From contig NZ_CP043329.1 of assembly GCF_008195825.1 (NCBI RefSeq), forward strand, positions 248,001 through 312,000: 64,000 bases of DNA, in the 5' to 3' direction. Origin of the DNA: Pedobacter aquae. Its GTDB lineage: Bacteria > Bacteroidota > Bacteroidia > Sphingobacteriales > Sphingobacteriaceae. The position numbers and the translations under genes were made by a program. This document shows, piece after piece, positions 1-64,000 of the stretch (the stretch's first letter is position 1; the number at the start of each line of letters is the position of its first letter). Under the pieces are notes generated by a model. That model worked only from the letters and a program-made list of their open reading frames with translations, did no database searches and was not told the origin of the DNA.

Positions 1-1
1 A

Positions 2-1446
2 ATCGCGGCAAAGCACAACATAACAGCGATGGGATTATGGAGTCGTGATCAATTTGCTACTGGAACAGTAATTCCTTCTTATCGTGAGGATTGGGTTTTC
101 AGAACTACTTATAACTATAAAGGTAAATACACAGCTGAGTATAATGGAGCCTATAACGGGTCAGAAAAATTTGGTCCAGATTATCGTTTTGAGTTTTTCT
201 CATCAGGTGGTCTAGGATGGGTTATTTCAGAAGAGAATTTTTTAAAGTCTGTAAATCAAATTGACTTATTAAAGATTAGAGGCTCTTATGGTCAAATTGG
301 TGATGATAGTGGGGCACCTCGTTTCGCATACTTATCAGAGTGGGCATTTGGAGGCAGAACAAGATTAGGTAACACAGGTGAGGCTGCCGAACAAAGTCCT
401 TACAGTTGGTACAGACAAACTGGTGTTGGAAATCCTAACGTGAGATGGGAAAGAGTTGTTAAAAAGAATATTGGTGTTGAATTCGGATTTTTTAAGAATT
501 TAATTAGTGGTAGTATAGATTTCTTCCAAGATGATCGTTCAGACATTTTAAGTGCCGGCGGAAATAGAGCAGTACCTTCATACTTTGGTGCAGTTGCTCC
601 AGTAGCTAACGTGGGTAGAGTTACCTCCAGAGGTTACGAATTTGATATCAGACTTAGTAAATCAATAAATAAGAATTTACGTTTATGGTCAAATATTAAC
701 TTCACTAGGGCCAAAAACGAAGTAATTGATGCGGATGTACCTCAGTTATTAGATTTATATGCAAAACCAATAGGGAAGCAAATTTTCCAAGCTTATTCAT
801 TCGTAGACGCCGGTTATTATAACAATTGGGACGAGCTTTATGCAAGTACCATTCATGATGTAAACGATAACCAAAAAATACCGGGTAACTACCATATTAT
901 TGATTATAATGCTGATGGCATTATTAATGCAAATGATAATATTCCTTATGGTTTCTCGGGTGCCCCTGAAAACACTTACAATGCAACTATTGGTTTCGAA
1001 TGGAAAAGATTTAGTGCATTCACTCAATTTTATGGTGTTAATAACGTAACCAGACAAGTTGTTTTAGGAACATTTAGTTCTCAGAACCCTGTTGCTTATG
1101 AAGAAGGTTCGTATTGGTCTGTTAACAACCAGAATGCAGATGTACCTATGCCAAGATGGTCTTCTACACCAAGCCCATACAATGTTGGTAGCCGATATAT
1201 GTTTGATGGTTCATACCTCCGATTAAAAAATGCTGAAATCGCTTATACTTTCGATCAAAAGTGGGTTAAAAAATAGGTATGTCTCGTGTGAGAGTTTTTG
1301 TTAACGGAAATAATCTAGCTGTTTGGACAAAAATGCCTGATGATCGTGAAGGAAACTTCCAAGGTCCAGGAGGCCAAGGATGGGCTGCACAAGGCGCTTA
1401 TCCAACAGTGAGACGTTATAATTTTGGTACTAATATTACTTTTTAA
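2..1446 (+). CDS. SusC-family TonB-dependent outer-membrane transporter, C-terminal part, frameshifted
   Basis: This is the C-terminal half of a SusC-type beta-barrel that imports oligosaccharides across the outer membrane with its SusD partner. The gene begins outside the window. The reading frame runs from the left edge to a TAG at 1274-1276, just after a run of six A at 1268-1273. One more A would continue the protein through 1446, adding an NGNNLAVWTK region and the typical aromatic C-terminus ending NFGTNITF. With that base restored, 2-1446 is exactly 482 codons. The SusD gene starts 12 bases downstream. The break is more likely a sequencing error than a real mutation, because the frame after it is clean to a canonical end. 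Confidence 0.9.
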
Positions 1447-1458
1447 AAATAATTTTTT

Positions 1459-3345
1459 ATGAAAATATTTAAAAAAACCGCAACAATTTTAGCACTAGGT
1501 GTTATAATGCTTGTAGTCGTTTCTTGTAAAGAATATTTAGACAGAGAACCTGAATCAATAGTTTCAGAAGAAATCGCATTCAAAGATTTTACAAATTTCC
1601 AAGGGTATACAGAGGAATTATACAATTGTATTCCTGATTTCACCAACCGTTACTGGACCAATAGCTGGAACTGGGGCGAAGATGAAATTCAAACAACAGC
1701 TAACACTTTTCACTTTGTAGTGAAAGTTGACAATGGTGATTTTTGGGGCTGGCAAAGAGAGTTTGACGGATGGGGTGCAGGATTTATGGATAATAACGGC
1801 GCTAATACAAATGATGATAGATTTACCAAAGGATTATATCCTTTAGCATGGTATGGTATCAGAAAAGTAAATGTTGGTTTAGCTAATATAGATTTATTAA
1901 AGAATGCTACAGATGAAGAGCGTAATCTAATCAAAGGTCAATTACTATTCTTTAGAGGATGGTTTCATTTTATGTTAATCCAATATTTTGGTGGTCTACC
2001 TTACATTGATACCGTTATACCAGCTGATCAAGTATTTAACGCACCAAGATTAAAATATCAAGAAGCTGCAGATAAAGTTGCCAAAGATTTAAGAGAAGCA
2101 GCTGATTTATTACCAATAAATTGGGATAACACAACTGTAGGTAGAAGAACATTAGGGAAAAATGAATTAAGAATAAATAAAATAATGGCCTTAGGCTATT
2201 TAGGTAAAAATTATTTATGGGCAGCAAGTCCTTTGATGAATTTTGAATCTAAAGGTGTTAAAGCTTATGATGTAGAGTATAGCAAAAAAGCTGCAGCAGC
2301 ATTTGCTGAATTGTTAAACTTAACTGAAAGCGGTCAAGCTCCTCACAAATTAATTCCTTTTGAGAGATATTACACTAATTTTTACACATTTGGTCAACAA
2401 TGGTTAATTCCTGGTGGAACTGAAGCAATCTTTAGAGGTCCATATTGGGGAGCACATAGCTCAACTTATGGTACTGCAAAGCAATATACACCATCAATTA
2501 TAGAAGGTGATAATATTGTTTTCTCTCCAACTGCTAATTATGTTGCTTATTACGGAATGGCTAATGGTTTGCCAATTCCAAATACATCACAAGCTGATCC
2601 TGTATCAGGTTACGATCCACAATATCCATGGAGAAACCGTGATCCGCGTTTCTATAACGATATTGTTTTTGACGGACAAAAAATTGTTCAAGGTACAATG
2701 CCTGCAAATTTAGAGTCTAACAGGTATACAAACTTATTTACAGGCGGTAGTTTTCGAGATGAAAGATCTGGAAGTAGAACAGGGTATTTATTATACAAAT
2801 TCACTCCAAGAACTTCTAACAGATTTGATCAAGGTTATGCATATGGTCAAAATTTAAATATCAAGTTACCTTATATGCGTTTAGCTGATATTTATTTAAT
2901 GTATGCTGAAGCAATCACTGCAGGATATAATTCTGCTAATGCTAAAGATCCTTCGTTTAGTAAATCAGCTGTTGATGCGATTAACGTAATAAGAGATAGA
3001 GCAGGAGTTGGACATGTTGCGGCACAGTTTATAGGTGATCCAGTTGAGTTTATGAAAGAAGTAAGACGTGAAAGAGCTGTCGAATTATCTTTTGAAGGCC
3101 ACAGATTTAATGATTTAAGAAGATGGTTATTGTTAATTGAGCAGCCTTATACTTTAAAAACTGCTGCAGAATTTGATAGAGCCGCTCCCCTAAACACAGC
3201 TTTAGATCCGAAATTGAATAGAGTAGTAAACTACAGAGAGCGTGTTATTTTACAACGTCAGTTTACTCAAAAGCACTATTGGCTACCATTAAAAAGAGCC
3301 GATGTAAATATTTATCCACAGTTTTCACAAAATCCGGGTTGGTAA
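1459..3345 (+). CDS. SusD/RagB-family nutrient-binding outer-membrane lipoprotein
   Basis: This 628-residue protein is a surface lipoprotein that caps a SusC barrel and binds the polysaccharide or its fragments. It has an N-terminal signal peptide and a lipobox ending in Cys23 (VVVSC), followed by the acidic KEYLDREPES start usual for SusD. The helical TPR-like core (about 90-250) and the C-terminal motif YMRLADIYLMYAEA and RRERAVELSFEGHRFNDLRRW are typical of the RagB/SusD domain. It lies 12 bases after the preceding SusC and 34 before the next SusC, so it forms the first SusC/SusD pair of the operon. The substrate is inferred from the downstream xylanase to be xylan or xylo-oligosaccharides. 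Confidence 0.95.
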   Translation: MKIFKKTATILALGVIMLVVVSCKEYLDREPESIVSEEIAFKDFTNFQGYTEELYNCIPDFTNRYWTNSWNWGEDEIQTTANTFHFVVKVDNGDFWGWQREFDGWGAGFMDNNGANTNDDRFTKGLYPLAWYGIRKVNVGLANIDLLKNATDEERNLIKGQLLFFRGWFHFMLIQYFGGLPYIDTVIPADQVFNAPRLKYQEAADKVAKDLREAADLLPINWDNTTVGRRTLGKNELRINKIMALGYLGKNYLWAASPLMNFESKGVKAYDVEYSKKAAAAFAELLNLTESGQAPHKLIPFERYYTNFYTFGQQWLIPGGTEAIFRGPYWGAHSSTYGTAKQYTPSIIEGDNIVFSPTANYVAYYGMANGLPIPNTSQADPVSGYDPQYPWRNRDPRFYNDIVFDGQKIVQGTMPANLESNRYTNLFTGGSFRDERSGSRTGYLLYKFTPRTSNRFDQGYAYGQNLNIKLPYMRLADIYLMYAEAITAGYNSANAKDPSFSKSAVDAINVIRDRAGVGHVAAQFIGDPVEFMKEVRRERAVELSFEGHRFNDLRRWLLLIEQPYTLKTAAEFDRAAPLNTALDPKLNRVVNYRERVILQRQFTQKHYWLPLKRADVNIYPQFSQNPGW

Positions 3346-3379
3346 TACTCATTTTATTCAAACTAGATAACATAAACAA

Positions 3380-6300
3380 ATGATGAGATATTCAAGAATT
3401 GCACTTTTTGTGTGCGTCTTACTAACCTTGATTACTGGTATCGCTATTGCTCAAGATAGCGCTAACATCACCATTAAGGCAGTTATAAAAGACAATAATG
3501 GACTACCAATAATTGGAGCTAATATTATTGATAAGGTAAACAAGATAAGAACGGCCTCAGATAAAACGGGTTCGTTCATTATAGAAACAAAGCCTGAATC
3601 TATTTTAACGATTAACGCTTTTGGCTATGGTATTAAGACAGTAACTGCTTCAAAGGGAGTTAACGAAATTATTTTAATACCTGAAAGTAAATTAACGCCT
3701 ATAGCATTTAACACAGTAGCTCCAGAGGATGTCCCTCCAGGCGTTTCAAATGTTGATTTTGCTAAAATGTTCGAAAATAACTATGGCACTTTCGGTTTCG
3801 AGAATTTAGAAGCATTTGCAGAAGGCTTTAATGGAAATGGTATCTGGGGTATGAGTCAATCTTTAGTATTGATTGACGGTGTACCTCGAGATATTACCGA
3901 TATTATGCCTACTGAAATTGACCAAGTTACTTTTCTGAAGAGCGCAGCAGCAGTTGCACTTTACGGAAGTAGAGGGGCCAACGGTGTAATTTTGGTGACT
4001 ACTAAAACTGGTTCAGAAAATGGACAAAGTATTAGTATTCGCTCTAACGCTGGTTTGCATGTCCCAAAAAGCTATCCTGGTTATTTAGGTTCTTCTGAGT
4101 ACAGGGCACTTTATAACGAGGCAAGAGTTAATGATGGTTTAACTAGATTATATACAGATGAGGATATTTACAATCACTCTGGAATTGATCCTATTCGTTA
4201 TCCAAGCGTTGACTTCTATTCTTCAGAATACCTTAAAAGTAGTTATGCTAGATATGATGTAACTGCAGAGATTTCAGGCGGAAACGAAAAGGCAAGATAT
4301 TATACTAATATGGGTTTTAATTCTACAGGCTCATTATTAGATTTTGGCGAAGCTGCCAAAAATAATACAGCTGATCGTTTCAATATTCGTGGTAATGTTA
4401 ACATGAAGTTAAACAATATTCTTAAGGCCAGAATAAATGCTAGTGCAGTTTTTTATACTTCAAAGGGTGTTAATACTGATTATTGGGGTGGTGCAGCAAG
4501 TATTCGTCCAGATAGATTTACACCTTTAATTCCGATATCTAGGATAGATCCTACTGACGAAACCTCGTTGAATTTAGTTAATAGTAGCCAAAATATTATT
4601 GATGGTAAATTTATTTTAGGAGGAAGAACACTAGATCAAACAAATCCGATTGCTGCCGTTTACGCTGGTGGGACAAATAACTTTAATGCTCGTCAATTTC
4701 AATTTACAACTGGAATAGGCGCAGATTTAAAAGGAATTACTAAAGGTTTAACTTTCGATTCTAACTTAGGTATTGATTATTCTAGTAGTTACAATCAAGG
4801 CTACAGAAACGGTTATTCAACTTTTGAACCTACTTGGACTTCATTTTCAGGTACTTCAACAATTGCGAGCTTAAATCGTCTTGGATTAGATACCAAAACA
4901 GGTAACGAAGTAATCGCTGATAGTTATTACAGACAAACACTTTCTTTGTCAGGGCAACTTAACTACAACAGAACTTTTAGCGAAAAACATAACGTAACCG
5001 GTATATTAATGGGTGGAGGTTTCACTCAATCAGTTTCTCAAGTTTATCAAAAAGTTACTAATGCAAATACCGGTCTTTCATTAGGTTATAATTACAATCG
5101 TAAATATTTCATAGAGCTTACCGGTTCTAGAGTAAATTCTCCAAGGTTATTTGGTAAAAATCAAAATGAATTATCTACAGCAGGTTCATTGGGATGGGAA
5201 ATCAGTGAGGAATCTTTTCTTAAAGATGTATCATTCCTAGATAATTTAAGAATTACCGCCTCTGCTGGTATTTTATACACAGATTTAAACATTAACGACT
5301 ACTTTTTATATGAAGCCATTTATACACAAAGTGACGGTACCTGGCACTCTTGGAATGACGGTGTATTGGTTAGAACCACAGACTCAAGACGTGGTGAAAA
5401 TCTTGATTTAAAAATGGCAAGAAGAGAAGAAATAACTCTTGGCCTTCAAGGTTCTATTTTTAATAATACATTAAGTTTCAGTGGTAATTTCTTTAGAAGC
5501 ACCATGACAGGTATTCCTATTCAAGCAAATGTATTATTTCCAAATTATTTCACTACAGGTTTTCCAAATTCATCATTCATTCCTTTTGTTAATTACAACA
5601 ACGATTTAAGAACAGGTTTTGATTTAAGCTTAAGATTTAATAAACGCATTGGTCAGGTAAACTGGTCAGCTGGTAGTTTTACAACTTTCCAAAGCAGTAA
5701 AGCAACAAAAAGAGCTGAAATTGTAGCAAATAATAATTTATTAAGACAAGGAAGACCACTTGACGGAATATGGGGTTTAAGAAGTAATGGTTTCTATAAT
5801 ACCTCTGAGGAAGCTGCGGCTGCAAATGCTGGCAATGGCGCTCCAAAACCTGCTTTTGGTGATGTAAAACCAGGTGATATTAAATATATCGACTTAAATA
5901 ACGATGGATTAATTAATAACCAAGATGAGGTCTACTTAGGGCGTGGAGGTTTTTCTGGCGCTCCTTTAACAACAGGTCTAAACCTATCTGCAAACTGGAA
6001 AAACTTTACAGTTTTTGTACTTGCTACAGCAAGATTTGGAGCAAATGGTATGAAAGGTTTTGGTAACGCGGCTCAAAGTAACTATTTCTGGGTAAATGGT
6101 GAAGAGAAGTATTCTGTTGAAGTTAGAAACCGTTGGACTCCTGAAACCGCTAGTACCGCAACATTCCCAAGATTAACCACTTTAAATGGAGACAACAACA
6201 ACAGGGCTTCAGATTTTTGGATGTACAGTACTGATAGATTCGATCTTTCTAAAGTTCAAATTACTTACAGACTTACTAATAACGTAATGAAAAGTAAAGT

Positions 6301-6436
6301 TTTCAATGGTTTAGATTTTTATTTGACTGGATTTAACCTTTTAACAGTATCACAAGAGAGAGAATTGTTAGAGTTAAATTTAGGTGGTACACCGCAAACA
6401 AGATTGTATAATTTAGGTGTTAAAGCCTCATTTTAA
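3380..6436 (+). CDS. Second SusC-family TonB-dependent transporter (divergent plug)
   Basis: This 1018-residue outer-membrane transporter has a signal peptide ending near ITGIAIAQ (about residue 25), a carboxypeptidase-regulatory-like domain (about 28-110), a plug domain and a C-terminal barrel ending RLYNLGVKASF. Plug landmarks LVLIDGVPRDI and LYGSRGANGVILVTTKTG are clear. The region before the plug lacks the usual VVVGYG-type signature after the regulatory domain and reads LTPIAFNTVAPEDVP instead, so this is a divergent SusC. It pairs with the SusD-like gene 23 bases downstream. Two SusC/SusD pairs in tandem before a GH10 xylanase recall published xylan loci of gut Bacteroides. Which ligand each pair takes cannot be read from sequence. 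Confidence 0.93.
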   Translation: MMRYSRIALFVCVLLTLITGIAIAQDSANITIKAVIKDNNGLPIIGANIIDKVNKIRTASDKTGSFIIETKPESILTINAFGYGIKTVTASKGVNEIILIPESKLTPIAFNTVAPEDVPPGVSNVDFAKMFENNYGTFGFENLEAFAEGFNGNGIWGMSQSLVLIDGVPRDITDIMPTEIDQVTFLKSAAAVALYGSRGANGVILVTTKTGSENGQSISIRSNAGLHVPKSYPGYLGSSEYRALYNEARVNDGLTRLYTDEDIYNHSGIDPIRYPSVDFYSSEYLKSSYARYDVTAEISGGNEKARYYTNMGFNSTGSLLDFGEAAKNNTADRFNIRGNVNMKLNNILKARINASAVFYTSKGVNTDYWGGAASIRPDRFTPLIPISRIDPTDETSLNLVNSSQNIIDGKFILGGRTLDQTNPIAAVYAGGTNNFNARQFQFTTGIGADLKGITKGLTFDSNLGIDYSSSYNQGYRNGYSTFEPTWTSFSGTSTIASLNRLGLDTKTGNEVIADSYYRQTLSLSGQLNYNRTFSEKHNVTGILMGGGFTQSVSQVYQKVTNANTGLSLGYNYNRKYFIELTGSRVNSPRLFGKNQNELSTAGSLGWEISEESFLKDVSFLDNLRITASAGILYTDLNINDYFLYEAIYTQSDGTWHSWNDGVLVRTTDSRRGENLDLKMARREEITLGLQGSIFNNTLSFSGNFFRSTMTGIPIQANVLFPNYFTTGFPNSSFIPFVNYNNDLRTGFDLSLRFNKRIGQVNWSAGSFTTFQSSKATKRAEIVANNNLLRQGRPLDGIWGLRSNGFYNTSEEAAAANAGNGAPKPAFGDVKPGDIKYIDLNNDGLINNQDEVYLGRGGFSGAPLTTGLNLSANWKNFTVFVLATARFGANGMKGFGNAAQSNYFWVNGEEKYSVEVRNRWTPETASTATFPRLTTLNGDNNNRASDFWMYSTDRFDLSKVQITYRLTNNVMKSKVFNGLDFYLTGFNLLTVSQERELLELNLGGTPQTRLYNLGVKASF

Positions 6437-6459
6437 TTAAAATATTAATAGTTATAACC

Positions 6460-8220
6460 ATGAATAGAATAATATTATTTATAGGATTTTTATTAACCTT
6501 CTCGAGCTGTGAAAAATTTACAGAGCCAGAGCCTCAAAATAATGGCAGTTTCGAGAATATTTATACTGAGCCAATTCTTGCGCAAGGTTTCCTAATGAAT
6601 GGATATACAAGACTGCCTTCTAACTTTTGGAACTTTACTGATGTTGCAACCGATGATGCAGTTTCTAACGATGTAGGAAACGGGTTTCGTAGAATAGCAA
6701 CTGGCCAGTGGGCATCAAATTTTAATCCATTAGATCAATGGCAGAACACAAGAGCAGGTATTCAATATCTTAACTTGTTTTTAGCAGAGGTAGATAAAGT
6801 TACTTTCGATACCAAGGATCCTATTTTAAATAGAATGTTTGCTGATAGAATGAAAGGTGAAGCTTATGGTGTAAGAGCATACTTTATGTTTAGCCTTTTA
6901 CAAGCACATGCAGGCTGGGTAGATGGACAACTTTATGGTTTTCCAATTTTAACCACTCCTGAAACGCCATCATCTAATTTTAACATACCAAGATCAACTT
7001 TTGAGGAATGTATGAAGCAAATTTATGCTGATTTGGATAAAGCTGAAGAGTTGTTACCATTAGATTATGAAGATATCAGTAGTCCATCTGCAATACCTAC
7101 AAAATACGCTGGTACTAATACCGAAACTTATAATAGAGTTTTTGGTAAACTTTTTAAACTATTAATGACTGGTAGAATTGCTAAAGCTATTAGAGCTAAA
7201 GCAGCTCTTGTTGCAGCTAGCCCTGCGTTCGCAGCTGGAAACACTACAACTTGGGCTGATGCAGCAACTTATACTGCGGAGGTGCTGAATAGAAACGGAG
7301 GTTTATCTGGTATCGCACCAAATGGTGTTACTTGGTACGATAATAGGGCTGAGATTGATGCACTTGGTTCAGGCGCAAATCCTAGAGAAATCCTTTGGAG
7401 AAATAACATAAGCTCTAATAGTGATTTAGAGTTGGCACATTATCCACCATCATTAAATGGACAAGGCCGACTTAATCCCACACAAAATTTAGTAGATGCT
7501 TTTCCTGCTATAAATGGTTATCCTATTTCTTCACCTTTAAGTGGTTTCAACGCCGCTTCTCAGTATGCAAATAGAGATCCTCGTTTAGCAAGATTTATTT
7601 TATTTAATGGTGGTACAGCAGGTCCTTCATCATCTGTTATTAATACAGCTGCTGATGGTACAACACTTGATGCATTAAACAGAGATGCTACTTCAACTCG
7701 TACTGGTTATTACATGAAAAAACTATTGAGACAAGATGTAAGCAGAAATCCACTTTCTATTAATAACCAAAAGCATTACAAACCACACATAAGATATACT
7801 GAAATGTATTTGGCTTACGCTGAAGCAGCAAATGAAGCTTATGGACCATTAGGTATGTCGCCAAATGCAACTTACTCTGCTTATGATGTTATAAAAGCAA
7901 TCAGACAAAGAGCAGGCGTTGGTTTATCTAATAATGACGCTTACTTAGAGTCTATTAAAGGAGATAAAGAGTTAATGAGAGCTTTAATAAGAAATGAAAG
8001 GCGTCTAGAATTATGTTTTGAAGGTTTCCGTTTTTGGGATTTAAGACGTTGGAATGCTCCTTTAACAGAAACAGCTAAAGGCGTAAGTATTACTAATAAT
8101 ATTCATACAATTATAGATGTTGAAATTAGAAATTATCAAGATTTTATGAGATTTGGACCAATTCCTTTTGATGAAACTTTAAAGTTTAGTACTTTAAAAC
8201 AAAACGCAGGATGGCAATAA
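6460..8220 (+). CDS. Second SusD/RagB-family outer-membrane lipoprotein
   Basis: This 586-residue lipoprotein is the partner of the preceding SusC. The lipobox ends in Cys17 (LTFSSC), followed by EKFTEPEPQN. SusD hallmarks are visible late in the protein: YTEMYLAYAEAANEAYG, then IRNERRLELCFEGFRFWDLRRW, then a C-terminal IPFDE and QNAGWQ. It starts 23 bases after the SusC stop and is followed after 41 bases by a SusE-like lipoprotein, so it sits within one transcription unit. It is expected to sit on the outer face of the outer membrane and to deliver bound sugar to the SusC barrel. Confidence 0.94.
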   Translation: MNRIILFIGFLLTFSSCEKFTEPEPQNNGSFENIYTEPILAQGFLMNGYTRLPSNFWNFTDVATDDAVSNDVGNGFRRIATGQWASNFNPLDQWQNTRAGIQYLNLFLAEVDKVTFDTKDPILNRMFADRMKGEAYGVRAYFMFSLLQAHAGWVDGQLYGFPILTTPETPSSNFNIPRSTFEECMKQIYADLDKAEELLPLDYEDISSPSAIPTKYAGTNTETYNRVFGKLFKLLMTGRIAKAIRAKAALVAASPAFAAGNTTTWADAATYTAEVLNRNGGLSGIAPNGVTWYDNRAEIDALGSGANPREILWRNNISSNSDLELAHYPPSLNGQGRLNPTQNLVDAFPAINGYPISSPLSGFNAASQYANRDPRLARFILFNGGTAGPSSSVINTAADGTTLDALNRDATSTRTGYYMKKLLRQDVSRNPLSINNQKHYKPHIRYTEMYLAYAEAANEAYGPLGMSPNATYSAYDVIKAIRQRAGVGLSNNDAYLESIKGDKELMRALIRNERRLELCFEGFRFWDLRRWNAPLTETAKGVSITNNIHTIIDVEIRNYQDFMRFGPIPFDETLKFSTLKQNAGWQ

Positions 8221-8261
8221 TTTATCTTTCTTGAATTACAATAAAGTCAAAAACGCAAAAC

Positions 8262-9233
8262 ATGAAAAAAATTTTAAATATATCCATCTTTTTACTTGCT
8301 GTTCTTACATCATGTAAGAATGGAGAATGGGCTTTTCCTGATTATAAAGTTCAATCTGTTTACTTTGCTTATCAAACTCCAATTAGAACAATCACTTTGG
8401 GCGAGGATATTTTTGATACTACGTTAGATAACGAGTTTAAGTGTCAAATTATGGCTACAACAGGTGGCGTTTATAATAATGATGATAATATTAATATTGA
8501 CATTACTGTGGATAATAGCTTAGCTCAAGGTTTGTCTTTTGGATCACCGATAGGAGGCTTAATTAGAGCAATGCCAGCTAACTATTATAGTCTTTCGGCT
8601 AGTAATATTGTGATACCAAGAGGTAGTTTAATAGGAGGGGTTACAGTTCAACTTACAGATGCTTTTTTTGCAGATCCTTTATCAGCAAGAACAACATATG
8701 TAATCCCTGTAAGAATGACCGGTGTACAAAAAGCCGATTCTATACTATCATCTAAAAATTATACGCTTTATGCAATTAAGTATATCAATCCATGGACTGG
8801 TGTTTACTTAAGAAGAGGTAAAGATGTAATGGTAGGTAAAAATGGTAATACCGCTCTAACGCAGACAATCGTTAGACGTCAACAATTTGTTGAAAAAGAT
8901 CAAATTAATTCAATAAATACAAGAGGATTGAAGCAAGCCGAGTTCCCTGTAACTTATAGAGGCGTTGGTGGAGCTAATGTAACCTTGAATTTACTATTAA
9001 CTTTTGATGATAATGGAAACTTTACAGTTTCTCCAGGTGCAACAGGATTCACAGCCACAGGATCAGGTAAGTTTGTTAAAAGAGGTGAAAAGAAAAGCTG
9101 GGGAGATAAAGATCGCGATGCATTGTATTTAAATTACAGCATTGATGCTACCGACTTTAGTGTTTCTACTACCGATACCTTAGTTTTAAGAGATAGGGGT
9201 GTTGCTTTCCAAACTTTTACAACAGTTAATTAA
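8262..9233 (+). CDS. SusE-like surface glycan-binding lipoprotein (DUF1735 plus DUF5627-type)
   Basis: This 323-residue lipoprotein has a lipobox ending in Cys18 (AVLTSC). The N-terminal half resembles the beta-sandwich DUF1735 domain: it contains ANYYSLSASNIVIPRG and the strand-rich YVIPVRMTG segment. The C-terminal half, from INPWTGVYLRRGKD, resembles the DUF5627 type found beside xylanases. Proteins in this position of Sus-like loci are surface glycan-binding proteins that hold polysaccharide near the enzyme. The position between a SusD and the GH10 gene supports that role. The domain names come from recognition of sequence style, not from a profile search, and the ligand is inferred. Confidence 0.75.
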   Translation: MKKILNISIFLLAVLTSCKNGEWAFPDYKVQSVYFAYQTPIRTITLGEDIFDTTLDNEFKCQIMATTGGVYNNDDNINIDITVDNSLAQGLSFGSPIGGLIRAMPANYYSLSASNIVIPRGSLIGGVTVQLTDAFFADPLSARTTYVIPVRMTGVQKADSILSSKNYTLYAIKYINPWTGVYLRRGKDVMVGKNGNTALTQTIVRRQQFVEKDQINSINTRGLKQAEFPVTYRGVGGANVTLNLLLTFDDNGNFTVSPGATGFTATGSGKFVKRGEKKSWGDKDRDALYLNYSIDATDFSVSTTDTLVLRDRGVAFQTFTTVN

Positions 9234-9263
9234 CCAATTATAAATATTAATCATTAAAATGAT

Positions 9264-11408
9264 ATGAAACAATATTATAAAATAGCAATACTTGGTTTTT
9301 TAGCCACAGTTGCTCTTGGCTCTTGTGCTAAGTACGAGACTTTAGATTATAAGGTTGATAAACCACTATCCATTGCAAATCAGGAAGAGATAGATTCCTA
9401 TAAATCTTTAAAGAGTTACATTGATAGTGTAAAATATCCAAATTTTAAATTCGGGGCTGCCATAAATCTTAGTGAGTATGTGAGTAAAGGAGTAATGTAT
9501 AGATTAATCAATTCCAATTTTAATGATATTACGGCTGGTTACGAAATGAAACACAGTTCTATAGTTAGAAATGATGGAACTTTAAATTTAACCAATTTAG
9601 AAAACTTGTACAAAGTTGCTTCAGCAGCAAAAGTTTCTGTTTTTGGTCACACATTAGCATGGCACTCTGGACAAAACGCAACTTATTTAAATAGGTTAAT
9701 TGCTCCACGTATAATTCCAGGGGCATCTGTTCCAACTTGGGACTTAGTCACAGGGGCTAATTTTGAAACCGATGCGGCTACCAATTATTCTTTAAATGCT
9801 AATGCTGTTCCTTCTTTTACAGCTGCAGGCGCTGGCGCAGGTGGTACAGGTAGAGCATTACAAGTTACAAATGCTAGTGTTAGAACCAATGATTACGATG
9901 CTCAATTTTTTATAAGATTTTCTCCTGCAGTTCAAGTAGGCGAAAAGTATGAATTAAAAATGGATGTGCGTTCTGATGTTAATGCTTCTTATAGCACTCA
10001 AGCACATGTAACTCCAGGGGCTTATAAGCATTGGGATTTCTTTGGTACTATTTCATCAACCCCAACTTGGACCAACTACACTAGACAAATAACTGTTACA
10101 GCCGATATGGCTACAAGTGGTGCTATTGCATTTAACTTAGGTAAAACAGCTACTAGTTTTTATTTTGATAATATTACCTTAAAAAAGTATAACGAAAAAG
10201 GAAGTGGTAATGCTGGTTATGCATATTTTGCTACTAATCCTGCTGCTATAAACTTTTGGGAGGCTCAATTTGTACATGATATTCCAACATTACAAAATGG
10301 TCAGGAGTATACTTTAAAATTTGCTGCTAAGGGAAGTATTGCAGGTAACATTAGAGCAGAGTTACAATCAACTTCAAATTATTCGTCTAATGCATTTGGT
10401 ACAATTGCTTTAACAGCTGGCTGGAAAGAGTATACCATGAAAGTTACAACTACAGCAGCAACAAGAAACAGACTTGTATTTAGTCATGGTGACTATGCCG
10501 GTACAGTTACCATAGATAATGTTAAATTAATGCTTGGAGATGGTCCTGCAAATTTAATTCCTACCTCCGACTTTGAAACTGGTACAGGTGCTTGGGGAGG
10601 ATGGGGACCTAATACTTCTCGCGGAAGAACAGCCGATGGTGGTGGTTTTGGAGGAGCATTAGATCAAATTATTGAAAAAACCTCTGCAGAGAAGAAATTA
10701 ATCATCACTAATGCAATGAAAGATTTTATCTCTAAATATGTGGAATTTTCAAAAGATTATGTTAAAGCTTGGGACGTAGTTAACGAGCCAATGGATGACG
10801 GAAGACCTTATGAATTAAAAACTGGAATTGGTAGATCTAGTATTGCTGCTGATGAGTTTTTCTGGCAAGATTACATGGGTAAAGATTATGCTGTAGAAGC
10901 TTTTAAATTAGCTAGATTATACGGTAATCCTACAGATATTCATTTTATAAATGATTATAACCTAGAATACAGTATGGATAAGTGTAAAGGTTTAATAGAA
11001 TATGTGAAATATATCGAAAGTAAAGGTGCTAAAGTTGATGGTATCGGAACTCAAATGCATATCTCTACAACATCAGATAAGGCTAAAATAGAAGAAATGT
11101 TTAGATTATTGGCTGCAACAGGTAAGTTGATTAAGGTTTCTGAGTTAGATATGGGTATCAATAATAAAAAAACTACAGCTATAACAGAAGAGGATTTAAA
11201 AGTTCAGCAAGAGATGTATAAGTTTGTAGTAGAAAAATATTTTGAGATTATCCCTGCTGCACAACGTTATGGTATCACCATTTGGAGTCCATTAGACAGC
11301 CCTGTAAATTCATTCTGGAGAGCGGGTGAACCAATCGGCTTATGGACAGAAGGAATGATAAGAAAGCCATCATATATGGGAGTAGCTGAGGGATTAAAAA
11401 ATAAATAA
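9264..11408 (+). CDS. GH10 endo-1,4-beta-xylanase lipoprotein with carbohydrate-binding modules inserted in the catalytic domain
   Basis: This 714-residue enzyme should cut internal beta-1,4 bonds of xylan at the cell surface. The lipobox ends in Cys21 (ALGSC). The GH10 barrel begins near residue 50 (KFGAAI, then YEMKHSS and HTLAWHSGQN near 130). It is interrupted by about 300 residues of beta-sandwich repeats (about 150-465) that look like two or more CBM4/9-type modules, marked by repeats of the form NFETD/DFETG and YFDNITLKKY. The barrel then resumes. The acid/base is Glu508 in WDVVNEP and the nucleophile is Glu627 in KVSELDMG. A CBM insertion in a GH10 loop is known from Bacteroides xylanases. 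This is the last intact gene of the locus and is followed by a terminator and an IS element. Confidence 0.95.
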   Translation: MKQYYKIAILGFLATVALGSCAKYETLDYKVDKPLSIANQEEIDSYKSLKSYIDSVKYPNFKFGAAINLSEYVSKGVMYRLINSNFNDITAGYEMKHSSIVRNDGTLNLTNLENLYKVASAAKVSVFGHTLAWHSGQNATYLNRLIAPRIIPGASVPTWDLVTGANFETDAATNYSLNANAVPSFTAAGAGAGGTGRALQVTNASVRTNDYDAQFFIRFSPAVQVGEKYELKMDVRSDVNASYSTQAHVTPGAYKHWDFFGTISSTPTWTNYTRQITVTADMATSGAIAFNLGKTATSFYFDNITLKKYNEKGSGNAGYAYFATNPAAINFWEAQFVHDIPTLQNGQEYTLKFAAKGSIAGNIRAELQSTSNYSSNAFGTIALTAGWKEYTMKVTTTAATRNRLVFSHGDYAGTVTIDNVKLMLGDGPANLIPTSDFETGTGAWGGWGPNTSRGRTADGGGFGGALDQIIEKTSAEKKLIITNAMKDFISKYVEFSKDYVKAWDVVNEPMDDGRPYELKTGIGRSSIAADEFFWQDYMGKDYAVEAFKLARLYGNPTDIHFINDYNLEYSMDKCKGLIEYVKYIESKGAKVDGIGTQMHISTTSDKAKIEEMFRLLAATGKLIKVSELDMGINNKKTTAITEEDLKVQQEMYKFVVEKYFEIIPAAQRYGITIWSPLDSPVNSFWRAGEPIGLWTEGMIRKPSYMGVAEGLKNK

Positions 11409-11428
11409 TTGGATTTTTATTGGAAGAG

Positions 11429-11462
11429 GCTGTCTCAGAAATAAACTGAGGCAGCTTTTTTT
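11429..11462 (+). terminator. Rho-independent terminator after the xylan locus, formed by the IS1182 end
   Basis: A 10-bp stem, GCTGTCTCAG at 11429-11438 with CTGAGGCAGC at 11446-11455 (one G-U pair), is followed by seven T. It lies 20 bases after the xylanase stop. The left arm overlaps the terminal repeat of the IS1182-family element, so the mobile element supplies the terminator. Confidence 0.75.
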
Positions 11463-11565
11463 ATTAGCTATCTAATTTGCCGATATTTTTATTGAGGAGT
11501 ATGACTTAGATATGTAATGGCTCAATAGAGAAGCTAAAGCCTTAAAAGGGGAGAAAACAGCTTTT

Positions 11566-13101
11566 CTAAGCTGCTTTTTTTCTTAAGTTATGAGCAATAG
11601 CGATTAATCCCCATTCTATTTCCACTTTTTTCTTACCTCTGAGCATAAATCTCTTAAAGCCATGGTTATGCTTGATATTTCCAAAGACAGGTTCAACATC
11701 ATAACACCTTTTTTTACGATGCATTACTCCTTGTTCTGAATTCAGGAGCTGATAGGCCTGCTCTTTAAGTCTGTTGAGGCTTGCATTGATTTCTATAATC
11801 CTGTTTTCCTTAGATTTATGGCATACTCCATTTAATGGACAATGACTGCAATTCTTTGCTTGATACCTTCTATAGGTTTGCTTAAAGCCGGTGGTGGTTT
11901 GTTTTCTACTATCTCCTACATAAGTCATTGCTTGACCCATCGGACAGATATACTGGTCATTTACCTCATCATAATATAGTTTATCACTAGCAAAGAGCTG
12001 TTTGTCTTGATATCGCTGACTTTGCTCTTTATCAAACTTCCCATATTTTACAAAAGCAGCAACATTCAGTTCTTCCAGTAAAGCGTAATTCTCTTCTGAA
12101 CCATAACCAGCATCGGCAGTGAGTGATTGAGGTGCAGTACCAAAGCTTTGCTGGTGCTGGGCAAGATGTAAAGCTAAAGTAGTGGTATCTGTAGGATTAG
12201 GGTGAATGGTATAATTAACGATGTATTGGTTGGATGTTGAGATTTGAGTATTATAACCTGGCTTGAGCTGCCCGTTTTTCATGTGGTCTTCTTTCATACG
12301 CATAAAAGTGGCATCTTCATCGGTCTTACTATAACTGTTGCGTTCTCCTAAAATAGCTTCCTGCTGCTCATACTTATCCATGTTCTTAAGAAAGTTCTTA
12401 TTGATGTAGTTCAGCTTTGCCTTTACTTTTTTGTCGATGTTTTTCTTATCTGCTAAAGCTTCATTCAGCTGCGCAATAGCCTCTTCTACTTTTTCTTTAT
12501 TGATAGTGGTCAAATCTGGAGGCTCCGGTAAATCATCTTCTGTGTCACTGATGTTTTGGGCATACTGCCAGATTTGATTAATTTGAGCTTTCATTTTCTC
12601 CTTATTGGTTTGGATGGCCTTCTTCCACACAAAGGTGTATTTATTGGCATTGGCTTCTATCTTGGTACCATCAGTATAAACCTCTTCAATACTCAACAAA
12701 CCCTCTTGTGCCAATAAAGTAACCACTTGTTCAAATACTTTTCTTAATGCATCTTTTAGCCTTTCGCCCCTAAAGCGGTTAATGGTATGATGATCGGGGC
12801 GGTTCATGGCACTCAGCCACATAAAATGGATATTCTCTTTACAGGCTGCTTCTAGTTTACGGGAAGAGTAGATATTGCTTACATAACCATAAACCAATAC
12901 CTTAAGCAACATCAAAGGATGATAGGACGATGTGCCTTTGGTCTGATAAGCTGATAATAAAGGTTCTACATTGATGCGATTGATAACCTCATTGACTACT
13001 CTAACTGTATGACTTTCAGGTATAAGCTCCTCTAAGGAGGGAGGAAGCATCATGATTTGATGCTGATTATAGGGCTTGAAAACAGGTGCTTTATTTGGCA
13101 T
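11566..13101 (-). CDS. IS1182-family DDE transposase
   Basis: This 511-residue transposase is apparently intact. The N-terminal region (MLPPSLEELIPESHTVRVVNEVI, then SSRKLEAACKENIHFMWLS) is the DUF772-type domain of the IS1182 group. Catalytic acidic residues are suggested by VYTDGTKIEANA, LTADAGYGSEEN and the C-terminal EPVFGNIKHNHGF. A cysteine cluster in the late middle (KNCSHCPLNGVCHKS) is also typical of the family. It fills most of the element bounded by the repeats at 11424 and 13232. As the frame is full length, the element may still be mobile. Confidence 0.95.
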   Translation of the reverse strand: MPNKAPVFKPYNQHQIMMLPPSLEELIPESHTVRVVNEVINRINVEPLLSAYQTKGTSSYHPLMLLKVLVYGYVSNIYSSRKLEAACKENIHFMWLSAMNRPDHHTINRFRGERLKDALRKVFEQVVTLLAQEGLLSIEEVYTDGTKIEANANKYTFVWKKAIQTNKEKMKAQINQIWQYAQNISDTEDDLPEPPDLTTINKEKVEEAIAQLNEALADKKNIDKKVKAKLNYINKNFLKNMDKYEQQEAILGERNSYSKTDEDATFMRMKEDHMKNGQLKPGYNTQISTSNQYIVNYTIHPNPTDTTTLALHLAQHQQSFGTAPQSLTADAGYGSEENYALLEELNVAAFVKYGKFDKEQSQRYQDKQLFASDKLYYDEVNDQYICPMGQAMTYVGDSRKQTTTGFKQTYRRYQAKNCSHCPLNGVCHKSKENRIIEINASLNRLKEQAYQLLNSEQGVMHRKKRCYDVEPVFGNIKHNHGFKRFMLRGKKKVEIEWGLIAIAHNLRKKAA

Positions 13102-13303
13102 TACATCTTATTGATTTACACTTAAATATAAGTAAATCAAGTATTTATACCAAAAAAAATATGAAATTTTATCTACTAAAATAACTCATTATTATCAAAC
13201 AAAAAGAGACTGCCTTTTTGAGACAGCCTCTTTTTTTTGCTAATTTTTTTTCACCATCATTTTATCTCTCTTTAAACCTTATTAGAGAATTAAACTTGTG
13301 TTC

Positions 13304-13393
13304 ATGCATTTTAAAAGTATTTTAATAGGTATCTTCCTACTAACATTCATCGATTTTGTAAACAGTCAGGAAAATAACAAAATATTATTATTA
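13304..13393 (+). pseudogene. 5' fragment of a secreted sialate/acetylxylan-esterase-like gene cut by IS982
   Basis: An ATG at 13304 opens a 30-codon frame with a clear signal peptide (MHFKSILIGIFLLTF, then VNSQ) that runs straight into the left end of the IS982-family element at 13394. The C-terminal end of an esterase of the sialate O-acetylesterase type appears in a forward frame just past the other end of the element. The two pieces together are far shorter than such an enzyme (usually above 600 residues). The assignment of this 5' piece to the same gene as the 3' piece is inference from position and orientation. Confidence 0.6.
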
Positions 13394-14440
13394 ACGTGAG
13401 TTCGGGATAACAGAGGTTAGATTAATTTGGATTATTTTAAAATACAATCATCTGATTATCAAATAAGTAAGCATATTTTGTTATATTTAAGTGACAAATT
13501 TAAGAACAACAATTTATGCTTACTTCTGATAAAATTATTGAAATTTTTGTAAAAGTTGATGATTTCTGCAAAGAATTTGAAGCTGAAATAGTTAAACATC
13601 AATTAGATGCAGGTCATTATAAGGTTAGAAACAGAAAAGCATCACTTGCTGATAGTGAAATCATGACCATATTGATTACCTTTCATAGTGGTTATTACAC
13701 TAATCTGAAACACTTTTATCTAGGATTTATTTGCCAGCATTATAAAGATCATTTCCCTGGTCTTGTTTCCTATAACCGATTTGTAGAACTACAACAACGT
13801 GTAGCAGTACCTATGATGCTGTTCTTAAAAACCCACTGTTTAGGACGTTCCGCAGGAATAAATTTTATTGATTCTACACATATTAAAGTTTGTCATAATC
13901 GGCGAATCCACAACCACAAGGTATTTGCTGCTGTAGCAGAGCGGGGGCAATGTTCTATTGGTTGGTTTTATGGATTCAAACTACATCTGATTATTAACGA
14001 CAAAGGCGAAATACTGTCTTTCTACCTTACCAAGGGCAATGTAGACGACCGTAACATTAAACTGATGACTTCTATGACTCAAGATATTTTCGGTAAATTA
14101 TTTGGTGATAAGGGATACATATCTAAAGCTTTGGCTGATTTGCTTTGGGGAAATGGTATCCAAATGATTACTAAACCTCGTAAAAACATGAAAGAATTTA
14201 ACATCTCACAAGCTGATAAGATTATGCTTCGCAAAAGAGCTATTATCGAATGTGTTAATGATGAACTAAAAAATATCTGCAAGCTCCAGCATACTCGTCA
14301 TCGTTCTATCAATAACTTCTTGATGAATACTATGGGGGTGCTTTGTGCTTATCATTTCTTCCCTAAAAAACCTTCTCTTAATATTATTTTTGAAGATCAC
14401 GATAAACAACTCCTTTTAGCTGCTTAAACCGAACTCACGT
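13394..14440 (+). mobile_element. IS982-family insertion sequence
   Basis: A 1.05-kb element has perfect 12-bp terminal inverted repeats, ACGTGAGTTCGG at 13394-13405 and its reverse complement at 14429-14440. The repeat can be extended outward by TTA/TAA on the two sides. It holds one plus-strand transposase. The flanks (TATTATTA and TAAATATA) do not form a convincing direct target duplication, which fits a deletion next to the element after insertion. Coding sequence of one esterase-like gene ends at the left edge and resumes at the right edge. Confidence 0.9.
13516..14427 (+). CDS. IS982-family transposase
   Basis: This 303-residue DDE transposase is apparently intact. The acidic triad is suggested by [20 protein letters not shown] and [11 protein letters not shown], with the family motif [11 protein letters not shown] near the C-terminus. 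The start ATG lies 122 bases inside the left repeat and the stop lies just before the right repeat, the usual compact layout of IS982. The element separates the two esterase remnants. Confidence 0.95.
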
Positions 14441-14441
14441 T

Positions 14442-14540
14442 AAATATATACGTTACGCTTGGGCGGATAACCCGGTGAACCCAAATTTATACAATAAGGA
14501 AAAACTTCCTGCTTCTCCTTTTAGAACAGATGAATGGTAA
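14442..14540 (+). pseudogene. 3' fragment of a sialate O-acetylesterase / acetylxylan-esterase-like gene
   Basis: Directly after the right end of IS982 a frame reads [18 protein letters not shown] and then [11 protein letters not shown] before a TAA at 14538. That ending is characteristic of the C-terminus of the sialate O-acetylesterase family of SGNH esterases, which in Bacteroidota xylan loci often act as acetylxylan esterases. About 32 codons remain, so the catalytic domain is missing. Together with the signal-peptide fragment at 13304 this marks the place of a deleted deacetylase that would have acted with the xylanase. The family call rests on recognition of this short end. Confidence 0.7.
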
Positions 14541-14774
14541 TTAACTATTGTTTTACATAATAAAAAATAAATTTCTTCTGTTATAGATCTTTAATTTTTT
14601 ATAAAAAAATGAATAATCTTATTGATTATTTTTTTGTGATGAAAAAAATACTTTTTTGATGTTGTGAGTCTTTTTCTGCTAAACCAGTAATTCTTACAAC
14701 CTATTTTATTTGTATTAATAAGCGGTGTAGGTGTTTTAGTGGTAATTAACAAAATACCTCACGCAGAAACAAAA
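14541..14774. other. AT-rich spacer with no gene seen
   Basis: This spacer between the esterase remnant and the terminator of the tRNA gene holds no plausible coding frame. It contains runs of A and T and no strong hairpin. It may be decayed flanking sequence from the deletion, but nothing in it identifies a source. Confidence 0.5.
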
Positions 14775-14804
14775 AAGACTTTACAATTTCTCGTAAAGTC
14801 TTGA
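14771..14804 (-). terminator. Terminator downstream of tRNA-Met
   Basis: Read on the minus strand, a perfect 10-bp stem AAGACTTTAC / GTAAAGTCTT (plus-strand arms 14775-14784 and 14793-14802) closes an 8-base loop and is followed by a T run. It starts about 10 bases after the tRNA 3' end, so it should end the tRNA transcript. Confidence 0.8.
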
Positions 14805-14812
14805 TTCTAGTG

Positions 14813-14886
14813 TAGCGGGGAGCAGGATCGAACTGCCGACCTCAGGGTTATGAATCCTGCGCTCTAACCATCTGAGCTACCCCGCC
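14813..14886 (-). tRNA. tRNA-Met (CAT anticodon)
   Basis: A complete 74-nt cloverleaf reads on the minus strand. The acceptor stem is GGCGGGG / CCCCGCT with a G-U first pair, the D-arm is GCTC..GAGC, the anticodon loop is TTCATAA, and a T-arm with TTCGATC is present. The CCA tail is not encoded. The paired first base and the lack of the three-G anticodon stem argue for an elongator Met tRNA. A CAT anticodon can also belong to the lysidine-modified Ile tRNA, which cannot be excluded. One oddity is an A-C mismatch at the loop-closing pair of the anticodon stem (GGATTCATAACCC instead of the expected AATCC). Confidence 0.9.
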
Positions 14887-14905
14887 AAGGGTTATACATT
14901 TTTAT

Positions 14906-14959
14906 CAGGTTATGAATCCTGCGCTCTTCCCAATAGCTATCGGGGCATCTAAGCTAACC
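14906..14959 (-). repeat. Degenerate tRNA-Met half-copy with a palindromic insert
   Basis: Twenty bases upstream of the tRNA (minus-strand sense) lies a second copy of its 5' half. The anticodon arm copy is at 14906-14927, nearly identical to 14843-14865. The D-stem region copy is at 14946-14959, similar to 14869-14883. The two parts are split by about 18 bases containing the near-palindrome CCCAATAGCTATCGGG at 14930-14945, which takes the place of three D-loop bases. No acceptor or T-arm is left, so it cannot be a working tRNA. Confidence 0.75.
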
Positions 14960-15078
14960 TTTCAATTAATGGTCTTTTTTAAAAGGTTTGCAAATATAAA
15001 GTAAAATACCTTTCTTTAGAAAAGTTTGTGAAAAAAACTTTGATATATTTTTACCCTAGCAATTTATAAATCTTATAC

Positions 15079-15462
15079 ATGGCTGATAAAGTTAAGTTTA
15101 CATTAGAATACGAGATTAAATGCTCACCAAAAATTTTATATAGTTTCATAAGTGAACCTAATGGCTTATCGCAATGGTTTGCTGATGATGTGTTCATTAA
15201 GGACCATGTTTATACTTTTGTTTGGGACGATGGGGAAGAGCAAAAAGCTAAAATGCTTTCATCTAAAGAATCAAAATCAGTGAAATTTGCTTGGATAGAT
15301 GATGAACCCTATACTTTTTTTGAGTTAGAAATCATGAAAGATGAGTTAACCAATGATGTAGCTTTGGTTATCACAGATTTTGCACTACAAGAAAACCTAA
15401 AAGACCGTCAATTAATCTGGAATATCCAAATAGAAAACCTTTTAAGTGTAATAGGCGCCTGA
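15079..15462 (+). CDS. START-like domain protein (SRPBCC/AHSA1-like)
   Basis: This 127-residue cytosolic protein has a helix-grip fold pattern: an N-terminal strand then CSPKILYSFISEPNGLSQWFADDV, central strands with FVWDDGEEQKAKM, and a long C-terminal helix LKDRQLIWNIQIENLLSVIGA. It matches the START-like proteins found in Bacteroidota directly before an LptF/LptG permease, and here that gene starts 19 bases downstream. Its ligand is unknown. A possible promoter (TTTG at 15025, then TATTTTTA at 15046 after 17 bases) precedes it. The assignment is by recognition of the fold signature and neighbourhood. Confidence 0.8.
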   Translation: MADKVKFTLEYEIKCSPKILYSFISEPNGLSQWFADDVFIKDHVYTFVWDDGEEQKAKMLSSKESKSVKFAWIDDEPYTFFELEIMKDELTNDVALVITDFALQENLKDRQLIWNIQIENLLSVIGA

Positions 15463-15469
15463 TTTTTGC

Positions 15470-15477
15470 TACTTTTG
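15470..15477 (+). promoter_or_regulatory. TAnnTTTG box directly before the lptF/lptG-like start
   Basis: TACTTTTG matches the Bacteroidota -7 consensus and ends only four bases before the GTG start at 15482. If it is used, the transcript would begin at or next to the start codon. No matching -33 TTTG lies 19 bases upstream, so the call is tentative. Confidence 0.35.
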
Positions 15478-15481
15478 CAAA

Positions 15482-16924
15482 GTGAAAAAGGTACACCTAC
15501 TCATCATAAAAGCTTTTATTAGGCCTTTCATCGTCACATTTTTTATTGTGATGTTTGTGCTATTGATGCTTTTTCTATTTAAATATATTGATGATTTAAT
15601 AGGAAAAGGCTTCGAGTGGTATGTAATTCTCCAGCTTCTTATGTATGCTGCGGCTACCAACGTAGCTATGGCACTCCCCCTGGCTGTTTTGCTTTCTTCT
15701 ATCATGACTTTTGGTAACCTTGGCGAGAATTATGAATTGGTTGCCATAAAATCTGCAGGAATTTCTTTGCAAAAAGCTATGGCCCCATTGGTTGCTATGG
15801 TGGTTGGACTTAGCATAGCCGCTTTTCTCTTTTCTGATTTTATGCTGCCTGTTGCCAATCTTAAAATGGGCTCTTTACTTTATGATGTTAGAAATCAAAA
15901 AGCAGCATTTTTAATTGAGGAAGGTATTTTTAATAATAGCATACCAGGATATTCCATCCGTGTTAAACAAAAACTTCTGACAGATAGTGGCGATGTTTTA
16001 AAAGATATTGTGATTTACGACCAATCTAAAAATAACGGAAATACCAATGTTTTAATGGCCGATGAAGGTGAGATGTATAAAACTAAAGACGAAAAATATC
16101 TTATCTTAAAATTGAAAGATGGTGTGCGTTACGAAGAGAGCAACGGAAAAGGGTATGACCCTAGAGAACGTTTAACACGCTTTAATTTTAAAGAGACCGA
16201 GCAACGTTTTGATTTATCATCATTCAACTTCAAAAGGGAAGATGAAAGTTTATTTAAGAACAACTTCCAAATGATGAATTTAAAAGAATTAGACTCGGCA
16301 GAAAAAGATACCCGAGTAAGATATGATAGCATCAGGATGGTAGGCGCAAAGTCTCTAGAATCTTATTATAAATTATATTATAGCACAGCCAAATACAAGA
16401 CAGCTGTAGGTAAATCGGGTTTAAACTTTAAGAAGGATGGCGTTTTAGCAGGTTTAGATAGTACGCAATATGCCTCTGCGGTTACATCTGCTTTAGACAA
16501 TGTTAGGTATGCTAAAGATGGCTTAGAAACACACATCTTCCAGTCAGAAGAGTTCATGAAAACCATCAGAAGGTATTTGGTAGAGTATAACCGTAAGTTT
16601 ACGCTTTCCGTATCTTGCTTGGTACTTTTCTTTATTGGCGCTCCTTTAGGGGCTATTATTAGAAAAGGAGGCTTAGGCTTGCCTGTTGTTGTATCAGTTA
16701 TTTTCTTCTTGATCTACCACGTCATCAGTACGGTGGGCGAAAAATCGGTTAAAGAAGGCTCCCTATCTCCAGTGATGGGTATGTGGATAGCCATATTTGT
16801 TCTAACGCCCTTAGGCTTATTTTTAACTTATAAAGCCACTGTAGACTCTGCATTATTTGATGCAGATTTTTATAAGAACTTTTTTAAACGATTCTTTAAG
16901 AAGAAAGAAAAAAGCACCTTGTAA
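15482..16924 (+). CDS. LptF/LptG-family permease of the lipopolysaccharide export complex
   Basis: This 480-residue inner-membrane protein of the YjgP/YjgQ family has three N-terminal membrane helices, a large periplasmic beta-jellyroll-like domain and three C-terminal helices. It should move lipopolysaccharide out of the inner membrane together with LptB. Visible landmarks are ALPLAVLLSSIMTFGNLGENYELVAIKSAGIS and, near the end, GAPLGAIIRKGGLGLPVVVS, both typical of the family. The start is GTG at 15482, giving MKKVHLLIIKAFIRPF. It is longer than the E. coli proteins because the periplasmic domain carries an extra segment around residues 230-340. LptF and LptG cannot be told apart from this sequence alone. 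Confidence 0.85.
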   Translation: MKKVHLLIIKAFIRPFIVTFFIVMFVLLMLFLFKYIDDLIGKGFEWYVILQLLMYAAATNVAMALPLAVLLSSIMTFGNLGENYELVAIKSAGISLQKAMAPLVAMVVGLSIAAFLFSDFMLPVANLKMGSLLYDVRNQKAAFLIEEGIFNNSIPGYSIRVKQKLLTDSGDVLKDIVIYDQSKNNGNTNVLMADEGEMYKTKDEKYLILKLKDGVRYEESNGKGYDPRERLTRFNFKETEQRFDLSSFNFKREDESLFKNNFQMMNLKELDSAEKDTRVRYDSIRMVGAKSLESYYKLYYSTAKYKTAVGKSGLNFKKDGVLAGLDSTQYASAVTSALDNVRYAKDGLETHIFQSEEFMKTIRRYLVEYNRKFTLSVSCLVLFFIGAPLGAIIRKGGLGLPVVVSVIFFLIYHVISTVGEKSVKEGSLSPVMGMWIAIFVLTPLGLFLTYKATVDSALFDADFYKNFFKRFFKKKEKSTL

Positions 16925-17058
16925 TTATTGCATAGCATTGACGTTACAAAGCGCTAAATATCAAAAGGCGCATTAAAAATCATTAAATTTGTCTGTATCA
17001 AAAAACTAAACTTTGTAGCCAATAATTGTTTACTTTTTAGATACATAAATTATAAAAC

Positions 17059-18264
17059 ATGCTTAATACAATAGAAGAAGCAATTGAGGATATTAAAGCG
17101 GGTAAAATCATCATAGTTGTAGATGATGAAGACCGCGAAAATGAGGGTGATTTTTTAACAGCTGCTCGTAACGCCACACCAGAAGTGATTAACTTTATGG
17201 CTAAGCATGGAAGAGGTTTAATTTGTGCTCCTATCACTACAGATAGATGTCGCGAGCTAAATCTTGAACTTATGGTGGGTAAAAACACGGCCACTTTTGA
17301 AACCAACTTCACGGTTTCTATTGATTTAATTGGCCACGGTTGTACCACCGGTATATCAGCATCAGACCGTTCTAAAACTATTATGGCGCTTATAGACCCT
17401 AAAATCAAAGCAGAAGATTTGGGTCGCCCAGGACATATTTTTCCTTTAATTTCTAAAAACGGAGGGGTAATAAGAAGAGCCGGACATACAGAGGCTGCTG
17501 TTGATTTAGCAGAGCTAGCCGGTTTTGAGCCTGCCGGAGTGATTTGCGAAATCATGAATGAAGAAGGCGAAATGGCTCGCTTACCAGAATTATTAGAAAT
17601 GGCTAAAAAACTGGATATGAAGATTGTTTCTATTCAGGATTTAATTACCTATCGTTTAAGAACCGAATCGCTTATTAAGAAAGAAGTATCTGTAAAATTA
17701 CCTACCGAGTGGGGAGATTTTGAAATGGTTGCTTTTACGCAGGTAAATACCGGAGAAAACCATTTAGCCCTTGTAAAAGGTAGTTGGGAAGAGGATGAGC
17801 CTATCTTAGTAAGAGTACACAGTTCTTGCATGACAGGAGATATTTTTGGCTCTTGCCGATGTGATTGTGGCCCACAATTACACAAGGCCATGGAGATGAT
17901 AGAGCAAGAAGGGAAAGGTTTAATTGTTTACATGAACCAAGAGGGTAGAGGCATAGGTTTGGTAAATAAACTGAAAAGCTATAACCTGCAAGAAAACGGA
18001 ATGGATACTTTTGAAGCTAACATAGCTTTGGGCTTTGGTATGGATGAGAGAGATTACGGCGTTGGCGCTCAAATTATCAGAAGCTTGGGTGTAAGAAAAA
18101 TGAAATTGATGTCTAACAACCCAACAAAAAGAGCTGGTTTAATTGGCTATGGCTTAGAAGTGGTTGATAATGTAGCTATAGAAATTGAATCTAATAAGCA
18201 TAATGAACTCTATTTAAAAGCTAAAAGAGATAAAATGGGGCATACCATTATGAAAGAAAGATAG
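17059..18264 (+). CDS. ribBA: Bifunctional 3,4-dihydroxy-2-butanone-4-phosphate synthase / GTP cyclohydrolase II
   Basis: This 401-residue cytosolic enzyme makes both starting compounds of riboflavin. The N-terminal half (1-200) is the RibB domain, with the acidic motif [10 protein letters not shown] near residues 23-32 and [16 protein letters not shown]. The C-terminal half is GTP cyclohydrolase II, with zinc-binding cysteines in [19 protein letters not shown] and the motif [12 protein letters not shown]. No FMN riboswitch is evident in the 134-base leader (16925-17058), which carries no gene. It is followed convergently by tamB with a gap of 28 bases. Confidence 0.97.
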
Positions 18265-18292
18265 TTTTAAGAGCAAGAGGAAGGTTAAGAAA

Positions 18293-21200
18293 TTAATTTT
18301 CCTCTTCTTCTTTTGGGGTAGCTATAATAGGTTTGCTCAGCGTTTTTCTTCTATCTTCAGCATTTTCTTTGCTTTCTGCTTCTCTTTTTCCTCTGGCAAA
18401 AGTATTTCTAATAAATTCTTTAAACGTATCGTATTCTTGGGTATAAACCAAGCCAAAGCCATTTACATATAAATCTGTATTTAAATTAAACAAATCCTGA
18501 TTGGTTGGTCTTTGGAAAGATTTGGCCACAAAACTTCCATCCTTATTAATATTAAAAGACATCTCCACGTCTCTGGTTAAATCATTCAAATTAGAATTTA
18601 GCAAGTTGTTGTTAAGTACGTCATTAGAGTATCTGTTGTTTACAAAGTTTCCGGTAATTCTTAATCTGTTATTGAAAAAGCTATAGCTACCACCAATTTC
18701 ATTTTGCGAGCGTACGTTAATATCTAAGTTTTTGATGTTTAAAGATTGGGAGATGATATTATTGATTTTACTAAAAGCAAGTTCTAAACCAGAGCCCAAT
18801 AAATCATTATTGGTAAAGCCAATGCCGCCTCCAGAATTACCGTTGAAACTATTTCTTACCACCAAGTTAATCACTTGTTGTGCTTCATTATCCTCATTAT
18901 CTAAATAACCTTGTAAACGTGTTTTAATATCTGTATTATTTGGGAAAGCTAAGTTAAATGCAATATCAGGATTTAATAAAGAGCCTTTAAGCATCATCTC
19001 AGCTTCAGCTAAAACACGTAAATTTCTTTGGTCATCTGGCAGGGTGGTCCCAGCTGCTTGGTAAAGTGGTAAAAGGCTAGCCCTAGTACTATAAACAGCG
19101 TTTAAATTGATGTTTGCATCGCTAGGGTCGCCCGTCCAGCGTATGGTGCCACCTTTTCTAATATCAAAAGTTTTATTGATAACGTTATTGGCCGTAAAAT
19201 CAAATTTACCTTCGTTGATGATGTAATCGCCAAACATTTCAAAATCGCCTAAACTGGTAATTCTTAGTCTCAACTGCCCATCGCCTTTTCCAGAAAGGTT
19301 TCCTACCTCGGTTAAAATATTGGTAACAGATGTTTGCCCTACTTCAAGTTCAAACTCCATCGTTAAACCATTAAAAAAGTTCTCTTTCTTTGTTTTATTT
19401 AAGGAAGTATCTTTTGCTATATAAGTAATAAAATCATTATTCCCGATGGTAGAAGCATTATTTAATGGGATGGTAAATACAGTACCTTCTTCTGTTTTAG
19501 CTTTGATATTGATATTCATAGCATCAGTTGGGCCTTTAAAAGTAAAGGTCCCTGTTCCAAAAGCAGTACCGTAATAAATTCCGTTATCCTTAGAGGTGGT
19601 GTTAAGCGACATAAAATTATTAGCTTTCACGCTAATATCTAACAAAGGATTTGATGGATTTTTTAAGTCTACAATACCATTTGCAATGGCTTTATTTTTA
19701 AAAGCATCCACAATTTCTAAATCTTCTATGCGGATAAGGCTATTTTCTATATTAACTTCATCATTAATGGTATAAGCTGTTTTTAGATAGTTTACCATAA
19801 ACCCGGCATTATTTAATCTTACATCTCCATCTATTTGTGGATTGCTAAACTTACCCGTAATTTTTAAATCTGATGATATATTTCCTTTAAGTTTGGTGAT
19901 TAAACTCTTCACAAAAGGCTCAAACAAGATAAGTTCTGTTTGGTCTAAGTTCATAGCTAAATCTAAATTGTTGGTTTCACTATTGAAATCAACAATACCT
20001 GTTATATCTGTAGTTTTTTTATTGTTTTTCTCTACGCTAGCTTTAATATTGATATTATTTTCTTCGTTATCATAAGCAGAAGACAAGCTTACGAAGCCTA
20101 TTTCTGTTCTGTTATAACGTAAAGAATCTACGGTAATATCTGCTCCAATATTGGGGTTACCTAAAATGGCCGATAGGTTAGCCGTACCATTCATCATACC
20201 TTTTAGCTCTACCCCAAAGTTTTTGGTAACTTGGCTCAATGAAGACATTTGTAAGTTTTCTATAACAATCTCCAATAAATCATCTTCCGAGGCAGAAATA
20301 GCGCCATTCACAGCAACCAGTTGGGTGCTGTTTGAGAGTTCAAAACCTTCTATAATGGTCTTGTTTTCTTCAAATTTAATGCTGGCCTTATCTTCAACTT
20401 TCCATATCTGGTTATCGATAACAATATCAGAAGGTAAAATACTTACTTTGGCTAATGTATCACTACCAAATTCTACCAAGCCGTATAAATCTAATTGGTT
20501 AACAGCATCTTTATCAGATAACTTAACGTTAAAAGTTAGGCTATCGCTCTTTAACGTATTTTGTAATACGATGTTCTGTACAAATAATCCATTTTCAGAA
20601 AAATCCACCTTATCTAATGATAAAATAGCTTCAAAAGATTTAGAATTTGTGTTTTGGTCGATAATTAAATTGTTAAAAACCATATTGTTGTACTTAATGG
20701 TTTTTACATATCCGTTTAAATTAACCAAGTTGTTTTTAGAGTCGAATTTCCCGTTAAATACACCTCTTTCCGGAATTTTTAATTGCGGAAAGAAGATATT
20801 AGAAACATAATCGAAATTCTTTAAATCTATATTAAACTCGAAATTTTGATCTTTTGGAGGTACAATTTTAGTTTTTAAAGATGGGATATATTTTTTTACC
20901 ACAGTTTTAAATGCCGATGGTAGTGTAGCCAAATCATATTGGCCTTTTATGCTGGCATCTCCAATATCAGAGGTAAGTGCCAACAACCTATCTTTTCCTA
21001 TTCCTCTTGCTCTTAGAAATACAGAATCTATCACAAAAGAGCTGTCTTTTGTAGTAGCTTTAACATGGCTAAGTTCTAAATTTCCTTGTATGTTATCTAA
21101 GCTATTTCCTGTAAAATCTGTTGTGAAATCTGCATCAATTTGTATAGTGTCTTTATAAAGGTTTAATTTATGGAGATTTGCCTGTCTTATTTGAGCTTTA

Positions 21201-22765
21201 AATTTAAACTCTGGTAAGGTTGGATTAAGATTTGCTAAACCATTAAAATCAAGCTTTAAATTTTTATCATTAACCTTTACCTTACCGTCAAAAAGTTGCT
21301 TGTTAATGGTACCATCAACTTTAATATTGCTGTAACGATAGCCTTTAAAATCAAAATATCTTACAGATGCAGCAATCTCTTCATAAAGGTTATTCAGCTC
21401 AAAATCTCTTCCTTTTACATCAACCGTAAAGCTTGTACGGTTTAAAGTTGGCTGGTTGGTTAAATCGCCTATGTTAAAATCAAAAGCTTGTAAATTACCC
21501 GTATAAGAAGGTATACCAGCTTTATCAATTTTCATGTTGATGTCTGATTTTAATCGACCTAGTTTAGTTTTAAACTCGCCATAAGCAATAAAATCATTCT
21601 GAAAACCAGTAAACTGCCCATTGAAATTGATGTTGCCAAATTTATCAATGATAGCAGGTATAGCCTTTACTTTGTTTCCGGTAGCTTTTCCAAGAATGTA
21701 ATCAATATCTTTTTTATTGCTGTAAACTTGGTCAAACCTGAGGTCTAAGAAAGTATTGTCCCAATCTGGTAAACCACGTAAATTAAAATCTCCTTTTATA
21801 TAAGTTGCCTGCCCGGCCTTTATGGTTAGATCTCTGGCTTTTAGATTATTAATTCTGCCTTTGATAGTGCCGGTTACATCTAAAACTAAATCCATTTTTG
21901 CCAGTTGAGGAGCAAAATAAGCAATATCTTTAGCTACAACTTTCGCATTTTTAAAGTGCGCTTCAACGGTTACTTTATTATTGAAATCTTGGAAATCTTT
22001 AAAGCTTTTAAAACGCATGCTGTAATAATCTGTAAGCGTTGTGCTAGGCGTTTGTAAAAGCATGTTTTCTACCGTGATGCTATTGGTATCAATAGTTAAA
22101 GCACCAGTAAGATTATTTAATACAAAACCTGTTTTTTCTTTAAAACGAAGCTTATTGATTTGAGCTTTGAAAAGATGGTTTTTAGTATCTAAATCGTTAA
22201 TATCAGCACTAAAATTCCATAAATGGATGTTGTTATAATCAATTCCCTCTTTGTAAACCATTTCAGAAAGGTAATTGATGTACCTAAAGTCTAAATTTTT
22301 GATTAAAATATTGTTCAGACTAAAGTTGAAAGGGCGTTTTTTCTTGGTGGTATCTACCACGCCAGAATCAAAGTAATTGATGATAAAAGTTAAGTTGGTG
22401 GTGCTATCTTTATAAGATTTCAAGAAAAACTTAGCATTGGTAAGTTCTGCATAGTCTAAATCTATTCTTCTTTCAGAAAAGGGAGCAAAATAATCTATAT
22501 CAACTTCTAATTCTGGGGCCAATAATAGGGTATCGCCTTCTAAATCCTCAACCAATAAGCCTTCTAATACTAAAGATTTAAAAGGTTTTAAATATAAAGA
22601 GCCAATTTCTACACGAGTTTTTAGTTCATCTGCTAAAAAAACTGCTGCTTTTTTTGCTGCCCAAGTTTGTACAGGTTTAAATTGCAAAGAAAAAATAAGT
22701 GTTCCTATCAATAAGATGATAGTTAATAATACATAAAGCGATATTTTGAATACTTTTTTAATAAT
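18293..22765 (-). CDS. tamB: TamB-family translocation and assembly module protein
   Basis: This very large inner-membrane-anchored AsmA/TamB protein spans the periplasm as a long beta-groove, and related proteins move lipids or assist outer-membrane assembly. The C-terminal DUF490/TamB domain is clear (TVTNILTEVGNLSGKGDGQLRLRITSLG, then INEGKFDFTANNVINKTFDIRKGG and IRWTGDP). The first in-frame TTG is at 22709-22711, but starting there removes most of the membrane anchor. The open frame continues upstream to encode KKVFKISLYVLLTIILLIGT, and the only start-like codons are ATT at 22765 or 22762. I therefore place the start there with low certainty. The body of the gene is secure. Confidence 0.85.
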   Translation of the reverse strand: MIKKVFKISLYVLLTIILLIGTLIFSLQFKPVQTWAAKKAAVFLADELKTRVEIGSLYLKPFKSLVLEGLLVEDLEGDTLLLAPELEVDIDYFAPFSERRIDLDYAELTNAKFFLKSYKDSTTNLTFIINYFDSGVVDTTKKKRPFNFSLNNILIKNLDFRYINYLSEMVYKEGIDYNNIHLWNFSADINDLDTKNHLFKAQINKLRFKEKTGFVLNNLTGALTIDTNSITVENMLLQTPSTTLTDYYSMRFKSFKDFQDFNNKVTVEAHFKNAKVVAKDIAYFAPQLAKMDLVLDVTGTIKGRINNLKARDLTIKAGQATYIKGDFNLRGLPDWDNTFLDLRFDQVYSNKKDIDYILGKATGNKVKAIPAIIDKFGNINFNGQFTGFQNDFIAYGEFKTKLGRLKSDINMKIDKAGIPSYTGNLQAFDFNIGDLTNQPTLNRTSFTVDVKGRDFELNNLYEEIAASVRYFDFKGYRYSNIKVDGTINKQLFDGKVKVNDKNLKLDFNGLANLNPTLPEFKFKAQIRQANLHKLNLYKDTIQIDADFTTDFTGNSLDNIQGNLELSHVKATTKDSSFVIDSVFLRARGIGKDRLLALTSDIGDASIKGQYDLATLPSAFKTVVKKYIPSLKTKIVPPKDQNFEFNIDLKNFDYVSNIFFPQLKIPERGVFNGKFDSKNNLVNLNGYVKTIKYNNMVFNNLIIDQNTNSKSFEAILSLDKVDFSENGLFVQNIVLQNTLKSDSLTFNVKLSDKDAVNQLDLYGLVEFGSDTLAKVSILPSDIVIDNQIWKVEDKASIKFEENKTIIEGFELSNSTQLVAVNGAISASEDDLLEIVIENLQMSSLSQVTKNFGVELKGMMNGTANLSAILGNPNIGADITVDSLRYNRTEIGFVSLSSAYDNEENNINIKASVEKNNKKTTDITGIVDFNSETNNLDLAMNLDQTELILFEPFVKSLITKLKGNISSDLKITGKFSNPQIDGDVRLNNAGFMVNYLKTAYTINDEVNIENSLIRIEDLEIVDAFKNKAIANGIVDLKNPSNPLLDISVKANNFMSLNTTSKDNGIYYGTAFGTGTFTFKGPTDAMNINIKAKTEEGTVFTIPLNNASTIGNNDFITYIAKDTSLNKTKKENFFNGLTMEFELEVGQTSVTNILTEVGNLSGKGDGQLRLRITSLGDFEMFGDYIINEGKFDFTANNVINKTFDIRKGGTIRWTGDPSDANINLNAVYSTRASLLPLYQAAGTTLPDDQRNLRVLAEAEMMLKGSLLNPDIAFNLAFPNNTDIKTRLQGYLDNEDNEAQQVINLVVRNSFNGNSGGGIGFTNNDLLGSGLELAFSKINNIISQSLNIKNLDINVRSQNEIGGSYSFFNNRLRITGNFVNNRYSNDVLNNNLLNSNLNDLTRDVEMSFNINKDGSFVAKSFQRPTNQDLFNLNTDLYVNGFGLVYTQEYDTFKEFIRNTFARGKREAESKENAEDRRKTLSKPIIATPKEEEEN

Positions 22766-22769
22766 TTTG
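22762..22769 (+). promoter_or_regulatory. Candidate -7 promoter box of tsaD
   Basis: TAATTTTG fits TAnnTTTG and lies 25 bases before the GTG start of tsaD. No clear -33 element is present. The box overlaps the likely start of the divergent tamB frame, so the two genes appear to share very little promoter space. Confidence 0.4.
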
Positions 22770-22793
22770 CTTTTAAACTTTATAAAACAACTT

Positions 22794-23813
22794 GTGGCAA
22801 TAATCCTCGGAATAGAATCTTCATGTGATGAAACTTCGGCATCTGTATGTATAGACGGCGTAATAGCATCTAATATTATAGCAAACCAAACTATTCATCA
22901 TCAATATGGTGGTGTTGTACCAGAACTAGCTTCCAGAGTACATCAACAAAATATTATTCCGGCTGTTCACCAGGCCATAGTTGAAGCAAAAATAAATAAA
23001 AATCAGATAGATGCAGTAGCTTTTACACGTGGTCCCGGATTATTAGGCTCTTTATTAGTAGGAACCTCTTTTGCCAAGGCTTTTGCTCTAGCAAACGAAA
23101 TACCATTAGTAGAGATTAACCACATGCAGGCGCATATTTTAGCTCATTTTATTCCTAACCAGATGGAAGATAAAAAGCTTCCTCAGTTTCCATTTATTTG
23201 TTTAACAGTTTCTGGCGGGCATACCCAAATTGTTTTGGTTAAAGATTATTTTGAGATGGAGATTTTAGGAGAAACTACAGATGATGCCGCAGGGGAAGCT
23301 TTTGATAAAACAGCTAAAATTTTGGAACTACCTTACCCTGGTGGTCCTTTAATAGACCAATATGCTAAAACGGGTAACCCGCATGCCTACCAATTTCCAG
23401 AACCACAAATACCGGGTTTAAACTTCAGTTTTAGTGGGTTAAAAACCTCTATTCTATATTTTATAAGAGACAACGTAAAGCAAAACCCCAATTTTGTTCA
23501 AGAAAACTTGGCTGATATTTGTGCTTCGGTACAATATCGCATTGTGTCTATCTTATTAAACAAGCTTAAAAAGGCTGCTCAAGAACAGCAAATTAAAGAT
23601 ATAGCCATTGCTGGCGGAGTTTCAGCAAACTCTGGTTTACGTACAGCTTTAACGGGGTTGGCGCAACAAAAAGGCTGGAATGTTTTTATCCCAAAATTTG
23701 AATATTGCACAGACAATGCTGCTATGATTGCCATTGCTGGCTATTATAAATTCTTGAAAAAAGATTTTGTTGGACAAGAGATTGCTCCTCTAGCTCGTAT
23801 GCCTTTCGCATGA
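22794..23813 (+). CDS. tsaD: tRNA N6-adenosine threonylcarbamoyltransferase
   Basis: This 339-residue metalloenzyme transfers threonylcarbamoyl to A37 of ANN-decoding tRNAs with TsaB and TsaE. The N-terminus should be the GTG at 22794, giving MAIILGIESSCDETSAS, the canonical TsaD start; an upstream TTG at 22746 would add a non-conserved tail. The metal-binding HMQAH motif (INHMQAHILAH), FICLTVSGGHTQIV, the C-terminal IAIAGGVSANSGLR and the CTDNAAMIA motif are all present. The stop overlaps the next gene by four bases (ATGA), so the two are translationally coupled. Confidence 0.97.
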   Translation: MAIILGIESSCDETSASVCIDGVIASNIIANQTIHHQYGGVVPELASRVHQQNIIPAVHQAIVEAKINKNQIDAVAFTRGPGLLGSLLVGTSFAKAFALANEIPLVEINHMQAHILAHFIPNQMEDKKLPQFPFICLTVSGGHTQIVLVKDYFEMEILGETTDDAAGEAFDKTAKILELPYPGGPLIDQYAKTGNPHAYQFPEPQIPGLNFSFSGLKTSILYFIRDNVKQNPNFVQENLADICASVQYRIVSILLNKLKKAAQEQQIKDIAIAGGVSANSGLRTALTGLAQQKGWNVFIPKFEYCTDNAAMIAIAGYYKFLKKDFVGQEIAPLARMPFA

Positions 23814-25813
23814 GGTATTTTATCCATCAAAGAAAATTAACCGGTCTTGCTATAGTTTTAGCAGGTTTCTCTCTATTAATTTTTCAGCATTTATGGGCGT
23901 ACACAGGGCATTTTGGTTTTGATGATTTAAATTATGCAGAGCTAGCTCATGCCTTTTTTCAAAAGCAGCCTATTTGGGATAATACTTTTACATTTCGTTT
24001 TGGTATTGTTATTCCTTTAGGGATTTTGTATTGGCTTTTTGGTGTTTCCGATGGCGTTTCCATCATTTTCCCCATGTTGGTTTCTTTAGGTTTATTGTTA
24101 TTGGTGTATGATAACCTAAAAGGCGAGACTTATAAAACCTGGATAGCTACTGCTATTTTACTATCTAACCCTTGGATAACCTTTTATAGCGATAAGATTG
24201 GCGTTGATATTCCTATCACTTTGGTGATACTGCTGGCCATTACTATCTTATATAAATCAAGATTTGGACTTTATTGGCAAAAGAAATTGGTTTTAAGCGG
24301 TTTTCTGTTGGCTAGTACTGTTTTTCTCGGGTTACTGACTAAAGAAACCATTTGGTTCTTGTTTCCACTAGTTGTTTTTTTCTTTTTTATTGATTTAATA
24401 AAACTTCAGCGTATAAAATTTTGGCTTAGTGCATTGGTCACCTTAAGCTTATTTTTAGCTGTTTACTTTTACTGGCAATATCTGCAATTTGGTAATTGGT
24501 TTTACAGGTTTGAGCTCATCCAAAAATACGATAACACCAATTTATGCTCTTATGATAGGCAACCTTTAGCAATTGTCTTAAATCGCATTGGTTACGAGTT
24601 ATTTCTTCATTTTGTTAAAGAAGCTGCTTTTATATTGCCTGTTTTAGCTGTGTTTTTATGCATCGCTAAACAAACTTTTATCAATATCAGAACAAAGGAG
24701 AATTTTTGGCTTTTAAGTGCTATCATCCTTATTTTAACCGCTAACTTTTGGAGTATTTCTTATCATTCCTATCATCCTTTATGTGTTGATATTAGGCATT
24801 ATTTATTCATCATGCCTGTATCGGCTATAGCCATTGCACATCATTACAAAAGGTTATTTAGGTTTTGGCCGCTTATCTTTTTGTTAGCCGCTAGTATGCT
24901 GGTTATTATTTTTGATGAGTATTGGGAAATGAAGACCATTGCCGTATACCAAGCCATTTGTTTAATCCTTATTTTTGGTTTGATGTTGCTATATACCAAG
25001 CATCAGAAGTATATTTTCTTAGGCATTGCTTTACTACCTTTACTAAATGTTTATGTACAGCTAAAATCAGCGAAAGCGTTTAATTATCCAGAGCAAAGAG
25101 CTGTAGCACAGCAATTTATTAAGGATAAGAAAAACACAACGGTTTATGCTGCAGAAACGCAAATCAGATTATTTAAATATCATTTAGGTTTTCAGTTAAA
25201 TCATTTTCGGCTAGTACCTTATGATAATTTTGAAAAGCTTGAAGACGGCTACCATTACTGGAATTACCATGCTGCCTATGCTGCTGGCGAATTAGATTTT
25301 GTGCCACCAGAAGTTAATCATTTCTCTGTACCAGAACATCAATTATTAGATACTCGAGATATGAAAATTTGGCGCATCAATAAACAATTTTTAGATGCTG
25401 AATTAGAATTTTATGAGGCTAAAAAATCTCCTTTATGGACAGGTTTTGTTGCAGATACTGTTCTTATAAAAGCTAAGGATGAGTTTGGACCTACTTTTAA
25501 AACAATGATTAATGCCGATGTTAAAAGTATAAATATCTCTGCCAAATGGAAATTGAAGAAAAATGATTTAAAGGGTGCTACTGTGATATTTACTTTAGAG
25601 GAACAGGGGAAAATGATTTTTTGGAAACCCTTTAGCATTTATTCTGATAGGGCAGTGGTAGATAATTGGTATGTATTGTATAAGTCTGTTAGGTTTGAAA
25701 ATTTTAAGATTTCTAAACAGGCAGAACTTAAAGTTTATATTTGGAATAATTTTAAAACAGAATTGGAAATTGCCGAAGCTAGCGTTTCCTTAGTAAGAGG
25801 TCATAAAGATTAA
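23810..25813 (+). CDS. GT39-type (GT-C fold) membrane glycosyltransferase
   Basis: This 667-residue protein has about a dozen membrane helices followed by a soluble C-terminal domain (about 430-667). The first loop carries GHFGFDDLNYAELAHAF, the acidic pair typical of GT-C enzymes of the ArnT/PMT (GT39) group that use polyprenyl-phosphate sugars. The motif LTKETIWFLFP in a later helix is also usual. The acceptor is unknown; lipid A, a cell-surface glycan or protein O-glycosylation are all possible. It overlaps tsaD by four bases and is followed after two bases by pth, so it sits inside a housekeeping operon. Confidence 0.75.
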   Translation: MRYFIHQRKLTGLAIVLAGFSLLIFQHLWAYTGHFGFDDLNYAELAHAFFQKQPIWDNTFTFRFGIVIPLGILYWLFGVSDGVSIIFPMLVSLGLLLLVYDNLKGETYKTWIATAILLSNPWITFYSDKIGVDIPITLVILLAITILYKSRFGLYWQKKLVLSGFLLASTVFLGLLTKETIWFLFPLVVFFFFIDLIKLQRIKFWLSALVTLSLFLAVYFYWQYLQFGNWFYRFELIQKYDNTNLCSYDRQPLAIVLNRIGYELFLHFVKEAAFILPVLAVFLCIAKQTFINIRTKENFWLLSAIILILTANFWSISYHSYHPLCVDIRHYLFIMPVSAIAIAHHYKRLFRFWPLIFLLAASMLVIIFDEYWEMKTIAVYQAICLILIFGLMLLYTKHQKYIFLGIALLPLLNVYVQLKSAKAFNYPEQRAVAQQFIKDKKNTTVYAAETQIRLFKYHLGFQLNHFRLVPYDNFEKLEDGYHYWNYHAAYAAGELDFVPPEVNHFSVPEHQLLDTRDMKIWRINKQFLDAELEFYEAKKSPLWTGFVADTVLIKAKDEFGPTFKTMINADVKSINISAKWKLKKNDLKGATVIFTLEEQGKMIFWKPFSIYSDRAVVDNWYVLYKSVRFENFKISKQAELKVYIWNNFKTELEIAEASVSLVRGHKD

Positions 25814-25815
25814 AA

Positions 25816-26391
25816 ATGAAATACCTAATTGTTGGTCTTGGAAATATAGGTCCTGAATATGCTGATAACCGCCATAATATAGGTTTTATGGTGTTGGATG
25901 AACTTGCAAAACAAGAAAATGCTAAGTTTTCTATGTTAAAGTTAGCTTATTACACAGAGGTTTCTTTTAAAGGCCGGATGCTGCATCTGATAAAGCCTAC
26001 TACTTATATGAATTTAAGTGGTAAAGCAGTAAGTTATTGGATGAAAGAATTAAAAATTCCGATAGAAAATGTTTTGATTATTGTTGATGATTTAGCCATT
26101 CCTTTTGGAGCCATCAAACTAAAACCTAAAGGTAGCCCAGCCGGACATAATGGTTTAAAAAGTATTGAGGGATTATTAGGGTCTAATGAATATAGTCGTA
26201 TTAAATTTGGAATAAGCGACCATTTCCCAAAAGGTCGTCAGGCTGATTATGTTTTAAGTGGTTTTGACCAAGATGAACTATCAGATTTACCCACTTTGAT
26301 AGAGCGTTCTATAGCTATTATCAAAAGCTTTGTAACAGTTGGCGCAGAACTAACCATGACTAATTTTAATAATTTGAAGCTACCTAAGTAG
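25816..26391 (+). CDS. pth: Peptidyl-tRNA hydrolase
   Basis: This 191-residue enzyme frees tRNAs from stalled peptides by cleaving peptidyl-tRNA esters. The conserved opening YLIVGLGNIGPEYADNRHNIGFMVLD contains the catalytic His in NRHNIG. The family motifs KPTTYMNLSGKAV, VDDLAIPFG and GSPAGHNGLKSIEGLLG are present. It begins two bases after the glycosyltransferase stop and is likely the last gene of the tsaD operon. Confidence 0.97.
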   Translation: MKYLIVGLGNIGPEYADNRHNIGFMVLDELAKQENAKFSMLKLAYYTEVSFKGRMLHLIKPTTYMNLSGKAVSYWMKELKIPIENVLIIVDDLAIPFGAIKLKPKGSPAGHNGLKSIEGLLGSNEYSRIKFGISDHFPKGRQADYVLSGFDQDELSDLPTLIERSIAIIKSFVTVGAELTMTNFNNLKLPK

Positions 26392-26452
26392 GCTTTTTAT
26401 TTGTATAGATTTAAGAGAAAAATCAGTATTTTTAATATGTAAATTTAAGACT

Positions 26453-26671
26453 ATGAGTATTCAATTTTTATCTGATGAAAATGGACGGAAGCTAGCTGTT
26501 CAAGTCCCAATTGAAGAATGGGAAAAAATAAAAGCTATACACCCAGATGTAGAATACCTTTCAAATGACTTGCCTCAATGGCAAAAGACATTGATAGATA
26601 AACGACTAGAAACTATTAAAGTAAATCCAAATTCAATTAAATCTGCTGATGATTTGTTCCTAGATTTATAA
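26453..26671 (+). CDS. Small antitoxin-like protein of addiction-module type, no toxin beside it
   Basis: This 72-residue acidic protein starts MSIQFLSDENGRKLAVQVPI and ends in LIDKRLETIKVNPNSIKSADDLFLDL. The VQVPIEEWEKI strand-helix and the tail with RLE, NP and an acidic end recall small addiction-module antitoxins. No RelE/ParE-like frame follows: only a 13-codon frame (MNWKIYYIVILLK at 26676) precedes the convergent aldo/keto reductase gene. It may be an orphan antitoxin or a small protein of another kind. The family call is weak. Confidence 0.45.
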   Translation: MSIQFLSDENGRKLAVQVPIEEWEKIKAIHPDVEYLSNDLPQWQKTLIDKRLETIKVNPNSIKSADDLFLDL

Positions 26672-26730
26672 ATAAATGAATTGGAAAATCTACTACATTG
26701 TCATTTTATTAAAATGATGGCTTTTCTTTT

Positions 26731-27726
26731 CTATAAACTCAATTGAAGCTTATCAAGCTCGTTACTTATAAACTTAATCTCTTCTTTTGATAATTGTACT
26801 CTTGCAGCTTTAGCATTTTCTACTGCTTGTTTTGCATTTCTGGCCCCAACCAAGGCAATAGTAATACCGGGTTGTTCTAAGGTCCAACGTAACACAATTT
26901 GAGAAACCAACATATTTCTTTCATCTGCTAAAGGTTTTATCTTATTCAAGAAAGCATCAACTTTAACTAAGTTTTCATCTTTAAAGAAATATATTCCAGC
27001 TCTATGGTCTCCTTCATTAAAAACATGACCGGGTTTCATTTTTCCGGTAAGTAAGCCTCTTTCTAAAGGGCTATAAGCTAAAATACCTTTGTCAAGAGCT
27101 AAACAATAAGGAACTATTTCTTGCTCTATATCTCTTTTAACCATGCTATATGGTATTTGGTTAGAAGCTAGTTTGATATATTTTTCTGCCTCGGTCATTT
27201 GTGCTACATCATAATTACAAACACCTGCATAGCGTACCTTACCTGCCTTAATCAGTTCTTCAACAGCTTGCATGGTTTCTTGTATTGGTGTAGTAACATC
27301 TGGCCAATGGATTTGATAAAGGTCTATATAATCTGTACCTAATCTTTTAAGAGAATCTTCACATTCTTTAATGATGCTTTCTTTGGCAGCATATTTATAA
27401 ATAGCTATATCCTTACCAAAATTATCTATACTTTTAAAACCAAAATCTCCTTTATTATCATCCCAACGCATCCCAAATTTGGTGAGTATTTGCACTTTAT
27501 CTCTGCTTAATTCTTTTATAGCTTTGCCTACTAAAACTTCGCTGTGCCCTTGCCCATAAATAGGAGCTGTATCAATTGCATTTACACCTTCATCATAAGC
27601 AGCAAGCATAGCTTTAATAGCTTCTTGGTCATCTGCACCTCCCCACATCCATCCGCCAGCTGCCCAAGCGCCAAAAGTAATTACGGGTAATTCTAAAGCT
27701 GTATCTCCTAGTTTTCTGTATTGCAT
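26731..27726 (-). CDS. Aldo/keto reductase
   Basis: This 331-residue NADPH-dependent oxidoreductase has a TIM-barrel. Catalytic residues are visible: Asp52 and Tyr57 in AIDTAPIYGQGHSE, Lys in VQILTKFGM and His in LYQIHWPD. A cofactor-binding segment near the C-terminus reads PGITIALVGARNAKQ. It starts 15 bases after the TonB receptor gene on the same strand, so it is the last gene of a three-gene operon that also encodes a soluble sugar dehydrogenase. A role in handling an aldose or its oxidation product is inference from that context. Confidence 0.93.
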   Translation of the reverse strand: MQYRKLGDTALELPVITFGAWAAGGWMWGGADDQEAIKAMLAAYDEGVNAIDTAPIYGQGHSEVLVGKAIKELSRDKVQILTKFGMRWDDNKGDFGFKSIDNFGKDIAIYKYAAKESIIKECEDSLKRLGTDYIDLYQIHWPDVTTPIQETMQAVEELIKAGKVRYAGVCNYDVAQMTEAEKYIKLASNQIPYSMVKRDIEQEIVPYCLALDKGILAYSPLERGLLTGKMKPGHVFNEGDHRAGIYFFKDENLVKVDAFLNKIKPLADERNMLVSQIVLRWTLEQPGITIALVGARNAKQAVENAKAARVQLSKEEIKFISNELDKLQLSL

Positions 27727-27741
27727 AATTTTAATGATGTA

Positions 27742-29766
27742 TTACCATTTCAATGCTAGTCCTGCATAGTAATTTCTAGTTGCAGCCGGGTTAAAATAGC
27801 GGTTTCCAAAAGCGTTAATATCGTTACCTAGACTGTATTTTTCGTTTAATAAATTATCAACTCCAAAAGTGATATGCAGTTTAACGTTGTTAAAAGGTAC
27901 TATGTAATTTAGCTTAGATTGTATTAAATGAAAGCTATCTGCAAAAACGGTTTCTGCATCATTAAGAGATGTTTTGCCATTGTATTGATGTTGAACGAAA
28001 AGATTTAGCTTTTTAAAAAGTGAAATATTTAAACCGTTAACCCAGTTAAGTTTTGGTATTCCGGTAAGCATATTCCCAGAGAAATTGTTGCTACCAATAA
28101 AATAGTCTCTAAACTCAAATTTAGAAATAGTTATGGCGTTATAATAGTCTATACTTAAGGCTCTAGCATCTGCTTTGATGATATTGGCATTCAATTGAAT
28201 TTCTGCACCTAACTGATTGGTACCACCAGCGTTTACATAAAAGTCTTCGTCGCTAGCATTAACTCTTCTTACTATAGCATTGTCTAATCGGTAATAAAAA
28301 GCACTTACATCAGCATAAATGCGTTCGTCTGATGTTCTAAGCCTAAAGCCAACTTCATAATTCCAGCCTTCTTCTGCATTTAAAGAAGTGTTAATGATTC
28401 TGTTTGAGGGTCTTATTTCATCTTTTGTAGGAGTAGAGTATCCCTTACTTACCAAGGCTCTTAAAGAAAAGTGTGGAGTTACTAAATAAGATAATGCCAA
28501 TTTTGGTATGAAGGTAGGGTCAAACTTGCCATCGCCTGCATCTTGTCTTGGTGATTGTGGCAGCGTTCTAAAGTTAAATCTGTTAAAGTTTAAACTTAAT
28601 GATGCCTCAATTTTAAGTTCTGGTAAAAGCTCAACGGCAAAACGATTGAAGATAAATTCGTTAAAGTTTTTAATCTCATCGGCGTCGCGTATAGTTGTTG
28701 GGTTACCCGCTTGGTTGCCATAATTAATGAAATCTGTTTTGGTTCTTTGGTATTCGTAACCCAAGTTCCACTGTAATTTAATAGAACTGGTTTCCTTATT
28801 TTTTAATTCTAAGTATGTTCTTAAAGCATAAGAATTTTCATCTCTATACTCGTAATTGGTAAAGAAAGGGTTTTTAAAATCGGTTACTAAACCCGATATT
28901 CCAATATAATGCCTTAAGCTATTGGTGATTTTATAATCATGACTTAAACCTAAAAACACACTTTTATTATAAATGCCGGTATTTAACTCTTCTGCTCTTG
29001 CTCTTGCTGCTCTTGGGTTTTCTACTAATTGTACTGCGGTTAAACCACCAGGAGTATTATAATTCATATCGGCATAAAAGCCTGAAAATTTTACAGTTCC
29101 ATTTTGGTTGTATTTCCACTTTTGTTGAGTTTGAAAAAAAAGTCTTCGCATGGCACTATTGATACGGTAGCCATCTGCTTCCTGATAAGCCTGATTAAAA
29201 CTGTATTCATAGTTTTTAACCTGATTTTGCACACCAAAATGTTGTCCAAATAAACCAAAAGAGCCTCGTATGGCACTAAATTCTGATGTTTTTTCTGATG
29301 ATGAAGAATTGATAAGTACAACCCCTCCAGAGTTTGCACCAAACAAACTTCCGTCTGGTCCTTTTAAAATTTCTATCCCTTTAACTGTATTTTGATCTAT
29401 TAAATTTAGATAAGTATTACCACCAGCATCCGTTAAAGGAAAATCATCATAATAAACTTTTACATTTCTTACCCCAAACGGAGAGCGGATTAAACTACCT
29501 CTGATAGATAAGCGATAACTACCCGGCGAACGTTCCTCCATTTTTACACCGCTGATGCTGTTTAAAGCAGGCAATAAAGTGTTTTGCGTACGTTGTTCTA
29601 GCTGCGCTTTATTAATAATGGTTGCTGTTGCTGGTAAGCTGATGAGAATCTGCTCGCCCAAATAAGCATTTATTTTAACTTCATTGAGCGTTTTTATGCT
29701 ATCTAGTTCTTGAGCCTGTGTGGTACCAGCAACCAAAGTAGCTAGTATAAAAAGATGTAGTTTCAA
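27742..29766 (-). CDS. TonB-dependent outer-membrane receptor
   Basis: This 674-residue receptor has a signal peptide (LATLVAGTTQAQ), a plug domain and a beta-barrel ending RNYYAGLALKW. The TonB-box region is close to TLNEVKINAY, and plug landmarks are SYRLSIRGSLIRSPFGVRNVKVYYDDFPLTD and GPDGSLFGANSGGVVLI. It has no carboxypeptidase-like N-terminal domain and no SusD, so it resembles siderophore or small-molecule receptors. The start is TTG at 29766, which overlaps the stop of the restored sugar dehydrogenase frame (TTGA), pointing to coupled translation. The ligand is unknown. Confidence 0.9.
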   Translation of the reverse strand: MKLHLFILATLVAGTTQAQELDSIKTLNEVKINAYLGEQILISLPATATIINKAQLEQRTQNTLLPALNSISGVKMEERSPGSYRLSIRGSLIRSPFGVRNVKVYYDDFPLTDAGGNTYLNLIDQNTVKGIEILKGPDGSLFGANSGGVVLINSSSSEKTSEFSAIRGSFGLFGQHFGVQNQVKNYEYSFNQAYQEADGYRINSAMRRLFFQTQQKWKYNQNGTVKFSGFYADMNYNTPGGLTAVQLVENPRAARARAEELNTGIYNKSVFLGLSHDYKITNSLRHYIGISGLVTDFKNPFFTNYEYRDENSYALRTYLELKNKETSSIKLQWNLGYEYQRTKTDFINYGNQAGNPTTIRDADEIKNFNEFIFNRFAVELLPELKIEASLSLNFNRFNFRTLPQSPRQDAGDGKFDPTFIPKLALSYLVTPHFSLRALVSKGYSTPTKDEIRPSNRIINTSLNAEEGWNYEVGFRLRTSDERIYADVSAFYYRLDNAIVRRVNASDEDFYVNAGGTNQLGAEIQLNANIIKADARALSIDYYNAITISKFEFRDYFIGSNNFSGNMLTGIPKLNWVNGLNISLFKKLNLFVQHQYNGKTSLNDAETVFADSFHLIQSKLNYIVPFNNVKLHITFGVDNLLNEKYSLGNDINAFGNRYFNPAATRNYYAGLALKW

Positions 29767-31006
29767 AGCGTTATGTTATGGTTTTTTGCTGATATTTTGA
29801 AAATAACTCCTGCGGCATCATCTGCAACCAATAAATTCCCATCTTTTAAAAAGCATAAGCCAACTGGTCTTCCATATACTTCTGATGTTGACGGGTTAGC
29901 AATAAAGCCTGTTAAAAATCCTGAGGTTTGCCTTTTGGTTTGCCATTTTCAAACGGTACAAATATAACTTTATATCCAGAAAATTCTGAACGATTCCAAG
30001 AACCATGTTGCCCCACAAAAGCTGCATTTTTATATAAATCAGGAAAATTATTTCCATCGTTAAAGGCTAATCCTAAAGATGCTGTATGTGCACCTAAATC
30101 AACTTCTGGGACTATCGCTTTAGCAACAAGTTCTGGTTTAGGGTCATCTTTCCAACGTGGGTCTGGGTGTTGCCCAAAATAAGCATAAGGCCAGCCGTAA
30201 AAGCCATCTCGCTGTACGCTAGTGATGTAATCGGGCACTAAATCATCACCTAAATTATCACGCTCGTTAACGGCTGTCCATAGGGTAGTAGTGCCAGGTG
30301 CCCAATCCATCCCAACCGGGTTTCTTAAGCCTGTAGCAAATACTTTTTCACCTGTTCCGTCCGGATTTATTTCTAAAATACAGGCTCTTCTTACCTCATG
30401 CTCCATACCATTTTCGCCAACATTACTTCCAGAACCTACAGAAATATAAATTTTCTTGCCGTCTTTACTTGCAATAATATTTCTAGTCCAATGGTTATTA
30501 TAACCTCCGGCAGGAAGACTTAAGATTTTATCTCCTTTTCGGGTAATTTTATTTTGCGATGCTTGATAAGGAAACCTCATTAAGCCATCCGTATTAGCAA
30601 CATAGAAATAGTTATTTAAAACCAGCATCCCAAAAGGCTGATTTAAATTCTCTAAATAAGCTAGTTTAACATCAGCAACACCATCATTATTGGTGTCTTT
30701 TAATAAAGATATTCTATTGGCACTTTTGCCTGTGCCAGACTCGGCTACAAAAATATTCCCATCATCGGCTTGGTAAATCCAACGAGGGTTTTCTAGCTCA
30801 GTAGCAAATTTTGTTACAGTAAATCCTTCTGGTGCTATTGGGAGTTTATCGCTAGGCCAGCCTATAACTTTACTGATTTTTGTGCTAGGTTGCGTGGCAA
30901 AAGGTTGTGGTAATTGCAAGGAATCTTGCTGCTGACTTTGCTGCTGGTTGGTAGAACCACAAGCGGCTAATATCAATGTAAAAAGCGTAAAAAATGCGTT
31001 TTTCAT
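29763..31006 (-). CDS. PQQ-type soluble aldose/sorbosone dehydrogenase lipoprotein, frameshifted near the C-terminus
   Basis: This lipoprotein carries a six-bladed beta-propeller of the soluble glucose/sorbosone dehydrogenase group. The lipobox ends in Cys16 (LILAAC). Family landmarks are ELENPRWIYQADDGNIFVAE, GGYNNHWTRNIIA, DGFYGWPYAYFGQHPDPR and FVGQHGSWNRSEFSGYKV. The frame as given stops at 29912 after a run of five T (minus strand; 29914-29918). One extra T continues it through NPSTSEVYGRPVGLCFLKDG and NLLVADDAAGVIFKIS to a TGA at 29763, giving 414 residues. The restored stop overlaps the TTG start of the downstream TonB receptor. Cofactor and substrate are inferred from the family. Confidence 0.87.
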
Positions 31007-31128
31007 ATTTGCTGTTTTATTTGTAACTGATAGATTTAATTTTTGTTTTTGATCGTGATGTATCAGCTATTCAAACAATTATGCCAAAGAAGTGTATGAA
31101 AAAGATAAATCATTAAATCAAACTCATT

Positions 31129-31761
31129 ATGAAAACATTAAAATTAGGATTAATTGCAACAGTTTTTTTAGCAGCATGTTCTAACAATCCAAAAGGTAAC
31201 AAAGCCACTACTGCTGATGCAGAAGCCGTACAAGCTGTTGATGGTGAAACTTTAAATGTAGATCCTGCTAGCTCAAGCATAGCATGGACAGGTAATAAAG
31301 TTACGGGTAGCCACACAGGAACTATTAATATTCAGTCTGGAAATGTAGTGCTGGATGAAGGTAAGTTGGTAGGCGGCGAATTTGTAATCGACATGACAAC
31401 TTTAACCAATAAAGATTTAGAAGCAGATGTAGAAAACAAATCAAAACTCGAAGGGCATTTAAAAGCTGATGATTTTTTTGCCGTTGAGAAATATCCAACA
31501 AGCAAGTTTGTGATTACTAAAGTGACTTATAAAGAAGACGGTAAAGCAGAAATAGCGGGTAATTTAACTTTAAGGGATGTTACTAAAAATGTTTCTTTTA
31601 TTGCTGATGTTCCTGCTGCAAGCGCAGATGGTTTTCATGCTATGGCAGATTTTAACATCAACAGAAAAGACTGGGGTGTGATGTATGAAGGAATGAAAGA
31701 CGATTTAATTGCTGATGAAATTAACCTGAAAGTTCATTTAATGGCAAAAAATAATCCATAA
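31129..31761 (+). CDS. YceI-family lipoprotein
   Basis: This 210-residue lipoprotein has a lipobox ending in Cys17 (FLAAC) and a low-complexity linker. Its YceI lipocalin-like domain (about 45-208) carries SSIAWTGNKVTGSHTGTI, EFVIDMTTL, LKADDFFAVEKYPTSKFVITKV, GNLTLRDVTKNV and NINRKDWGVMYEG. YceI proteins bind isoprenoid-type lipids such as ubiquinone or polyprenyls in the periplasm. It stands alone between divergent and convergent neighbours and ends in a strong terminator. Confidence 0.93.
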   Translation: MKTLKLGLIATVFLAACSNNPKGNKATTADAEAVQAVDGETLNVDPASSSIAWTGNKVTGSHTGTINIQSGNVVLDEGKLVGGEFVIDMTTLTNKDLEADVENKSKLEGHLKADDFFAVEKYPTSKFVITKVTYKEDGKAEIAGNLTLRDVTKNVSFIADVPAASADGFHAMADFNINRKDWGVMYEGMKDDLIADEINLKVHLMAKNNP

Positions 31762-31772
31762 AAATTAAAAGA

Positions 31773-31805
31773 AGAGGTCGGGGTGATTTTATAATCCCGA
31801 CCTCT
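31773..31805. terminator. Bidirectional terminator between the YceI and lactonase genes
   Basis: A perfect 10-bp stem AGAGGTCGGG at 31773-31782 with CCCGACCTCT at 31796-31805 lies between the two convergent stops. It has a T-rich stretch on the right and an A-rich stretch on the left, so it can serve both genes. Confidence 0.85.
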
Positions 31806-31810
31806 GATTT

Positions 31811-32950
31811 TTAAAGTTTGGGTGTAAATTTTAGACAAACTGGTGCACCAACATTTACAGTTTCTCCTGTATAAGTTAAAAGCCCGGTTTTTACATCTCT
31901 TTTAAAAACAAAAATATCATTACTATCTTGATTGGCTACTAACAGGAATTTATCTGTTGGGTCTATATTAAAGTTTCTTGGGGTTTTTCCTTTGCAGCTA
32001 ACGTTGTCAATTTTTGTTAAAGTACCATCAGTTTTATTAACCTTAAAAACGACTATTTCATTTGCGCTTCCGCGATTACTGGCATACAAATAATTTCCAT
32101 CTTGTGATAAATGAATATCCGCAGCACCATTAGTTCCTTTAAAATCAGGCGTATTCATACTTACTCTTTGCACCTGCTTTAATTCTTGGTTTTGATAGCT
32201 ATAAACGCTTACATGTGCAGTAAGTTCTTCTACTACGTAAGCGAAACTTCCTTTTTTGTTAAAGATGAAATGCCTTGGTCCACCACCAGGGGTAATGGTA
32301 GTAAAAGCTTGTTTAGCAGGGACAAGGGGCTTACTTGCATCGGCTAGGTATTGGTAAGCAAAAACTTTATCGGCACCTAAATCTGGTACATAATAATGGC
32401 TACCATCTACAGATGGGTAAATACAATGTGCATGAGGTTTATTTTGTCGCCTTTCGTTGATACTAGTACCTTCATGTTGTATAAGTTGACTTAGGGGTTC
32501 TATTTCTCCGCTAGCTTTAACAGGGAAAACGCTAACACTGCCTCCACCATAATTAGCTGTAAAAACATGTTTACCATTATGGGTTAAAGAAATGTAACAT
32601 GCACCCGGACTGGTTGTTGACTGGAAATTTTTATGAGTAATTTCTCCGGTTTTATTGTTGAACTCGAAGTAGCTTACGCCTGATGCTTCTTGTTCACTCA
32701 CACTGTAAACTTTTGTGCCTTCTTTATTTATAGTTAAATAAGACGGGTTTTTAATACCTTCCGTAGTATGTTCTAGTTTAAGTTTCCCGGTTTTGCTATC
32801 AAACTCGTACACAAATATACCTTGGTTTTGGGTTCTGGTATAGGTGCCAACCAATAAATGATAATAGCGCTGCTTTTTGTTTTGAGCGTTTACAGACAAA
32901 CTTAAAGCACAAAATAAAAAGGTAAATAGGTTTAATAAGAGATTTTTCAT
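31811..32950 (-). CDS. Secreted lactonase-family beta-propeller protein (6-phosphogluconolactonase-like)
   Basis: This 379-residue exported protein has a signal peptide (FLFCALSLSVNAQ) and a seven-bladed propeller of the Pgl/YbhE type. Landmarks are YHLLVGTYT, NPSYLTINKEGTKVYSVSE, NKPHAHCIYPSVDG, GGGPRHFIFNKKGSFAYVVEEL, LYASNRGSANEIVVF and GKTPRNFNIDPTDKFLLVANQ. Because it has a signal peptide it probably acts on lactones outside the cytoplasm and not in the pentose phosphate pathway. Proximity to the sugar dehydrogenase operon suggests a shared role in extracytoplasmic aldose oxidation, which is inference. Confidence 0.87.
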   Translation of the reverse strand: MKNLLLNLFTFLFCALSLSVNAQNKKQRYYHLLVGTYTRTQNQGIFVYEFDSKTGKLKLEHTTEGIKNPSYLTINKEGTKVYSVSEQEASGVSYFEFNNKTGEITHKNFQSTTSPGACYISLTHNGKHVFTANYGGGSVSVFPVKASGEIEPLSQLIQHEGTSINERRQNKPHAHCIYPSVDGSHYYVPDLGADKVFAYQYLADASKPLVPAKQAFTTITPGGGPRHFIFNKKGSFAYVVEELTAHVSVYSYQNQELKQVQRVSMNTPDFKGTNGAADIHLSQDGNYLYASNRGSANEIVVFKVNKTDGTLTKIDNVSCKGKTPRNFNIDPTDKFLLVANQDSNDIFVFKRDVKTGLLTYTGETVNVGAPVCLKFTPKL

Positions 32951-32984
32951 AGTCCTAAAATAGGAAATTCAACTAGATATAAAT

Positions 32985-33788
32985 CTAAATTTGGGCAGAA
33001 AAATGATTTACAACAGTCTGATCGTTCAATAATGTTGAGGTATAATTTGGAGCTTCTGCATTAATAAATAAACATGTTTTTCCTTTGATTAAGTTAATCA
33101 CTTGTTGATTTAATTCTTGAGGTACAGCAGGACAACCATGGCTTCTACCTAATCTTCCGTGTTTATGAATAAAATCAGTACTTACATAATCTGCACCATG
33201 TACAACAATAGCTCTTGCTCTTGCTAAATCGTTGATGCCTTTATCTAAACCATCTAATTTTAAGGATAAGCCATGTTTACCAAAATAAGTTTCATTGGCA
33301 ACATAAAACCCTAAACTACTTTGGTGAGATTCTGCCTGATTAGAAAATCTTACTGCTTTATTATCACCACTTCCTCTGCCATGTGCCACATAGCTATGCA
33401 ATAGTAATTTTTGATTTTTGATATCAATTATCCACATTCTTTTTGAAGTGCTGGGTAAATCAAAATCTATAACGGTTAAAATGTTTTTATCACGATTTAA
33501 AAGATTTGCCAATTGCATATTTAAAAAACCCGTGAAAGCTTTCTCAAATACAGTTTCTGATAAACCAGCCGCTTTGAGATTGATTTTTTGATAAGTAGCC
33601 TGTATAAAATTTTGATAGGTTACAACAGTGTCTACTGAAGTTCTTTGAAGTGTGGTATCTAGAATAGAAACTTGTTTGTTTTTTAAAACTGCGCTTTTCC
33701 AACTGATGTTGGTTAAAGTAAAAATAGCTAGAAATAGTAATAAAATGGTAACAGAATAAATGTTGAATCTTTTTTGTATAATGCTCAT
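32985..33788 (-). CDS. Murein L,D-transpeptidase catalytic domain protein
   Basis: This exported protein of about 267 residues belongs to the YkuD_2 type. The catalytic region reads ARAIVVHGADYVSTDFI and GRLGRSHGCPAVP, with the active cysteine in SHGCPA. The upstream part contains MWIIDIKNQKLLLHSYVAHGRGSG, a usual opening strand of this domain. The open frame extends to 33848, but the ATG at 33788 (MSIIQKRFNIYSVTILLLF) gives a normal membrane anchor and is preferred. The likely job is peptidoglycan cross-link modification in the periplasm. Confidence 0.87.
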   Translation of the reverse strand: MSIIQKRFNIYSVTILLLFLAIFTLTNISWKSAVLKNKQVSILDTTLQRTSVDTVVTYQNFIQATYQKINLKAAGLSETVFEKAFTGFLNMQLANLLNRDKNILTVIDFDLPSTSKRMWIIDIKNQKLLLHSYVAHGRGSGDNKAVRFSNQAESHQSSLGFYVANETYFGKHGLSLKLDGLDKGINDLARARAIVVHGADYVSTDFIHKHGRLGRSHGCPAVPQELNQQVINLIKGKTCLFINAEAPNYTSTLLNDQTVVNHFSAQI

Positions 33789-33890
33789 AATGAAGATGTT
33801 TTTCTTTGCAATCCTAAATATATACCTATTTAAACTAAAGGTAACCATCTTTATCTTTAAGCTGACTTAAAAATAACTTTCAGCTTACCT

Positions 33891-34547
33891 TTAAATGACC
33901 TTTACGTATAAATACTGATAGTTTTTTCTTTTTAATCCGCTTTTTCTACTGTGATATAACCTATATAAAGCCAACTTGTCTAAAAGCGGAATAGCCTTGT
34001 TATAACGTACTTCTTGTTGGTGTTGAAGGCTTTTAAAAATGATATTAGCCAGCATGTTTTCTTGCTTAAAAGATATATTAGAATGTCCCAGTAAACCTAA
34101 AGCATGTAATAATTCATGTCTTAAAACTTCGTGTTTTTTAGGATAAATAAGTGCTGGATGCAAGTAAATAGCTGCATTAAAAATCTGCTTATTGCTTATG
34201 GTTGGTTTCATATAACCTAAAGGGCAATTTTGTTTTAGCGTTTCAAACCTGTTGTTATAACGTGTGGTATCAGCATCAAAATGTATTTTTAAATTACCCT
34301 GATTTTTAACCAAACTCATATCAACACTTAAGTATGGTTTAATGTCTTTTATAATTTCTTGTACAATTAAAATATCCTCAATACTGTAATTACCAGCTAA
34401 TTCTACTTTAATAGGTTTTTTCCATTTGGCATAGCTATCTTCCTTGTAAAAAGTGGTTTCAGCAAAATAAAGCAACTCGGTATCGCTATATTCATGCTTG
34501 AAGATACTAAAAGGTAAGGTTATAAATAGGATGATAAATTGTAACAA
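33891..34547 (-). CDS. Small exported zinc metalloprotease-like protein
   Basis: This 218-residue protein has an N-terminal hydrophobic signal and a zinc-binding motif RHELLHALGLLGHS, matching HExxHxxGxxH. The body resembles DUF2927-type zincins: PYLSVDMSLVKNQGNLKIHF precedes the motif and a long basic tail follows. The substrate is unknown. It sits in the same direction as the transpeptidase gene 42 bases downstream (33891 to 33848) and the kinase gene upstream. Confidence 0.72.
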   Translation of the reverse strand: MLQFIILFITLPFSIFKHEYSDTELLYFAETTFYKEDSYAKWKKPIKVELAGNYSIEDILIVQEIIKDIKPYLSVDMSLVKNQGNLKIHFDADTTRYNNRFETLKQNCPLGYMKPTISNKQIFNAAIYLHPALIYPKKHEVLRHELLHALGLLGHSNISFKQENMLANIIFKSLQHQQEVRYNKAIPLLDKLALYRLYHSRKSGLKRKNYQYLYVKVI

Positions 34548-34594
34548 GCTGATAATCTTTATTCTTTATACGTTAAAGAACTAGAAATATTACT

Positions 34595-36793
34595 TTAGCT
34601 TAGATATTTAGGAATAGTAAATGAAAATGTACTGCCTTGGCCTAAAACGCTTTCTACCTTAAATTCTCCGCCACATTTCTTCACTAAATCATTACAGAAG
34701 TATAAGCCCAGCCCAGTACCTTTCTCTTTTTTAGTACCTAATGTACTTTTGTTTTTGGTGGTAAATAAATTATCTATTTGTTCTTGAGACATTCCAATAC
34801 CGCTATCTTTTACCTTTAGCTCAAAGTGATTTGTATGTTCTTCTAGTTGGATGATGATTTCTTTATTGTCATCAGAAAATTTAATAGCATTAAGTACCAA
34901 ATTTCTAATGATAATCATGCTTAGCATGGCATCTATTTTGATCTTAACCTCTGGATTTATCTGGTTTATAATGCTAATGTTTTTCTCCTTAGCAAAAGGT
35001 TGCAAAGAGGCTGTTTTTTCGTTTATAAAATTAAATAGGTTTTGTTCCGTGATTTTTAAACTGAAACCTTTAAGTTGAGATTTAGCCCAAAAAAGTAAGC
35101 TGTCAAGAATTTCAGAAGTATCTTTTACGTTTTTGGATATTTGAGGGATAAAACTTTTAAAATCATCCGCATCTAAAATATTGTTTTCTAATAGTTCTAA
35201 TACAGAAGAAAGATGCCCAATTGGTTTTCTTAAATCATGAGAAATAATAGTGAAAATTTGGTCTTTATGATTATTTAAATCAGAAAATGCTTGAGATTGT
35301 TTGTTTAACTCTATTCTGCTTATTTCTATTTCATGATTTTTTTGAGCTAAATCTTCATTTATTCTTTTCTGTAATTGCTGATTTCTAACGCTAATAAAAG
35401 TAAAAATCCCCAGTATCATCAGGATGAAAACAACAAAGCCCAAGGTATATCTTTGGGTTAGAATTTTTGATTCTAACACCTTTTGCTTTTGATTTTTTAT
35501 AAGGTTTTCTATTTGTTTTTTTTTATCATAATCTCTTGTTGCAATTAAAACCGCAACTTGTTTTAAATTATCTTCTAGCTTTAAAGATTTTTCAAGTTTT
35601 AAAGCATCCTTTTGTGTGTTAAATGCTTTTTCAAACTTTCCCTGTTTGGCATAAGTTTCTTTCAAAAACTCTAAAATATTTACTTTTAAAGGAGTTTGAT
35701 TAGTATTTCTGCAAAGATCCAAAGCCTTTTGGGCTATTTCTTCGGCCTCTTCAAGTTTATTTTGCTTGTTTAACAAATCTATTTGATGCGTTAAAGCAAA
35801 AGTTTTGTGAAAAGTTAAAGATTTTTGGTTTGCAATATTTAGTGCTGTATCTAAATAGGCTTCAGCTTTATCAAAAGCCTTGTTTTTAATAGCCAACATT
35901 CCCAAATTACTATAAGTCAAACTCACAATTTCATACTCTTGCAAGTTCATCGCTTTAGCTAATTTTAGAGCTTTTTCTAAATAAAATTTAGCTTTTAAAA
36001 GTTCATTTTTACTTAAATAGTTTGCGCCTAAGTTTTCATAAGCATAGCAAAGTGTAGCTGTATCTTTTAAACTGATGGCAATGGCTTCACTCTTTTTGAG
36101 GTAATAAATAGCTTTATCGTAGATTTTTAGTGTAGAAAAAAGCTGACCTAAATTGCTGGATGATGTCCCTAGTCCTTCGTTATTTTTTAAAGCTTTGTTT
36201 AAAGTATAAGATTCTAAATAATGTACAATAGCTTTTCCGTAATCGCCACTATAATCATAGCTAACACCTAAATTAGTATGTACATCGGCGATTAATAAGG
36301 TGTCTTGTTTTCCCTTAGCTAGACATTTTTTATAAGCATCAACAGCTTTGGTAGTTTCATCTAAATACTGATAGCAATAGGCTATATTAAATAGAGCTTC
36401 TGCTTCAGAAATATCAGACTTTAAAAATTTGGCATTTTCATAAGCCAATTGAAAGTTTTTAAGAGCTTTTGTGTATTGATAATCGTCTAAAAGAACATTA
36501 CCCTGTAAAAAATAACCTTTAAATAAGCCAAATTTGTATTGATGTTTTTTAGAAAGCGCTATAACATCTTCACTTATTTTAAAAACCTCTTTTTTATTCT
36601 TCTTTTTAGCTTTTGCTTCTTTAATAAGATTGTTAATCGTAACAGTATCTTTTTGTAGGTTATAGCTGTTGGCAGTATTTACAATAAAAAAATTAACCAC
36701 GAGAAAGAAAAATAACCTGTATAGCGTGAATTTTGTAGGAAACAGCGCCTTCAATGGTTTAAATATTAGGTTATGAATTTGTTTATTTCTCAT
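34595..36793 (-). CDS. TPR-containing membrane sensor histidine kinase
   Basis: This protein of about 732 residues (ATG at 36793) has an N-terminal signal/anchor and a periplasmic run of tetratricopeptide repeats (about 45-430, with KALKNFQLAYENAK and TNLGVSYDYSGDYGKAI). One membrane helix follows near 449-468 (GFVVFILMILGIFTFIS), then a coiled coil and a HisKA/HATPase core. The phosphorylated His is near residue 519 in IISHDLRKP. The N box reads NLVLNAIKFS, the G1 box DSGIGM and the G2 box GTGLGLYFC. No response regulator lies beside it. TPR kinases of this layout are common in Bacteroidota and the signal is unknown. Confidence 0.93.
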   Translation of the reverse strand: MRNKQIHNLIFKPLKALFPTKFTLYRLFFFLVVNFFIVNTANSYNLQKDTVTINNLIKEAKAKKKNKKEVFKISEDVIALSKKHQYKFGLFKGYFLQGNVLLDDYQYTKALKNFQLAYENAKFLKSDISEAEALFNIAYCYQYLDETTKAVDAYKKCLAKGKQDTLLIADVHTNLGVSYDYSGDYGKAIVHYLESYTLNKALKNNEGLGTSSSNLGQLFSTLKIYDKAIYYLKKSEAIAISLKDTATLCYAYENLGANYLSKNELLKAKFYLEKALKLAKAMNLQEYEIVSLTYSNLGMLAIKNKAFDKAEAYLDTALNIANQKSLTFHKTFALTHQIDLLNKQNKLEEAEEIAQKALDLCRNTNQTPLKVNILEFLKETYAKQGKFEKAFNTQKDALKLEKSLKLEDNLKQVAVLIATRDYDKKKQIENLIKNQKQKVLESKILTQRYTLGFVVFILMILGIFTFISVRNQQLQKRINEDLAQKNHEIEISRIELNKQSQAFSDLNNHKDQIFTIISHDLRKPIGHLSSVLELLENNILDADDFKSFIPQISKNVKDTSEILDSLLFWAKSQLKGFSLKITEQNLFNFINEKTASLQPFAKEKNISIINQINPEVKIKIDAMLSMIIIRNLVLNAIKFSDDNKEIIIQLEEHTNHFELKVKDSGIGMSQEQIDNLFTTKNKSTLGTKKEKGTGLGLYFCNDLVKKCGGEFKVESVLGQGSTFSFTIPKYLS

Positions 36794-36901
36794 TATCAAA
36801 TTAGCGGGCGCTAAAGTACTTGTTTTTAAAACATTAGAAAAATTAGATTTAAATTTTTTAACTGTTTTTTAATTTTTTAACTTTCTTATTACTTTTTAGC
36901 A

Positions 36902-36931
36902 TAAAAAAAGGGATAAATTTCTTCATCCCTT
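36902..36931 (-). terminator. Terminator of glyS
   Basis: Read on the minus strand, a 7-bp stem AAGGGAT / ATCCCTT (plus-strand arms 36908-36914 and 36925-36931) is followed by a run of seven T. It lies 21 bases after the glyS stop. Confidence 0.75.
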
Positions 36932-36952
36932 GTCTTTATTTTTAATGAAAAC

Positions 36953-38413
36953 TTAGTTCAATATATTTTTCCAACTTACAAGTTTGGCAATGATGTTTTC
37001 TAATTCATCAACAGCAACGCGTTCTTGCTCCATACTATCTCTATGTCTTATGGTTACCGTATTATCTTCTAAACTTTGATGATCTACCGTAATACAGAAA
37101 GGTGTGCCAATAGCGTCTTGTCTTCTATAACGTTTACCAATAGAATCTTTTTCATCATAAGCCATGTTAAAATCTAATTTTAAACGGTTCATAATTTCTC
37201 TAGCTTTTTCTGGTAAACCATCTTTTTTAGTTAATGGTAAAACTGCAGCTTTATATGGTGCTAAAGCCGGATGCAAATGTAAAACACTTCTAGAGTCTTG
37301 TTTATCAGCTGTACTTAAATCTTGCTCTTCAAAAGAGTTTATCAGCGTAAGCAAAAAGAAACGGTCTAAACCAATAGAAGTTTCTATAACATAAGGGACG
37401 TAGTTTTGGTTAATCTCCGGATCAAAAAACTGCATTTTTTTACCAGAAAACTCTTGGTGCTGACTTAAATCAAAATCTGTTCTAGAGTGTATACCTTCAA
37501 CTTCTTTAAAACCAAAAGGGAATTCAAATTCAATATCTACAGCTGCATTTGCATAATGTGCTAGCTTAGTATGGTCATGAAAACGGTATTTATCCGGATT
37601 TGTGCCTACTGCCAAATGCCATTTTAAACGGGTTTCTTTCCAATGTTTGTACCATTCCATCTCAGTACCAGGGCGTACAAAAAATTGCATTTCCATTTGT
37701 TCAAACTCACGCATACGCATGATAAACTGACGGGCAATAACTTCATTTCTGAAAGCTTTACCAATTTGAGCAATTCCGAAAGGTATTTTCATCCTCCCAG
37801 ATTTTTGAACATTTAAAAAATTCACGAATATACCTTGTGCAGTTTCTGGTCTTAAATAAACCTCATCAGAACCATCTGCCATAGCGCCCATTTGGGTAGA
37901 AAACATCAGGTTAAACTGACGCACATCAGTCCAATTTCTAGTGCCAGACACCGGACAAACAATTTCATGTTCTTCTATCAAAGCTTTTAAGCGTGGTAAA
38001 TCTTCGGCTTTTAAAGCTTCATCCATATCATGCTGAAGTTTTTCAGCTTTATCAGTTTTACCGTCTTTCTCGTACCTGCTGATTTTATCTTCCAATAATT
38101 GGTCGGCTCTGTAACGTTTTTTAGAGTCTTTATTATCAATCATAGGATCGTTAAAACCATCTACGTGTCCGCTGGCTTTCCATATTTTGGGGTGCATAAA
38201 AATTGCAGAATCAATACCTACAATATTTTCATTCATTTGCACCATGGCTTTCCACCAGTAGGTTTTGATGTTGTTTTTCAATTCGGCACCTAGTTGCCCA
38301 TAATCATAAACAGCACTAAGTCCGTCATATATTTCACTGCTTTGGAAAACAAAACCGTATTCTTTAGCGTGTGATATTACATTTTTAAAAAGTTCGTCGT
38401 TATTTTTTGCCAT
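36953..38413 (-). CDS. glyS: Glycine--tRNA ligase (homodimeric class II)
   Basis: This 486-residue cytosolic enzyme charges tRNA-Gly. It shows class II motifs: the N-terminal EYGFVFQSSEIYDGLSAVYDYGQLGAELK, the motif 2 region FGIAQIGKAFRNEVIARQFIMRMREFEQMEMQFF, and motif 3 in VIETSIGLDRFFL. The C-terminal anticodon-binding domain starts near LAPYKAAVLPLTKKDG and ends with VTIRHRDSMEQERVAVDEL. The length fits the archaeal/eukaryotic-type homodimer used by Bacteroidota. The gene symbol glyS is used here as in Bacteroidota genomes. Confidence 0.96.
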   Translation of the reverse strand: MAKNNDELFKNVISHAKEYGFVFQSSEIYDGLSAVYDYGQLGAELKNNIKTYWWKAMVQMNENIVGIDSAIFMHPKIWKASGHVDGFNDPMIDNKDSKKRYRADQLLEDKISRYEKDGKTDKAEKLQHDMDEALKAEDLPRLKALIEEHEIVCPVSGTRNWTDVRQFNLMFSTQMGAMADGSDEVYLRPETAQGIFVNFLNVQKSGRMKIPFGIAQIGKAFRNEVIARQFIMRMREFEQMEMQFFVRPGTEMEWYKHWKETRLKWHLAVGTNPDKYRFHDHTKLAHYANAAVDIEFEFPFGFKEVEGIHSRTDFDLSQHQEFSGKKMQFFDPEINQNYVPYVIETSIGLDRFFLLTLINSFEEQDLSTADKQDSRSVLHLHPALAPYKAAVLPLTKKDGLPEKAREIMNRLKLDFNMAYDEKDSIGKRYRRQDAIGTPFCITVDHQSLEDNTVTIRHRDSMEQERVAVDELENIIAKLVSWKNILN

Positions 38414-38420
38414 GATGCTG

Positions 38421-38428
38421 CAAATATA
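38421..38428 (-). promoter_or_regulatory. Candidate -7 box just upstream of glyS
   Basis: On the minus strand TATATTTG (consensus TAnnTTTG) ends seven bases before the glyS ATG. A start at the usual spacing would make the mRNA leaderless or nearly so. No clear -33 TTTG is present. Confidence 0.4.
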
Positions 38429-38547
38429 ACATTGCAGTAATTTTTAACTCTATTTTATGCTAAATTTTTTTAAGGTATTGATAAAGGCCTGTTTATAAAC
38501 CTCGCTGAATAATAATATATTAGCACCACCAATTTTAAATCAACAAT

Positions 38548-40491
38548 ATGAAAAAATTATTACTTGCTATTTTTTTCATAGCAAGCTTGCAACAAGTAGT
38601 TGCCCAAAATTTACTTAGTGGCAAATACAATACGGAAGCTTTAAAGAAGTTACTCATCTCGCAATCTACATGGAAACCATTTCCCAAAATTCAAGAGCGC
38701 CAAGAATGGGCTAAAGCAAATCAGGTGAATTTAAAAGATAACCTGGCGAAAGCAGAAACCTATCTCAATTACTCGTGGCCTTCTATACCTGCTACGGTTT
38801 CTTTATTGATAGAAAGAACTGGCGATAGGGAAGAATACCAAAATATAAGTTTCAAAAAACGAGAGGTGTTATTGACATTGTTGTTTGCTGAGATTTATGA
38901 AAATAAAGGTCGCTTTACAGATCAAATCATTGATGGTATTTGGTCTATTAGCGAAGAATCTTTCTGGGGAGTATCCGCTCATTTACCAAAGAAAAAGGAA
39001 AATTCTGGCTTGGTTGATGTGTCTGAACCGTTTGTTGATTTATTTGCAGCAGAAACCGCAACCTTACTTTCTTGGATTGATTACTACCTGGCAGAAAAAC
39101 TCGATAAAGTTTCACCGCAAATAAGAAAGCGTATTTATTTTGAGATTAATCAAAGAGTTTTAACTCCATTAATGACAAAAAATCATGGGTTTATGGGGAA
39201 TAATGCCGACGGTAGAAGACCTAATAACTGGAATCCATGGATTTGCTCTAACTGGTTAAATACAGTTTTATTGATAGAAAAGAATGAAGATAAAAGAGCA
39301 GAAGCTGTACATAAGATCTTAAGTGTTTTAGATAATTTCTTAAATCCATATCCTTTAGATGGCGGTTGCGATGAAGGCCCAGGCTATTGGGGTGCTGCCG
39401 CAGCATCTTTGTATGATAACCTTTCTCTTTTAAACTTAGCCACCAATAATGCTTTTAGCTATACTTATCAGGATGAAAAGGTGAAGAATATGGCTGCGTT
39501 TATTTATAAAGCACAAATTAGTGAAACCTATTTTATCAATTTTGCTGATGCGAACCCAAAACCGAGTATGGATGCTCCTATGATTTATCGTTTTGGGAAA
39601 GCCATAAACGATGAAAATATGAAGAGATTTGGAGCCTATTATTACAAACCAGGCACCAAAGTTTCTAGATTTCATATCTTTAGAAATTTCTTTGAACTTT
39701 TCTTAGATGAAGAATTAAAGAATGTACCTAAACAGCTTCCGCTTCCTAAAAGTGTTTGGTTGCCAGAAACCGAGGTAATGCTAGCTCGTGATAAAGCGGG
39801 CAGCACCAAAGGATTTACCCTTGCCGCAAAAGGCGGCCATAATGATGAAAGCCATAACCATAATGATATTGGTAATTTTATTGTTTATGTTGATGGAAAT
39901 CCTTTATTGATAGACGTAGGAAGCGGTACTTATACCAGAAGAACTTTCTCTGATGATAGGTATGACATTTGGTTTAATGCTTCCAATTACCATAACACCC
40001 CAACTGTAAATGGTTGTGTACAAAGTCCGGGTAAAGATTTTAAAGCCACAGATTTAAGCTTTGCAGATGATAAATCAAAAGCTGTTTTCGCTTTAGATAT
40101 TGCTAAATCTTACCCTAAAGAAGCTGGTTTAATAAGTTGGAAAAGGGCTATTACCTTAAATAGAGGGAAAAATATCCAGATTAAAGATACTTATCAATTA
40201 AAAGCTGAGGGTGGTTTTATCAATCATTTAATGACTTGTTATCCGGCAGAAGTAAAATCGCCTGGCTTAATCATCATCAAATATGAAAAAGATGGTGTTA
40301 AGAAAGATTTTGCCATCCAATACGAGGCTTCTTTATTAAACGCTAGCATAGAAAAAGTAAAATTAGGTATCCCAGAAGATAAAAGCGTAAAACGTAATTG
40401 GGGAGATCATATTTACCGTATCAACCTTAGTTTAATAAAGCCATCAGCAGCAGGCACTCTTAATTTGATGGTAAAAGAAGCTAAGCTTTAA
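38548..40491 (+). CDS. Heparinase II/III-family polysaccharide lyase-like protein
   Basis: This 647-residue exported protein has a signal peptide (FIASLQQVVAQ), an alpha/alpha-toroid N-terminal domain (about 50-390, with RPNNWNPWICSNWL and DGGCDEGPGYW) and a C-terminal beta-sandwich of the heparinase II/III type. The latter carries GGHNDESHNHNDIGNFIVY, LLIDVGSGTYTRRTF and NTPTVNG. The His and Asn in these motifs fit the active site of lyases that cut uronic-acid polysaccharides. The substrate could be alginate, heparin-like or another uronate polymer and cannot be fixed here. It is not within a Sus-like locus. Confidence 0.82.
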   Translation: MKKLLLAIFFIASLQQVVAQNLLSGKYNTEALKKLLISQSTWKPFPKIQERQEWAKANQVNLKDNLAKAETYLNYSWPSIPATVSLLIERTGDREEYQNISFKKREVLLTLLFAEIYENKGRFTDQIIDGIWSISEESFWGVSAHLPKKKENSGLVDVSEPFVDLFAAETATLLSWIDYYLAEKLDKVSPQIRKRIYFEINQRVLTPLMTKNHGFMGNNADGRRPNNWNPWICSNWLNTVLLIEKNEDKRAEAVHKILSVLDNFLNPYPLDGGCDEGPGYWGAAAASLYDNLSLLNLATNNAFSYTYQDEKVKNMAAFIYKAQISETYFINFADANPKPSMDAPMIYRFGKAINDENMKRFGAYYYKPGTKVSRFHIFRNFFELFLDEELKNVPKQLPLPKSVWLPETEVMLARDKAGSTKGFTLAAKGGHNDESHNHNDIGNFIVYVDGNPLLIDVGSGTYTRRTFSDDRYDIWFNASNYHNTPTVNGCVQSPGKDFKATDLSFADDKSKAVFALDIAKSYPKEAGLISWKRAITLNRGKNIQIKDTYQLKAEGGFINHLMTCYPAEVKSPGLIIIKYEKDGVKKDFAIQYEASLLNASIEKVKLGIPEDKSVKRNWGDHIYRINLSLIKPSAAGTLNLMVKEAKL

Positions 40492-40532
40492 TAATTTTCG
40501 CCTAACATAAGGGCAAATTGTTAAATTGCGCC

Positions 40533-41246
40533 ATGTCTGTAAAGGTATCGGGTTTATTTAAAATTTACGGCGTTCAAAAAGCGGTTAACGGAATTTCTTT
40601 TGAGGCTTTCCCTGGAAGGGTATTGGGTTTTCTTGGGCCTAATGGTGCAGGTAAATCTACAACCATGAAAATTTTAACAGGTTATTTACCCCAAACCTCC
40701 GGAAATGCTAGTGTTTGTGGTTTTGATGTAAATACCCATACCCTTGATGCTAAAAAGCATATCGGTTATTTGCCAGAAAGTAATCCTTTATATCCAGAAA
40801 TGTATGTAAAAGAGTTTCTGACCTTTGTTTGCGATATTCATCAAATAAAAAATATTAAAAAACGTATTCAGGAAGTTATACAGCTTACAGGTTTAGGGCC
40901 AGAGCAGCATAAGAAAATTGGCCAGCTATCAAAAGGGTATAAACAAAGGGTTGGCTTGGCACAAGCTATCATTCATGATCCTGAAGTACTTATTTTAGAT
41001 GAACCAACATCGGGCCTAGACCCAAACCAACTCATAGAAATTAGAAAGTTGATTAAAGATTTAGGGAAAACTAAAACCGTTATCTTATCAACCCATATTA
41101 TGCAAGAAGTAGAGGCCATTTGTGACGATGTCATCATCATCAATAAAGGTAAAATTGTGGCTAACGACCGTTTAGAAACACTATTACAAAAGCATCATAC
41201 CCAAAATATTGAACCTATATTTGTGGCTTTAACCAAAGAGAATTAA
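40533..41246 (+). CDS. gldA: Gliding-type ABC transporter ATP-binding subunit
   Basis: This 237-residue ATPase has Walker A GPNGAGKST at residues 35-43, signature LSKGYKQRVGLAQA, Walker B EVLILDEPTSGLD and a switch His in ILSTHIMQEVEA. The ATG at 40533 gives MSVKVSGLFKIYG and is preferred over an upstream TTG at 40518. The stop overlaps the next start (TAATG). It forms a transporter with the GldF and GldG homologues that follow. In Flavobacterium this complex is linked to gliding, but it also occurs in non-gliding relatives, so motility is not implied. Confidence 0.93.
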   Translation: MSVKVSGLFKIYGVQKAVNGISFEAFPGRVLGFLGPNGAGKSTTMKILTGYLPQTSGNASVCGFDVNTHTLDAKKHIGYLPESNPLYPEMYVKEFLTFVCDIHQIKNIKKRIQEVIQLTGLGPEQHKKIGQLSKGYKQRVGLAQAIIHDPEVLILDEPTSGLDPNQLIEIRKLIKDLGKTKTVILSTHIMQEVEAICDDVIIINKGKIVANDRLETLLQKHHTQNIEPIFVALTKEN

Positions 41247-41974
41247 TGCTAACGATATTTATAAAAGAACTTAATTCTTATTTCAGCTCATTGGTAGCTT
41301 ACATCACTATCGTGATTTTTCTTACCGCAATGGGCTTGTTTTTATGGCTTTTTCCAGATACCAGTATTTTAGAATATGGCTATGCAGGTTTAGATAGCTT
41401 ATTTAACATAGCTCCGTATTTATTTATGTTTTTAATACCCGCTATTACCATGCGTTCTTTAGCTGAAGAGAAAAAAGAAGGCACTTTTGAGCTATTGGCA
41501 ACCAAGCCACTTACAGATTGGCAAATTGTATTGGGTAAATACCTAGCAGCTTTAGCTTTGGTAATAATAGCGATACTGCCAACCGGAATTTATTACTACA
41601 CCGTTTATCATTTAGGGGGCGTTGAAGGAAATATTGATTCTGGGGCTGTCATTGGTTCTTACATCGGGTTGATATTATTAGGTGGGGCTTATGTAGCCAT
41701 AGGTATTTTTTGTTCCTCAATCACTAAAAACCAAATCATAGCTTTTACTATTGCAGTTTTTTTAAGCTTTTTCGCCTTCAGCGGATTTGATTCCATCAGC
41801 CAGCTTTTAGCTCTACAAAAAATAGATGATATCATCATTAATTTAGGTATCAATCATCATTATCAAGCTATCAGTAGAGGGGTTTTAGATACCCGAGATT
41901 TATTGTACTTCTTAAGTGTAATTAGCATTTTTTTAGTGCTTACGAAAACTATTTTAGGAGGTAGAAAATGGTAA
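41246..41974 (+). CDS. gldF: Gliding-type ABC transporter permease subunit
   Basis: This 242-residue membrane protein has about six helices. Family landmarks are IFIKELNSYFSSLVAYITIVIF at the start, PAITMRSLAEEKKEGTFELLATKPLTDWQIVLGKYLAALALV in the middle and IGIFCSSITKNQIIAF later. It overlaps gldA by one base and gldG by seven bases, so the three are translated together. It is expected to form the inner-membrane channel with GldG. Confidence 0.93.
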   Translation: MLTIFIKELNSYFSSLVAYITIVIFLTAMGLFLWLFPDTSILEYGYAGLDSLFNIAPYLFMFLIPAITMRSLAEEKKEGTFELLATKPLTDWQIVLGKYLAALALVIIAILPTGIYYYTVYHLGGVEGNIDSGAVIGSYIGLILLGGAYVAIGIFCSSITKNQIIAFTIAVFLSFFAFSGFDSISQLLALQKIDDIIINLGINHHYQAISRGVLDTRDLLYFLSVISIFLVLTKTILGGRKW

Positions 41975-43653
41975 ATCAAAAGAAAAAAGACCTGCTACAT
42001 TTAGCTCTGGTATTACTTGCCGTTGTTTTGGTACAAGTTTTTGCTCAGTTTTTCTTTACCAGAATAGACTTTACCAAAGAGAAAAGATTCACCCTATCTG
42101 CCACCACAGAAGAAATATTACGCAATTTAAAAGAGCCCGTAAAAGTAACAGTTTATTTAGAGGGAGATTTTCCAGCTGGTTTTAAAAGGTTAAGAAGCGC
42201 AACAAAAGATTTATTAGGCGATTATAAAGCCTATGCAGGCTCAAACCTTCAATTTGAGTTTATAGACCCCGCTGCTGATAAAAATCAGCAAGAGCAACAA
42301 GCATTTTTTGAGGAGCTTTATAATAAAGGGATAGAACCCACAAACCTTAGCGTTAAGCAAGAGGGCGGTTTAACGCAAAAACTCATATTCCCTGCGGCTA
42401 TGGTAAGTTTCAACGGTAGAGAAATACCTGTTAAACTTTTACAAACCAGAATAGGCTTAAATCCTGAAGAGGTTTTGAATAATTCTATCCAAAATTTAGA
42501 ATACGCTTTTACATCAACCATAAAAAAAATTACAGCGGGTGGCAAACCTCGTGTAGCTTTAACAGAAGGGCATGGCGAACTTACTGATTTGCAGCTTCAA
42601 GACGCTATGCAAGCCTTATCAGAAGGTTATGAAGTAGGTAGGGTAGATTTAAAAGAAATCACTTGGGAAGGTTTAAAAAAGATAAAACTTTTAATTATCC
42701 CAAAGCCTAATGAAGAATTTACAGAGTTAGAGAAATTTAAAATAGACCAATACCTGATGCAAGGCGGTAAAGTTTTTTGGGCTATAGACCAAGTACATGC
42801 CGAATTAGATAGCATGCAGCAAGGCGATGGCGAGCAGCTAGCATTCCCCAAGAAATTGAATTTGGATGATCAATTATTTAAATACGGCATCCGCGTAAAT
42901 TATGATTTGGTTGGCGATATGAATTGCATGCAAATTCCGCTAAATGTAGGAAATATAGCAGGAGAGGGTCAAATACAAATGGTTCCTTGGTTGTTTTATC
43001 CTATTATAATGCCTTTTTCTAGCAATCCAATAGTTAGGAATTTAGAAGGTATCAAAACCGAGTTCATCAACACCATAGATACCATTGCAGTTGAAGGTCT
43101 AAGACAAGAAGTATTATTAACAACATCTCCTTTTAGCAAAAAGTTGAATACGCCTACCTTAATTTCTTTAAACATGGTAGAGCAAACACCAGATCCAAAA
43201 ACTTTCCAAAGCGAGCCCAAACCTGTTTGTGTTTTAGTTGAGGGTAAGTTTACTTCCATATTTAAAAACAGAATGTTACCAGCAGGTATTCCAGCTTCGG
43301 CTTTTATTCCGGAAAGTAATTTTACTAAAATGTTGGTATTCAGTGATGGTGATATACTTAGAAATCAGATAAGCGCTACAGATGGGTCTGTTTTTCCTTT
43401 GGGTTATGACCGTTACACCCAACAAACCTTTGGTAATAAAACATTTTTACTCAATTTAGCAGATTATTTAACCAACGATGCCGAGCTTATTAAGCTCCGT
43501 AGCAAAGAAATTAAACTTAGATTATTAGATAAAGCAAAAATTATAGAAGAGAAATTAACATGGCAGCTCGTAAATATGCTGTTTCCTATTGTTTTAATTG
43601 TAGTTTTTGGAATTTTTCAACATATTTATAGGAAACGCAGGTATACTGCTTAA
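41968..43653 (+). CDS. gldG: Gliding-type ABC transporter substrate-binding-like subunit
   Basis: This 561-residue protein has one N-terminal helix (LLHLALVLLAVVLVQVFAQFFF), a long periplasmic domain and a C-terminal helix (LVNMLFPIVLIVVFGIFQ). GldG landmarks include RFTLSATTEEILRNLKEPVKVTVYL, FEFIDPAADKN and RVALTEGHGELTD, followed by NRMLPAGIP. It overlaps gldF by seven bases. The next gene, dnaN, starts 48 bases downstream on the same strand. Confidence 0.93.
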   Translation: MVNQKKKDLLHLALVLLAVVLVQVFAQFFFTRIDFTKEKRFTLSATTEEILRNLKEPVKVTVYLEGDFPAGFKRLRSATKDLLGDYKAYAGSNLQFEFIDPAADKNQQEQQAFFEELYNKGIEPTNLSVKQEGGLTQKLIFPAAMVSFNGREIPVKLLQTRIGLNPEEVLNNSIQNLEYAFTSTIKKITAGGKPRVALTEGHGELTDLQLQDAMQALSEGYEVGRVDLKEITWEGLKKIKLLIIPKPNEEFTELEKFKIDQYLMQGGKVFWAIDQVHAELDSMQQGDGEQLAFPKKLNLDDQLFKYGIRVNYDLVGDMNCMQIPLNVGNIAGEGQIQMVPWLFYPIIMPFSSNPIVRNLEGIKTEFINTIDTIAVEGLRQEVLLTTSPFSKKLNTPTLISLNMVEQTPDPKTFQSEPKPVCVLVEGKFTSIFKNRMLPAGIPASAFIPESNFTKMLVFSDGDILRNQISATDGSVFPLGYDRYTQQTFGNKTFLLNLADYLTNDAELIKLRSKEIKLRLLDKAKIIEEKLTWQLVNMLFPIVLIVVFGIFQHIYRKRRYTA

Positions 43654-43701
43654 AATTTATATTTTTGGTACTTAATAATAGCATTAAACACAACCGATAA
43701 G

Positions 43702-44826
43702 ATGAGATTCATTGTTTCTACGTCAACGTTATTAAAACATTTACAAGCAGTAAGTGGCGCATTAAGCAGCAGTGCTGTTTTACCCATATTAGAAAACTTT
43801 TTATTTGAGATAAAAGAGGGCAGTTTGGTAATATCAGCAACAGATTTACAAACCAGTATGATTACTTCTTTAGCTGTAGAGTCTAAGGAAGGTGGTAAAA
43901 TTGCAGTGCCATCAAAAATATTATTAGATACCTTAAAAACACTACCCGAGCAGCCAGTTGCTTTCTCTGTAGATGATAAAACGTTCGCTATTGAGATAAG
44001 TGCCGGAGACGGTAAGTATAAATTAAGTGGAGAAAACGGCGATGATTTCCCTAAAATCCCTTCGGTAGAAAATGCAGCTACGGTTAATTTACCAACATCT
44101 GTTTTAGCAGAAGCTATTAACAAAACCATTTTTGCTGTTAGTAACGATGAATTACGTCCGGCTATGACAGGTGTTTTTTGCCAGTTATCTCCACAAAACA
44201 TCACTTTTGTGGCTACAGATGCGCATAAATTAGTTAGATATAGAAGAAATGATGCACAAGCAGAAAGTGCAACATCTTTTATCTTACCTAAAAAAGCTTT
44301 AAACCTTTTAAAATCATCATTACCAGCAGAAGATGTTAATGTAGCGGTAGAATACAACGCAACTAGTGCTTTCTTCAAATTTGCTAACATCAGCTTAATT
44401 TGTAGGTTGATAGATGAGCGTTACCCAGATTACGAAGCTGTAATTCCTCAAAATAACCCTAATAAATTAACTCTAGACAGAGGCTTATTCTTAAACTGTT
44501 TAAAAAGGGTAGTTATTTTTGCCAATAAAACTACACATCAGGTAAGATTAAAAATCAGCGGTAGCGAGTTACATATCTCTTCAGAAGATATTGATTTTTC
44601 TAACGAGGCTCACGAGCGTATTGGCTGCCAGTACGATGGTGAAGATATGGAAATAGGTTTCAATGCTAAGTTCTTAATAGAAATGTTAAACAACTTATCT
44701 GGCGAAGAAATTACTTTAGAAATGTCTACTCCAAACAGAGCAGGTTTGCTTTTCCCAAGTATTAAAGACGAAAACGAAGATATTTTAATGTTGGTTATGC
44801 CGGTAATGTTAAACAACTACGCATAA
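43702..44826 (+). CDS. dnaN: DNA polymerase III beta subunit (sliding clamp)
   Basis: This 374-residue clamp subunit keeps the replicative polymerase on DNA as a dimeric ring. The three-domain clamp fold is evident from MRFIVSTSTLLKHLQAVSGALSSSAVLPILENFLFEI, from RPAMTGVFCQLSPQNITFVATDAHKLVRY in the second domain and from a C-terminus ending VMPVMLNNYA. There is no dnaA or replication origin near it, so this is not the usual ori-linked location. A terminator follows. Confidence 0.97.
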   Translation: MRFIVSTSTLLKHLQAVSGALSSSAVLPILENFLFEIKEGSLVISATDLQTSMITSLAVESKEGGKIAVPSKILLDTLKTLPEQPVAFSVDDKTFAIEISAGDGKYKLSGENGDDFPKIPSVENAATVNLPTSVLAEAINKTIFAVSNDELRPAMTGVFCQLSPQNITFVATDAHKLVRYRRNDAQAESATSFILPKKALNLLKSSLPAEDVNVAVEYNATSAFFKFANISLICRLIDERYPDYEAVIPQNNPNKLTLDRGLFLNCLKRVVIFANKTTHQVRLKISGSELHISSEDIDFSNEAHERIGCQYDGEDMEIGFNAKFLIEMLNNLSGEEITLEMSTPNRAGLLFPSIKDENEDILMLVMPVMLNNYA

Positions 44827-44849
44827 TTACTTAATTATACCTTTATAGT

Positions 44850-44884
44850 AAATGGCCTGATATTTATCGGGCCATTTATATTTT
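44850..44884 (+). terminator. Terminator after dnaN
   Basis: An 8-bp stem AAATGGCC at 44850-44857 with GGCCATTT at 44870-44877 is followed by ATATTTT. It lies 23 bases after the dnaN stop. Confidence 0.75.
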
Positions 44885-44905
44885 AGAATAATTTGTAAAA
44901 AGCCA

Positions 44906-44913
44906 TACCTTTG
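44906..44913 (+). promoter_or_regulatory. Candidate -7 box for the DUF4397 gene
   Basis: TACCTTTG matches the Bacteroidota -7 consensus TAnnTTTG and lies 38 bases before the start of the lipoprotein gene at 44952. A TTTG occurs at 44892 but the spacing of 10 is too short, so the -33 box is unclear. Confidence 0.35.
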
Positions 44914-44951
44914 TGCGTTATTAAGACTGGTTAAACATCGGCGGCAGCCTT

Positions 44952-45644
44952 ATGAAAAATAGAGTTCAAATTTTTGTAATTTTAAGTATGTTAGTTTTAG
45001 GCTGGGTTTCTTGTACAGACCCAACCGAGGTTATACCGCAACCTACTACGGCAACACGTATCATGCTCATTAATGCCTCTCCTGATGTTGGTACTATAGA
45101 TTTTTACCTTAACGGAGAGAAAATAAATGCTTCTCCTTTGGCTTTCAGAGATAATACCACTTATGTAAACATTGCCCGTAGTGGTACATTTACAGCAGAG
45201 GCAAAGCTAGGTTCAAGAACACTTTTTAGTCAGACTATATTTTTGCAGCCCGGCAGAAGTCATTCTTTGTTTTTAACGGGTGCTGTGGCAGATACTTCTT
45301 TGTTTTATGTAGCAACCTTAGATAATATTGATACGCCAGCATTAAATAAAGCTAAACTCAGATTCATCAATTTAAGTCCAAATGCTCCGGCTTTTAATGT
45401 TATAAATTCTGATAGTACTGTTTTGTTTAACAATGCAGCTTACAGGACAGCTTCAAACTTTATAGAATTGGATGCTCAAACCTATAGTTTAAAGGTTTTA
45501 GCATCTAGGGATAGAACATTATGGCTTAATTTGCCAACGTACAATTTCGAAAACGGCCGAATATATACCCTTTTTGTTAGCAATTTAGTTGATACTGCAA
45601 GCAGAACAGGCTTAAGAGCCGATACCATTATAGCTCAATATTAA
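44952..45644 (+). CDS. DUF4397-domain lipoprotein
   Basis: This 230-residue lipoprotein has a lipobox ending in Cys21 (LGWVSC). The region ATRIMLINASPDVGTIDFYLNG and a second similar segment, KLRFINLSPNAPAFNVI, form two beta-sandwich repeats of the DUF4397 type. The function of the family is not known; such proteins sit on the envelope surface or periplasm. A dedA-type gene starts 11 bases downstream and is likely co-transcribed. Confidence 0.8.
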   Translation: MKNRVQIFVILSMLVLGWVSCTDPTEVIPQPTTATRIMLINASPDVGTIDFYLNGEKINASPLAFRDNTTYVNIARSGTFTAEAKLGSRTLFSQTIFLQPGRSHSLFLTGAVADTSLFYVATLDNIDTPALNKAKLRFINLSPNAPAFNVINSDSTVLFNNAAYRTASNFIELDAQTYSLKVLASRDRTLWLNLPTYNFENGRIYTLFVSNLVDTASRTGLRADTIIAQY

Positions 45645-45655
45645 AACAAATTTCA

Positions 45656-46309
45656 GTGGAACTTATTAGACAATTAATAGATTTTATACTTCACATAGAC
45701 CGCCATTTAAGTGAAATCATCAGAGATTATCAGTTTTGGACATACCTCATTCTATTCCTCATCATCTTTGCAGAAACTGGTTTTGTGGTAACTCCTTTTT
45801 TACCGGGCGACTCTCTGCTGTTTGCTGCTGGTGCTTTAATAGGTACAGGTAATACAGGTTTAAATATTTATTTGTTAGCCGCACTACTTTTTATTGCGGC
45901 TTTTGCAGGCGACTCTCTAAATTACGAATTAGGGAAACGCTACGGCATAAGAGCATTTAACGGTAAAATACCATTTCTTAAAAAAGAGTATTTAGTAAAA
46001 ACCCAAAACTTCTTTGCAAAACATGGTGGTAAAACCATCATCTACGCAAGATTTGTTCCTATTGTGCGCACATTTGCGCCTTTTGTTGCTGGTATTGGTG
46101 AAATGGATTATAAAAAGTTTGCTTCTTTTAATGTTATTGGAGCGTTTTTATGGATAGTGATTTTCCTCTTTCTAGGATACTTCTTTGGTAACTTAGCCTT
46201 TATACAAAAGAATTTTAGCTTAGTTATTTTGGCTATCATCATCTTATCTATAATGCCGCCCGTAATAGAGGTGTTAAAGTCGAAATTAAAAGGTAATAAG
46301 GCTAGCTAA
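45656..46309 (+). CDS. DedA-family membrane protein
   Basis: This 217-residue inner-membrane protein starts with GTG at 45656. The DedA (SNARE-associated) signature is clear: FAETGFVVTPFLPGDSLLFAAGAL, then GDSLNYELGKRYG and FFAKHGGKTIIYARFVPIVRTFAPFVAGIGEM. Members act in lipid carrier recycling and membrane homeostasis, and some are undecaprenyl-phosphate flippases. The exact substrate here is not known. Confidence 0.95.
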   Translation: MELIRQLIDFILHIDRHLSEIIRDYQFWTYLILFLIIFAETGFVVTPFLPGDSLLFAAGALIGTGNTGLNIYLLAALLFIAAFAGDSLNYELGKRYGIRAFNGKIPFLKKEYLVKTQNFFAKHGGKTIIYARFVPIVRTFAPFVAGIGEMDYKKFASFNVIGAFLWIVIFLFLGYFFGNLAFIQKNFSLVILAIIILSIMPPVIEVLKSKLKGNKAS

Positions 46310-46322
46310 GAGTTAGCCCAAA

Positions 46323-46366
46323 AAGAAGCGAAATTTAAGAAAGTACTCACTTAAATTTCGCTTCTT
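46323..46366. terminator. Bidirectional terminator between dedA and the phospholipase-like gene
   Basis: A perfect 17-bp inverted repeat, arms 46323-46339 and 46350-46366, has a 10-base loop. It sits between two convergent stops and ends in A- and T-rich arms, so it can terminate both. Confidence 0.85.
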
Positions 46367-46374
46367 CTTAAAAA

Positions 46375-47340
46375 CTAGTTTTCTGGTCTCCCCAAAGCTT
46401 TCCCTTTTTGGTAAAGCTGTTCTTCTTTTTCAACCAATTGTTTCTCTTCTAAAGATTGGTCTTTTCTGATTAAATTCTTCATATCTGGTTGTCCAGCATC
46501 TACCCAAGCCGAGTACCAAAAGCTGCCTACTGCTAAAATAGATTTTCTCATTTGCCGTTCTACCATGCCGTTTAAGGCTTTATGGTAAGCCTCGGAATAT
46601 TCTGCAGAATATTCCTTAATAACTTTATTATTACGCTCACTATAGCTGTATTTTCTATCAGAAGGGAAGCTTTTACTCAATTGTTTTTCAAATAAAAGGG
46701 TAGAGTCTAACATGGTATAAGTGTTTTCTACAATTCGCCATGCTTCATTTAAAGGATTGTCAATATATTTCGCTTTACCAACAAAATAATCATATCGGTC
46801 TGCAAATAATTCTGGCAGTCTGCTTTCCCAAAAACCATGGATACCCGTTTGCCCGGTTAATTGTCCATTATAGTTTTCGGTAGTATGTAAAGGCACATGT
46901 GCATCAGCAATATAATGCCCAATATCGGCAGAATGACGTAATATTTGTACCGAGTCTCGGTCTTTAAAAGCTTTTACCAGCCTATAGTAAACGCGTTCTA
47001 TATGCCAAGGCACAATACCATAAGCTTTTAAAGTGTCTTCTGTATACTTTTTAACCGCATCGTTCCATTTCTTAGGGATGCTATCAAAAGGAGCTTTACC
47101 ATAATGATCTGCATCTAAATAATGCCTTGGCGCCTCTAAAGAATCTGCATACCTACGCTTATCTGGGTCAACAGCATGGTCTGTGATGTGGTTAATATTA
47201 CTTTTATAAAAGCTTATTAAATCCTTAGGTAAGGTAAAAACCGCCAGTCGGTTAATTCTTTTATGAGCAAAAAATCCCCAAGAGCACAGTATAATTACCG
47301 CAGGCAAAAGTATGAGGAGTAGTTTTTTAGTATTCTTCAT
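46375..47340 (-). CDS. Zinc-dependent phospholipase C / S1-P1 nuclease-like exported protein
   Basis: This protein of about 321 residues (ATG at 47340) has an N-terminal signal/anchor ending near CSWGFFAHKRINRLAVFTLP. The Trp and His there match the mature N-terminal zinc ligands of the phospholipase C / P1 nuclease fold. Further ligands are suggested by DHAVDPDKRRYADSLEAPRHYLDADHYG and LRHSADIGHYIADAHVPLHTTENYNG, then GIHGFWESRLPE. A three-zinc phosphodiesterase acting in the periplasm or outside is the likely role. Lipid and nucleic acid substrates cannot be distinguished here. Confidence 0.82.
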   Translation of the reverse strand: MKNTKKLLLILLPAVIILCSWGFFAHKRINRLAVFTLPKDLISFYKSNINHITDHAVDPDKRRYADSLEAPRHYLDADHYGKAPFDSIPKKWNDAVKKYTEDTLKAYGIVPWHIERVYYRLVKAFKDRDSVQILRHSADIGHYIADAHVPLHTTENYNGQLTGQTGIHGFWESRLPELFADRYDYFVGKAKYIDNPLNEAWRIVENTYTMLDSTLLFEKQLSKSFPSDRKYSYSERNNKVIKEYSAEYSEAYHKALNGMVERQMRKSILAVGSFWYSAWVDAGQPDMKNLIRKDQSLEEKQLVEKEEQLYQKGKALGRPEN

Positions 47341-47571
47341 AACCAAATGTAAGGCTTGTATATTTATTTAAATAGGCTGTTGTTTAAATTTTTTGTAAAG
47401 GTTCTGTTGTGTTTCTTAGTGATCGATAGTCCGATGGAGAAGTTCATCCCTTCGGGACTTTCTGCTAAATGTTACTTTAGGGCGGTATTATGCTGCCAGT
47501 CCGGTTTATTTTAATAGTTTTGTATGGAAGTGAGGGGGTAAATAATGATGAGAAAAAAAATAGAATAACAC
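47341..47571. other. Intergenic spacer with weak hairpins, no gene seen
   Basis: No coding frame of note is present. A stretch near 47440-47470 can fold (AAGT..ATCCCTTCGGGACTT), and GGCGG..CTGCC near 47482-47498 can form a short stem. They look like degenerate intergenic repeats, but no second copy is visible in the window. Confidence 0.4.
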
Positions 47572-47602
47572 TTTGTATTTTAATTTTTTCAATCTATATT
47601 TG
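47572..47602 (+). promoter_or_regulatory. Bacteroidota-type promoter of rpsT
   Basis: TTTG at 47572-47575 and TATATTTG at 47595-47602 are separated by 19 bases, matching the -33/-7 consensus of the phylum's primary sigma factor (TTTG, N19, TAnnTTTG). The predicted start lies about 40 bases before the rpsT ATG. Confidence 0.8.
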
Positions 47603-47648
47603 CATCCCCAACAGGGAAAGATATTAACAAAGGAATAAAAAGCTTAAG

Positions 47649-47900
47649 ATGGCAAATCATAAATCGGCATTAAAAAGAATTAGATCAAACGCAGCTAAGC
47701 GTTTACGTAACAGATATCAAGCTAAAACTACTAGAACTTTTATTAAAAGATTACGTAGTGCAGTATCTAAAGATGAAGCTTTAGCATTATTACCTAAAGT
47801 AACTTCTATGTTAGATCGTTTAGCTAAAAAGAACGTTATTCACAAAAACAAAGCAGCTAACAACAAGTCAAGATTGACTAAATTTGTTAACTCTTTATAA
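47649..47900 (+). CDS. rpsT: 30S ribosomal protein S20
   Basis: This 83-residue basic protein binds the 5' domain of 16S rRNA during early 30S assembly. It has the typical opening MANHKSALKRIRSNAAKRLRNR and a C-terminal VIHKNKAANNKSRLTKFVNSL. A strong promoter and a terminator frame it as a single-gene unit. Confidence 0.98.
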   Translation: MANHKSALKRIRSNAAKRLRNRYQAKTTRTFIKRLRSAVSKDEALALLPKVTSMLDRLAKKNVIHKNKAANNKSRLTKFVNSL

Positions 47901-47926
47901 GATATAGATATTCCTTTTATCTGAAG

Positions 47927-47961
47927 AGGCGGATTTTTTTAATTAAAATCCGCCTTTTTAT
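47927..47961 (+). terminator. Terminator after rpsT
   Basis: An 11-bp stem AGGCGGATTTT at 47927-47937 with AAAATCCGCCT at 47945-47955 is followed by a T run. It lies 26 bases after the rpsT stop. Confidence 0.85.
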
Positions 47962-47994
47962 TTGTGTTTTCATAGGTTTTTGTATTTTTAATTA

Positions 47995-48696
47995 ATGAAA
48001 TCAACCTATGAACAAAACTTGCCTATTACCACATGGGCAGAAGAAGACCGTCCGCGAGAAAAATTATTAGCACAAGGCAGAAGATCTTTGTCAGATGCAG
48101 AACTTATTGCCATTTTAATAGGTTCGGGCAGCAGATCAGAATCAGCAGTAGATTTAAGTAAAAGAATCTTAAACAGCTATCAAAATAACCTCAATACTTT
48201 AGGGAAACTCAGCGTACAAGAACTATCTAAATTTAAAGGTATCGGAGAAGCCAAAGCTATTTCCATTATTGCGGCCTTAGAACTAGGCAGAAGAAGAAAA
48301 GAAGTTGATACACCAGAATTGAAATGTGTTTTTAGTTCTTCCGATATATTTCATGTTTTAGAACCATATTTCGCAGATTTATTGCATGAGGAGTTCTGGA
48401 TTATTTTGCTCAATAAAAGAAATGCCATCATCAATAAAATCTTAATTTCTAAAGGTGGTTTGGCTGGTACTGTAGCAGATCCAAAAATTATATTTAAAGC
48501 TGCTTTAGAACATAACGCTGCTAGTATTATCTTGGCTCATAATCATCCTTCAGGAAATCTAAAACCAAGCCCGGCAGATATTAAACTCACCAAAAAAATT
48601 GTTGAAGCAGGTAGAATGTTAGATATTTCAATCTTAGACCATGTTATTTTCTGTGATAAGAAATATTACAGCTTTGCTGATGTAGGAGAGTTATAA
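47995..48696 (+). CDS. radC: RadC-family JAMM-domain protein
   Basis: This 233-residue protein is historically named for DNA repair, though its biochemical role is unsettled. An N-terminal helix-hairpin-helix part (LSVQELSKFKGIGEAKAISIIAALELGRR) precedes an MPN/JAMM metalloprotease-like domain with the metal motif ILAHNHPSGNLKPSPADIKLT and the final ILDHVIF. It lies between rpsT and pheT on the same strand, with 94 bases to the rpsT stop and 110 to pheT. Confidence 0.95.
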   Translation: MKSTYEQNLPITTWAEEDRPREKLLAQGRRSLSDAELIAILIGSGSRSESAVDLSKRILNSYQNNLNTLGKLSVQELSKFKGIGEAKAISIIAALELGRRRKEVDTPELKCVFSSSDIFHVLEPYFADLLHEEFWIILLNKRNAIINKILISKGGLAGTVADPKIIFKAALEHNAASIILAHNHPSGNLKPSPADIKLTKKIVEAGRMLDISILDHVIFCDKKYYSFADVGEL

Positions 48697-48806
48697 AGGC
48701 TAGCCATGAATAGCTTTAGCAAAACTTAATGATAGCCTCTCTTTGCTAATATTTTCCTCGTTAAGCTTTATTTCCTATTTTTGCGCTTTCGCGAAAATAC
48801 AAATAC

Positions 48807-51203
48807 ATGAAGATATCATACAGTTGGTTAAAACAATTCCTAGATACAGATTTAAAGCCCGAAGAAATTTCGACCTTACTTACATCCATAGGTTTAGAGG
48901 TTGAGAGTTTAGAGCGTGTACAAGCAGTACCCGGTGGTTTAGAAGGTTTGCTTATAGGTTATGTAAAAGAGCGCTCTCAACACCCTAATGCAGATAGATT
49001 AAGCATCACGAAAGTTGATGTTGGTAGTGACGAAGATTTACAAATTGTTTGTGGTGCACCAAACGTAGCAGCTGGTCAGAAAGTAGTAGTTGCAACGGTG
49101 GGTTGTACCGTTCATCCAACAAGTGGCGAGCCTTTCAAAATCAACAAATCTAAAATAAGAGGCGAAGTATCAGAAGGGATGATTTGTGCCGAAGACGAAA
49201 TAGGCTTAGGAAAGTCGCATGATGGTATCATGATTTTGCCAGAAGATGCGCCAATTGGTAAAGAGGCAAAAGAATTTTTTAATCTTCAGGATGATTTTCT
49301 TTTTGAAATAGGCTTAACGCCAAATAGGGCAGATGCCGCTTCTCATTTAGGTGTTGCTCGTGATATAGCAGCTTACCTACAAATTGATATTAAAAAACCT
49401 ATTGTTGATAGTTTTAAAATAGCAGAAGAAATATCAGCTATAGCAGTTATCATTGAAGATGCTGTAGCAGCACCAAGATATTCTGGTTTAACCATCAGCG
49501 GGATAGAAGTTAAAGAATCTCCTAATTGGTTAAAAGAGAAATTAGCTGTTATAGGCGTAAGAGCAATCAACAACATTGTAGATGTTACCAACTATGTTTT
49601 ACATGATTTAGGGCAGCCTCTACATGCTTTTGATGCCGATGAAATTAAAGGAAATAAAGTTGTTGTAAAAAAATGTACAGAAGGTACTTTATTTAAAACT
49701 TTAGATGAGGTAGAGCGTAAGCTTTCTGCTGATGATTTAATGATTTGTAATGCTCAAGAGCCTATGTGTATTGCCGGAGTTTTTGGTGGTATAACATCAG
49801 GTGTAAAAGCTACAACAAAAAATATATTCTTAGAGAGTGCTTATTTTAACCCTGTAAGCGTAAGAAAAACAGCTAAAAGACATGGTTTAAAAACCGATTC
49901 TTCTTTCCGTTTTGAGCGTGGTACAGATCCAGAAATTACTGTTTACGCTTTAAAAAGAGCGGCTTTGTTGATACAGGAAGTTGCTGGGGGTACTATTTCA
50001 TCTCCAATATTTGATTATTATCCACAACCAAACCCTTATTTTGAGGTTGATTTAAGCTTAGATAGGGTAAATAAAATCATTGGACAGGTTATTCCTGATG
50101 AGGAAATCATCAGTATCATTAAATCTTTAGGTATTACCATTGTTAAAGCTGAGAACAGGTTACTTCAATTACAAGTGCCAAGCTACAAAGTTGATGTAAC
50201 TAGAGAAATTGATGTAATAGAAGAAGTATTAAGAATTTATGGTTACGATAATATCGATATACCAGGTAAAGTTAATGCCTCTTTAAACTATTCATCTAAA
50301 CCTGATAAGGAAGCGGTACAACATACCATTGCCGATTTATTATCAGCAAATGGATATTTCGAGATTTTATCTAACTCTTTAACAAAGAAGGCTTTTACTT
50401 TAGAAGAAGAGAAAGCCGTACAAATTTTAAATCCGCTAAGTTCTGATTTAGATGTGATGCGACAGTCTTTGTTGTACTCTGGCTTAGAAGCTATTGCATA
50501 CAACAACAATAGAAAACAAGCAGATTTAAAGTTGTACGAGTTTGGGAAGACTTACTTTTTAGAAGAAGAGAAATATCAGGAAAATAATTGCTTAGCTATT
50601 TTTGTAACGGGTAAAACGCCTGCTAACTGGCAAAATGCAGCTAAAGAATACAGCTTCTATCAAATTAAAGCCACAGTTGATGCAATCATTCAAAAGCTAA
50701 ATGTTTCTAATTTGATATTAGAAGACTTAAAAGATAGTGAGTTTGCTTATGGTATCACCTATAAAAAAGGACAAAAAACTTTAGTAAGGTTTGGTGCAGT
50801 AGAGAACGCTGCTTTAAAGAAAGCAGATGTTGATAAAACCGTTTTTGCAGCTATCTTCAATTGGGATTTAGTATTTACCATCATCAGAAATAATAAAATC
50901 ACTTACCAGGAGATTTCTAAATTCCCTGCGGTTAAAAGAGATCTCTCGATGTTGCTAAATGCTGATATTAGTTTTGAGCAGTTGAAAAAGATAGCCCTTA
51001 AAACAGATAAGAAATTACTGAAAGCTGTTGACGTTTTTGATGTTTACCAAGGAGATAAACTTCCTGAAGGAAAAAAATCTTATGCTTTAAGCTTTGTTTT
51101 GCAAGATGAGGAACAAACCTTAGCAGATAAACAGATAGATGCGGTGATGCAGAAATTAATTACTAATTTCGAAAAAGAAATAGGTGCAGAAATTAGAAAG
51201 TAA
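48807..51203 (+). CDS. pheT: Phenylalanine--tRNA ligase beta subunit
   Basis: This 798-residue subunit forms the alpha2-beta2 enzyme that charges tRNA-Phe. Domains in order are the EMAP-like tRNA-binding OB fold (about 40-155, HPNADRLSITKVDVG), B3/B4 editing (about 210-380, with VVDVTNYVLHDLGQPLHAFD), B5 (about 400-475), the catalytic-like core and the C-terminal FDX-ACB domain (from KFPAVKRDLSMLL). A -7 box TATTTTTG at 48776 lies upstream with a GCG-rich short hairpin behind it. pheS is not in this window. Confidence 0.97.
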   Translation: MKISYSWLKQFLDTDLKPEEISTLLTSIGLEVESLERVQAVPGGLEGLLIGYVKERSQHPNADRLSITKVDVGSDEDLQIVCGAPNVAAGQKVVVATVGCTVHPTSGEPFKINKSKIRGEVSEGMICAEDEIGLGKSHDGIMILPEDAPIGKEAKEFFNLQDDFLFEIGLTPNRADAASHLGVARDIAAYLQIDIKKPIVDSFKIAEEISAIAVIIEDAVAAPRYSGLTISGIEVKESPNWLKEKLAVIGVRAINNIVDVTNYVLHDLGQPLHAFDADEIKGNKVVVKKCTEGTLFKTLDEVERKLSADDLMICNAQEPMCIAGVFGGITSGVKATTKNIFLESAYFNPVSVRKTAKRHGLKTDSSFRFERGTDPEITVYALKRAALLIQEVAGGTISSPIFDYYPQPNPYFEVDLSLDRVNKIIGQVIPDEEIISIIKSLGITIVKAENRLLQLQVPSYKVDVTREIDVIEEVLRIYGYDNIDIPGKVNASLNYSSKPDKEAVQHTIADLLSANGYFEILSNSLTKKAFTLEEEKAVQILNPLSSDLDVMRQSLLYSGLEAIAYNNNRKQADLKLYEFGKTYFLEEEKYQENNCLAIFVTGKTPANWQNAAKEYSFYQIKATVDAIIQKLNVSNLILEDLKDSEFAYGITYKKGQKTLVRFGAVENAALKKADVDKTVFAAIFNWDLVFTIIRNNKITYQEISKFPAVKRDLSMLLNADISFEQLKKIALKTDKKLLKAVDVFDVYQGDKLPEGKKSYALSFVLQDEEQTLADKQIDAVMQKLITNFEKEIGAEIRK

Positions 51204-51267
51204 TTTTTATATATGTTGTGTTTCCTATTTTAACTTTTGAATTTTTATTTTAGAATTTTAAAATATT

Positions 51268-51558
51268 ATGTCTGTAATAGCTCAAAAATTAGATCAGGTT
51301 CTGGACCGCACCCAAAAACTGGTAGAGTTAGCGAAGGCTTTACAGGAGCATAATGACCTTTTAAATCTTGAAAACCAATCGCTTCAAGTAGCACTAAATA
51401 CTAGTGAAACCAAGCGAAAAGAGTTGGAAGAAAAGCTTAGAGTTTTAAAGCTAGCCAAGAGTTTAGAGGGTACAAGTGAAAAAACACTTGACATCAAGAA
51501 AAAAATTAACGAATTTGTGCGGGAAATAGATAAATGTATTGTATTGCTGAAAAAGTAA
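51268..51558 (+). CDS. Small coiled-coil protein upstream of zapA (ZapB-like)
   Basis: This 96-residue protein is almost wholly coiled coil, from LDQVLDRTQKLVELAKALQ through NLENQSLQVALNTSETKRKELEEKLRVLKL. It ends with EFVREIDKCIVLLKK. It sits between pheT and zapA in a conserved Bacteroidota order, which suggests a division-associated partner of ZapA. Direct homology to E. coli ZapB is not shown, so the link is inferred from position and structure. Confidence 0.75.
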   Translation: MSVIAQKLDQVLDRTQKLVELAKALQEHNDLLNLENQSLQVALNTSETKRKELEEKLRVLKLAKSLEGTSEKTLDIKKKINEFVREIDKCIVLLKK

Positions 51559-51580
51559 TACAGTAGTGAACCTAAGCTCA

Positions 51581-51877
51581 ATGGGAGAGATCTCCATAAA
51601 AATAAATATTGCTGACCGTGTTTATCCTTTAAAGATAAACGTTGAAGAAGAGGAAGTTGTGAGGCGAGCTGCTAAATTAATAAATGACCGCATAAAAGAA
51701 TTTCAAGAAAATTATGCAGTTAAAGATAAACAAGATTTGCTCTCTATGTGTGTGTTGTATTATGCAACGGCAACCATAAAGGCCGAGAAAAATGCCAGTA
51801 ATGAAGATACAGAGGTGGCAGAGAAAGTTTATCATTTAGATAGTTTATTGAACGATTTTTTCGCTAAACAAAAGTAA
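51581..51877 (+). CDS. zapA: Cell division protein ZapA
   Basis: This protein of about 98 residues binds FtsZ and bundles its filaments. It shows the ZapA opening GEISIKINIADRVYPLKINVEEEEVVRRAAKLINDRIKE and a C-terminal coiled coil. The ATG at 51581 is preferred over a GTG at 51566 because MGEISIKI is the usual start. It follows the coiled-coil gene by a few bases. Confidence 0.9.
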   Translation: MGEISIKINIADRVYPLKINVEEEEVVRRAAKLINDRIKEFQENYAVKDKQDLLSMCVLYYATATIKAEKNASNEDTEVAEKVYHLDSLLNDFFAKQK

Positions 51878-51908
51878 TAGCGTTCTTTATATAAGAGTTT
51901 TAAAATTT

Positions 51909-52082
51909 AACCGCAGTTAAATTTTAGGTTTCACTATTAAAAACTTAACACTTCGATATTTTGAAGGTAAGTATAGATAATGCCGATTTTTTGCCAAAAG
52001 CAACACCTCGGTTATTTGTACCTTTAACCTGTAATTGAAGTTTACAATACATGAAATCTAAGAGTTAGTTGCGGTTTTTTTA
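51909..52082 (+). ncRNA. ssrS: Structured RNA between zapA and rny, candidate 6S RNA
   Basis: The 224-base gap holds a structured unit of about 170 nt. A closing stem pairs AACCGCA at 51909-51915 with TGCGGTT at 52070-52076 and extends through TAG/CTA and TTTC/GAAA pairs. Inside are a hairpin around CTTCGATATTTTGAAG (51951-51966) and an arm pairing CCGA with TCGG near 51983-52015. The right arm of the closing stem runs into a T run. A long rod with an internal opening, and the zapA-rny position, fit 6S RNA, which binds RNA polymerase. I recall 6S RNA annotated here in related genomes, but I could not run a covariance search. Confidence 0.55.
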
Positions 52083-52101
52083 TTTTATTTAACGACATTT
52101 T

Positions 52102-53664
52102 ATGGAGATAATGATTTACCTCGCTATTGCAATTGTTGCTTTTGGTGGAGGAGTTTTAACAGGAAGAGTACTACTTCGTCAGCTGCTTAAACAGCAAGAA
52201 GTAGCAGCACAGTCTAAAGTAAAGAAGATTTTAAAGGATGCTGAAAATAATGCTGAAATCTTAAAAAAGAATAAATTATTAGAAGCTAAAGAGAAATTCT
52301 TGCAAATGAAAGCAGATCACGAGCAAGAAATCAATCAAAAAAATATTGCCATTTCACAAAGAGAGAACACTTTAAAACAAAAGGAACAGTCTCTCAATCA
52401 GAAATTAGAAAATCAAACCAGAAAAGAGCAAGAGCTTGACAATCTTAAAAAGAAGTTAGAGCAACAAACAGAAATTGTTGTTAAAAAACAAGAAGAGGTT
52501 GAGGCTATCAAAAATCAACATATCAAAGAATTAGAAACTATTGCTGGTTTATCTGCTGAGGAAGCTAAAACGCAACTAGAAACTAATTTAAAAGAAGAAG
52601 CCAGAACCAATGCCATGGCTCAAATTAAAGATATTGTTGATGAAGCCAAAATGACTGCTGCTAAAGAAGCTAAAAAAGTAGTTATACAAACCATTCAACG
52701 TACAGCTACAGAATCTGCTATAGAAAATACTGTGTCTATTTTCAATATCGAAAATGATGAAATTAAAGGTAGAATTATAGGTAGAGAAGGCAGAAATATC
52801 AGAGCTTTAGAAGCTGCAACAGGTATAGAAATTATTGTTGATGATACGCCAGAGGCTATTATACTTTCTGGTTTTGACCCTGTAAGAAGAGAAATTGCCC
52901 GTTTAGCGCTTCACCGTTTGGTAACAGACGGACGTATACACCCAGCCAGAATTGAAGAGGTGGTAGCCAAAACTCAAAAACAAATTGAAGAGGAAATTAT
53001 TGAGATAGGCGAGCGTACCGTAATTGATTTAGGTATACATGGCTTACACCCAGAGTTGATAAGAATGGTGGGCAGAATGCGTTACCGCTCTTCTTACGGA
53101 CAGAATTTGTTACAACACTCTAGAGAGGTAGCAAATTTCTGCGCTACCATGGCATCAGAACTTGGGTTAAACGCTAAACTTGCAAAAAGAGCCGGATTAT
53201 TACATGACATAGGTAAAGTGCCTGATGATAACCCAGAATTGCCACACGCAATTTTAGGTATGCAGCTAGCAGAAAAATATAAAGAACATCCTGAAGTTTG
53301 CAATGCTATTGGTGCACACCATGATGAGATAGAAATGACTTCTATGATATCTCCTATTATCCAAGCTTGCGATGCCATTTCTGGTGCAAGACCAGGTGCA
53401 AGAAGAGAGGTAGTAGAAAGCTATATCAGAAGACTAAAAGAGTTAGAAAGCTTAGCTTTATCTTACCCTGGCGTAGAGAAAACTTTTGCTATACAAGCAG
53501 GTAGAGAGCTAAGGGTAGTGGTGGAAAGTGAAAAAATAAGTGATGCGCAATCTGAAATTTTAGCAGCTGATATCTCTAACAGAATTCAAACTGAAATGAC
53601 TTATCCTGGTCAAATTAAGGTTACGGTTATCAGAGAAACCAGATCTGTAGCTTACGCGAAATAA
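52102..53664 (+). CDS. rny: Ribonuclease Y
   Basis: This 520-residue membrane-anchored endoribonuclease starts mRNA decay. It has an N-terminal helix ([17 protein letters not shown]), a long coiled coil (about 30-200), a KH domain (about 205-275, [22 protein letters not shown]) and an HD domain with the metal motif [14 protein letters not shown]. The end reads [16 protein letters not shown]. The length and domain order match the family. Confidence 0.97.
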
Positions 53665-53734
53665 GTATAGGGTAGAAAGTAAAAAGTACAGAGTATAAAG
53701 TATTCAGATATTTGAAACTTGAACAAGTAATTTC

Positions 53735-53867
53735 AAGAGGCTGTCTCAAATCACCATTTTGTGTCAGGCTGAGCGGAGTAGAACCTTTTTCTTATCCTTC
53801 TACTTCGCTCAGGATGACAACAAAGGTCTGCTCAATGTGATAAATATAATGATGGAGACAACCTCTT
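53735..53867. mobile_element. Miniature inverted-repeat element related to the IS1182 element
   Basis: A 133-bp unit is bounded by AAGAGGCTGTCTCA at 53735-53748, identical to the terminal repeat of the IS at 11424-13232, and by an inverted copy at 53853-53867 with two changes. It has no coding capacity. Inside lies a second inverted repeat, arms 53762-53783 and 53798-53819, of the TGTCA..CTGAGCG..AGT.GAA type that recurs in Bacteroidota intergenic regions. A MITE mobilised by an IS1182-type transposase is the likely nature. Confidence 0.75.
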
Positions 53868-53882
53868 TTATATGAAAATGAA

Positions 53883-54392
53883 ATGGCTAAAGTAAATCAA
53901 GAAGAAAAAAGAGAGGTAGACGTTTTGTTTGATGAGTATTCAAAATCACATCAACATCCAACAAATAAACTTATTCATTGGATATGTGTACCCCTTATTT
54001 TGTTTAGCATTATAGGTTTAGTAACCGCCATACCTTTTCCGTATATTGCCTTTTTAGGGAAATATAATACTTACATCAATTGGTTTTCTTTTTTACTGGC
54101 AGGTAGCATCTATTACTATTTAAAACTATCACCTTTGCTTTCTTATTTGATGTTATTTGTAGTGGGTGGCATGTATTATTTTATTGTACAGCTAGAATAT
54201 GTAGAGCAAGCAGGTGGCCCAGCATTATGGCAAGTAAGCTTGGCAATATTTATCTTATCTTGGATAGGGCAATTTATAGGGCATAAAATGGAAGGCAAAA
54301 AGCCTTCTTTTATTACAGATTTGAAGTTTTTATTGGTTGGGCCTATTTGGTTACTCCATTTTATTTTAAAGAGGTTCAACATCAGATATTAA
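53883..54392 (+). CDS. Mpo1-like (DUF962) membrane protein
   Basis: This 169-residue protein has four or five membrane helices. It matches the YGL010w/Mpo1 family: SKSHQHPTNKLIHWICVPLILFS at the N-terminus and GHKMEGKKPSFITDLKFLLVGPIWLLHF at the C-terminus. Yeast Mpo1 is an Fe(II)-dependent dioxygenase of 2-hydroxy fatty acids, and the conserved His residues here fit the same metal site. A role in alpha-oxidation of 2-hydroxy fatty acids in this bacterium is inference. Confidence 0.88.
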   Translation: MAKVNQEEKREVDVLFDEYSKSHQHPTNKLIHWICVPLILFSIIGLVTAIPFPYIAFLGKYNTYINWFSFLLAGSIYYYLKLSPLLSYLMLFVVGGMYYFIVQLEYVEQAGGPALWQVSLAIFILSWIGQFIGHKMEGKKPSFITDLKFLLVGPIWLLHFILKRFNIRY

Positions 54393-54400
54393 GATTAAGT

Positions 54401-54418
54401 CTTAACCTTTTCTTAACA
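54401..54418 (+). promoter_or_regulatory. Candidate Pho-box-like direct repeat
   Basis: Two 7-bp direct repeats, CTTAACC at 54401-54407 and CTTAACA at 54412-54418, are separated by TTTT, giving an 11-bp period as in PhoB/PhoP boxes. It lies 83 bases before the TonB receptor start and 54 bases before its -7 box, farther than a standard activator site. Confidence 0.35.
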
Positions 54419-54471
54419 CATCAATTACTGTTACTTAATTTTAAAGTAACAACCACGTAACATGTAGCTAA

Positions 54472-54479
54472 TACTTTTG
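54472..54479 (+). promoter_or_regulatory. Candidate -7 promoter box of the TonB receptor gene
   Basis: TACTTTTG matches TAnnTTTG, 21 bases before the GTG start at 54501. The position 19 bases upstream lacks TTTG (ACAA instead), so activation by a bound regulator is possible. An inverted repeat GTTACTT..AAGTAAC at 54430-54450 lies just upstream of the expected -33 position. Confidence 0.5.
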
Positions 54480-54500
54480 CAATAACTAAACAAAGCAAAA

Positions 54501-57316
54501 GTGAATCAAAAATTATTTAGCTCATTTTCTATCATTAGCATACTGCTAATAACTTTATCAACAAATGTTTTTGCGCAAACTGGCAAAATTGCAGGTAAAG
54601 TTACCGATAAAACTACTGGAGAAACATTAATAGGTTTATACGTAGGTATAGATGGTACAACTAAAGGTGCTGTAACAGATGTTGATGGCCGTTATACGCT
54701 GCTAAATTTAGCACCAGGCAAGTACAATTTAGTATTCAAATATTTAGGTTATCAAACCAAAAACGTAAGTAATATAGAAGTAAAGGATGGTGTTGTTTCT
54801 ACATTAAATATCATCATGGAAGAAGCCGCTACACAAAGCTTAGGTGAAATTGTAGTCACTGCAACTTACAGTAGAGAATCTGAAACGGCTCTTATCTTAA
54901 ACCAAAAGAACTCTATAGAAATTAAACAAGGAATAGGGGCGCAAGAGTTATCAAGAAAGGGTATTGGTGATGTAGAAGAAGGTTTAACCAAAATTACAGG
55001 TATAACTAAAGTTGATGGTAGAGGTTTATTTGTTCGTGGTTTAGAGGATAGGTATAATAATTTGCTTATCAACGGTTTGGCTGTTCCATCTAATAATCCT
55101 TTCAAGAAAATTATTCCGCTAGATCTTTTTCCTACAGATATTGTAAGTGTTTTAGAAACATCTAAGACTTTTAATTCTAGCTTGTACGGAGATTTTGCCG
55201 GTGGTACATTTAATATTGTAACATCTAAAGGCGAAAAGCCGGTTACCAAAATCAGTATCGGGACAAGCTTTTGTCTAACACAACTTTTAGGAAGTTTTTA
55301 AGAGCAGAAGACGCAACTTCTTTAGAGAATTATGTAGGTTTTGGTGCCGATACAAGATCGCTACCTAAAGCTTTTGGTAGCAGACCATCTGCTTACATGA
55401 TGCCTGCCAGTGAAGCGCTTTCGCAATTTGGTTCTGGTTATGATGTAGAAAGCGGGAACGCACCTTTAAATACAAGTTTGAATATTCTACATACACAAAG
55501 ATTTCAGTTAGAAAAAGATCGTTCTTTCCAATATCTATTTTCGTTAAATACCGATAATAACTTTCAATACAGAGAAGGGGTAGATAGGTTCTTTAATACA
55601 GCACAAGGTATTTATGATAACAATCTTTATACTACAACGAACAGGTTTTCTACCAATTCATCAGTATTATCTGCCATAAACTATGGCACCAAAAGATTAA
55701 GCCTTAATCTCAACGCCTTTTATTTGAGAGGTACAGAAAACACCATTCAAGACCAATTGGGCTATACCAATAGTCAGGCAACTGTTTCCAATGCATTCAT
55801 CAGACTAAATCAATTACAAAAAACAGATTTCTTTACTGGTCAGCTTTTCACGAACTATAAGTTGACAAAAAATGATGCCCATAGCATCAAAGCAGGTGTT
55901 TCTTATTCAAAAACTCAATACCAATTACCAGACAGAAAATCTTTTAGAGGGTCTCTTATTGATGAACATACGACTTCTGTAAACTATTCTGGAAATAGCT
56001 TATACAGACAATACATGAATTTTGATGGGGATTTCTTTGGGTCTGGATTGTTAGAATATAACTGGAAGTTTGGTCATGATGATTTAACAAAGGCTCATAA
56101 ATTAAGCTTAGGATATAACGGTTCCTTCAATAAAGTAGCATCAAGTTCAAGATTTATAGTGTCTCAGAATTTAGCATCGAATAACACAAGCTTTAACACC
56201 AATGCTCCAGATGCTACTTTAGCAAATGAAATAGCAAATGGTAATTTCACTTACAGAGAAGGTAGTAATGCTACTTATGCGGCTACTATGAGAGAAGGTG
56301 TAAACGCAGGTTATGCAGATTTAGCTCTTCAATTTAATGATAAGTTAAACATTAACGTAGGCGCTAGAGTTGAACAATCAGAGCGTTTAACCAGATTTAG
56401 AAATCCTGGAAGTTTTAGTGATCCTTTTCAAAGAGTTAAATTAAATAATTTAGATGTTTTACCTGCTGCCAATTTAAAATATAGTTTAACAGACAAAGCA
56501 AATTTAAGATTTTCGGCTTCAAAAACTTTAACCAAGCCTGTTATCATGGAAGCCTTTCCTCTAGAATTTGTTAACCCTGACGCTACTATCGAAAGCGGTA
56601 ATCCTAATATTATTAATAGTGATAACTATAACTTTGATGCTAAATACGAGTTCTTTCCAACAAACAAAGAAATGTTTGCCTTTACTGCTTTTGCTAAGTA
56701 TATAGAAAACCCCATAGAACGTTTGTTTCTACAAACAGCAGGTAGTGGTGGTTTGCAAATAACTTACAATAACTCAAAACAAGCAGTACTTTACGGAGCA
56801 GAAATAGAATTCTTATTACAGTTATCCAGACTAAGCGAATCTCTTTCAAACTTTTCAGCAGGGTTCAACACTTCTTTGATGTATACCAGAACAACTATAG
56901 ATGTTGTTAAAAACAGTGTTGAAACTGCTGCTATTGGCGATAATAATACACGTAGACTTCAAGGTGCATCACCATGGTTAATAAATGCTGACATCAAACA
57001 CGAAACAGATTTTAGCAAAAAATGGAAAAGTACCATGACTTTAGCTTATAGCATTTACGGAGAGCGTATTTACGCAGTAGGAACCAATGGCTTAGATAAT
57101 TATTATGAAAAACCATTTGGAAAGCTTGACTTTATTTGGAACAATAAGATATCTACTAAATGGGATGTGAAATTAGGAATAGAAAACATCCTGAACCCAA
57201 CTTACAGAATAGATTTAGGTGATGAAAGTACCATCCAAATTTTTGAGAATGATTTAACCGTTAAAGACTTTAAAAGAGGAGTAGGGGTGTCTTTAGGTTT
57301 AGGATATACTTTCTAA
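54501..57316 (+). CDS. TonB-dependent receptor with carboxypeptidase-like N-terminal domain, frameshifted
   Basis: This outer-membrane receptor has a signal peptide (STNVFAQ), a carboxypeptidase-regulatory-like domain (about 28-115), a plug (VDGRGLFVRGLEDRYNNLLINGLAVPS) and a barrel ending VGVSLGLGYTF. The frame breaks at 55269-55272, where four T are present. One more T links ISIGTSF to LSNTTFRKFLRAEDATSLE and gives 938 residues with a whole number of codons. As written, the first frame ends at 55301 and the second opens at a TTG at 55271. The start codon is GTG. It has no SusD and is paired with a beta-helix lipoprotein 102 bases downstream. Confidence 0.9.
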
Positions 57317-57418
57317 AGGCTTTACAATTAATTAACTCAAGTTTGATGTAATGATAAAACTAAGTTAATCTCTTCAAAACATTTGAGAATTAAGTTTGCA
57401 CTATAAAAAACAATAACG

Positions 57419-58618
57419 ATGAAAAAATTACTTTATGCAATTGCAATTTCAGCTACCATTTTCACTGGCTGTTCTGATGATGAAGAAGAAACTCCTGCAA
57501 AAGTTCCAGTTGAAGGAGAAATTACTGGTGATATCACGACCAATAGAACGTTGACTTTTGGGAATTATACTTTAAAAGGTTTAGTTAAAGTTCAACCAGG
57601 CGTTACCTTAACCATTGAGGCAGGAAGTACCTTTACAGCAGATCAAGCAGATGGTGAAGATGGATTAGTAATTTTAAATGGTGGTAAATTAATTGCAAAT
57701 GGTACTGCTAATGATCCCATTGTTTTCACTGCTAAAACTAAAATAGGCGGACAGTGGGCAGGTATTATCATGTACGGTGATGCACCAATTGTAAACTCTG
57801 CAACTGCTCCTGCACCTCAAACAGCAGTTTCTGAAGATGGTCAGTCTATAACTTATGGTGGTAGTAACGCTACGCACAATGGTGGTTCATTAAGATATGT
57901 AAGAGTAGAATATGCAGGTTTAGTGTTTAATAACAATACAAGAGAGCATAACGGATTTTCATTTTACTCTGTAGGATCAGGAACTGTATTAGAAAACTTG
58001 GTAGCCTATAAAGGAAATGATGATGGTTTTGAGTTTTACGGTGGTACGGTAAGCGCTAAAAACTTAATTTCTTATGGTAATGCTGATGATTCATTCGACT
58101 GGCAAGATGGCTGGAGAGGACAAGAAAATACCAATTGGTTTGCTTACCAAACCGGTATTGCTAACTATGGTATGGAGATAGAGGCAAAAGGTGTAAATAA
58201 TACTTTCTTTCCAAAAGTAACTAACATTACCCTTAAAAGAGCTGCTAATACTGCTACCGAATCTCAGAATGAAAAGCAATTTGATGCAATTCAATTCAAA
58301 TCTCAAGGAAATGGCGATTTTAGTAATATCTTTATTGATGGATATGCTTCAATAGAAGCTGGTTTCGGCTCAGCTATACAAGTACGTGACTTAGCTACTT
58401 ATACTAATCAGATCGTAGGCGGTAAAGTTAAACTTCTTAATGTTAGACTAGCTAACACACCCGTTACATTTCTTTCACAAAATTCTGGTGGTGCATTTAC
58501 TGTAAATGCAGCTAGTTTTGGTGCAAATTTCACCACTTCTACAACCGCAACAGGGGCTGCTTTAATTACAGGAAGATGGGCTAATGTGGATGGTGTAAAC
58601 TTATTAGCTAACTTATAA
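57419..58618 (+). CDS. Surface beta-helix-like lipoprotein partner of the TonB receptor
   Basis: This 399-residue lipoprotein has a lipobox ending in Cys18 (TIFTGC) followed by an acidic stretch SDDEEE. The body is repetitive and rich in Gly, Asn and Thr, with TLTIEAGSTFTADQADGEDGLVILNGGKLIANG and HNGGSLRYVRVEYAGL, suggesting a right-handed parallel beta-helix. Proteins of this type often follow a TonB receptor without SusD in Bacteroidota. The function is not known. If the upstream repeat is a real Pho box, the pair may respond to phosphate limitation. Confidence 0.7.
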   Translation: MKKLLYAIAISATIFTGCSDDEEETPAKVPVEGEITGDITTNRTLTFGNYTLKGLVKVQPGVTLTIEAGSTFTADQADGEDGLVILNGGKLIANGTANDPIVFTAKTKIGGQWAGIIMYGDAPIVNSATAPAPQTAVSEDGQSITYGGSNATHNGGSLRYVRVEYAGLVFNNNTREHNGFSFYSVGSGTVLENLVAYKGNDDGFEFYGGTVSAKNLISYGNADDSFDWQDGWRGQENTNWFAYQTGIANYGMEIEAKGVNNTFFPKVTNITLKRAANTATESQNEKQFDAIQFKSQGNGDFSNIFIDGYASIEAGFGSAIQVRDLATYTNQIVGGKVKLLNVRLANTPVTFLSQNSGGAFTVNAASFGANFTTSTTATGAALITGRWANVDGVNLLANL

Positions 58619-58635
58619 TCTTTACACATAAAATT

Positions 58636-58667
58636 TTAAAAAAGGCCACCTAAAGTGGTCTTTTTTG
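58636..58667. terminator. Bidirectional terminator between the lipoprotein and ompA-like genes
   Basis: The stem AAAAAGGCCAC / GTGGTCTTTTTT has one G-U pair and a 5-base loop, with A and T tracts on both sides. It separates two convergent genes whose stops are 59 bases apart. Confidence 0.8.
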
Positions 58668-58677
58668 GTTTTAACCC

Positions 58678-60003
58678 TTAAAACAGTGTAAATTCAACCC
58701 TTCGGTTTTCTTGTCTGCCAGCAGCGGTAGCATTACTTGCAATAGGCTGGTTGGGTCCGTAACCGGTAGCTTCTATTCTGGAAGCATTAACACCTTGGCT
58801 TACTAAATAAGCTTTTACGGCTTCTGCTCTTTCTTTAGATAAACGTAAGTTCAATTCCATTGACCCAGTATTATCGGTATGGCCAGCAAGTTTAAGACTA
58901 AAGTTCTTTTCAACAAGTAAAGCAGCTACTCTATTTAAAGTAGGGTATGATACCGAGCGTAGGGTAGATTTGCCCAAATCAAATTCTAAGTTTTTAATGG
59001 CTTCATCAACAATTTTCCTATCCACCTCGGTAACCATAATTTTCTCTCTGATAATTTGTTTTGGCGTACTCAAAGGGCATCCGGCACCATCTACTACCGT
59101 ATTAGCAGGAGTATTAGCACATTTATCAAATTTATTGGCTACCCCATCAGCATCATCATCACCAAAATCTTTAGCGTATTGTTCGCGGTCTCTTAAAGCG
59201 TTTTGCTCTGCACTAGATAGTGCTCTTCTTAATTCTTGACTTTCTGCAGCAGTTTGTTTTCTTAAATCAGCCAAAGCGCTATAATGAGCTAATGGCGGAT
59301 TTTCTTTTTTACCTAAAGCAAATTCAAGTCCTGCATGTCCGTAAGAGAAATTATCAAATCTAGAGCCAGTAATACCATCAAAGGTGTTCGTTTTCATGAA
59401 GTTAACATCATAACCTAAATCTAAATTTACACCTTTTGCGATGCCTATTTTAAATCCGGCACCAACAGGTATAAACCAATTTTCTGAATAGCCACGGTTT
59501 GGTCCGGCATTCACCACTTCGGCATTAGATGATAAATATCCAGCCCCTGCTTTTACATAAGGCGAGAAATAGCCTTGCTCATTATTGATGCTCAAATTGG
59601 CTAAAGTGAAATTAGCAGTTAAAGCCGCAGACCATTCTATATGAGACTTAAAACTAGAGTTTTCATAAAGAGCGTTGGCAGAAGTATTTGGGACTAAACT
59701 TGATGCTCTTAAACCTTCTACATTTCCAGCCAGAAAATCTGCCTGAATTCCAAAAGATGGGATGATTTGCTTTTTTAAATAACCACCATAACCCCAATTT
59801 TCTTTGGGTGTGTTAAAATCATTTGATTGGCCCCTAAAGACAGTGTAAGGCGTTAAAACACCACCATGTACACCAATAGACCATGTACGGAAGTTTTTGG
59901 TTGAGAAACGCGGTGTTGTCTCTGCTGTTGTTTCCTGTGCATTACTTTGTGTTGCTATTCCTGATAAAACAAGCAGCATACTAATTTTAGAAATTGTTTT
60001 CAT
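58678..60003 (-). CDS. OmpA-family outer-membrane protein
   Basis: This 441-residue protein has a signal peptide (IATQSNAQ), an eight-stranded barrel-like domain (about 30-215), a calcium-binding thrombospondin-3-like spacer (DDDADGVANKFDKCANTPANTVVDGAGCP) and a C-terminal OmpA peptidoglycan-binding domain (about 325-441). The latter has LAGHTDNTGSMELNLRLSKERAEAVKAYL and ends QENRRVEFTLF. It should tie the outer membrane to the cell wall. It is transcribed alone, away from the TonB pair. Confidence 0.93.
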   Translation of the reverse strand: MKTISKISMLLVLSGIATQSNAQETTAETTPRFSTKNFRTWSIGVHGGVLTPYTVFRGQSNDFNTPKENWGYGGYLKKQIIPSFGIQADFLAGNVEGLRASSLVPNTSANALYENSSFKSHIEWSAALTANFTLANLSINNEQGYFSPYVKAGAGYLSSNAEVVNAGPNRGYSENWFIPVGAGFKIGIAKGVNLDLGYDVNFMKTNTFDGITGSRFDNFSYGHAGLEFALGKKENPPLAHYSALADLRKQTAAESQELRRALSSAEQNALRDREQYAKDFGDDDADGVANKFDKCANTPANTVVDGAGCPLSTPKQIIREKIMVTEVDRKIVDEAIKNLEFDLGKSTLRSVSYPTLNRVAALLVEKNFSLKLAGHTDNTGSMELNLRLSKERAEAVKAYLVSQGVNASRIEATGYGPNQPIASNATAAGRQENRRVEFTLF

Positions 60004-60057
60004 AGCTTAAATAATTATACCAGTAACCATTATGTTTACGGATGATTTAATAAGCTA

Positions 60058-60114
60058 GAAAAACCCTGCCATGATTAGGATTTAGAAATTATCATGCTTC
60101 ATTTCCTTGCAGGG
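60058..60114 (-). terminator. Bulged hairpin terminator after the acyltransferase gene
   Basis: On the minus strand an outer stem CCCTGC / GCAGGG (plus arms 60064-60069 and 60109-60114) encloses an inner CATGAT / ATCATG stem and is followed by five T. It lies about 110 bases after the acyltransferase stop, so it may end a longer 3' tail. Confidence 0.5.
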
Positions 60115-60222
60115 CAATATTGTTTTTATTTAGATGTACTCTTGCTAGTACATTTATAATAGCTAGGGATGGTTAGCTTTAACCGATGCGATTTTATTGA
60201 AAAATATATTTACATAAAAAGC

Positions 60223-61977
60223 TTATAAATTCTTCCCTAATTTCTCAATCATATCTTGTGGTATGTTCTCTAAATCTAAAACCAGAAATCCATCTAAGCT
60301 ATCAGAAAACTTAGGGTCTATATTAAAACAAATAATCTTTGCATTTAATGCGATATACTGCCTCAATAAAACAGGAATTTTAATATGGTTACTCTCTACC
60401 TCGGCTATTAAGCTGTCTAAATTTTTAAGAGAATTGCTATTGGCAGTTAAAATATCAGCATCAATTTTAGAGAAATCTACCTTAAACTGTTTCCTAGGCT
60501 TTACCATTTGCGCCATTTCATGGTCAAAGTGGTTTCTGTAAATGAAATTCACAATTAAAGATTTAGAAAACTTGCTAAAAGTATTACTGATAGATACAGG
60601 ACCAATCAAATATTTATATCTAGGATTATCTATCAAAAATTTTAGAATACCTTTCCAAAGTAAAAATAGTGGTAAAGGTTTTTGTTGATATTCTTTCCTT
60701 ATCCAAGAACGCCCAAGCTCTAAGCTATTTCTTAAGACCGTACCAAACTGAGATTTTATCTTAAACAACTCAGCAGTGTAAAAGCCTTTTTTGCCATAGC
60801 TGTAAAAAATTTCATCCCCCTTACCAATTCTATAAGCGCCAACAATCATTTTTTGCTCGGTATCCCAAATAAATAAATGATTGTAGTAAATATCATAGCT
60901 ATCTAAATCGATAGACTTATTGGTGCCTTCTCCAACATCTCTAAAGGTAATTTCTCTTAATCTTCCTATTTCTTTGATAATGTTAGGGATGTTTTGCGTA
61001 GGCGTGATGTAAACTTCATAATTTTTCTCTGTCCACACCAAACACTCGCCACGCAAGTCTTCAATTTCCTTTTCCATTAAAGATGTTTCAATAGGAGGGA
61101 TAATGTCTTGAGATTGCTTTAAAATCTTAAATAAATTGGCGCTGCTAAAAATTTTACGCTCATTTTCTAATCCGGCACCTAAAGCATAAGTTTTGGCTCT
61201 TAGAAAAGCTAATAAAGCGCTATTATTATCATTATTAGGTATCTCTTCAAATTTTATAGGTTTCCCTATTCTTACGTGGATAGTATGTCCTTTCTTATTG
61301 AATAATTCTGATGGTAATTTGGCAGTTCTTAAAGCAGGGTGAATTAAGGATAATAAATTAAATAACAAACCATTATTACCATGAAAATAAATAGGCACCA
61401 CCGGAACTTTAGATTTAGATATTAATTTACCAACTACCGGATGCCATAGCTTATCGGTTACCTGCTGCTGTTCTAATTTAAAGGTAGATACTTCGCCAGC
61501 AGGGAATATCCCGATAGGTGTACCGCTATTTAATAAGCCCAAAGTTGTTTTGATACCACTAATGCTAGATGAATGATCTATATTTTCAAAAGGGTTTACC
61601 GCGACAAAAAAATCACTCAGGTTAGGTATTTTCTTCAATAAGAAATTTGCCATCACTTTGGCTTCTGGCCTTATGGTGCAAAGTATCTTAATTAAAACCA
61701 AGCCTTCTATACCACCATAAGGATGATTGGCAACGCCTATAAAGGCACCATCAAGTGGGAGGTTTTTAAAATCGCTTTCTTTTATCTCTACTTTAACGCC
61801 TAAAAGTCTTAGGATTTCATCTACAAAAGCTACACCTTCAAAATCGGCAGCTTTAGCAAAGGTTTCGTTAATGTCATTTATTTTCATGATTTCCATCAAC
61901 AAGGAAGCCAATCCAGGCATTCTTAACTTGTTAATTTTGGTAGCTTTCGCAAATTCTTCTGTGGTGATAATTTTCAT
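60223..61977 (-). CDS. OlsF-like bifunctional acyltransferase for amino-acid lipids
   Basis: This cytosolic-face membrane enzyme of about 584 residues (ATG at 61977) fuses two acyltransferases. The N-terminal PlsC-like domain (about 70-260) has VANHPYGGIEG at 82-92, FPAGEVS and VPIYFHGNNG. The C-terminal GNAT-like domain (about 310-480) has REITFRDVGEGTNKS, YYNHLFIWD, VGAYRIGKG and ELGRSWIRKEYQ, matching the OlsB/GlsB N-acyltransferase type. OlsF proteins of this order make ornithine, lysine or glycine lipids in Serratia and Flavobacterium. The head amino acid cannot be read from sequence. The open frame extends to 62010 but the 61977 start gives MKIITTEEFAKATK. Confidence 0.83.
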   Translation of the reverse strand: MKIITTEEFAKATKINKLRMPGLASLLMEIMKINDINETFAKAADFEGVAFVDEILRLLGVKVEIKESDFKNLPLDGAFIGVANHPYGGIEGLVLIKILCTIRPEAKVMANFLLKKIPNLSDFFVAVNPFENIDHSSSISGIKTTLGLLNSGTPIGIFPAGEVSTFKLEQQQVTDKLWHPVVGKLISKSKVPVVPIYFHGNNGLLFNLLSLIHPALRTAKLPSELFNKKGHTIHVRIGKPIKFEEIPNNDNNSALLAFLRAKTYALGAGLENERKIFSSANLFKILKQSQDIIPPIETSLMEKEIEDLRGECLVWTEKNYEVYITPTQNIPNIIKEIGRLREITFRDVGEGTNKSIDLDSYDIYYNHLFIWDTEQKMIVGAYRIGKGDEIFYSYGKKGFYTAELFKIKSQFGTVLRNSLELGRSWIRKEYQQKPLPLFLLWKGILKFLIDNPRYKYLIGPVSISNTFSKFSKSLIVNFIYRNHFDHEMAQMVKPRKQFKVDFSKIDADILTANSNSLKNLDSLIAEVESNHIKIPVLLRQYIALNAKIICFNIDPKFSDSLDGFLVLDLENIPQDMIEKLGKNL

Positions 61978-62089
61978 CAGAATTGGTCGATTTTTTTGTA
62001 CAAATATCAACTCTTTTAGCAGATATTAACTAATTAAATTTTTATTGATTTTATTAAAAATAATTCCTTTTTTTGGATAATATCTACGT

Positions 62090-62969
62090 ATGAATCAAAA
62101 ATTTAAAGAATACTTTAGTATTTCTCGTCAGGAATATAGAGGTTTAATAGTGCTTTTTGTACTTCTAGGACTTATTTATACAGCTCCTTATATTTATGAA
62201 CGCTTCTTTTTCAAGCCTTTAGAAATAAAAATAGAAACCATTAAGCCCGCTTTAGCTCAAATAGATCGTTATGAAAGTACCGCTTATAACAATCAGGAAG
62301 AAGATTTTCATAAACCTGTATTATTTAGGTTTAATCCTAACCATTTACCTGTTGAAGATTGGATAAAGCTAGGGCTTTCAGAAAAACAAGCGCATTCTAT
62401 TAAAAAGTATGAAGCCAAAGGAGGCAAGTTTTACAAGAAGGAAGATGTAAAAAAATGTATGCTATTTCTCCGGCTATGTACCAACGTCTAGAGCCTTATA
62501 TAGATATTCCAGAAAATAAAAGGAGACTTATACGATTGATAAGAAGAGGGAGTCTTTCCCTAAAAAAGCTTTGATTATGGTTGATGTAAACGATGCAGAT
62601 TCATTACAGCTATTAAACATCAAAGGAATAGGACCTGCATTTGCATCTAGAATTATCAAATACAGAAATAGGTTAGGCGGTTTTATCAGAAAAGAGCAAT
62701 TATTGGAAGTTTATGGACTAGATTCTGTTAAATATGCACAAATAGAAAATCAGATTTTGGTAGATAAAGAGAAAATTACACCTATCCATATCAATACAGC
62801 TGAATTTGCAGATCTGAAGAGGTTTCCATACCTGTCTTATAAACAAATGAACGCTATTATCGCTTATCGTAAGCAGCATGGGGTTTATAAATCTATTACA
62901 GATTTAAGTAAAATCCACATCTTAAATCCCGAAATAATCAGTAAAATTGCTCCTTATATCCAACTCTAA
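62090..62969 (+). CDS. ComEA-like helix-hairpin-helix protein, two frameshifts
   Basis: This protein has an N-terminal membrane helix (EYRGLIVLFVLLGLIYTAPYIY) and a C-terminal region with three helix-hairpin-helix units (about 70-115, 160-220 and 225-293), for instance VDVNDADSLQLLNIKGIGPAFASRI and INTAEFADLKRFPYLSYKQMNAII. The frame breaks twice: at a run of seven A (62449-62455) and at a run of four A (62518-62521). Adding one A at each gives KMYAISPAMYQRLEPYIDI and then the rest, 293 residues in all. The stop overlaps the apt start by one base. DNA binding is expected for the repeats; a link to DNA uptake is not established. Confidence 0.82.
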
Positions 62970-63496
62970 TGATAGAACAACAAATTAAGGAAACCGTAAG
63001 GGATGTTATGGATTTTCCGAAGCCCGGTATCGTTTTTAAAGACATTACGCCTATTCTAAAAAATCAAGAATTATGCACTCAAATTATTGATGCTTTTGTA
63101 GAACGATTATCCGGACTAGCATTTGATGCCATAGCAGGAATAGAAAGTAGGGGCTTTTTATTTGGATTGATGCTGGCTAATAGGTTAAATAAGCCTTTTA
63201 TTCCCATTAGAAAAGCAGGTAAACTGCCTTATAAAACTGTAAAACAAAGCTATAACTTAGAATATGGCTCTGCTACCATAGAAATGCATGAAGATGCTTT
63301 TGAACCAGGAACCAAAATCTTAATTCATGATGACTTATTAGCCACTGGAGGAACCGTTGAAGCTACCTCTTTACTGATACAAAAAATGAAAGGCGAGATA
63401 GCTGGTTTTTCATTCATCATTAGCCTAGACTTTTTAAAAGGTAAGGATTTAATTAAGCCTTATGCTGATAAAGTGGTGGCTTTGGCCGAGTATTAA
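62969..63496 (+). CDS. apt: Adenine phosphoribosyltransferase
   Basis: This 175-residue purine-salvage enzyme converts adenine and PRPP to AMP. It has the family opening RDVMDFPKPGIVFKDITPILKN, the IAGIESRGFLFG segment, RKAGKLPYKT and the PRPP-binding loop ILIHDDLLATGGT. It starts one base inside the stop of the helix-hairpin-helix gene. Its own stop overlaps the stop of the convergent XRE gene. Confidence 0.96.
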   Translation: MIEQQIKETVRDVMDFPKPGIVFKDITPILKNQELCTQIIDAFVERLSGLAFDAIAGIESRGFLFGLMLANRLNKPFIPIRKAGKLPYKTVKQSYNLEYGSATIEMHEDAFEPGTKILIHDDLLATGGTVEATSLLIQKMKGEIAGFSFIISLDFLKGKDLIKPYADKVVALAEY

Positions 63497-63858
63497 AATC
63501 TTGTTTTTAATGAAGCATTTCTAACAGATTTATCCATGCTTATTATAAATTGGTCTTCTAAATTATTTCCTATAGCATAATTTCTTTTTGCTACTCTAAT
63601 AATAGCTCTCACGACTTGAGGAAGCCAATCTGTGGTATTATTTTCTAATAACTCGTCTGCTAGAACTAATATTTGGTAAGGTTTAATATTAAATATTTGA
63701 GAAATCTTTATTAATTTTTCGGTATTAATATCGGTTCTTCCTTTTTCAATATTTGCATAAGAGTTAACGGTTAAACCAAGTTTATAAGCCATGAATTCTT
63801 GTTTCAAAGCACTTTCTTTTCTGAAAATACTTGTGATAATTCCAATTTCTTTTTTCAT
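63493..63858 (-). CDS. XRE-family helix-turn-helix regulator
   Basis: This 121-residue protein has an N-terminal HTH_3 domain (about 8-67) with ESALKQEFMAYKLGLTVNSYANIEKGRTDINTEKLIKISQIFNI. The usual first turn QxxLA is degenerate (QEFMAYKLGL). The C-terminal part is short and basic with no recognisable ligand domain. It is convergent with apt and shares the overlapping stop at 63493-63496. Its target is unknown. Confidence 0.87.
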   Translation of the reverse strand: MKKEIGIITSIFRKESALKQEFMAYKLGLTVNSYANIEKGRTDINTEKLIKISQIFNIKPYQILVLADELLENNTTDWLPQVVRAIIRVAKRNYAIGNNLEDQFIISMDKSVRNASLKTRF

Positions 63859-63935
63859 AATAGATAAGATGTGCCAAATATAATAACCTAAATTAAATTT
63901 AGGGTGAAAAAAATGTGAAAGATTGAAGTGTTAAG

Positions 63936-63943
63936 TAGTTTTG
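63936..63943 (+). promoter_or_regulatory. Candidate -7 box of the gene at the right edge
   Basis: TAGTTTTG matches TAnnTTTG and lies 16 bases before the ATG at 63959. A -33 element with 19-base spacing is not clear. Confidence 0.4.
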
Positions 63944-63958
63944 TAAAAAAAAATAATT

Positions 63959-64000
63959 ATGAAAAAACATCAACTTAAAATCACCTTCTTAATTATCTTT
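63959..64000 (+). CDS. Start of a secreted or membrane protein cut by the window edge
   Basis: The ATG at 63959 opens a frame reading MKKHQLKITFLIIF to the end of the window. A basic start followed by a hydrophobic stretch suggests a signal peptide. Nothing more can be said about the product. Confidence 0.6.
   Translation, partial: MKKHQLKITFLIIF

Follow-up and report, generated by a model that had tools for sequence, protein, structure and literature searches.

Evidence that a deletion beside an IS982 element removed most of a CE20-type acetyl esterase gene from a xylan locus of Pedobacter aquae

We analysed a 64,000-nucleotide stretch of Pedobacter aquae DNA (the window), part of a 3.85 Mb, single-contig genome whose genus group includes the genomes of Pedobacter cryophilus and Pelobium manganitolerans. 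Our analyses support the conclusion that a deletion beside an IS982-family element removed most of a CE20-type esterase gene. In the full account, which we consider quite probable, IS982 inserted into the esterase gene and a deletion then extended into the gene of an upstream secreted protein. The case is an ordinary, well-known kind of IS-associated gene loss, of which this is a new example.

An earlier reading of the window, made from the sequence only, had placed IS982 between two gene pieces, with coordinates that are right to the base. The right piece (14442..14540, + strand) comprises the last 32 codons plus the stop codon of a CE20-type acetyl esterase gene. By tblastn, it is 90% identical to residues 618-648 of a P. 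cryophilus protein; over 33 codons, 18 are the same, 10 are synonymous, and 5 are changed. The esterase homology opens exactly at the IS982 border, with the first bases after the element, and in frame. The intact P. cryophilus orthologue (L055 9951-11894; 648 codons) encodes SASA and GH2-type domains and matches two solved CE20 enzymes over nearly its full length: PpCE20_II (9EGA; 1e-276) and Fl8CE20_II (9H4U; 5e-189).

The surrounding gene order points to the same orthologue. The window encodes a GH10 xylanase with CBM4_9 domains identified by Pfam (9264..11408, + strand), which is 76% identical to its P. cryophilus orthologue (L055 12078-14222), and in P. cryophilus this GH10 is the direct upstream neighbour of the esterase. 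Up to the esterase, the P. cryophilus locus is collinear with the window (GH43-HTCS-SusC-SusD-SusC-SusD-DUF5627-GH10), and the gene that follows the GH10 there is the intact 648-aa esterase. Comparison with a relative that keeps the gene, which had been proposed as a check, thus finds it intact directly after the same GH10, and the syntenic orthologue bears out the identification of the right piece as a sialate-O-acetylesterase C-terminus.

The catalytic GQSNM serine block (at 114 of the orthologue) and the NDIHP (DxH) block (at 519) both fall in the deleted part. Because all catalytic residues lie within the missing part, the right piece is a pseudogene remnant and not an enzyme. The missing 617 codons have no close match elsewhere in the single-contig genome; beyond the remnant, the best match is a 47% identical paralogue at 2.116 Mb, which rules out translocation of the esterase body. 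Together with the intact orthologue and the lack of a target duplication (below), the absence of this body upholds the claim that the esterase was lost by deletion at the IS982 border.

The IS982-family element itself is complete (13394..14440, + strand; 1,047 bp), with intact ends (ACGTGAG...CTCACGT) and terminal inverted repeats that begin with 5' AC (ACGTGAGTTCGG on both ends). Its transposase ORF is intact (13516..14427, + strand; 303 aa; Pfam DDE_Tnp_1_3, NCBIfam transpos_IS982) and is of the IS982 type, scoring 245.7 bits against NF033520 transpos_IS982 (cut-off 130). Besides IS982 fragments, the genome has a second full copy (2,444,513-2,445,559) that is 100% identical over all 1,047 bases, so the element has probably moved recently.

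No target duplication flanks the window copy (left flank ATATTATTATTA, right flank TAAATATATACG). The left flank at the IS982 border, TATTATTA (13386..13393), ends in TATTA, which resembles an IS982-family target site and mismatches the right flank. On the right, codon alignment with P. cryophilus picks out TAAATA (14441..14446), which spans CE20 codons 617-619 in P. cryophilus numbering. These six bases are putatively what remains, on the right, of a 6-bp target duplication; they fit the IS982 target pattern TA...TA, and a related copy (L230) has the same six bases as its duplication. Elsewhere in the genome, perfect duplications were found at all intact IS982-family copies checked (8/8): the identical second IS982 copy has a 7-bp duplication (TAATTTA), and 5-bp duplications, such as TATTA, TAATA, TACTA, and TATGA, flank each of seven copies belonging to two related elements. 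Among intact related copies in other genomes, six out of eight are flanked by TA...TA duplications of 6-7 bp, while two (L232 and L237) are intact without a perfect one. Because of these two, a missing duplication alone is no proof of deletion; however, since all other intact copies checked in the same genome are duplicated, its absence from the window copy goes beyond chance. The earlier observation that a clear duplication is lacking therefore holds. A swap of flanks with the second copy was considered and ruled out, as the duplication of that copy matches on its own two sides. Unmatched flanks are what would be expected to remain after a deletion from an IS end to another target site or after recombination between two copies.

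An assembler that collapsed a true arrangement of IS982, esterase region, and IS982 would give the same picture, and the two full copies, identical over 1,047 bp, are of the kind that could be merged in this way. Apparent frameshifts in neighbouring genes also hint at imperfect assembly. We nevertheless regard such an artefact as very unlikely, given that the single-contig assembly suggests long reads able to span 1 kb and that the intact duplication of the second copy excludes exchanged flanks.

The apparent frameshifts affect four genes. In the same xylan locus, a second GH10 has one near residue 40 (L060 ~5570-5700; genome 237,570-237,690), and the GH67 gene has one near its end (genome 217,504-219,542; L222). 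Within the window, a TonB-dependent receptor (54501-57316) appears to be divided between two ORFs that overlap in different reading frames, and a gene for a helix-hairpin-helix (ComEA-like) protein (62090-62969) also appears to be split into two ORFs; both patterns suggest a frameshift. Taken together, the frameshifts point to errors of the assembly at base level or to more general decay, and neither accounts for a deletion of kilobase size.

The left piece (13304..13399, + strand) is a signal-peptide-like ORF of 31 codons plus a stop, identified from the sequence; 30 codons run up to the IS982 border, and one more codon (T) and TGA lie inside the IS end. Its product (MHFKSILIGIFLLTFIDFVNSQENNKILLL, opening with MHFKSILIGIFLL) resembles a signal peptide followed by ~9 mature residues. 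Protein searches of 251 genomes of the family returned only matches at the level of signal peptides (best E 0.03), and at the DNA level the only significant matches within the genus were to the end of an IS1182 element.

The two pieces had been read as the two ends of one esterase gene, in which case the deletion would be internal to that gene and its N-terminus unusually divergent. Position fits this reading: the left piece is the first same-strand ORF past the GH10, beyond the IS1182 element, and in several relatives, P. cryophilus among them, CE20 is the next gene after the GH10. Signal peptides also diverge fast. The residues themselves speak against it: no more than a few residues past the signal peptide, Leu-Pro is present in 30/30 CE20 homologues from the family and in the CE20-type genes that neighbour a GH10 in additional relatives, but it is absent across the nine residues of the left piece. 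Against a profile of CE20 starts, the left piece scores 2.8 bits, which is background level: in a set of 112 unrelated secreted N-termini, 56% match it. The left piece is therefore probably not a CE20 start, and we consider a single, internally deleted gene improbable. Of the approximately 62 codons that had been assigned to one gene, the 32 on the right do come from the esterase; those on the left have no demonstrable esterase origin. The sequence-only reading had also offered a check, namely whether the two pieces match different genes in relatives, and the comparison leans towards that outcome, with the right piece matching CE20 and the left piece having no clear relative.

Based on these comparisons, a second gene lying between the GH10 and CE20 probably began with the left piece. 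When we compared the next genes after orthologous GH10s, a CE20 or a short CE6-like esterase was frequent in relatives, and in some relatives the GH10 and CE20 are separated by a GH43-like gene or by one that encodes a lipoprotein of 511-525 aa. The lipoprotein and GH43-like genes were ruled out as sources of the left piece, as their starts bear no resemblance to it. A GH67 (alpha-glucuronidase) start was rejected as well: the Gly-x-x-Leu-Trp-type motif is lacking, and the score of 5.7 bits is matched by 48% of the background.

A special case of our preferred account holds that the second gene was a short CE6-like (SASA-domain) esterase, so that two esterases were lost. In about ten relatives, the gene immediately 3' of this GH10 is CE6-like, and SQENNKILLL in the left piece resembles AQDKNFHIYL, which precedes GQSNM in the CE6-like family. 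The left piece also scores higher against the CE6-like start profile (7.6 bits) than against the CE20 profile. This score is not significant, however: 15% of the secreted N-termini in the background equal it, and true CE6-like family members reach at least 13.8 bits. P. cryophilus has no CE6-like gene at this place. We thus view a CE6-like origin as rather unlikely. The search found no close relative that has the same gene upstream of the esterase, and the ancestral arrangement on that side is thus unseen.

Between the GH10 and the left piece lies an IS1182-family element (11425..13231, - strand; ends AGAGGCTGTCTCA and TGAGACAGCCTCT), whose transposase at 11566-13101 matches NCBIfam transpos_IS1182 (1e-140). 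A genome search found one full copy, and no target duplication could be defined for it when the element ends were compared with related copies. Separately, the genome contains at least nine short (~120 bp) MITE-like elements with the same ends as the window element (AGAGGCTGTCTCA; e.g., L136-L144). With the IS1182-family element subtracted, the left piece starts ~90 bases past the GH10; in P. cryophilus, CE20 starts ~180 bases past it.

In the account that we favour, IS982 would first have inserted into the CE20-type esterase gene downstream of the GH10, ~31 codons before the gene end. DNA from the left end of the IS to a point inside the start of the upstream secreted-protein gene would then have been removed, either by an IS-adjacent deletion made by the transposase or by homologous recombination with another copy of the IS that lay in the upstream gene. 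Either event would take away at least the first 617 esterase codons (~1.85 kb) and leave one IS with unmatched flanks; of the upstream gene, very little would probably survive. The deletion thus likely removed two genes. The order of events, the assignment of the left piece to a different gene, and the use of either route are what we infer; both routes would fit the sequence, and neither is favoured. IS copies that lack duplications through adjacent deletion or IS-IS recombination have been documented (PMC11708052).

The xylan locus is bounded on the right, based on flanking synteny, by a tRNA-Met gene (14812..14886, - strand). Just past this intact gene is a degenerate partial tRNA-Met repeat (GGTTATGAATCCTGCGCTCT; 14908-14960), which is missing from a close relative (G007; L054) and could be what is left of an integration at this tRNA, the end point of the xylan locus. 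We also compared the order of GH97, GH3, and GH10 orthologues between genome positions 214,860-238,000 and P. cryophilus contig G002:C14. In P. cryophilus these genes are 3' of the esterase, whereas here they are upstream of the locus and in a different order; the xylan locus has thus undergone rearrangement in addition to shortening.

PpCE20_II and Fl8CE20_II both belong to the xylan-associated cluster II of CE20, and Fl8CE20_II deacetylates xylan (PMC12313940). By analogy, the product of the lost gene would have deacetylated xylan. The sequence-only reading had predicted the loss of a deacetylase; a CE20-type gene is indeed gone, but the genes that remain weaken the functional claim. Next to another GH10, at 2.116 Mb, sits the 47% CE20-type paralogue. 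The genome also keeps three more genes with SASA domains, among them one for a short esterase that belongs to this xylan locus and lies ~22 kb upstream. Growth on acetylated xylan may be impaired, and because these esterases remain, the prediction of a phenotype is weak. One could go further and propose that the lineage shed a xylan deacetylation module of two adjacent esterases in a single IS982 step, as an adaptive narrowing of substrates. We consider this extremely unlikely; if the loss were adaptive, the remaining esterases would take over, or the niche would offer mainly deacetylated xylan.

The junction represents a well-bounded case of gene loss associated with an IS within a polysaccharide utilisation locus, and it warns that two gene ends flanking an IS may stem from different genes. 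In practice, it is of value for annotation and for choosing P. cryophilus as the intact reference locus.

We compared the window with three known systems. The mobile element agrees with the IS982 family (PMC7335449) in its length of about 1 kb, its inverted repeats opening with AC, and its single IS982-type transposase, but lacks the direct repeats that its relatives have. Such repeats are a property of a fresh insertion and are lost by rearrangement, and the membership of the element in IS982 is independent of them. The lost esterase, as represented by the P. cryophilus orthologue, resembles PpCE20_II of Pedobacter psychrotolerans (PDB 9EGA; PMC12313940) in its GQSNM and NDIHP motifs, its inserted GH2-type domain, and its neighbourhood of xylan enzymes; in contrast, the P. 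aquae genome keeps only the 32 final codons, with no catalytic residue. Finally, the junction is like those of the E. coli long-term evolution experiment (PMC11708052), in which a single intact IS stands at the deletion border without a target duplication, although the IS family and the host differ and the intermediate state is unobserved here.
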